Part shown: one piece after another, positions 1 through 22,329 of the stretch
Layout: each line of letters opens with the position of its first letter
How positions within the stretch are numbered: position 1 is the first letter of the stretch
IMG/VR virus record: IMGVR_UViG_3300010883_000558
Location: 1-22,329 of that record
Length of the DNA stretch: 22,329 bases
DNA from: a virus
Reading direction: 5' to 3' (one strand)
Position numbers and translations under genes: made by a program
Notes under the pieces: generated by a model
Told to the model about the DNA's origin: nothing
Database searches by the model: none
Seen by the model: the letters and a program-made list of their open reading frames with translations, nothing else

Positions 1-1032
1 AAAGAAAAAAGACACATTAAAGAAATAATTGAAGATGAAGAAACAATCACAGTCATTTATGGAAAAGACGAACATTTTGAAGGAATCAAAATTGCCGACT
101 CAGACGACCCCGAAGATGATGATTCAGAAGTTATCCCTGAGTCTGTTGAGGACTCTGATATGCACGATGATGAGGAAGACGAAATGGTGGAAGAGGAAGA
201 TGAAATGGATGAAGATGAAGAGGAGGATGATGTGGAAGAAAATATGGACCATTTAGAAGACGAGGAGGAAGAAGAAGAAGAAGAAGAAGTTGAGGAATCT
301 GATATGCATGAAGATGAGGAAGATGAGGAAGAAATTATTGATGAAGATGAAGATGAAATTGATGATGAAGAAGAATTAGAAGAGGACGAAGAAGAAGATG
401 AGGAGGAAGAAAAAAATCGTTCAATTTGGGATAAAAAAGATACTACTGAAAAAAGGTTTTTTACTGTTGAAACAAGATTAAAGAAAAAAGGTAAAAGAAA
501 TATTGTTGAAGGACATGCTGCTGTATTTGGACAATTGTCTGAAGACTTAGGAGGTTTTCAAGAAAGAATTTTACCAGGAGCTTTTGATACTGTATTAGGA
601 AATGATGTAAGAGCATTTTTTAATCACGATCCGAATTTTATTTTAGGTCGAAGTTCAGCGGGGACATTAAAATTAGCAGTAGATAAAAAGGGATTGAAAT
701 ATTCATTTGATGTTCCGGATACAACAGCGGGTAGAGATTTATTAGTATCGATGAAGAGAGGCGATATAACACAGTCCTCATTCGCTTTCACAGTGGAAAA
801 GGACTCGTGGTCGGAAAAGAGAGGAAAAGAGATTAGAACGATTGAAAAGGTTTCAAGATTATATGATGTCAGTCCTGTTTCAATCCCAGCTTATCCTGAT
901 GCCAATGATTTAGCAATAGCACAAAGAAGTAGAATGATAAATAATGACAAAACAAAAATTAACGGAGAAAATAGATACGAGTACAAAAGGAGTTTGTTAG
1001 GATTAAAAATTAATATATTAAAAAGAAAATAA
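1..1032 (+). CDS. HK97-family prohead protease with long acidic N-terminal extension (5' partial)
   Basis: The reading frame is open from base 1, so the start lies upstream; the first in-frame ATG is at 160, inside the acidic region, and is probably internal. The encoded part has three zones. About 35 residues have ordinary composition (1-105). About 105 residues are almost pure Asp/Glu (roughly 106-414). A C-terminal domain (about 450-930) has HK97 prohead protease (peptidase U35/S78) features: an EGHAAVFG-like strand, PGAFD, the NHDP histidine (codon 625-627), DITQSSFAF carrying the candidate nucleophilic serine (775-780), and YDVSPVSIPAYPD. In this family the protease matures the capsid shell by removing the delta domain of the major capsid protein, which is the next gene, one base downstream. 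The acidic block contains a duplicated SDMH-(D/E)-DEEDE segment 144 nt apart. The acidic extension is far outside the usual family plan; whether the first residues belong to a separate domain cannot be seen. Confidence 0.88.
   Translation, partial: KEKRHIKEIIEDEETITVIYGKDEHFEGIKIADSDDPEDDDSEVIPESVEDSDMHDDEEDEMVEEEDEMDEDEEEDDVEENMDHLEDEEEEEEEEEVEESDMHEDEEDEEEIIDEDEDEIDDEEELEEDEEEDEEEEKNRSIWDKKDTTEKRFFTVETRLKKKGKRNIVEGHAAVFGQLSEDLGGFQERILPGAFDTVLGNDVRAFFNHDPNFILGRSSAGTLKLAVDKKGLKYSFDVPDTTAGRDLLVSMKRGDITQSSFAFTVEKDSWSEKRGKEIRTIEKVSRLYDVSPVSIPAYPDANDLAIAQRSRMINNDKTKINGENRYEYKRSLLGLKINILKRK
145..327 (+). repeat. Duplicated acidic-coding segment, 144-nt offset
   Basis: Two near-identical 39-nt stretches at 145-183 and 289-327 both encode V-E-(D/E)-SDMH-(D/E)-DEEDE. 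They are offset by exactly 144 nt (48 codons). The sequence between is GAA/GAT/GAG-rich and low in complexity. This looks like past slippage or tandem duplication within the Asp/Glu block of the protease gene. Confidence 0.7.
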
Positions 1033-1033
1033 A

Positions 1034-2278
1034 ATGAAAAAAAGTTTAGAGTTAAAAGAAACTCGTTCGGACTATGTTTCTAAATTGGAGGTAGTGCATT
1101 CAAAAGCAACTACTGAAAAGAGAGAGCTTAGTAAAATCGAGGGTAAAAATGTAGATAAATACATTTCAAAAATTGATGCATTAGATGTATCAATAAATAG
1201 AGCTGAAAAAATAGAGGCTGAATTAAGAGCTAATGTTTCGGTTGCGGGTGCTCCATTACAAAGTGTAAAAGCTGATAAGAGATATTCTATTCAATCAGCA
1301 ATTAATGGAATGGTAAATGGAACACTTTCTGGGATTGAAAAAGAGTATGACCAGGAAGCTCGTTTAAACAACACAATTACAGGATTAGGGATACCTACGA
1401 TGGTAATGGGTGAAAAAAGAAACAACCCTCAAGTTACTTCAAATGCAACAGGAATGATTGCTACTGAAGTTGGAGATTGGGCTGAAACTTTACAACAAAG
1501 AACTGTGTTAGGAGATTTAGCAACATGGATGTATGGATTAAGTGGAGATATGAAACTTCCTACATTAAGCGGTACTACTGCTGGTTGGACTCTTGAATCA
1601 ACTGCGGCTGCTCCTACTACTGCAAACGATGCTGCAACTGTTGTAAATTCAACTACTTTACAACCAAAGCAGTTAGATTCTTACATGGATATTTCTAAAA
1701 TGTTATTGGCTCAAACTAATGGTTCAGTTGAGAATATTATTAGAACAGATATGAATAATGCAATTGCTTCAACTTTAGAGGCTGCTGTATTAGGAGTAAA
1801 TGCTGGTGCTGGTGCGGTTCCTCAAGGTGTATTTAATGCGGGGACACAAAATGTTGCAACAGGTGCTATGACTTATGCATCTATTTTAGAGATGGAAGCT
1901 GATTTAGCTGTATCGGGTGCTGACTTTGGTAGACTTGCATATATCACAACTCCAAGCGGAAGAGCGTTGTTGAAAGATATTGTTGGACAACCAACATCGG
2001 GAACTAACTTTGCTGGGTCTCCAATTTTCCATGATGATTCGATAGATGGATACGATGCAAGAGCAACAGGAAATACATCTTCTATTGCTGGTGGTAATCC
2101 AAATGGACTTGTTCTTGGACGTTGGGATGATTGTGTAATTGGTCAGTTTGGAACTGCACTTGATGTGGTGGTTGACCCTTACACTTTAGCATTAAACGGA
2201 CAAGTTAGAATCGTTTTGATGTCTTATTGGGATACTGTATTTAGAAGAGCTGCTTCGTTTCAATATACATATTACTAG
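1034..2278 (+). CDS. Major capsid protein, HK97 fold
   Basis: This 414-residue protein forms the icosahedral shell. Residues 1 to about 85 are charged and helical, as expected for a delta (scaffolding) domain removed by the protease encoded just upstream; I cannot place the cleavage site exactly (candidates lie around residues 70-110). The core starts near the segment LSGDMKLPTLSGTTAGW with a following W-x-x-E, typical of the first HK97 strand region. It ends with a hydrophobic strand and FRRAASFQ, like the C-terminal P-domain strand of the family. The start follows the protease stop by one base. The gene is followed by a strong hairpin, which fits separate high-level expression. Confidence 0.92.
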   Translation: MKKSLELKETRSDYVSKLEVVHSKATTEKRELSKIEGKNVDKYISKIDALDVSINRAEKIEAELRANVSVAGAPLQSVKADKRYSIQSAINGMVNGTLSGIEKEYDQEARLNNTITGLGIPTMVMGEKRNNPQVTSNATGMIATEVGDWAETLQQRTVLGDLATWMYGLSGDMKLPTLSGTTAGWTLESTAAAPTTANDAATVVNSTTLQPKQLDSYMDISKMLLAQTNGSVENIIRTDMNNAIASTLEAAVLGVNAGAGAVPQGVFNAGTQNVATGAMTYASILEMEADLAVSGADFGRLAYITTPSGRALLKDIVGQPTSGTNFAGSPIFHDDSIDGYDARATGNTSSIAGGNPNGLVLGRWDDCVIGQFGTALDVVVDPYTLALNGQVRIVLMSYWDTVFRRAASFQYTYY

Positions 2279-2296
2279 ATTGATTTTTGGGAGTTT

Positions 2297-2319
2297 TCGG
2301 GGGGTATTTTACCCTCCGA
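2297..2319 (+). terminator. Hairpin terminator after the capsid gene
   Basis: TCGGGGGGTA (2297-2306), a three-base loop TTT and TACCCTCCGA (2310-2319) form a 10-bp stem with one G-T wobble. Only a short T-rich stretch (TTTCT) follows. It lies 18 nt after the capsid stop, so it is probably a partial terminator or 3' stabiliser of the capsid message. Confidence 0.65.
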
Positions 2320-2523
2320 TTTCTACCAATTTTACAAGTTTTTACCAAATTGCGTGAATTAGTTTTAAGCGTGTTTTTACACGGTCTAAACGAGTATCGT
2401 TGTTCACAGGTATACTTGCATATAAAACAAAAGTTCATTGATTCACTAGGTATAGAACTTTGAAAAAAAAGTTTCAATAAGGGTAAAAAAAAAGAGTTAA
2501 AAAACACAATAAAAACAGTCAAA
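2320..2523 (+). promoter_or_regulatory. Intergenic region between capsid and connector genes, possible promoter
   Basis: No gene is seen on either strand; a minus-strand frame crossing here has no recognisable content. GAACTTTG at 2455-2462 differs from the Bacteroidota -7 element TAnnTTTG at one defined base, and a TTG at 2438-2440 lies upstream, but the 14-nt spacing is short. GTGTTTTTACAC (2371-2382) can form a tiny hairpin and belongs to a motif shared with the region before the gene at 20002. The last 60 bases are an A-rich leader. A promoter is expected after the capsid terminator but is not proven by these matches. Confidence 0.3.
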
Positions 2524-3135
2524 ATGGCAAGAAGTGCATTCATAGAAACACCATCTCAATTGCTAGTTGTAACACTTGCTGAAGCTAAAAAACATCTTCG
2601 AGTTTCACACACAGATGATGATGATTACATCACAAGTTTAATTCATTCATCTAAATTGGATGTTGAAAAATATTGTAATATTATTTTAATGAGAACGACT
2701 GTAATTCAAAATGCAGATTGTTGGACAGATATCGGAGAATTGTATTTTTCGCCTGTTGAAAATTCGGGTGCTATTTCATTAACTCATATTAAATATTACG
2801 ATGATGCAAATGTTCCAACACAACAAACTTGGGCTTCATCAAATTATAATTTCGACAATACTTCATGTCCGTCAAGAATAGGTTTGATGCCGAATGCAGA
2901 TTTACCAGGTCATGCAAATATGTTAAATGCAATAGAAGTCAAATACTCTGTTGGTTTTTCAGCTGCTGATTTAGTACCTAAATTATTAAAACAATGTATC
3001 TTAATTTTGTGCGGACAATGGTATGAAAATAGACAGGAAGCTGTAATAGGACGAAGTGTAGGAACGATACCTATGACAGCTAGATATATAATGGATAAAT
3101 ATAAGATACGAACTATGGGATTACCGACATGTTAA
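2524..3135 (+). CDS. Head-tail connector (gp6 / phiE125 gp8-like)
   Basis: This 203-residue protein matches the head-tail connector family found right after the capsid gene in HK97-like phages: an N-terminal TLAEAKKHLRVSHTDDDDYITSLIHSSKLDVEKYC helical segment (residues about 17-51), a beta-rich middle, and a C-terminal helical part with LLKQCILILCGQWYENRQE. Such proteins form a ring under the portal. It begins the connector-tail run after a 245-nt gap and overlaps the next gene by 7 nt (ATGTTAA). The start has an A-rich leader and no Shine-Dalgarno sequence. Confidence 0.85.
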   Translation: MARSAFIETPSQLLVVTLAEAKKHLRVSHTDDDDYITSLIHSSKLDVEKYCNIILMRTTVIQNADCWTDIGELYFSPVENSGAISLTHIKYYDDANVPTQQTWASSNYNFDNTSCPSRIGLMPNADLPGHANMLNAIEVKYSVGFSAADLVPKLLKQCILILCGQWYENRQEAVIGRSVGTIPMTARYIMDKYKIRTMGLPTC

Positions 3136-3515
3136 ATATAGGAAGTTTCGATAGAATAATACAATTGTGTAATATGACTACCTCATCTGAAACAGATGGA
3201 GGTATTTTATATGATATAAGTGGTGGATTTTCCGAGTATGCATTTGTTGAGTGGAAAGATGGAAAAAGTAGTGAGTCAGATAACGGTAATTTAGTAGAAC
3301 AAACGGTAGAATTTACAATTAGGAATATATCAATTCAACAAAAACGAGTAACAGGTAATAGTCATATAATTAAGTTTCCAATGGGAGCGGGAGGAATTGA
3401 GATAGGAGGCGAAACTCAATATTACACTATTGTAGGGACAAGAATTTGGGGAGGGAGAGAAAAATATAAAACATTAATTTGTGATATCAACACAAATATA
3501 TCACAAACCTCATAG
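3129..3515 (+). CDS. Head closure / head-tail joining protein
   Basis: At 128 residues it has the length and pattern of the phage head-tail joining family (SPP1 gp16-like): SFDRIIQLCNMTTSSETDGG near the N terminus, then A-x-V-E-W-K-x-G-K, then a beta-rich stretch ending in YYTIVGTRIWGGREKYKTLIC. Members cap the connector and prevent DNA leakage. Position between the connector and the gp10-like gene agrees. The short sequence and family divergence limit certainty. Confidence 0.75.
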   Translation: MLNIGSFDRIIQLCNMTTSSETDGGILYDISGGFSEYAFVEWKDGKSSESDNGNLVEQTVEFTIRNISIQQKRVTGNSHIIKFPMGAGGIEIGGETQYYTIVGTRIWGGREKYKTLICDINTNISQTS

Positions 3516-3516
3516 T

Positions 3517-4062
3517 ATGATAACAATGAAATTAGAGGGAGGTAATTTAGCATCATCGGCATTCATTGGAGTAATGAAAGATGTGAAAGATAGGAGAAAA
3601 ATGATAAAAGAGGTTATTCTTCCAGCTGCAAAAATAGTTAAAAAGGTAATGATTGGAATGGCTCCTATGCTAACAACTGCTCCATCGTTTAATGTATATC
3701 GGACACCGAAATTAAAACAGGGGATGAGAGCACCGAATGGAATGGGAAAGATTTATGTGGCAATTAAGCCCGGACAATTAAAAAAATCAATTAGTTATTT
3801 CCATACAAAAGCAACAACAAAGGCGGGGGCTGTAAATGTAGGTCCGAGATATAAAAAAGGAGTATGGCTTAAACCCGAAAAGGGAGGATGGTATTTATTT
3901 ATGGTTCAATACGGGACTGATAGTGTGAAACCTCAACCATTTGTATTACCTGCTTTATTATCTACTAAAAAGGGTGTAGGTAATTTGATGGAAAAGAATA
4001 TGAATAAAAGATTGAAAACAATAGTATCTAAAAATGGAAAAAATATTTTAGAATTTAGGTAA
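3517..4062 (+). CDS. HK97 gp10-like neck / tail-joining protein
   Basis: From ATG 3517, one base after the preceding stop, this encodes 181 residues; an upstream in-frame GTG at 3481 would overlap the previous gene by 35 nt and is less likely. Features of the HK97 gp10 family include a basic helical N-terminal half, GQLKKSISYF (start of the conserved strand region), and a C-terminal segment with YGTDSVKPQPFVLPAL, the family's typical G-T/P-x-P-F-x-x-P-A pattern. It shares one base (TAATG) with the next gene. Confidence 0.8.
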   Translation: MITMKLEGGNLASSAFIGVMKDVKDRRKMIKEVILPAAKIVKKVMIGMAPMLTTAPSFNVYRTPKLKQGMRAPNGMGKIYVAIKPGQLKKSISYFHTKATTKAGAVNVGPRYKKGVWLKPEKGGWYLFMVQYGTDSVKPQPFVLPALLSTKKGVGNLMEKNMNKRLKTIVSKNGKNILEFR

Positions 4063-4511
4063 TGAGTATAGAAACAGGAATATATAAGATTTTAAGTACT
4101 GCAGCGAGTTTATCGGGTGTGAGTATTAGCTTTGGAATAGCTCCTCCTATTAATTCAACTACCTCTACACCAAACCCACAAGATTATATTGTATTTTATA
4201 GAAATACAACAACTCCAAATGATACAAAAACAGGTAATGCTATTGGAACGGTAAATTTATTGAGTGGGAAATCTACTTTAGATGTTTGTACTATTCAAAT
4301 AAATTGTTTTTCAGTAAGGTCTACATCTTCATCTACATTAGCAAACAATGTCAGGAACGCTTTAGATAGGGTTTCCGGGACTTTTAGTGGAGTAGTGATA
4401 CAAAGTATACAATTCACAAATGAAGTGAGTATGTTTGAATTTAACGAATCGTATAATACAAAAGGATTATATCAATACACATTATATTTTGATGTGAGGT
4501 ACAAACCTTAA
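4062..4511 (+). CDS. Tail completion / terminator protein (DUF3168-like)
   Basis: This 149-residue protein begins MSIETGIYKILS, which is the common opening of the DUF3168 tail-completion family, and has the DYIVFYR strand, an N-N-V-R-N-A-L-D-R helix and a final beta strand LYFDVRYK. The family caps the tail tube and joins it to the neck. The gene position between gp10-like and tail tube genes is the canonical one. It starts on the last base of the previous stop. Confidence 0.78.
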   Translation: MSIETGIYKILSTAASLSGVSISFGIAPPINSTTSTPNPQDYIVFYRNTTTPNDTKTGNAIGTVNLLSGKSTLDVCTIQINCFSVRSTSSSTLANNVRNALDRVSGTFSGVVIQSIQFTNEVSMFEFNESYNTKGLYQYTLYFDVRYKP

Positions 4512-4533
4512 TTTTAATAACAAATCAATAAAA

Positions 4534-4713
4534 ATGGAAAAATATATTTTACTCAAAAAACTAGGAAACCAAAAAAAAGGTAGCTCAATATTAATACATG
4601 AATTTCAAAAGGAACATTTTATAGAAAAGGGATTGATAGAGGGGAAAATTAAAAAAACAAAAACAAAAAAGGTAGTAGAAGAACAATTAGATACGGAAAT
4701 AGAAATTAAATAA
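4534..4713 (+). CDS. Small conserved-position head-tail region protein (59 aa)
   Basis: ATG at 4534 after an A-rich leader opens a 59-codon gene ending TAA at 4711. The protein begins MEKYILLKKLGNQKKGSSIL and has EFQKEHFIEKGLIEG, then a lysine/glutamate tail. Phages of this type often encode at this position a tiny protein with a beta-like start, a short helix and a 'K-G-L-I-E' ending; the role is unknown. It fills the gap between tail completion and tail tube genes almost exactly. Confidence 0.65.
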   Translation: MEKYILLKKLGNQKKGSSILIHEFQKEHFIEKGLIEGKIKKTKTKKVVEEQLDTEIEIK

Positions 4714-4737
4714 TAACAATTTTAAAAAAATAATAAA

Positions 4738-5175
4738 ATGGCAACAACTAATGTAATCAATGGAACTCTCGCTGTGTTAAAAACAGGGACAGACCATGCA
4801 ACAGCAACAGCATTCGCTTTTTCAACGAGTGCATCTATTTCTTTATCTATGGATACAAGAGATATTTCAAACAAATCTTCGGCAGGTTGGAGAGAATTAT
4901 TAGAGGCACAAATGAGTTGGAGTGCATCTTTAGAGGGATTATATGCAATCGAAGATGCAGCAGCAGCACCAGTTAAGAATTACGATGAATTATATGATTT
5001 ACTAACTTCAAGAACTAACACTTTTTTAGAATTATCTACAGGAGTAACAGGAGATTTCTATTATTACGGTAAAGTATATTTAACATCGTTAGAACAATCG
5101 GCTCCCCTAGAGGATAACATGACTTTTTCGGCTACATTTGAAGGCACAGCCGCTTTGACTAAAGGAACGATATAA
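4738..5175 (+). CDS. Major tail tube protein
   Basis: 145 residues. The N-terminal half has the 'NGTLAVLKTG ... SISLSMDTRDISNKSSAGWRELLEAQMSWSASLEG' arrangement typical of TP901-1/phi13-type major tail proteins: small-residue-rich strands, then D-x-S-N-K and W-S-x-S-x-E-G. The end is a beta-strand pair (FSATFEGTAALTKG). It stacks as hexamers to form the tail tube. Placement just before the chaperone frames and tape measure gene is canonical. A hairpin follows. Confidence 0.85.
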   Translation: MATTNVINGTLAVLKTGTDHATATAFAFSTSASISLSMDTRDISNKSSAGWRELLEAQMSWSASLEGLYAIEDAAAAPVKNYDELYDLLTSRTNTFLELSTGVTGDFYYYGKVYLTSLEQSAPLEDNMTFSATFEGTAALTKGTI

Positions 5176-5193
5176 TAATTTGGATGAGGTTTT

Positions 5194-5222
5194 GGGGAAT
5201 TCTACCTTTCGTGGTGTTCCCC
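5194..5222 (+). terminator. Hairpin after the tail tube gene
   Basis: GGGGAA (5194-5199) pairs with TTCCCC (5217-5222), with an inner ACC/GGT pairing. No real T-tract follows, so it may be a partial terminator or 3' stabiliser that lets the tube gene be expressed more than the genes after it. Confidence 0.5.
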
Positions 5223-5251
5223 TTAACTGATTCCTATAAAACACGAAAGAT

Positions 5252-5596
5252 ATGTATGAATATGTAAAGATGGACGGGAAAAGTTATCCTGTAAAATTCG
5301 GTTTCAACGCTCTTAGACATTTTAGTAGAATGACAGGGACTTCAATCAATGATATGGAAAGGATAGGACAGGATATGACCTTTGATACCGCTTTGAGTTT
5401 AATATTTTGCGGATTGAAAGATGGTGCAAGAGCTTCAAAAGAAGATTTCATCTTAACGATGGATGATTTGGGAGATATATTAGATAATGACATGAGTGGT
5501 ATTGAAAAATGTATGGAGTTATTTGCAAGTCAGATGGGTAAAAGTCAAAAAAAAAAGGAAGTAGTAGTAAAAAGGAAGCCACACAAGAAGAAATAG
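5252..5596 (+). CDS. Tail assembly chaperone, short form (gpG-like)
   Basis: 114 residues read without frameshifting. It opens MYEYVKMDGKSYPVKFGFNA, typical of the G-type chaperone with an 'FGxNALRHFSRMTG' helix. It ends in a lysine-rich tail encoded after an A10 run at 5547-5556. These chaperones coat the tape measure protein during tail assembly. The short form stops at 5594-5596; the -1 frame continues into the partner domain (see the frameshift feature). Little expression of the downstream frame is expected without the shift. Confidence 0.85.
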   Translation: MYEYVKMDGKSYPVKFGFNALRHFSRMTGTSINDMERIGQDMTFDTALSLIFCGLKDGARASKEDFILTMDDLGDILDNDMSGIEKCMELFASQMGKSQKKKEVVVKRKPHKKK

Positions 5597-5925
5597 AGTG
5601 GACTTTTGATTTGATTGAAGAATTAGGGATAGGAAGATTACAAATGACCTATTATGAGTTATACGATTTAACTCCTCGAGTTTTTTGGAATGCTGTTGAT
5701 GGTTATTGGGATAATCAACAAACAATAGACAGAAAAGAATGGGAGAGAGTGAGATGGCAAACTACTTGTTTAATTAATGTTCAACTTCCACGAGGAAAAC
5801 AGATTACTATACATAAATTGATAAAGTTTGACTGGGAAAAAGACGATATTACTAACGAAATGGATGATTATAATACTGTAAAAAAGGAGTATGAGAAATA
5901 TGAAAACATTAAAAAACTAAAATAA
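5252..5925 (+). CDS. Tail assembly chaperone, -1 frameshift fusion (gpG-T-like)
   Basis: Reading 5252-5557 then continuing in the -1 frame from 5557 gives 102 + 122 = 224 residues. The -1 frame is open from 5542 to its stop at 5923 and encodes a T-type domain with EIEWTFDLIEELGIG, LTPRVFWNAVDGYWDNQQ and a charged C terminus. This frame has no convincing start of its own: the first candidate is a TTG at 5611, inside conserved-looking sequence. Tailed phages very commonly make the two chaperones from one frameshift like this, just upstream of the tape measure gene. The fused form binds the tape measure protein and recruits tube subunits. Confidence 0.85.
5551..5557 (+). promoter_or_regulatory. 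-1 ribosomal frameshift site (A AAA AAG in an A10 run)
   Basis: In the zero frame the codons read CAA AAA AAA AAG, so A-AAA-AAG at 5551-5557 is a classic slippery heptamer inside A10 (5547-5556). Slipping back one base joins the gpG-like frame to the T-like frame. Only a weak CCAC/GTGG pairing (5579-5582 with 5598-5601) lies downstream; no strong pseudoknot is evident. Confidence 0.8.
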
Positions 5926-5926
5926 C

Positions 5927-8581
5927 ATGTCCGATTCCGCAATGAATGTCCGACTAGGGGCAAAGACAAAAGAATTTAACAGTAAAATGGCTGCCGCTTC
6001 TAAGAGATTGAAGAAGTTTGGTAAGTCAGTTTCGTCATTAGGTCGGTCAATGACCACTAGTTTAACCATGCCTTTAGCTTTTGCGGGGGCTGCTTCTATC
6101 AAATTATCATTAGATTTTCAAAAATCAATGACCAAAATTCAGACTCTAGTAGGTAAAACAGGGGATGAAATAGAGGTTATGAAAGCGGGGATAATGGAAA
6201 TGTCTACAAAGACAGCCAAAAGTCCGATTGAATTAGCTGAGGGACTGTATTTCCTGGAGTCTGCGGGTCTTATAGGGGCTAATGCTATGGAAACCTTAGA
6301 ACAGGTTGCAAAGGGTTCTGCGGCTGGATTGGGAGATATGGAGGCTTTATCGGTAGTTGCTGCCGCAGCTCAAAATGCATACGGAGAAGAAACCTTATCA
6401 GCGTCCGATGCATTAGATAAATTCGGTGTAATGGTTAGAACGGGTATGTTTGACGCTCAAGAATTATCAAATGTATTGGGAAAACAATTAGGTCTCGCAT
6501 CTAATTTAGGAGTGAGTTTTGATGAAGTTGGAGCTATAATTTCAACATATACATCCACAACAGGAGATGCAACCGCAGCAACAAATGGATTGTCTGCAAT
6601 AATGATGACTTTTGCTAAATTGGAAGTTGGTTCTACTGCAAAACAGGCTGAAGCATTGGATGCTATTGGAATGTCAGCGGCTGAGGTAAAAACTATGATT
6701 GGAGAACAGGGATTAGTCGGGACAATGACTCATCTTCAATCTGAATTTGATGCAAATGGAATTGCAATGGGTAATTTCTTTACCTCATCTCAAGCCTTGA
6801 AAGGTGCTTTAGGAGTTTTAGGTAGTCAATCAGAAGTTTTAGAGGCTAATCTTATTGCAATGGGAGAGTCTTCCGAATTTGTAAGTGGGGCATTTGAACA
6901 AACAGCTGAAACCGATGCTTTCAAAATGGAACAAGCTATGAATAATTTAAGTGTTGCGGGGACTCAATTAGGAGATTCGTTAGCACCTGTTATTCAAGTA
7001 ATTTCTGACAAGATAATGGCTCTAACAACATGGTGGACGGGATTAGATAAATCGACACAAGACAACTACGCAAGCTGGGCAATTTGGATTGCAACAGTAG
7101 GACCAGCTTTGATGCTTTTGGGAGGGATTATTTCTAAGGTTGGGATGTTTATTGGCTTTATGAAAAAATTTCAAGTAATCCAAAAGATTGCAACCGCTGC
7201 TCAATGGTTGTTTAATATTGCAATGACAGCAAATCCGATTGGTTTAATAATTGCCGCAATAGCTTTAGTAATAGCCGCTCTCGTGTATTTTGCTACCTCA
7301 ACGAGTAATGTAGCCATAAAAGTGAGAAACTTCTTTAGATACATGGTAAATGGTGTTATACAAGGTATAAATTACATTATTGATAGTGTGAATGATTGGG
7401 GAGAGTATATCGGAGTAACAATACCCCGAATTAAAGCTCTGACAATGGAAACTGAAAAGTCTACTGAAGTTGTAGAGGATAATGCTGATGCTGTTTCAGA
7501 TTTGGGTAGTGAATTAAACAATCTTCCTACTAATGTAATTACAACCGTTGAAACAGATGTTCCTGATTTAGATGATGGTGGAAAGTCGGGAGGTTCATCA
7601 TCAAAAGAAACTGAAAAAAATGAGGAAAAATCATTAGAGAGAATAAGAAAACTCAAACAACAATTCAATGTCCTTAATGAAAAGGATAAATACAAGTCAG
7701 ATTTAATTGCTTTAGAAAATTCAAGAACAAATGCTTTGAAGAGTGTGGAAGATACTCAATATTCTGAGGAGGAAAAGTTAGCTATTAATGCTAATTTTGA
7801 TGCCAAAAGACAAAAGATAATGGATAAAAATGATGATGCTGTTCAGAAGTCTATTGACAATCAGAAATCTGAATGGGAGTCAATGTTTGAAGCTATTGAA
7901 AAAGGGTGGCAAAATAGTATGAAAGTTTTAGATCAGTTTATGGGAGCGTGGTCAGCAGTACAAGACCAAAAGGCGGAGAAAGAAAATATCGAATTAGTGA
8001 ATAAACAAATAAGAGAAGATGAAGACTACAATAAATGGTATGAGGGAGAATTATTAAAAATACAAAATACGATTTCAAATAAGGAAAATCAAGATAAAGC
8101 TATTGAAGCATTGGATATAACAGCGGCTACAAGACGGGAGGACTTAGACAATAAACAGGATGATGCTACAAAAGCATTACAAAAAAAGGCAGCTCAGAGA
8201 GAAAAGAAAATGAATATTTTTAATGCAATAGTTAATACGGCTTCAGCTGTTGTGAAAGCATTAGGTTCTGCCCCTCCTCCTTTGAATTTTGGATTGGCAG
8301 CAATAGTTGGAGGATTGGGTGCTGCACAAATTGCTGGTATTGCATCAACACCAATTCCATTAGCAAAAGGGGGGTTAGCATTTGGACCTACAAACGCTTT
8401 AATAGGGGAGTATTCGGGTGCAAAAAATAATCCTGAGGTAGTTGCCCCTTTAGATAAATTAAAAAGCATGTTGGGAGGTGGAGGAGGTAGAAGTGATATA
8501 GCTTTAAGAGGAGAATTGAAAGGAAATAACATTTTCTTATCAACTCAAAAAACTGAAATTGATAGAGTACGATTTATATAA
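5927..8581 (+). CDS. Tail tape measure protein
   Basis: 884 residues, starting one base after the chaperone stop. The first part (about 50-330) resembles the TP901 tape measure domain: 'FQKSMTKIQTLVG', 'SPIELAEGLYFLESAGL', 'YTSTTGDATAATNGLSAIMM'. Two hydrophobic segments follow, near residues 383-415 and 435-456, then a long charged coiled-coil region (about 590-760) and a Gly/Ala-rich part. The end has KGGLAFGPTNALIGEY and NNPEVVAPL, a recurrent tape measure C-terminal pattern. The protein sets tail length and helps DNA passage through the host membrane. Confidence 0.93.
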   Translation: MSDSAMNVRLGAKTKEFNSKMAAASKRLKKFGKSVSSLGRSMTTSLTMPLAFAGAASIKLSLDFQKSMTKIQTLVGKTGDEIEVMKAGIMEMSTKTAKSPIELAEGLYFLESAGLIGANAMETLEQVAKGSAAGLGDMEALSVVAAAAQNAYGEETLSASDALDKFGVMVRTGMFDAQELSNVLGKQLGLASNLGVSFDEVGAIISTYTSTTGDATAATNGLSAIMMTFAKLEVGSTAKQAEALDAIGMSAAEVKTMIGEQGLVGTMTHLQSEFDANGIAMGNFFTSSQALKGALGVLGSQSEVLEANLIAMGESSEFVSGAFEQTAETDAFKMEQAMNNLSVAGTQLGDSLAPVIQVISDKIMALTTWWTGLDKSTQDNYASWAIWIATVGPALMLLGGIISKVGMFIGFMKKFQVIQKIATAAQWLFNIAMTANPIGLIIAAIALVIAALVYFATSTSNVAIKVRNFFRYMVNGVIQGINYIIDSVNDWGEYIGVTIPRIKALTMETEKSTEVVEDNADAVSDLGSELNNLPTNVITTVETDVPDLDDGGKSGGSSSKETEKNEEKSLERIRKLKQQFNVLNEKDKYKSDLIALENSRTNALKSVEDTQYSEEEKLAINANFDAKRQKIMDKNDDAVQKSIDNQKSEWESMFEAIEKGWQNSMKVLDQFMGAWSAVQDQKAEKENIELVNKQIREDEDYNKWYEGELLKIQNTISNKENQDKAIEALDITAATRREDLDNKQDDATKALQKKAAQREKKMNIFNAIVNTASAVVKALGSAPPPLNFGLAAIVGGLGAAQIAGIASTPIPLAKGGLAFGPTNALIGEYSGAKNNPEVVAPLDKLKSMLGGGGGRSDIALRGELKGNNIFLSTQKTEIDRVRFI

Positions 8582-8590
8582 AAACACGAA

Positions 8591-11500
8591 ATGGCTGGGA
8601 TAAAATACAAAACTAGATACACCTCTTTAAACGGTCAGAAATTTCGTTTAGAATTATGGGATACAGATTTTACAGGAACATTTGAAGATGATATGGCTAT
8701 CGGAGAACAAAGTCCTACAATAACATACGATGCATCTGGGGATAGAAAATTCAATGATATTTGTGCTTCAACAATGGAATGGACTTATATCATTAAAAAT
8801 GATGATGATGAACTTTTTATAGAAGATATTATAAAATTCGGAGAGGAGCAAGATATCTACATTCATTTGTATCAAGAAAATGCAAATGGAATTGATGAAT
8901 ACATGTGGGGTGGTTTTTTATTAATGGACTTATCTACTACACCCGATATCAGTTTTCCGTATGATGTTTCATTACGAGCTGTTGATGGATTAGGTTTATT
9001 GAAAGAAAAAAAATGGTTAATTCAAGGAGCAACAGGGACTACTGAGGCGGATACATATATCCCTACAAACAAACAAACCTTTATTTATTGGTTTAGTCAA
9101 ATTCTTCAAAAAGCGGGAGCAGCTGAAGTAAGTAATGGTGCTTCAAAAGATTATAATTTTGCAACCGTAAATAGATGGTACAACGAAGAGATGGGAGCTA
9201 CTACATATCAACAAGACCCTACTATTTTCACTCAATGTCATACACGAGGTTTTTATGCTTTGAAAGAGAATGGAGATTATGAGCCTGATAATGCATATAA
9301 TGTATTACAGGGTATGTTAAAGAGTTGGGGTATGAGATTAACGTATTGGATGGGAACATATTATTTCGTTCAAGTAAATGAATATATCACACAGGATACG
9401 GGTACATCTGCAAATCCGATAAATATGATTACTCATTACTACCAAAAAAATGCAACTTTTATTAATACTCAAAATCATATTGGAGATAGTAATTTCGCTA
9501 TGTATCAACAGCATATTAATACGGGTGTTAGTTTTGGAGATGTTGGATTACAGAAATTAGAGGGTACTGAATATTCATATCTACCAGCTATTAAAAATAG
9601 TATTGTTGAGTTTGAAAGTATAGAAGATATTAATTATTTTCAAGGATATCCTGACATGTTTACAGCAGCACAATTTTCGTCAGAAGCTGGAAGTGGAGAT
9701 GCTGTGATAAACACAAAACCGCTAGCAATTTGGACAGATGCACATACGGGAAGTGGATGGTATTTCTATTTAGTTATGAATTTACAAGCAAATGTTAATG
9801 TACAACAATTTGGTTGTTTTCATTATCTATGGACGGTAAGAGCGAGAGAAGTTGGGACAACACCCTGGACAAATATGTTAAATTATAACGATTCAACAAA
9901 TACATTATCGTGGGCATCATACTCAGCATATTGGGGTACATGGACAAATGTTACAATTAATGATATAATTAACGGAACGGGAACTATGAATGGAGGAGGG
10001 GTTTCTAATTATGTTAATATTCTACCGAACTCAAGTAATTACAATCAAGACACTTTAGTTTTTGATAGTGGTTCAACAGTAAATGGAAAAATACCGCCTC
10101 CATCTTGGTCAGCAATAGGAGATTGGGAGTTTGAATTAGCTACAATAGAAGTGTGTAGAGGAGCAGCTCAACAACAAAATGGTTTGAATCCTACAAGAAG
10201 AGGTTTTGGAAATCAAGGATGTGGATGGAGTAATCAATCTAATCCTCCGACAATCGGATTACCAAATGCTTTTGCAAAATCAGTCGCATCAAATACGGAG
10301 GGTATGTCAATAGAATATGCTGATTCATTGGGAGCACCTTTACCAAATGGGGCAATAAATTATAACTCTATTTTTTCAGCAATTATGACCGCTTCAAATA
10401 ACGTGGGTTATACCGTTACAAATACCTTTGTTAGTACAACTACATCAGATACTAAAACAAATGTAATAACGGGTGTTAAATACGGTGATACAACGAGTCC
10501 AAATGCACCGGGAACTTTATGGATAATAAATACAGTTTCGGGGGCAATAAGTGCAACACAACCGACTGGTTTGTGGGGTAGGACATTACAAGGAGGGACA
10601 GATACTTTTTCTGAAGTCCTAGCTAAACAAGCAATAAATAATCAATATCATGCAAACCCTCAATTAAACGGGACTATCGTATTAAGTAAAACGGACAAAC
10701 TCAATGGATGGAGATTGAAAAGTTTGAATCCTATTGGAAGAGTAGTCGATAGAGATGCTAATCCTTATGTGATGATGAGAATGGAATTTATTACAGGGAA
10801 AGATGAATGGTCAGGAGAATGGTGGCAAGTAATTAATTCACTTGTAAATACAACCACAACCACAGGAACGGGAGGACCAGGAAATGGAAATGGATGGGGA
10901 AATGGAGGAGGTCCGGTTGATAATGGAAATGGAGGAGGGTATCAAGGTTTGGTTCAACCTCCAATAGCTGTTTCGGGGACACAATCAAAAATTGGAAATT
11001 TTGATGGAACAAGTTTTCAGAATTTAGGAAATGATAAATTTATACTTTCAAAAACTACTTCTGACATTTTAGCAAAAGTAGGATTAACAACAATACCAAT
11101 TCAAAATATGTTACAAGCCGCTGGAGATGATTATTCATTTTTACAAGCGGGAATGAAATTAAGAATTGTAGATTCAAATCATCAAAATCGTAGTGCATTA
11201 TATGTGTACGATGTAGAGGTTGCAGTCAATCAATCTCTAGGAGATACTAGTATAGAAATTGTTCCGATAACTACAACTAGTACGATATATGCAAATTCTC
11301 AAATTGAAATAGATATCCATCAGTGGTTGATTTCAACTAATAATAAACAAAATCAAATTACACTAACAACAACGGGGACTAGTGGGGCTTCAACTTTCAA
11401 TCAATCAACGGGAGCATTGAATATACCTAGTTATTCGGGTGGAGGTAGTGTAAATTCAAATTACATAACTAAAATGTGTGAGTCAGTAGCTCTAACATCA

Positions 11501-11968
11501 GCAACCACAGGAGAGGCGTTAGCGGTTGTAATCCCTTATGATACTACAATAACACAATCGACTGTAAATGATATGACATTTTATACAACGGGAGGAGTAT
11601 CGGGTAGTGATTATTCATGGAAATTTGGTAGTAGTGGTTTTTATGAAATTAGTTGGAATGTAACATCAGATACTTCAGTAGTAAATAATAGAATTTTATC
11701 GGGTGTAAAATTACAACGAGGAATAGAGGATAGAGGGGCAATATCATGGTCAGATGTTAATGCAACTCATGGATATATTTATGACAGAGGAACGGGAAGT
11801 GTTAGAAAAGGTACTGTTTCTCAAGGATTAATTATCTCAGAAACAGTAAGTGCGGAAATTGTAGTTTACTATAGAATTGTTTTTTGGAAAGAGGCGGCAA
11901 GTAATGGGAGTATGAAATCTACAACAGTAATAAATGGGACAAATTTAACAATTAAGGAATTACAGTAA
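8591..11968 (+). CDS. Large tail-tip / tail fibre protein with C-terminal adhesin domain
   Basis: 1125 residues directly after the tape measure gene. Residues 1-150 are beta-rich with DIYIHLYQ and YMWGGFLLMDLSTTPDISFPYD, resembling the N-terminal tail-tip part of Bacteroidota siphovirus structural proteins. Residues about 150-750 hold many aromatic beta segments. A Gly/Asn-rich hinge (about 753-783) follows, then a fibre-like linker (ITLTTTGTSGASTFNQSTG). The C-terminal 170 residues have short strands, a GYIYDRG-type turn and end in GTNLTIKEL, reminiscent of C1q/TNF-like jelly-roll adhesins. Likely roles are tail hub attachment and receptor binding. No separate distal-tail gene is seen between the tape measure gene and lysis. 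The jelly-roll assignment is inference. Confidence 0.8.
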   Translation: MAGIKYKTRYTSLNGQKFRLELWDTDFTGTFEDDMAIGEQSPTITYDASGDRKFNDICASTMEWTYIIKNDDDELFIEDIIKFGEEQDIYIHLYQENANGIDEYMWGGFLLMDLSTTPDISFPYDVSLRAVDGLGLLKEKKWLIQGATGTTEADTYIPTNKQTFIYWFSQILQKAGAAEVSNGASKDYNFATVNRWYNEEMGATTYQQDPTIFTQCHTRGFYALKENGDYEPDNAYNVLQGMLKSWGMRLTYWMGTYYFVQVNEYITQDTGTSANPINMITHYYQKNATFINTQNHIGDSNFAMYQQHINTGVSFGDVGLQKLEGTEYSYLPAIKNSIVEFESIEDINYFQGYPDMFTAAQFSSEAGSGDAVINTKPLAIWTDAHTGSGWYFYLVMNLQANVNVQQFGCFHYLWTVRAREVGTTPWTNMLNYNDSTNTLSWASYSAYWGTWTNVTINDIINGTGTMNGGGVSNYVNILPNSSNYNQDTLVFDSGSTVNGKIPPPSWSAIGDWEFELATIEVCRGAAQQQNGLNPTRRGFGNQGCGWSNQSNPPTIGLPNAFAKSVASNTEGMSIEYADSLGAPLPNGAINYNSIFSAIMTASNNVGYTVTNTFVSTTTSDTKTNVITGVKYGDTTSPNAPGTLWIINTVSGAISATQPTGLWGRTLQGGTDTFSEVLAKQAINNQYHANPQLNGTIVLSKTDKLNGWRLKSLNPIGRVVDRDANPYVMMRMEFITGKDEWSGEWWQVINSLVNTTTTTGTGGPGNGNGWGNGGGPVDNGNGGGYQGLVQPPIAVSGTQSKIGNFDGTSFQNLGNDKFILSKTTSDILAKVGLTTIPIQNMLQAAGDDYSFLQAGMKLRIVDSNHQNRSALYVYDVEVAVNQSLGDTSIEIVPITTTSTIYANSQIEIDIHQWLISTNNKQNQITLTTTGTSGASTFNQSTGALNIPSYSGGGSVNSNYITKMCESVALTSATTGEALAVVIPYDTTITQSTVNDMTFYTTGGVSGSDYSWKFGSSGFYEISWNVTSDTSVVNNRILSGVKLQRGIEDRGAISWSDVNATHGYIYDRGTGSVRKGTVSQGLIISETVSAEIVVYYRIVFWKEAASNGSMKSTTVINGTNLTIKELQ

Positions 11969-12144
11969 TGAAAAATGAAATGAGAGATACGGTAGAATTT
12001 TTAGGAATCAATTTGGGTGGTATTGGAATAAGTATGACAAGTTTGGATGAGGTTTTGAGAGTATTAATTTTATTAGCTACTTTAATTTATTCAATTCAAA
12101 AAATAATATATTACAAAAATAAAAAAAATGGCATTAACAAGTAA
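11968..12144 (+). CDS. Small one-TM protein, holin-like candidate (58 aa)
   Basis: ATG at 11968 overlaps the preceding stop (TAATG); the frame ends at 12142-12144, 17 nt into the endolysin gene. The 58 residues have a charged start and a hydrophobic helix LRVLILLATLIYSIQKIIYY (about 30-49), then a basic tail KNKKNGINK. One TM, small size and location immediately before an endolysin suggest a holin or lysis accessory protein; it could also be an unrelated membrane peptide. Confidence 0.55.
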   Translation: MKNEMRDTVEFLGINLGGIGISMTSLDEVLRVLILLATLIYSIQKIIYYKNKKNGINK

Positions 12145-12556
12145 GAATTTCAACGAAATGGATCGGAATTATCCTCCTCTAAAATACTTTAATTTAAATG
12201 AATTCGAATGTCCTGGAGATGAGGGGTCGGGTAATAACATGTGTCCTATTTTTGTAAGAAAATTAGATTCTGCGAGAGGTAAAGCAAAAATACCCTTTAA
12301 GATAAATTGGGGGTACAGAAATCCCTCACATAATTCAAAAGTAGGGGGGGTTAAAAATAGCTCACATATGAATATCCCATGTAATGCAGCTGATATCCAT
12401 GTAAAAGATTCAAGGGCTAGATTCTTAATTTTAGTTTCTTTGATGTCTGAGGGGTTCACGAGATTTGGAATTGGAAAAAATTTCATACACGTAGATTCTG
12501 ATGATACAAAAAATGGAGGAGATAAAAGTCCAAATGTAGTTTGGCATTATTATTAA
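12128..12556 (+). CDS. M15-type peptidase endolysin
   Basis: 142 residues with the zinc-peptidase pattern of the M15_3 group: GYRNPSHNSKVGGVKNSSH (residues 62-80) with H80, then D89 in NAADIHV, and a HVD motif (H121, D123) in FGIGKNFIHVD. Such enzymes cut peptide cross-links in peptidoglycan. No signal peptide is seen, so a holin is needed for release, consistent with small membrane genes on both sides. The start is preceded by an A-rich leader. A G7 run at 12344-12350 encodes Gly-Gly between conserved parts. Confidence 0.87.
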   Translation: MALTSKNFNEMDRNYPPLKYFNLNEFECPGDEGSGNNMCPIFVRKLDSARGKAKIPFKINWGYRNPSHNSKVGGVKNSSHMNIPCNAADIHVKDSRARFLILVSLMSEGFTRFGIGKNFIHVDSDDTKNGGDKSPNVVWHYY

Positions 12557-12571
12557 TTTAAAATTGAAAAG

Positions 12572-12775
12572 ATGAAAAAGTTTTTAGAAAAGTATGTAAA
12601 TGGAATGTTAATGAAGATGTTTGGTAGTCGTAAATTTTGGTATACGGTAGTCGGAATATTAACATCCGTATTAAGTGAAAAATTCGGTTTAAACGCTGAG
12701 GAAGTAAAAGGTATATTATTGAGTATTTCGGCACTTGTATTGGGACAGGGTGTTGCGGATATCAATAAAAAATAG
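12572..12775 (+). CDS. Holin-like membrane protein (67 aa)
   Basis: 67 residues: basic start, a first hydrophobic segment FWYTVVGILTSVLS, a polar loop with LNAEEVKG, and a second hydrophobic segment ILLSISALVLGQGVADINKK. The 'RKFWYTVVG ... GQGVAD' pattern is common in small phage membrane proteins next to endolysins. The stop overlaps the GTG of the next gene by one base. Holin function is inferred from topology and position. Confidence 0.6.
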   Translation: MKKFLEKYVNGMLMKMFGSRKFWYTVVGILTSVLSEKFGLNAEEVKGILLSISALVLGQGVADINKK

Positions 12776-13536
12776 TGAAACAATACAGACCTCGTTTGAC
12801 TGAAAAAGAAAATCAGTTAATTGAAGAGTTTAGGGGGGGTAAAAACGTGGGTATCATAGGAGATACTCACGAACCCTTTTGCCTACCAGAATACAGAAAT
12901 TGGTGTTATGAAATTTTCAATAGATTTGGTGTTTCAGAAATCGTACATATTGGAGATGAGGTAGATAACCATGCATTAAGTTATCACGAAAATTCAGATG
13001 GAGCATTTGATGCTATGAGGGAGGCAGAAATGGCTCAGACTGCGATGGATAAATGGTACAAAACATTTCCCGATGTTAAAGTCTGTGTGGGAAATCATTC
13101 GGCACTCCCTTTTAGAAAAGCAACTTCAAGTGGTATACCAAAAAGATTTCTTAAAACTTATGAGGAAATTTGGAATGCACCAAAGGGGTGGAAATGGGAA
13201 TTACAATGGGAGATTGATGGTGTGTTATACGAACACGGGACAGGAACATCGGGACAAAATGGAGCGAGAAACCGAGCCTCAGCTAATAGACAATCAACCG
13301 TAATCGGACACTCACATTCATTTGGAGGGGTTTCATACATGGCAAGTAGGAATGATATGATTTATGGATTAAATGTAGGGTGTGGGATAGATAATTCTTC
13401 ATACGCAATGGCTTACGGAAAACAATTTCCAAAGAAACCGACTATCGGGTGTGGTGTTGTTTTGGATGGAGGTAGGACAGGTATATTTGTTCCGATGGAT
13501 TTGGGTAGTAAAGTCATAAGAACTTCAAGAACCTAA
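12775..13536 (+). CDS. Calcineurin-like metallophosphoesterase
   Basis: 253 residues from GTG 12775, overlapping the preceding TAG. The metal-binding motifs are in order: GDTH (D30, H32), GDEVD (D61), GNHS (N107, H108), YEHG (H154) and GHSH (H179, H181), so the active site appears complete. The third motif has Ser where Glu/Asp is usual. The family hydrolyses phosphomono- or diesters, including nucleic acids. It closes the rightward run before the large repeat region. Its substrate cannot be told from sequence; end processing of DNA or RNA, or nucleotide metabolism, are options. Confidence 0.85.
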   Translation: MKQYRPRLTEKENQLIEEFRGGKNVGIIGDTHEPFCLPEYRNWCYEIFNRFGVSEIVHIGDEVDNHALSYHENSDGAFDAMREAEMAQTAMDKWYKTFPDVKVCVGNHSALPFRKATSSGIPKRFLKTYEEIWNAPKGWKWELQWEIDGVLYEHGTGTSGQNGARNRASANRQSTVIGHSHSFGGVSYMASRNDMIYGLNVGCGIDNSSYAMAYGKQFPKKPTIGCGVVLDGGRTGIFVPMDLGSKVIRTSRT

Positions 13537-13544
13537 CATTTAAT

Positions 13545-14040
13545 GTTCTTATAACAATTAAGAACTCTATTTTTTGTGTTCTCAGAACACTTATTTCATG
13601 GTTCTTGGAACGATTAAAAGTTCTCTTTTTACGGTTCTTAGAGAATAAAAAAACTCTCTTTTTAATGTTCTTAGAGAATAAAAAAGTTCTCTTTTTGCTG
13701 TTCTTGGAACGATTAAGAACTCTCTTTTTACTGTTCTCGGAACACTTATTTCATGGTTCTTTGAGCTATAAAGAACTGTAATTTCATTGTTTTAGGAACT
13801 CTCCTAGGTAGGAATAGTTATTTCTAGGGTATTATATGGTTCTCAAGATTATAATTTTACTGTTCTCAGAACTCTAATTTTGATGTTCTTATAACGATTA
13901 AGAACTCTCTTTTCATGGTTCTTGGAACAAAAAAGAACTCTCATTTTACTGTTCTTTGAGCTAAAAAGAACTCTGTTTTTACGGTTCTCAGAACTCTTAT
14001 TTCAATGTTCTTATAGCTATAAAGAACCTCATTTATTAAT
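13545..14040. repeat. Array A: phased GTTCT inverted-repeat units (23/33 nt)
   Basis: Seventeen unit starts at 13545, 13578, 13601, 13634, 13667, 13700, 13733, 13756, 13789, 13839, 13862, 13885, 13918, 13951, 13984, 14007 and 14041. The spacings are 33 (nine times), 23 (five), 34 and 50 (once each). A long unit consists of a dyad GTTCTTGGAAC, then GATTAAGAAC, then TCTCTTTTTACT. A short unit lacks the central 10 nt, as expected from deletion between two GAAC copies 10 nt apart. GTTCTT also pairs with AAGAAC to give a 6-bp stem followed by T-rich sequence. No protein coding is apparent. Possible roles: protein-binding sites, origin, transcription barrier. Confidence 0.9.
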
Positions 14041-14060
14041 GTTCCTAATGTTAGTGGAAA

Positions 14061-14360
14061 GTACTAAATAAAGTACAAAGTACTAAATGAAGTACTAAAG
14101 TTGTACTTTTGAAGTGAGAAGTACTAAAGTAGTACTTTTGAGGTGGAAAGTACAAAATAAAGTGAAAAGTACAAAATAAAGTACAAAAAAGTACAAAGTA
14201 CAAAAAAAGGTACTTTTGAAGTGAAAAGTACAAGATAAAGTACAAAGTACAAAATAAAGTACAAAATGGTACTTTTGAGGTGGGAAGTACTAAAAAGGTA
14301 CTTTTAAAGTACAAAGTACTAAAATGGTACTTTTGAAGTACAAAGTACAAGATAAAGTAC
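14061..14360. repeat. Array B: 26 phased GTAC palindromes
   Basis: GTAC occurs 26 times in 300 nt, most copies as AAAGTAC or its complement GTACTTT. Starts run from 14061 to 14357 with spacings of 7, 10-12 or 18-19 nt only. Five copies of a 22-nt imperfect palindrome (starts 14103, 14132, 14210, 14269, 14327) have GTACTTTT and RRAAGTAC-type arms around a six-base centre. The minus-strand frame across it is Phe/Leu/Tyr/Thr repeat noise. It directly adjoins array A but is a different sequence family. Iteron-like binding sites are the simplest reading. Confidence 0.9.
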
Positions 14361-14373
14361 AAAGTGATACTTA

Positions 14374-14392
14374 AAGTTATAAAAAATAACTT
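14374..14392. other. Perfect 7-bp inverted repeat at the end of array B
   Basis: AAGTTAT (14374-14380), five A residues, ATAACTT (14386-14392). It lies between the last GTAC copy and the AT-only stretch, and may be an operator or a small hairpin. Confidence 0.55.
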
Positions 14393-14498
14393 GTTAATAA
14401 AATTACACCTATATATATATAGTATATAAATTTAATCCTCATATTTGTATTACAGATTCGTATGAATTTGTATCTACAACTGTAGTAGTTTTTGTTTG
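14393..14498. other. AT-rich stretch, candidate DNA unwinding element
   Basis: About 14409-14435 is almost only A and T (TATATATATATAG, then TATAAATTTAA). It follows two repeat arrays and precedes an operator-like dyad, CTACA-AC-TGTAG (14474-14485). Iterons next to an AT-rich segment are the usual arrangement of replication origins. No clear promoter is seen here; CATATTTG at 14440-14447 misses the -7 consensus by one base. Confidence 0.4.
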
Positions 14499-14531
14499 AA
14501 GCCCCTTTATTAAGTTAGAGGGGCTTTTTTT
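14499..14531 (+). terminator. Strong intrinsic terminator with no gene upstream
   Basis: AAGCCCCT (14499-14506) pairs with AGGGGCTT (14519-14526) across a 12-nt loop, followed by a T-run ending at 14531. It is the best terminator in the window, yet the nearest upstream gene ends 960 nt before. It either stops read-through from the late genes after the arrays or ends a small RNA. Confidence 0.85.
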
Positions 14532-14697
14532 ATACCTGAAAAGACCACTTTCCCACTAAGTCCGAACGAAAATCGATGTTTTGAAACACATTTTTAAAAA
14601 AAGAATTTTCTAAAAACACTTATATTTGGGTGTTCTACCCTAGTAAAAATAAATATATTAATTTGTTGATAAGTGTAGGATATCAACATAAAGGCTC
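14532..14697 (+). promoter_or_regulatory. Leader region with candidate -7 element and DnaA-box-like site
   Basis: No gene is seen. TATATTTG at 14621-14628 fits the Bacteroidota -7 consensus TAnnTTTG but has no clear -33 partner. TGTTGATAA at 14664-14672 is the complement of a DnaA box with one mismatch (TTATCAACA against TTATCCACA). GGGT-GTTCT-ACCC nearby is a short dyad. These single-site matches are weak on their own. Confidence 0.35.
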
Positions 14698-14705
14698 TAT
14701 ATTTG
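14698..14705 (+). promoter_or_regulatory. Likely early promoter -7 element (TATATTTG)
   Basis: TATATTTG is an exact match to TAnnTTTG and lies 33 nt before the amidoligase ATG, leaving a short A-rich leader. No convincing TTG lies at the usual distance upstream, so phage factors may help. Its position just after the orphan terminator and before the first gene of the new block makes it the best promoter candidate in the window. Confidence 0.45.
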
Positions 14706-14738
14706 GACCATAATCAAACAAACAAAAAAATTATTATT

Positions 14739-15674
14739 ATGAACACAATCAAACAAAAATCAAACAGAACTTTCGGAGTAGAGGTAGAATTTCACGGAAG
14801 TAATTTAACTACAGTAGCAAGTAAATTAAGTGAAACGGGTATCTTAGTAGTTGCTGAGGGATACAATCACACAACAAGAGGACATTGGAAAGTTGTACCG
14901 GATGGTTCTTGCTCTTTTGAGTTAGTGTCTCCAATTTTAAAAGGACAGGATGGAATGAATCAAACTGTAACTTTATTGGATGCGTTATCTAACATCAGAG
15001 GAGTAAGAGTAGACAAACAATGTGGTGTTCATGTTCATGTTGGTGTACCGGATGCTACAGGTAAAAAAGTTGCTAATTTAGTAAAGTACTTCGGAGTAAA
15101 CGAACATATCATTGATATGGTGTTATCTCCATCAAGAAGAGATTCAAAGAATACATACTGTAAGAGTGTATTTGAGGGTGTTCAATCAAGAAATACAGGA
15201 AGATATACTGATAATGGAATGGATGTGTTAGAAACGAGTAAAACGAAGTTATTTAACGAATGTAATAAAATAGTAAAAAGAGATGAGTTGAATGGTTATG
15301 GTGTAGCTTCTACAATTTCAGACTTATGTAGTCTTATTGGAAGAAACAATGGTTGTGATAGATACTCAAAATTAAATTTAGCTTCATACAGAAAATACAG
15401 AACAATTGAATACAGATGTTTCAATGGGAGTTTAGATTCTCAAAAAATTGGACATTGGATTAACTTCTGTTGTGCTACTGTTGATAAAACTTTCGGAATG
15501 AAACAAGTTAAGAATAGAGTGATGGATGATTCAAGATTGGCTTTCGCTCAAGTATTCGGAAAACAAGTTGGAAGAAAGACATTGAAATTCATGGGAGAAA
15601 GAGCTGAGAATTTTGGATTACTTTCTAACGCTGAGGATATGTTTAACTTCTCTACAAGAAACGGAACGGTATAA
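14739..15674 (+). CDS. Amidoligase (glutamine-synthetase-like COOH-NH2 ligase)
   Basis: From ATG 14739 the protein has 311 residues; an in-frame TTG at 14703 would fall inside the promoter-like motif and is rejected. Motifs fit the Amidoligase_2 family: FGVEVEF (residues 12-18, E15 and E17 as presumed ATP/metal ligands), W50 to D55-G56-S57 and E61 in 'WKVVPDGSCSFELVSPIL', CGVHVHV (95-101), and RTIEYRCFNGSLD (221-233). The family is predicted to form amide or isopeptide bonds using ATP. The substrate is unknown. A class II glutamine amidotransferase with a closely similar leader follows, and an AIG2-like gamma-glutamylcyclotransferase lies downstream, pointing to a gamma-glutamyl or amide modification pathway. 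The family assignment is strong; the pathway is inference. Confidence 0.85.
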   Translation: MNTIKQKSNRTFGVEVEFHGSNLTTVASKLSETGILVVAEGYNHTTRGHWKVVPDGSCSFELVSPILKGQDGMNQTVTLLDALSNIRGVRVDKQCGVHVHVGVPDATGKKVANLVKYFGVNEHIIDMVLSPSRRDSKNTYCKSVFEGVQSRNTGRYTDNGMDVLETSKTKLFNECNKIVKRDELNGYGVASTISDLCSLIGRNNGCDRYSKLNLASYRKYRTIEYRCFNGSLDSQKIGHWINFCCATVDKTFGMKQVKNRVMDDSRLAFAQVFGKQVGRKTLKFMGERAENFGLLSNAEDMFNFSTRNGTV

Positions 15675-15697
15675 AAGATGTTTGTTTGTTCCACTTG

Positions 15698-15719
15698 CCT
15701 CTCATAGAAATATGAGGGG
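15698..15719 (+). terminator. Hairpin between amidoligase and amidotransferase genes
   Basis: CCTCTCAT (15698-15705) pairs with ATGAGGGG (15712-15719) around AGAAAT, with one wobble, followed by TTTTC. It looks like a partial terminator or an RNA processing/stability element that would set the ratio of the two enzymes. Confidence 0.5.
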
Positions 15720-15769
15720 TTTTCGTGGTAGAGGATATTCTCTAACAAACAAAAACAAAAACAAAAATT

Positions 15770-16711
15770 ATGTGTGGATTAATTGGTTACAACGGAAAAG
15801 ATGGACAAAAAGCAAACCCTGAAATATTGAGGAAATTAATGAAAGCAAACGATTCAAGAGGAGGTCATTCAACAGGATACTTTGATGGAACTTCAATGAA
15901 TAAAGTATTAGGTAAAAGTGATACATTACCAATGCCGAATGATACTGATATGTTTATCGGTCATACTCGTTATGCTACTCACGGGAAAAAGAGTGTTGCA
16001 AATCAACATCCTTTTCAGTATGGAAATGTTGTGGGTGCTCATAATGGAGTGGTTCATAATTATAGAGAAGTCGGAGAGAAATTTGGTATTGAAGAAACTG
16101 AGGTTGATTCACAAATGATATTTGAACTTCTAAGTAAAAAAGGAAGATTAGATTCATTAGGAAAATTCACGGGAGCATTAGCTACATTGTTTACGATGGA
16201 TGATAAGTATTACACTTATAGAAAAACGAACCCGTTATGGGTGGGGAGAGATAAAAAAGGAGGAGTTTATTTTTCTTCATTAAGAGATGTGATGATTAAA
16301 GAATGTAAATTGGATAATGTTTTTCAATTGAAAGAGGGTAGAGTTTATGTGTGGGAGAATGGACAGGTAATAGCAAAATATGATATTGAGCATGACCCTA
16401 TTGCTGAAAAGTATCGTGTACAGAAAAAACAATGGTTTGAGTATGGTAATGCCAATTACGAAAGTAAACCTCTTAGAACGTATAAAAAGGGTGTTTACAG
16501 CGGTATAACTGATTCGTTTGATAACTCAAGTAAGTTTGTTGATTCTAATGAACTCAATTTATATTTAGATTCAACTGATGAGGATAGAATAAATGCTGAT
16601 GTTGATATTACTAATTATGAGCTAACAGATAATCAAGACCAAATGAATCTATTTTCAAGATGTCAATGTCAAGAAACTAGTGCGGACTTGTGTTGGTGTT
16701 ATACTGATTAA
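15770..16711 (+). CDS. Class II glutamine amidotransferase
   Basis: 313 residues starting MCGLIGYNG, so Cys2 becomes the N-terminal nucleophile once Met is removed. The other Ntn-hydrolase glutaminase residues are present: SRGGHSTG (29-36), GHTRYATHG (64-72), NQHPF (79-82), HNGVVHNY (91-98) and EVDSQ (111-115, D113). These match GlmS/PurF-type glutaminase domains, which release ammonia from glutamine. No synthase, isomerase or phosphoribosyl domain follows. The C-terminal third is novel and ends with a cysteine cluster CxC-x7-CxC (C298, C300, C308, C310). It probably supplies ammonia to, or transfers glutamine groups with, the amidoligase encoded just before. The leader ends ACAAAAATT before ATG. 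Confidence 0.87.
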   Translation: MCGLIGYNGKDGQKANPEILRKLMKANDSRGGHSTGYFDGTSMNKVLGKSDTLPMPNDTDMFIGHTRYATHGKKSVANQHPFQYGNVVGAHNGVVHNYREVGEKFGIEETEVDSQMIFELLSKKGRLDSLGKFTGALATLFTMDDKYYTYRKTNPLWVGRDKKGGVYFSSLRDVMIKECKLDNVFQLKEGRVYVWENGQVIAKYDIEHDPIAEKYRVQKKQWFEYGNANYESKPLRTYKKGVYSGITDSFDNSSKFVDSNELNLYLDSTDEDRINADVDITNYELTDNQDQMNLFSRCQCQETSADLCWCYTD

Positions 16712-16727
16712 TCCTGTTCTTTGGAAA

Positions 16728-17018
16728 ATGAAATTAGAAACAACATATAAATGGGAGTGTCTGTATAAGATGGAGGGAACGATGTTTTCTTCTGAGGATT
16801 ATACCGACCTAGTTTCTCAAATGAGAAAACTCCCTTTCGACCAACCTCAAACAAATAGAAAACACAGACAGATGACAAAGAAGTCATTTTATGAATGGGA
16901 CAAAACTATATTAAATGATACAGATGATAAATCGTTTGTACTGAGTTTGATTGAATGTGGATATCTCAAAGTACTGTCATGTAATAGAAAACCCCTCACA
17001 ACGAGGGAAAACAATTAA
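16728..17018 (+). CDS. Hypothetical protein (96 aa)
   Basis: ATG at 16728 is preferred over a GTG at 16680, which would overlap the amidotransferase gene by 32 nt. The protein has an early beta-like part (TYKWECLYKMEGTMFSSEDY), a basic middle (RKHRQMTKKSF) and a hydrophobic segment near the end (FVLSLIECGYLKVLS). I do not recognise a family. A small hairpin, CCCTC-ACAAC-GAGGG (16993-17007), spans its last codons. It lies in the accessory block directly after the amidotransferase gene. Confidence 0.6.
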   Translation: MKLETTYKWECLYKMEGTMFSSEDYTDLVSQMRKLPFDQPQTNRKHRQMTKKSFYEWDKTILNDTDDKSFVLSLIECGYLKVLSCNRKPLTTRENN

Positions 17019-17036
17019 TAACTTAAATTTAAAACT

Positions 17037-17189
17037 ATGTCGTATATCGTAAAGACCAAAGAAGCAAAAAAACTTATAACTGAAAGAAGTTGGGAGTGGT
17101 ATAAGAAAGAAATTCAAAGATTAAAAGATTTAGATAATCAAATTACTAACAGAGTGAGGGCTACTTACTCAATTAAAAAAACAAAATAA
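17037..17189 (+). CDS. Small basic helical protein (50 aa)
   Basis: ATG at 17037 follows an A/T-rich leader (AAATTTAAAACT); the TAA shares one base with the next ATG (TAATG). The 50 residues are rich in Lys, Arg and Glu with a probable helix TERSWEWYKKEIQRLKDLDN. No family is recognised. Tight spacing, leader and end overlap support a real gene. Confidence 0.55.
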   Translation: MSYIVKTKEAKKLITERSWEWYKKEIQRLKDLDNQITNRVRATYSIKKTK

Positions 17190-17482
17190 TGTCAGAAGAA
17201 AATAATACATTTGAAGTACAAGAAATTCATACAACGATAAAAGAATATAATCACTCAGACTTGCCTGTGTATTTCAAATGGGAGAGTGGTTCTAAACCTT
17301 GGTATCATAGAGTGAGATTAGTGGAGGGAAAGATAATTTCTGATGTACTAAAAGAAACATATGATGGATGGGAGTATACTTATTCAACTATTACCTCAGC
17401 TTTTTCATCATTGAATACACCGATTGATGAAGATGAATGGAGGAATGTGATGCATAACTTTCAAATACAATTAAAAAAATGA
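17189..17482 (+). CDS. Hypothetical protein (97 aa)
   Basis: Starts on the final base of the preceding stop and overlaps the next gene by four bases (ATGA). The sequence has PVYFKWESGSKPWYHRVRLVEGKIISDV, a beta-type segment, and a WEYTYSTITSAFSSL helical part. No family is recognised. Translational coupling on both sides supports the call. Confidence 0.65.
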   Translation: MSEENNTFEVQEIHTTIKEYNHSDLPVYFKWESGSKPWYHRVRLVEGKIISDVLKETYDGWEYTYSTITSAFSSLNTPIDEDEWRNVMHNFQIQLKK

Positions 17483-17754
17483 GTGTAAGTAATTGTTGTG
17501 GTAAAACATACGAGGAAGAAGTAAATACCTGTGCCGAATGTGGTTCTTTTGAAATAGGAGAAAAATGGAGAGGAGATGAGGGGTGGACAATATGTGATGA
17601 TTGTCAAGCAGTTGAACAAGGATATACAGAAGTATGTGTTTGTGAAAAGTGTGGGGACATTTGTGAGCCTGAAGATGAGTCTGAATATCATGAAAGAATG
17701 AGGGAAAATTATCTCGAAGATAAAGGAGATGCTAAAAGAAAATACAATGAATAG
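17479..17754 (+). CDS. Zinc-ribbon-like protein (91 aa)
   Basis: Ten cysteines in 91 residues: C6-C7, C18xxC21, C39xxC42, C53, C55xxC58 and C62. The pairs CAEC, CDDC and CEKC are typical knuckles of zinc ribbons, so two metal sites are likely. The remainder is acidic and ends in a charged helix. Such small proteins bind nucleic acids or other proteins. The exact target is unknown. The start overlaps the previous stop (ATGA). Confidence 0.72.
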   Translation: MSVSNCCGKTYEEEVNTCAECGSFEIGEKWRGDEGWTICDDCQAVEQGYTEVCVCEKCGDICEPEDESEYHERMRENYLEDKGDAKRKYNE

Positions 17755-17798
17755 GAAAAGCCGAACTCCTTAACAGAGGCAAATTTAAAACAAAAATT

Positions 17799-18008
17799 AT
17801 GAGTATAGATGCAATGAAAATGTTTATGGCGATGGGAGATTTAACCAGCCAAAACCAAACACGAGAAGAGAAGTTAAAATTTCAAGAGAGGATAGTGTTC
17901 GCTACGATGAGAGCTAATATCCCTGAATGGCAACCGCCATCGGATTGGAATGACTTATCAGTTGAAGTAAAAGAAGAAAGAATTAAACTATTAAAAACAA
18001 TTAAATAA
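17799..18008 (+). CDS. Hypothetical protein (69 aa)
   Basis: The leader AAATTTAAAACAAAAATT before ATG 17799 matches leaders of several neighbours and supports the start. The protein begins with a Met-rich helix, then a segment ANIPEWQPPSDWNDLSVEVKEERIKLLKTIK. It is probably all-helical. No family is recognised. It lies just before the SSB-like gene and may belong to the replication set. Confidence 0.6.
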   Translation: MSIDAMKMFMAMGDLTSQNQTREEKLKFQERIVFATMRANIPEWQPPSDWNDLSVEVKEERIKLLKTIK

Positions 18009-18014
18009 AAAATT

Positions 18015-18653
18015 ATGAAAGGAATTATCGTGAGTGAAAACTCAAAAACTAAAAGAGAAATTGTTCCGAGTGGAACACATATCGTAAGATGTTATTCAAT
18101 GATACATATCGGTGCGGTTGAATGGGAGTATCAAGGAGAATCAAAAGTAAGTAATAAAGTACGGTTGACATTTGAATTGCCTAACGAAATGAGGGACTTC
18201 GGTGGAGAACAGAAACCGATGGTAATAAGTAAGGAGTATACATTATCACTTCATGAGAAAAGTAATCTGAGGAAAGATTTAGAATCATGGAGGGGGGCTA
18301 CTTTTTCAACTGAAGATATGAGAGGTTTTGATATCACACAATTATTAGGAAAAGAATGTATGTTATCTATAATACACAAGACAGGAATGTCCGGTAATGA
18401 TTACGCAATGATTGGAAATATTTCAGCATTAGGAAAAGGAATGGAATGTGGAGAACAATTTAATCCTAACTTCATTTTTAATTATACAGATAATTTTGAT
18501 GAGGAATGGTTAGAGGTTCAACCTCAATGGATACAAGACCAAATCAAAGGAACGGAGGACTATCAAAGTAAAATGAATCAAAAGAAGTTTAACAAAGAAT
18601 CATATGATGAATCATTTGGAAGTTTATTAGATAAAACAGATACACCGTTCTAA
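18015..18653 (+). CDS. Single-strand DNA-binding-like protein
   Basis: 212 residues. The first 160 residues look like an OB-fold phage protein: 'GTHIVRCYSMIHIGAVEWEY', 'NKVRLTFELP', 'VISKEYTLSLHEKSNLRKDLESWRG', 'FDITQLLGKECMLSIIHKT'. The protein ends with a charged low-complexity region and the tip LLDKTDTPF. An acidic tail ending in Pro-Phe is the partner-docking tip of SSB proteins. It sits next to DnaA-domain-like and initiator-like genes. I favour SSB or a recombination partner. The tip is less acidic than in E. coli SSB. It shares one base (TAATG) with the next gene. Confidence 0.65.
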   Translation: MKGIIVSENSKTKREIVPSGTHIVRCYSMIHIGAVEWEYQGESKVSNKVRLTFELPNEMRDFGGEQKPMVISKEYTLSLHEKSNLRKDLESWRGATFSTEDMRGFDITQLLGKECMLSIIHKTGMSGNDYAMIGNISALGKGMECGEQFNPNFIFNYTDNFDEEWLEVQPQWIQDQIKGTEDYQSKMNQKKFNKESYDESFGSLLDKTDTPF

Positions 18654-19045
18654 TGGAAAAAACAATATTAAGAGCAAAAATATTATTGTCTGAGCTATTT
18701 GATATTAATCTCAATCACTTTGAAAAACATACTACACGAGCAACGAAAGTAATTGAAGCTAGAAGATTTTTAGTTTATTTTCTTAAACAGGAATTGAATC
18801 TAACTTACTCAAAGATAATTGAAATCGTACCAGCTATTACAAATCATGCTACTGCAATCCATCATTACAAAAAATTAAAGGGGTTTCTAAATGTGGAAGC
18901 CCCTACATTAAGATTGTATGAAGAATTTAAAAATACTTTATTGAATTGTGATAATGTTCCAATGATTGAGAGAGAAATATTAGATGTGAAGAATGATATA
19001 AAATTAAAACGAATACAAATTAAACAATTAAAAAACTTACTATGA
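18653..19045 (+). CDS. Stand-alone DnaA domain-IV-like DNA-binding protein
   Basis: 130 residues. Residues about 30-80 follow DnaA domain IV: VIEARRFLVYFLKQELNLTYSKIIEIVP, then TNHATAIHHYKKL, which aligns with the DnaA signature R/N-H-(S/T)-T-(V)-(L/I)-H-x-x-x-K. The AAA+ ATPase domain is absent and the first 30 residues are too short to hold one. A coiled-coil-like tail (about 95-130) may dimerise it. It could bind DnaA boxes or the repeat arrays. The next gene overlaps by four bases (ATGA). Confidence 0.72.
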   Translation: MEKTILRAKILLSELFDINLNHFEKHTTRATKVIEARRFLVYFLKQELNLTYSKIIEIVPAITNHATAIHHYKKLKGFLNVEAPTLRLYEEFKNTLLNCDNVPMIEREILDVKNDIKLKRIQIKQLKNLL

Positions 19046-19278
19046 TATTAATAAACGATGTAGAGTGTCATACTCAAAGAGAAGTGGTGTTAGAACACCT
19101 TAAAACAGGTCAGCAGATATGTCAGGATGATGCTTACAAACTATGTGGTTCACAAAGACTTGCTGTGATTATTTATAATTTAAGAAAAGAGGGATACGAT
19201 ATTTGTAATATGAATCAAAAAGGAAAGAACCGATTTGGTAATAATACTAATTTTGTGAAATACAAATTAAATGGATAG
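19042..19278 (+). CDS. Small winged-helix/HTH protein (HTH_39-like)
   Basis: 78 residues: 'QREVVLEHLKTGQQICQDDAYKLCGSQRLAVIIYNLRKEGYDICNMN' is the typical phage HTH_39 pattern, with a recognition helix around SQRLAVIIYNLRKEGY followed by a small wing. Overlaps both neighbours by 4-8 nt. A DNA-binding role in replication or early regulation is likely. Confidence 0.72.
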   Translation: MILINDVECHTQREVVLEHLKTGQQICQDDAYKLCGSQRLAVIIYNLRKEGYDICNMNQKGKNRFGNNTNFVKYKLNG

Positions 19279-19921
19279 TCCTAACTATTATGCAATCATC
19301 CCAGCAGAAGTGCGGTACTCAGATATCAATCCGAGTGCTAAACTTCTGTACGGAGAATTGACAGCTTTATCTCACAAAGAGGGATATTGCTTTGCTTCTA
19401 ATAATTACTTTTCTGAATTGTATGGAGTTTCAAAGAATACAATTTCGTTATGGATTAAAGCGTTGAATGAAATAGGGTTTGTTAATATAGAAATGAAATA
19501 TAAAAACAAACAAATTATTGAGAGGAGAATATACCTCAACAAATTAAATGGGGGTATCACTAAAAAGAATGAGAGGGGTATCATCAAAAAGGTGGAGGAT
19601 AATATTACAAGTATTAATATTACAAGTTCTATTAATAATAGAAAACTTTTATTTGAGGAATTAGTTTTTCAAGTTGATGATGTTTCAAATGATATCAAAA
19701 AAGAATTTCTAAATTATTGGACTGAACCAAATCAATCAAAAACCAAAATGAGATTTGAGCTTGAGCGAACCTGGGACTTAAATAGAAGATTGAAAAGATG
19801 GGTTTCTAATTCTAAGAATTGGAATAAATCTCCTCAAAATTCAAAGGTCAAACAGAGTTTAAATTCACATCAAAAAGCTAAGGAAATGATACGACAAATG
19901 AATAATAATACTAATAACTAG
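19271..19921 (+). CDS. Replication initiator-like winged-helix protein (HTH_36 type)
   Basis: 216 residues. The N-terminal 75 residues, YYAIIPAEVRYSDINPSAKLLYGELTALSHKEG then SNNYFSELYGVSKNTISLWIKALNEIGFV, form a HTH_36/replication-protein winged helix. A variable linker follows. The end has FLNYWTEPNQSKTKMRFELERTWDLNRRLKRWV, the DnaD-like C-terminal pattern of phage replication proteins. It probably recognises the origin and loads the helicase; no helicase gene is visible in the window. It overlaps the preceding gene by 8 nt. Confidence 0.75.
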   Translation: MDSPNYYAIIPAEVRYSDINPSAKLLYGELTALSHKEGYCFASNNYFSELYGVSKNTISLWIKALNEIGFVNIEMKYKNKQIIERRIYLNKLNGGITKKNERGIIKKVEDNITSINITSSINNRKLLFEELVFQVDDVSNDIKKEFLNYWTEPNQSKTKMRFELERTWDLNRRLKRWVSNSKNWNKSPQNSKVKQSLNSHQKAKEMIRQMNNNTNN

Positions 19922-19929
19922 AATCAAAC

Positions 19930-19968
19930 CTAAGTGTGTTTTACTTCGTTCTAAACGACTCACACTAG
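19930..19968. promoter_or_regulatory. Imperfect stem-loop with shared TCTAAACGA motif
   Basis: CTAAGTGTG (19930-19938) pairs with CACACTAG (19961-19968) with one bulged A. The loop contains TCGTT-CTA-AACGA, a second inner dyad. The segment 19936-19959 matches 2371-2394 at 18 of 24 positions. It lies in the 80-nt gap before the gene at 20002 and may be an operator, partial terminator or processing site. Confidence 0.5.
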
Positions 19969-20001
19969 ATTGGGGTATGGTTGCATCTAAAATAAAAGAT
20001 A

Positions 20002-20397
20002 ATGAATTTACTAGGTATAAAGATAAAAGATATTGAGATAGAAAAAGTTAGAGAGTTTGCTGTTGATTTGCTCTCAAAATCATATATGGAATTAGGTCAA
20101 AGACCTAACGAAGAGGACATTGTAATGTTCGCAGTAATCTTAGCAGAAGATTTGAAAGAGGACTTTCCGAATTTAGAATTGGAAGACATCCGTCAGAGTT
20201 TCAGACAAGGAATTAGAAACAGTGAGAAATTTCATATGACAGTCAAAACATATTATCATTGGATTAAATCTCACAGACAAATAATTTGGGATAACGAATC
20301 AAAAGAGCCAGAAAGAAAAGATAAACGGCTCAAGTATAGAAGTCGCAATGGAACAGGATTAAAGAAATTGAATATTAATAAAAATAGATTGAAATAA
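20002..20397 (+). CDS. Conserved-type phage protein of unknown function (131 aa)
   Basis: The helical core FAVILAEDLKEDFPNLELEDIRQSFRQGIRNSEKFHMTVKTYYHWIKSHRQIIW resembles a protein type often seen in the replication region of Bacteroidota phages, with no assigned role. A lysine/arginine-rich tail (residues about 95-131) could bind nucleic acid. It has its own short upstream region with a stem-loop. Confidence 0.7.
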   Translation: MNLLGIKIKDIEIEKVREFAVDLLSKSYMELGQRPNEEDIVMFAVILAEDLKEDFPNLELEDIRQSFRQGIRNSEKFHMTVKTYYHWIKSHRQIIWDNESKEPERKDKRLKYRSRNGTGLKKLNINKNRLK

Positions 20398-20399
20398 AT

Positions 20400-20618
20400 A
20401 TGGAGGGTTATAATGAAGACACGAGAGAGTATCATAATTTTGCAATGATGTTTGGTTGGGGTATGTCTCCTGTCAGTAAACAAGCATCATACTATGGCAA
20501 GAAGATATATCCAACAACAAAGAAATATTACTATCCTGATAAAAGGACAAAAAAGTATGGAGCTCAAAGAGTTGAGCTATTAAAGAATGGTAAAACAAAT
20601 TCAAGAATAAAGAAATGA
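20400..20618 (+). CDS. Hypothetical protein (72 aa)
   Basis: ATG at 20400, two bases after the previous stop. It is Lys/Tyr-rich, with a GWGMSPV motif and a basic C-terminal half (KKYYYPDKRTKKYG). No family is recognised. It overlaps the next gene by four bases (ATGA), supporting translation. Confidence 0.6.
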   Translation: MEGYNEDTREYHNFAMMFGWGMSPVSKQASYYGKKIYPTTKKYYYPDKRTKKYGAQRVELLKNGKTNSRIKK

Positions 20619-20806
20619 ATCCAATAACAAAACTACAAATAATAGTTCGGACTTTGACTGAGGATACTAAAACGAAGCTCACACTCATTAGTATACTGAG
20701 TCGTAATCTAACTATTAAACAGATTGATGAGATATACAATTCAACTCATGTTACTGATAATGAATTTATTAACATTATAAAAAGAAACTATGAAACAGGT
20801 TTATAA
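20615..20806 (+). CDS. Hypothetical helical protein (63 aa)
   Basis: A four-base overlap with the previous gene sets the start. The sequence TKTKLTLISILSRNLTIKQIDEIYNSTHVTDNEFINIIKRNYE is likely all-helical. Its layout could be a small HTH fold, but no signature is clear. Confidence 0.55.
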   Translation: MNPITKLQIIVRTLTEDTKTKLTLISILSRNLTIKQIDEIYNSTHVTDNEFINIIKRNYETGL

Positions 20807-21014
20807 AATGAAACAACATTACTCAACTTTTCATAAATTCTTAAATGAAGAGGGATGGGGTACAATGGATGTTGCTGTAGTATTAGATATATCTGAACCA
20901 ACAGCAAGAAACTATTTCAAAGACCCTACTATTTTGAATGCAAGACATTTCAAAGTATTGATGAATGAATTAGAAGTTGACGCTAATTTTCTAATGGCTG
21001 TGATTTATGGATAG
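20790..21014 (+). CDS. Cro-like helix-turn-helix protein (74 aa)
   Basis: The first start at 20790 overlaps the previous gene by 17 nt; ATG 20808 (68 aa) is an alternative. The core WGTMDVAVVLDISEPTARNYFKDPTILNARHFKVLMNELEVDANFLM reads as an XRE/Cro-type HTH: scaffold helix, 'LDISEPTARNYF' recognition helix and two closing helices. A regulator of early genes is plausible. It is immediately upstream of the AIG2-like gene. Confidence 0.65.
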   Translation: MKQVYKMKQHYSTFHKFLNEEGWGTMDVAVVLDISEPTARNYFKDPTILNARHFKVLMNELEVDANFLMAVIYG

Positions 21015-21031
21015 GTGGTTGAAAAAATTAG

Positions 21032-21039
21032 TATCTTTG
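21032..21039 (+). promoter_or_regulatory. Candidate promoter -7 element before the AIG2-like gene
   Basis: TATCTTTG fits TAnnTTTG, followed by an A-rich leader of about 20 nt to ATG 21061. No good -33 TTG is at the proper distance; a TTG 10 nt upstream is too close. Suggests the AIG2-like gene may also be transcribed on its own. Confidence 0.35.
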
Positions 21040-21060
21040 GAAAAACAAAATAATAAAACT

Positions 21061-21426
21061 ATGAAAGTATTTGTGTACGGTACATTAAAAAAAGGGGGGG
21101 GTAATGATATCTTCCTACAAAATTCAAAATATCTAGGTTCGGGATGGACTCATGATAAATACAGATTATTTACTGACGGGAGTTTACCTTATGTAGATAA
21201 AAAAGAATCGAATTATATTAAAGGAGAAGTTTATGATGTTGATGAGTGGACTTTTATGTCATTGGATAATTTAGAGGGACACCCCTATTTTTATCAAAGA
21301 GAAGAAACATGGATTGAAGTTCCTGAGGATGAGGAGATTGTGAAAGATTATTTGTGTTGGATGTATTTTATAAATGAACAACCTACTAGTAAAGTTGTAG
21401 AAATAAAATCGGGAGAATGGAAATAA
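21061..21426 (+). CDS. Gamma-glutamylcyclotransferase-like protein (AIG2/GGACT family)
   Basis: ATG 21061 is chosen over 21007 because the family begins with KVFVYGTLKKGG at its N terminus and the extra 18 residues lack family features. The 121-residue protein has VYGTLKKG (5-12), KGEVYDV (54-60), and LDNLEGHPYFYQRE (68-81) with E72 as the presumed catalytic glutamate. The family cleaves gamma-glutamyl-amine bonds, releasing 5-oxoproline. A G8 run at 21094-21101 after an A7 run is slippage-prone. It may reverse or complete the reaction of the amidoligase/amidotransferase pair. The ligase is 5.4 kb upstream, so the functional link is inference. Confidence 0.82.
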   Translation: MKVFVYGTLKKGGGNDIFLQNSKYLGSGWTHDKYRLFTDGSLPYVDKKESNYIKGEVYDVDEWTFMSLDNLEGHPYFYQREETWIEVPEDEEIVKDYLCWMYFINEQPTSKVVEIKSGEWK

Positions 21427-21707
21427 AAGAAGTCAGAAAACAAATGGATATTAATATCACACTAGCATTGGTTAAATGTTTGTCAGAACAAATACATGGA
21501 ATGCAATGGGATTACAAACAACAAGTAAAACAAAAATTCAATAAACTTTTGAAAGTAGCTAGAATATATGAGAGGGAAATTGACAAATCAATGGAGATTA
21601 CAAATGATGAAAGTATTGAGAATATCTATGATGCTTTTATGGAATCAATAATTGAATCAAAAGAATTAGCAATAGAAAATTATATTAAAGATGAAACAGT
21701 CAAATAG
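21417..21707 (+). CDS. Hypothetical helical protein (96 aa)
   Basis: Overlaps the AIG2-like gene by 10 nt and the next by 17. Helix-rich: LALVKCLSEQIHGMQWDYKQQVKQKFNKLLKVARIYEREIDK, then ENIYDAFMESIIESKELA. A type seen in Bacteroidota phages without a known function. No catalytic motif is seen. Confidence 0.65.
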   Translation: MEIKEVRKQMDINITLALVKCLSEQIHGMQWDYKQQVKQKFNKLLKVARIYEREIDKSMEITNDESIENIYDAFMESIIESKELAIENYIKDETVK

Positions 21708-21873
21708 ATTTGGAAACCCTCTAAAAGAAAAATTAAATGATTTTAGATATGGTACGATTAGTATGGATGAGATGATTAATTGGTTAAAAAAACATCTCAC
21801 AGAAAGTAACTTTGTCGAGGAGTGTGATAATTTTACTAAAACATATCAAGAATATTTAAAAAAAAAATTGTAG
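21691..21873 (+). CDS. Hypothetical protein (60 aa)
   Basis: Starts inside the previous gene (17-nt overlap). The sequence RFGNPLKEKLNDFRYGTISMDEMINWLKKHL is helical and ends in a lysine cluster. No family is recognised. Confidence 0.5.
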   Translation: MKQSNRFGNPLKEKLNDFRYGTISMDEMINWLKKHLTESNFVEECDNFTKTYQEYLKKKL

Positions 21874-21882
21874 TATTGCAAA

Positions 21883-22071
21883 ATGAATCTCAATCCAAAA
21901 CGAGAAGTTTCTGAATCTTATGAAGATTACAAAGTAAGACAGAGAGAAATTAAAAAATACGAAAAGTTTAAATTACAAGGTGAAATAGTTTGGGAAAGCA
22001 AAACCGATGGAACATACATTAAAAAAATACACAGGAATAAAAAGCGTCCTAAAACATCAAATAGAATTTAA
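21883..22071 (+). CDS. Hypothetical basic protein (62 aa)
   Basis: ATG 21883, nine bases after the previous stop. PKREVSESYEDYKVRQREIKKYEKFKLQGEIVWESKTDGTYIKK resembles the small 'Y-x-x-R-Q-R-x-x-x-K' phage proteins common in Bacteroidota phages. The role is unknown. The next frame begins 65 nt before its end, an unusually long overlap. Confidence 0.55.
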   Translation: MNLNPKREVSESYEDYKVRQREIKKYEKFKLQGEIVWESKTDGTYIKKIHRNKKRPKTSNRI

Positions 22072-22204
22072 GTCAGATTTGAGATGGGCTTGGAGAAATT
22101 GTAAAATTAATGAGGAATTTGTTTGTGTATATAAAATCATCCCCTCGTGGAGTAAAGAATTATATTCGGCACAACAATTATTAGATAAATTAAATGAAAG
22201 CTAA
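22007..22204 (+). CDS. Hypothetical protein (65 aa), uncertain start
   Basis: The ATG start at 22007 lies 65 nt inside the preceding gene; an alternative TTG at 22078 would remove the overlap. The unique part WAWRNCKINEEFVCVYKIIPSWSKELYSAQQLLDKLNES looks like a folded small protein. It overlaps the next start by 11 nt. Confidence 0.5.
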   Translation: MEHTLKKYTGIKSVLKHQIEFKSDLRWAWRNCKINEEFVCVYKIIPSWSKELYSAQQLLDKLNES

Positions 22205-22329
22205 TATACAATTTGAAGTTCCTGATACTTACAATGAGGAAAAAGACAAAGAAAAGTTAATTGAAGAAATTGTAGGTAAACTAGAGGATTGGTTAAATGG
22301 AAAAGGAATTATTAATATAACTTTTACTA
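22194..22329 (+). CDS. 3'-partial gene at the window edge
   Basis: ATG 22194 opens a frame with no stop before the end of the window; the visible 45 residues begin MKANIQFEVPDTYNEEKDKE and include an acidic helix with W. No family is recognised from this part. Confidence 0.6.
   Translation, partial: MKANIQFEVPDTYNEEKDKEKLIEEIVGKLEDWLNGKGIINITFT

Follow-up and report, generated by a model that had tools for sequence, protein, structure and literature searches.

The window, viz. a virus record of 22,329 bases with all main genes on the + strand, carries at its late/early gene boundary a tandem array of short GTTCT-headed units (array A) that continues into a second repeat array (array B). The repeat pattern of array A is real, and comparison with colinear relatives supports the view that arrays A and B, together ~850 bp at the 3' end of the final late gene, were gained by insertion or expansion in this lineage alone. 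We tentatively favor, as the best of several readings, a satellite-like array maintained as clustered sites for sequence-specific binding. The striking, seemingly helix-phased spacing of its units is explicable by tandem copying and one deletion, and the conservation of a 5-nt core is the better sign of function.

The arrays and their genomic setting

The last late gene, coding for a metallophosphoesterase (MPE), is separated by 1.2 kb without genes from the early genes, which encode an amidoligase, a class II glutamine amidotransferase, a DnaA-C-like protein, an HTH_39 protein, and an HTH_36 replication initiator, among others (Table 1). Promoter-like TAnnTTTG sequences are present in the window, and since these fit the Bacteroidota consensus, the host of the phage is probably a member of the Bacteroidota. 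This small phage and its colinear relatives combine genes for an amidoligase, a class II glutamine amidotransferase, and a gamma-glutamyl cyclotransferase (14739-16711, 21007-21426), a set that possibly constitutes a pathway for gamma-glutamyl or amide modification. An accessory region with small private genes, including one for a 74-aa Cro-like protein (20400-21014, 21417-21707), is unmatched in the colinear relatives. Immediately before the capsid gene lies a gene whose protein has a highly acidic, repeat-rich (GAA/GAT) stretch (130-420), and the length of this stretch differs among the relatives G047, G028, and G001.

Table 1. Features of the window bearing on the arrays
Feature	Positions	Strand	Remarks
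Capsid and connector genes	1034-3135	+	Further late genes run to 11968, followed by peptidase M15
MPE gene	12775-13536	+	Last late gene; its 3' end is the insertion site
Left copy of candidate 12-bp target duplication, AAAGTCATAAGA	13510-13521		Codons KVIR of MPE; 10/12 identical to right copy
Partial unit before unit 1 (AAGAAC...GAAC N12 GTTC)	13519-13544	+	Also codes for the altered MPE C-terminus
Whole insertion, arrays A and B	13522-14373		Relative to colinear relatives; from flank alignment and gap survey
Array A	13545-14057	+	10 long units (33/34 nt), 5 short units (23 nt), one 50-nt variant (13789), degenerate last unit (14041)
Type short unit, GTTCTCAGAACACTTATTTCATG	13578-13600	+	23 nt
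Type long unit, GTTCTTGGAACGATTAAGAACTCTCTTTTTACT	13700-13732	+	33 nt, with hairpin
Array B, AAAGTAC / GTACTTTTG repeats and hairpins	14058-14373		Periods of 7, 12, 19, 29, and 59 nt; five TACTTTTG copies
Right copy of candidate duplication, AAAGTTATAAAA	14374-14385		Runs on into TTGTTAATAAAA, common with relatives
Conserved non-coding block	14390-14530	+	True terminator (14498-14527) at its end; directly after MPE in relatives
Conserved early-promoter region, TTGATAAG...TATCAA and TATATTTG	14666-14705	+	Common to G047, G028, and G001

The preliminary description counted 17 units in array A with 14 of the 16 intervals exactly 23 or 33 nt, and a recount of the unit starts (13545, 13578, 13601, 13634, 13667, 13700, 13733, 13756, 13789, 13839, 13862, 13885, 13918, 13951, 13984, 14007, and 14041; successive intervals 33, 23, 33, 33, 33, 33, 23, 33, 50, 23, 23, 33, 33, 33, 23, and 34 nt) agrees with it. 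Exact GTTCT occurs 17 times in 508 bp, as against 1.8 expected and a maximum of 7 across 5000 dinucleotide shuffles; two of these copies sit within units (13620 and 13686), and two unit starts differ from GTTCT, namely GTTTT at 13789 and GTTCC at 14041. Pairs of GTTCT 23 or 33 nt apart number 13, versus 0.01 expected and at most 1 in the same number of shuffles, and random placement of an equal number of sites yields a mean of 1.0 and a maximum of 6 such pairs. The spacing thus exceeds chance in the very comparison with shuffled sequence that had been suggested for it, none of the shuffles approaching the observed pattern. The further claim that every unit starts with a dyad holds for the seven of the 17 units with a perfect 11-bp GTTCnnnGAAC and fails for the rest; all the perfect dyads of the window fall inside array A. 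Two extensions of the array were missed in that description. On the left, a unit-like tail overlaps the last MPE codons, with a GAAC at 13529 lying 16 nt ahead of the GTTC at 13545; on the right, array A passes into array B within one insertion. The MPE ending (13510-13536) is thereby supplied by array-like sequence and reads RTSRT, versus RK or RKNLLIKK in relatives.

Nearly all genes of the window have colinear counterparts in G047, G028, and G001, and all three genomes lack the insertion; with the array left out, their flanks align with those of the window across the MPE gene, TTGTTAATAAAA, the block with the terminator, and the promoter of the early genes. The distance from the MPE gene to the next gene is 1-453 nt in the 78 related loci with a measurable gap, versus 1202 nt here, and the array was found in none of those loci. 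The ancestral AAAGTTATTAGA recurs in similar form at both edges of the insertion (13510 and 14374), and these copies may represent a target duplication or a chance resemblance in AT-rich repeats. With regard to a mobile element, there is thus a candidate duplication with 10 of 12 positions identical; the insertion contains no gene, and another copy of it was not found. Searches of IMG/VR and 84,980 genomes with the array A motif recovered only non-repeated matches, on four contigs that carry a DNA polymerase gene and on one bacterial contig, all in what looks like protein-coding DNA, and the array B motif had no match in IMG/VR. BLASTN of 13530-14540 gave one weak 42-base match among phages and none among plasmids; perfect dyads across 50 related records amount to three scattered single sites and no array; TRF found no similar non-coding array in the contigs of ten relatives; used as queries, the amidoligase, Cro-like, and tail proteins led to no closer relatives, near-identical records possibly being absent from the collections covered by all these searches; Rfam gave no match above threshold; and we found no description of such an array in the literature.

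The five TACTTTTG copies of array B are promoter-like -7 motifs, and a 103-aa reverse ORF running through it resembles an artefact of composition. A derivation of array B by amplification of the ancestral promoter TACTTTTGAAATTACAAA was considered and is unconvincing (P 0.02, 0.20, and 0.12 with three relatives). Downstream of the insertion, the block at 14390-14530 is likely a conserved phage small RNA between the late and early genes. This candidate combines a U-rich stretch (GTTTTTGTTTT or similar) with the strong terminator, and the same combination is seen in L059, L107, L118, L088, L121, L125, L133, L110, and L159. A-rich leaders immediately ahead of early start codons (CAAACAAAAA at 14719 and 15746; AAAACAAAAAC in G047 and G028) are complementary to the U-rich stretch, and in a control reversed sequences also match a few times; the small RNA is a candidate that may be antisense to the early leaders. 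Further on, the imperfect dyad TTGATAAG...ATATCAA with TATATTTG in the early-promoter region is a possible operator.

Unit lengths, core conservation, and the binding-site reading

The aligned units of array A are 48-96% identical, and unit alignment, unit tree, and TRF all indicate abutting copies related by duplication. As previously claimed, a short unit equals a long unit minus 10 nt in the alignment, with a GAAC copy on either side of the block that is absent from the short units. On the unit tree the long and short forms switch once, all five 23-nt units having GTTCTC and all long ones GTTCTT, and the tree requires 63 or more substitutions, a deletion of 10 nt, an insertion of 1 nt, and a rearrangement yielding the 50-nt unit. 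This amounts to ~63 substitutions versus ~3 length events, which is an ordinary ratio. Judging from the alignment, one slippage deletion between the two GAAC copies would suffice for the 23-nt unit; since this deletion and tandem copying account for both lengths, no selection on spacing is needed, contrary to what had been proposed. The associated idea that the sites keep a similar face of the helix likewise finds no footing, with a vector strength R of 0.15 at 10.5 bp/turn and of 0.01-0.28 over 10.3-10.8 bp/turn; the phasing of the unit starts peaks only near 10.96 bp/turn, because 33 is 3 × 11.

In contrast to the rest of the unit, the core is well preserved: the five GTTCT columns show one inferred change on the unit tree versus 9.5 expected (P 0.0013 after scan correction; P 0.03 for unevenness of the column rates), an apparent conservation that is somewhat inflated by the units having been phased on GTTCT, though their tiling is contiguous. 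The 3' partner drifts from AGAAC to AAAAC or AAGTTC in units where GTTCT stays, and this one-sided conservation favors a sequence-specific site over pairing alone. Clustered sequence-specific sites are accordingly the most likely function, because GTTCT and the nearby inverted GAAC are kept while the rest of the unit diverges. The unit tree and the colinear relatives support an origin in which array A grew by tandem copying of one ~33-bp palindromic unit, one 10-nt deletion between two GAAC copies gave rise to the 23-nt unit, and duplication then spread both lengths. The array would gather a DNA-binding protein, from either the phage or its host, and might, speculatively, have an accessory effect, such as titrating a regulator or forming a local patch of nucleoprotein where late and early genes meet. 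The earlier proposal of clustered binding sites therefore survives through the conservation of GTTCT beyond the rest of the unit and loses its argument from spacing and helix face. The binders suggested with it fare poorly: the DnaA-like and HTH_36 proteins, like the HTH_39 protein, are encoded in colinear relatives without the array, and the Cro-like protein has no profile match and an AlphaFold model with a pLDDT of 54, which is not usable. The occurrence of these HTH proteins in array-less relatives and the restriction of the perfect dyad to a minority of the units also count against the binding-site reading itself.

Competing accounts of the array

A possible, though doubtful, alternative is that the array is a neutral satellite, i.e., a tandem repeat that was enlarged at a tolerant site through slippage or hairpin-primed copying and now drifts without function. 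Bacterial and phage non-coding VNTR or satellite-like arrays are comparable in their tandem copying, their restriction to a lineage, and a variant of unit length that slippage between short direct repeats can account for. The privacy of the array to one lineage, the ordinary ratio of substitutions to length events with a single deletion explaining the spacing, the possible target duplication, and the adjoining of a second, unrelated-looking repeat in array B all agree with such an origin. However, the core pentamer is kept here more than the rest of the unit, and phage genomes are compact, so that ~850 bp of useless DNA would be costly.

Rather unlikely is a role at the RNA level, in which the array would belong to the 3' UTR of the late operon and its unit hairpins with U-rich tails would slow or end transcription, protect the 3' end, or bind an RNA-binding protein. 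Folding bears out the earlier observation that long units form a small hairpin with a T-rich stretch after it: all 10 fold (-3 to -7.6 kcal/mol), and the T-rich columns are conserved. The arms pair better within their own unit than when swapped (+ strand P 0.004-0.013, - strand 0.03-0.12; P = 0.067 with one unit per clade), and this better fit, more pronounced on the + strand, hints at an RNA or single-strand role and counts against binding sites. Departures from the dyad on the + strand comprise 8 G.T versus 1 A.C, counts that are not independent, and the folding z-score of array A is -5.8 on the + strand versus -4.7 on the - strand, with array B forming strong hairpins (z-score -11). Against this, no significant column covariation is seen in the array A units (59 and 157 of 500 shuffles), the short units reach a stem of 4-6 bp at most, and the stems are weak beside the true terminator downstream (-18.7 kcal/mol), which lies in the block common to the colinear relatives. 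The ability to form hairpins is hence less well supported (P 0.004-0.07) than the conservation of GTTCT, and an RNA role for array A is possible.

Tandem intrinsic terminators resemble the array in that, past the last late gene, a hairpin precedes a T-rich tail on the transcribed strand, but differ in that the stems here are AT-rich and weak, with a normal strong terminator further downstream; the T tract is usually 4 nt off, and one array unit alone is terminator-like, and we rejected this classification. A CRISPR array was discarded, the units abutting at the identities given above without spacers, as was a protein-coding repeat, the 23-nt units breaking frame and only a 58-aa TTG ORF occupying part of the array.

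Improbable is the account of array A as replication-origin iterons, to which the HTH_36 or DnaA-like initiator would bind and whose unwinding element would be the AT-rich stretch at 14374-14440. The resemblance to the iteron arrays of plasmid and phage origins lies in many short direct repeats with a conserved core and roughly constant spacing, followed after arrays A and B by AT-rich DNA, and initiator genes are present in the same genome. Yet the array is unlinked to the initiator gene, G047, G028, and G001 carry the same initiators without it, and no GC-skew switch is seen at the array. Moreover, the HTH_36 gene itself offers a better candidate (repeats at 19551-19620): a pair of GGGGTATCA repeats lying 24 nt apart precedes AT-rich repeats of 15 nt (TAATATTACAAGTAT), and the relatives of this gene (L008-L021) have similar in-gene repeats. 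The in-gene origins of lambda-O-like initiators have this layout of repeats and then an AT-rich stretch inside the initiator gene. By their arrangement, the repeats inside the HTH_36 gene are a probable replication origin, and because these iteron-like repeats lie there, array A is probably not the core origin.

Many units of arrays A and B have 7-bp stems with 7-nt loops, and both arrays might be halves of one acquired, transcribed hairpin-array module acting as a decoy, at the RNA or the DNA level, at the late/early boundary, next to the conserved small RNA that may silence early messages; we consider this very unlikely. Very unlikely, too, is a partition or packaging site, for although tandem units each with an inverted repeat share the layout of plasmid and phage centromere-like arrays (e.g., F sopC, parC, and alpS), the scanned proteins of the window, a fragment record, include no partition gene, the spacing is explained by unit duplication, the array is absent in relatives, and it lies ~11 kb downstream of the capsid gene, which probably sets it apart from the terminase, the usual neighbor of pac/cos sites.

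Should the array bind a protein, as in the binding-site reading that we tentatively prefer, this phage would have recently acquired a regulatory or nucleoprotein element within a group that is otherwise colinear, and the array-less relatives provide natural controls for comparison.

Follow-up and report, generated by a model that had tools for sequence, protein, structure and literature searches.

The window analysed here is the whole of a 22,329-nucleotide stretch of viral DNA (IMG/VR record IMGVR_UViG_3300010883_000558). It encodes an amidoligase, a stand-alone class II glutaminase, a small partner protein (SP) and an AIG2-type cyclotransferase (Table 1). The three enzymes had been named in an earlier note on this DNA, and all three open reading frames are intact, with Pfam families scoring above their cut-offs. 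The same note overlooked the fourth conserved gene, which is that of SP.

Table 1. Features of the amidoligase locus and its upstream region
Feature	Position	Strand	Basis or detail
Intrinsic-terminator-like hairpin, inferred to close the preceding block	14498..14527	+	12-pair stem with 5 G-C pairs, then a T run
TATATTTG, possible Bacteroidota-type -7 element upstream of the ligase gene	14698..14705	+	Read from the sequence
Amidoligase_2, predicted ATP-dependent carboxylate-amine ligase of glutamine-synthetase/GCS2 fold	14739..15674	+	Pfam PF12224, AlphaFold2, PDB matches
Stand-alone class II (Ntn) glutaminase, predicted ammonia donor	15770..16711	+	GATase_6, catalytic residues, locus linkage
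CxC-x7-CxC cluster in the C-terminal tail of the glutaminase	16661..16699	+	C298, C300, C308, C310
SP, 96 aa, unannotated family following amidoligase genes	16728..17018	+	Profile matches, AlphaFold2
AIG2-type gamma-glutamyl(amine) cyclotransferase, predicted	21061..21426	+	Pfam GGACT, invariant E72

The amidoligase matches Amidoligase_2 (PF12224) with a score of 119.5 bits (E 2.9e-34; curated cut-off 22). Residues E15, E17, D55, E61, H98, H100, R133 and N213 are invariant in an alignment of 75 sequences and include E-x-E and H-x-H motifs of the type found in the superfamily of glutamine synthetase and the YbdK carboxylate-amine ligases (GCS2). The AlphaFold2 model, for which two alignment rows from a phage collection were left out, has a pLDDT of 93 and is of the glutamine-synthetase/GCS type. 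Its best VIA Z scores are 12.9 to glutamine synthetase and 12.7 to YbdK, with 12–13% identity over the aligned part, while Foldseek matched YbdK at E 1.7e-5 and had GmaS and Dop among its matches. Judged by this model, the ligase falls in the glutamine-synthetase/YbdK superfamily and it is predicted to form amide bonds in an ATP-dependent manner. A ligase lacking ATP-binding residues, which the earlier note had named as the finding that would speak against its proposal, was not what the alignment and model revealed, although a residue-by-residue superposition on a solved nucleotide site was not achieved. When a single ligase protein was used as the query, a scan of viral contigs confirmed nothing, so that alignments were needed as queries; the ligase profile found no credible relative among the sequences of solved structures.

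The glutaminase matches GATase_6 in Pfam at 50.3 bits (E 3.1e-13; cut-off 27). It has the N-terminal catalytic Cys2, the Arg-Thr pair R67 and T70 (HTRYATHG), N78/H80/P81, the Asn-Gly oxyanion site within the motif H91-N92-G93, and D113/S114; all of these are invariant across seven phage relatives. A Pfam scan revealed no known synthase domain C-terminal to the glutaminase, and the earlier description of an enzyme with all catalytic residues and no synthase domain is confirmed by alignment and Pfam alike. The cyclotransferase matches GGACT at 86.9 bits (E 2e-24; cut-off 22.8) and its nearest solved structures are YtfP, PH0828 and AIG2-like domain-containing protein 1. Among eight sequences, Y6-G7 and E72 are the sole invariant columns, with E72 being the catalytic Glu that had been presumed. 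The folds and conserved residues are consistent with the amide/gamma-glutamyl chemistry proposed for the three enzymes.

Linkage was assessed in viral loci, 80 per anchor, fetched with the glutaminase, the amidoligase or a DnaB control; the cyclotransferase alignment was too diverse for scanning and the counts are anchored on the other two enzymes. Every glutaminase-anchored locus (80/80) carries an amidoligase and 50 of the 80 carry a cyclotransferase as well. When these loci were clustered at 50% identity, the ligase was kept in 13/13 clusters. The amidoligase-anchored loci contain a glutaminase in 19/80, a cyclotransferase in 43/80 and SP in 51/80, making SP the commonest neighbour of the ligase. 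As many amidoligase loci are without one or the other, neither the glutaminase nor the cyclotransferase is essential to the ligase. By comparison, 72/80 of the control loci, which represent one DnaB family only, are without any cassette family and SP is found in 0/80. The remaining 8/80 belong to a group of phages that encode the glutaminase and cyclotransferase as domains of a single protein. This natural fusion, present in phage C75C1 and eight related loci, ties the two enzymes to one reaction path.

That the amidoligase, glutaminase and cyclotransferase form a functional module is strongly supported by these results. The co-occurrence in other phages, which had been set as a check on the proposed three-gene pathway, is far above that of the control and, together with the fusion, upholds the view that the three genes work together; the proposal as a whole is partly supported. 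In the window, the cyclotransferase gene is located approximately 4 kb from the other three cassette genes, as might be expected if the three enzyme genes were unrelated metabolic passengers sharing a small genome. This explanation is hardly credible and is already contradicted by linkage of 80/80 and 50/80 versus a near-zero control, by the fusion and by conserved synteny: the order phosphoesterase-ligase-glutaminase-SP-...-cyclotransferase is kept in near relatives and, in one locus (L018), the four cassette genes are contiguous.

SP is newly recognised here as the fourth cassette member, with newness judged against Pfam, PHROGs, NCBIfam and PADLOC, where it has no credible match. All 131 SP profile matches in the fetched loci adjoin an amidoligase on the same strand and, in 20 whole genomes, 23 of 25 matches are directly downstream of a PF12224 gene. 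A reverse scan was also entered as evidence for this linkage. The AlphaFold2 model of SP (pLDDT 89.8) comprises two strands, three helices and one strand. In fold searches the top PDB match reached only Z 4.0, which is not meaningful, and a nameless viral predicted protein of 86 aa was matched at E 4.5e-6.

The small size of SP, and its standing as the most constant neighbour of the ligase, could mean that the ligase modifies or tags proteins. Here, SP would be the substrate or carrier, like Pup or LysW, and the cyclotransferase would strip gamma-glutamyl units from it. The likeness to PafA/Dop-Pup tagging extends to the ligase itself, as Dop, which has the glutamine-synthetase fold and acts on Pup, is among its fold matches. 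However, SP has a compact predicted fold and no conserved C-terminal Glu/Gln; its C-terminal residue varies freely. In addition, no Lys, Asp, Glu or Cys is near-invariant and the single residue above 90% conservation is a Leu, which counts against tagging, since an acceptor residue ought to be fixed. Tagging of this kind is quite unlikely.

Pairs of ligase and SP without the other cassette genes occur in bacterial genomes. For one such pair, the gene of a conjugative coupling protein lies approximately 2 kb away, and conjugation and transposition genes are adjacent. A purely lytic-phage role is therefore insufficient for all cases. It is possible, if doubtful, that the core of the system is the amidoligase plus SP, in phages, other mobile elements and bacterial chromosomes. 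In such a system, the glutaminase and cyclotransferase would be optional suppliers to the ligase of amines from gamma-glutamyl amides, whether glutamine or a gamma-glutamyl amine, and SP an obligate subunit or target adaptor. If true, the pair would define a new, modular class of amidation system that is fed with amines. The near-constant presence of an extra component would also account for any lack of in vitro activity of the ligase by itself.

The cassette idea itself is not new. A putative peptidoglycan-modification cassette with the same enzymes is described in LUZ24-, RIO-1- and phiEco32-like phages (PMC5498523, PMC11945000, PMC3890496, PMC10580990); its genes are listed in PMC3890496, and PMC5498523 and PMC11945000 cite Iyer 2009 and Hardies 2013 for it. 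In Pseudoalteromonas phage HP1, a homologous cassette is expressed immediately upon infection (PMC7082346). Annotations of phage genomes have included such cassettes for over a decade, as presumed cell-wall modifiers. Action on peptidoglycan is a prediction made in these papers; in the accessible literature we found no activity test, enzymatic activity or proven target reported for any phage member. The window resembles the LUZ24-, RIO-1-, PSA-HP1- and phiEco32-like cassettes, which are early genes, in that the Amidoligase_2 gene adjoins that of a class II glutaminase and a gene for an AIG2-type cyclotransferase is not far away. It differs in having SP, in a glutaminase of 313 aa versus 517 aa in a LUZ24-like phage, and in that its clade showed neither a second COOH-NH2 ligase nor an ATP-grasp gene. 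Here, PF14395 (COOH-NH2 ligase) was absent from eight near relatives whose records are possibly fragments, with both positive controls detected, and ATP-grasp profiles built from two phage proteins found none in the window clade, where the same limit on the records applies. A PF13535 search also missed the positive controls.

More distant parallels are found elsewhere. Arthrobacter phage Kovu (Laroyevirus) has consecutive cyclotransferase, amidoligase and glutaminase genes, but in that order and at approximately 30% identity; the ligase and glutaminase genes are adjacent in Salgado, and Ottawa, a phage related to Kovu, has only a doubtful SP-like gene. Peptidoglycan amidation by a glutaminase and a separate ATP-dependent ligase acting on a carboxylate is described for MurT-GatD (PMC3267633). 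The window shares with that system the pairing of a separate ligase with a glutaminase. MurT-GatD belongs to other families, namely the Mur ligases and class I glutaminases.

In the explanation that we consider best, and moderately likely as a whole, the window carries a reduced phage amidoligase cassette that acts early and perhaps on the envelope. The amidoligase would, like glutamine synthetase, convert a carboxylate into an activated acyl phosphate at the expense of ATP and would then couple the carboxylate to ammonia or an amine, with the stand-alone glutaminase releasing ammonia from glutamine beside it. SP may be an accessory subunit on the ligase, serving as a scaffold or target adaptor. 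The cyclotransferase would take off gamma-glutamyl groups as 5-oxoproline, thereby finishing, recycling or undoing the product, and the module would be produced at the start of infection. The joint work of the cassette enzymes is probably to form an amide bond on a host molecule and to trim it. The host envelope is perhaps the target, a tentative assignment, and the likeliest role would be an envelope change such as cell-wall peptide amidation that excludes other phages.

Two other products have to be weighed. Class II glutaminases and AIG2 enzymes act on small-molecule gamma-glutamyl amides, with AIG2 enzymes doing so, for example, in butirosin synthesis. The cassette might make or destroy a small molecule, for instance a metabolite that carries an amide or gamma-glutamyl group and blocks a defence signal of the host, and the immediate expression in phage HP1 would suit this. 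PADLOC, however, gave no defence-system match, and this reading is unlikely. Should editing of the envelope or of a defence signal be its function, the cassette would be a tool that very diverse phages commonly use to take over the host early. The earlier note had proposed a mark that is written and erased, with DNA bases among its possible sites, and some phage thymidine hypermodification pathways include amide-forming steps. Placing amide or gamma-glutamyl groups on phage DNA bases or nucleotides would counter restriction; however, the window genes that were scanned include none recognisable as a base-modification gene, and the bacterial ligase-SP pairs, including the one beside conjugation and transposition genes, also speak against it. 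A mark that is written and erased is just one reading among several. None of the results indicates DNA bases, and base modification is very unlikely.

Upstream of the cassette, the hairpin just before the ligase gene supports the claim that this gene opens a new block. The accompanying claim of a leader shared by the ligase and glutaminase genes is weak: many of the phage's genes have an A-rich leader of this kind, and the shared leader was therefore rejected as a sign of co-regulation. TATATTTG might tentatively be read as a -7 element, with no matching -33 element at the usual spacing. A sigma-70 promoter scan gave fewer sites than shuffled sequences, and Rfam had no match within the window.

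The cysteine cluster in the glutaminase tail, described earlier as novel, is real and is confined to the closest relatives (L176-L179 and L037; 63–67% identity), in which the linker is 6–8 residues. It is absent from relatives at 58% identity and lower, and was rejected as a general feature of the glutaminase. From the aligned sequences, it is a clade-level addition outside the catalytic core and a minor feature of the enzyme.

The amidoligase, class II glutaminase and AIG2-type cyclotransferase that the earlier note had recognized in the window are present as intact genes (see the table). The catalytic residues assigned to them also hold up: the glutaminase retains Cys2 as well as its glutamine and oxyanion sites, and the cyclotransferase retains its presumed catalytic glutamate, E72. 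A sequence-profile search of solved structures with the ligase returned none that is credibly related. Its AlphaFold2 model (pLDDT 93, pTM 0.92) matched YbdK (Foldseek E 1.7e-5; VIA Z 12.7, 224 residues aligned, 4.2 Å) and glutamine synthetases (VIA Z 12.9, 209 residues, 3.8 Å), with GmaS and Dop also among the fold matches. Residues G13, E15, E17, D55, E61, V63, P65, G72, G96, H98, H100, R133, N213 and W240 are invariant in 75 amidoligases taken from the window and fetched loci. Because of this invariance and the matches to YbdK and glutamine synthetases, the ligase appears to keep the nucleotide-site residues whose loss would have spoken against the proposed pathway.

Features of the window and of related phages
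Feature	Position	Remarks
Metallophosphoesterase	12775-13536	phrog_221
Two arrays of diverged short repeats	13539-14390	between phosphoesterase and ligase genes
Terminator-like hairpin	14498-14527	upstream of early-type gene block
Amidoligase (PF12224)	14739-15674	intact ORF; Pfam match above curated cut-off; matching PHROGs family
Class II glutaminase	15770-16711	intact ORF; Pfam match above curated cut-off; matching PHROGs family
Small partner protein (SP), 96 aa	16728-17018	start probable
AIG2-type cyclotransferase	21061-21426	intact ORF; Pfam match above curated cut-off; matching PHROGs family
Natural class II glutaminase-AIG2 cyclotransferase fusion	L002:7506-8402; L256, L261, L263, L265, L267, L269, L271, L275	fetched loci of C75C1-like phages

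The three families co-occur in other phages, a point that the earlier note had named as a check. Here, loci were taken from public viral contigs, each set being collected via one anchor gene. An amidoligase was present in 80/80 glutaminase-anchored loci, 50 of which also carried a cyclotransferase within the retrieved sequence, and it was retained in 13/13 clusters at 50% identity. Amidoligase-anchored viral loci held a glutaminase in 19/80 cases and a cyclotransferase in 43/80, whereas 72/80 control loci anchored on DnaB helicase held none of the three. The remaining eight are C75C1 relatives with a glutaminase-cyclotransferase fusion and reflect control bias, not background, since the C75C1 helicase formed half of the control query. 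In this fusion, the glutaminase domain is N-terminal and the cyclotransferase domain C-terminal, and Cys2, the Asn-Gly and the cyclotransferase Glu are all present. Annotated phages show the orders ligase-glutaminase-x-ATP-grasp-cyclotransferase (LUZ24-like) and cyclotransferase-ligase-glutaminase (Arthrobacter phage Kovu), while Cellulophaga phage phi14:2 has ligase, glutaminase, ATP-grasp and cyclotransferase plus a second ligase. Elsewhere, two different amidoligase genes flank the glutaminase gene, with an SP-like gene preceding the second (L240-L242, L244-L249, L252), or a diverged second glutaminase-like protein comes after the ligase (L233-L235, L237, L239, L243, L251, L253).

A fourth member is SP. 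Its ORF overlaps the last part of the glutaminase gene, but the true start is probably 16728, and homologues occur in the relatives. An iterated profile collected 131 members in the fetched loci, all beside a same-strand amidoligase gene (median gap 10 nt), allowing for an intervening glutaminase or cyclotransferase gene in some. The orders are ligase-SP (83), ligase-SP-cyclotransferase (17), ligase-glutaminase-SP-cyclotransferase (14), ligase-cyclotransferase-SP (8), ligase-glutaminase-SP (4) and others (5). SP occurs in 51/80 viral and 62/80 genome loci anchored on the ligase, and in 0/80 control loci. Across 20 whole bacterial genomes with the ligase (about 110 Mb in sum), 23/25 SP hits closely follow a PF12224 gene and, conversely, 23/24 PF12224 hits have SP. 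An SP-anchored scan of viral contigs gave 25 loci; the ligase is adjacent or one gene off in 23, and of the other two, one runs into the contig end while L347 has no ligase. G008:C11:357846-358076, another member of the SP family, likewise lacks an adjoining amidoligase. In further groups, the glutaminase gene is followed by an SP-like protein with a weaker match (E 0.0005 to about 1), but only the stronger ones count because the best of 5,391 opposite-strand ORFs reaches E 0.07. In Phocaeicola vulgatus (L158, 6048-10959), a conjugative coupling protein (TraG/TraD) is encoded some 2 kb ahead of a ligase-SP pair, so the pair may travel outside phages too.

SP has no credible match in Pfam, PHROGs, NCBIfam or PADLOC. 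Its predicted fold (pLDDT 89.8) is strand-strand-helix-helix-helix-strand, and a fold search with this model found no meaningful solved relative. It has neither an invariant residue of catalytic type nor a conserved C-terminus, a pattern that speaks for a structural or adaptor role rather than for an enzyme or a Pup-like tag.

The order ligase, glutaminase, SP, cyclotransferase is constant in near relatives of the window, where replication-type genes separate the last two; in L018, all four are contiguous. Neither a COOH-NH2 ligase, detected in both control phages, nor a homologue of two phage ATP-grasp proteins was found in these relatives, whose records may be fragments. The cassette, whose enzymes were named in UFV-P2 (PMC3890496), has been described as putatively modifying peptidoglycan, and the role proposed for it is to act against superinfection (PMC5498523, PMC10580990) or, alternatively, to prepare lysis (PMC11945000). 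Its genes are the first expressed in phage HP1 (PMC7082346). This literature offers prediction or expression data, and no reported activity was found in it. Three unusual linkages have been proposed for the fuller cassette, whereas the window form, with one ligase, would make one kind. We infer a reaction in which the ligase would carry out a single ATP-driven amidation, with ammonia supplied by the glutaminase and with SP contacting the ligase as a putative accessory subunit; the cyclotransferase would act on gamma-glutamyl groups. The envelope is the leading candidate for the target, although tentatively so.

The window, a viral record of 22,329 bases, carries head, tail and lysis genes up to about 13.5 kb, followed by a repeat-rich intergenic stretch, the hairpin and the early-type genes. 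Near relatives keep the metallophosphoesterase gene immediately before the ligase gene, with a spacing of only about 280-320 nt in several of them. The repeat arrays begin with 33-bp units bearing GTTCTNNGAAC palindromes and continue with 29-bp and related units that are GTAC-rich; the motifs tried had no repeated copies in any fetched relative. Finally, low-complexity acidic (Asp/Glu-rich) repeats at 172-411 code for the N-terminal part of the protein encoded at 160-1032.
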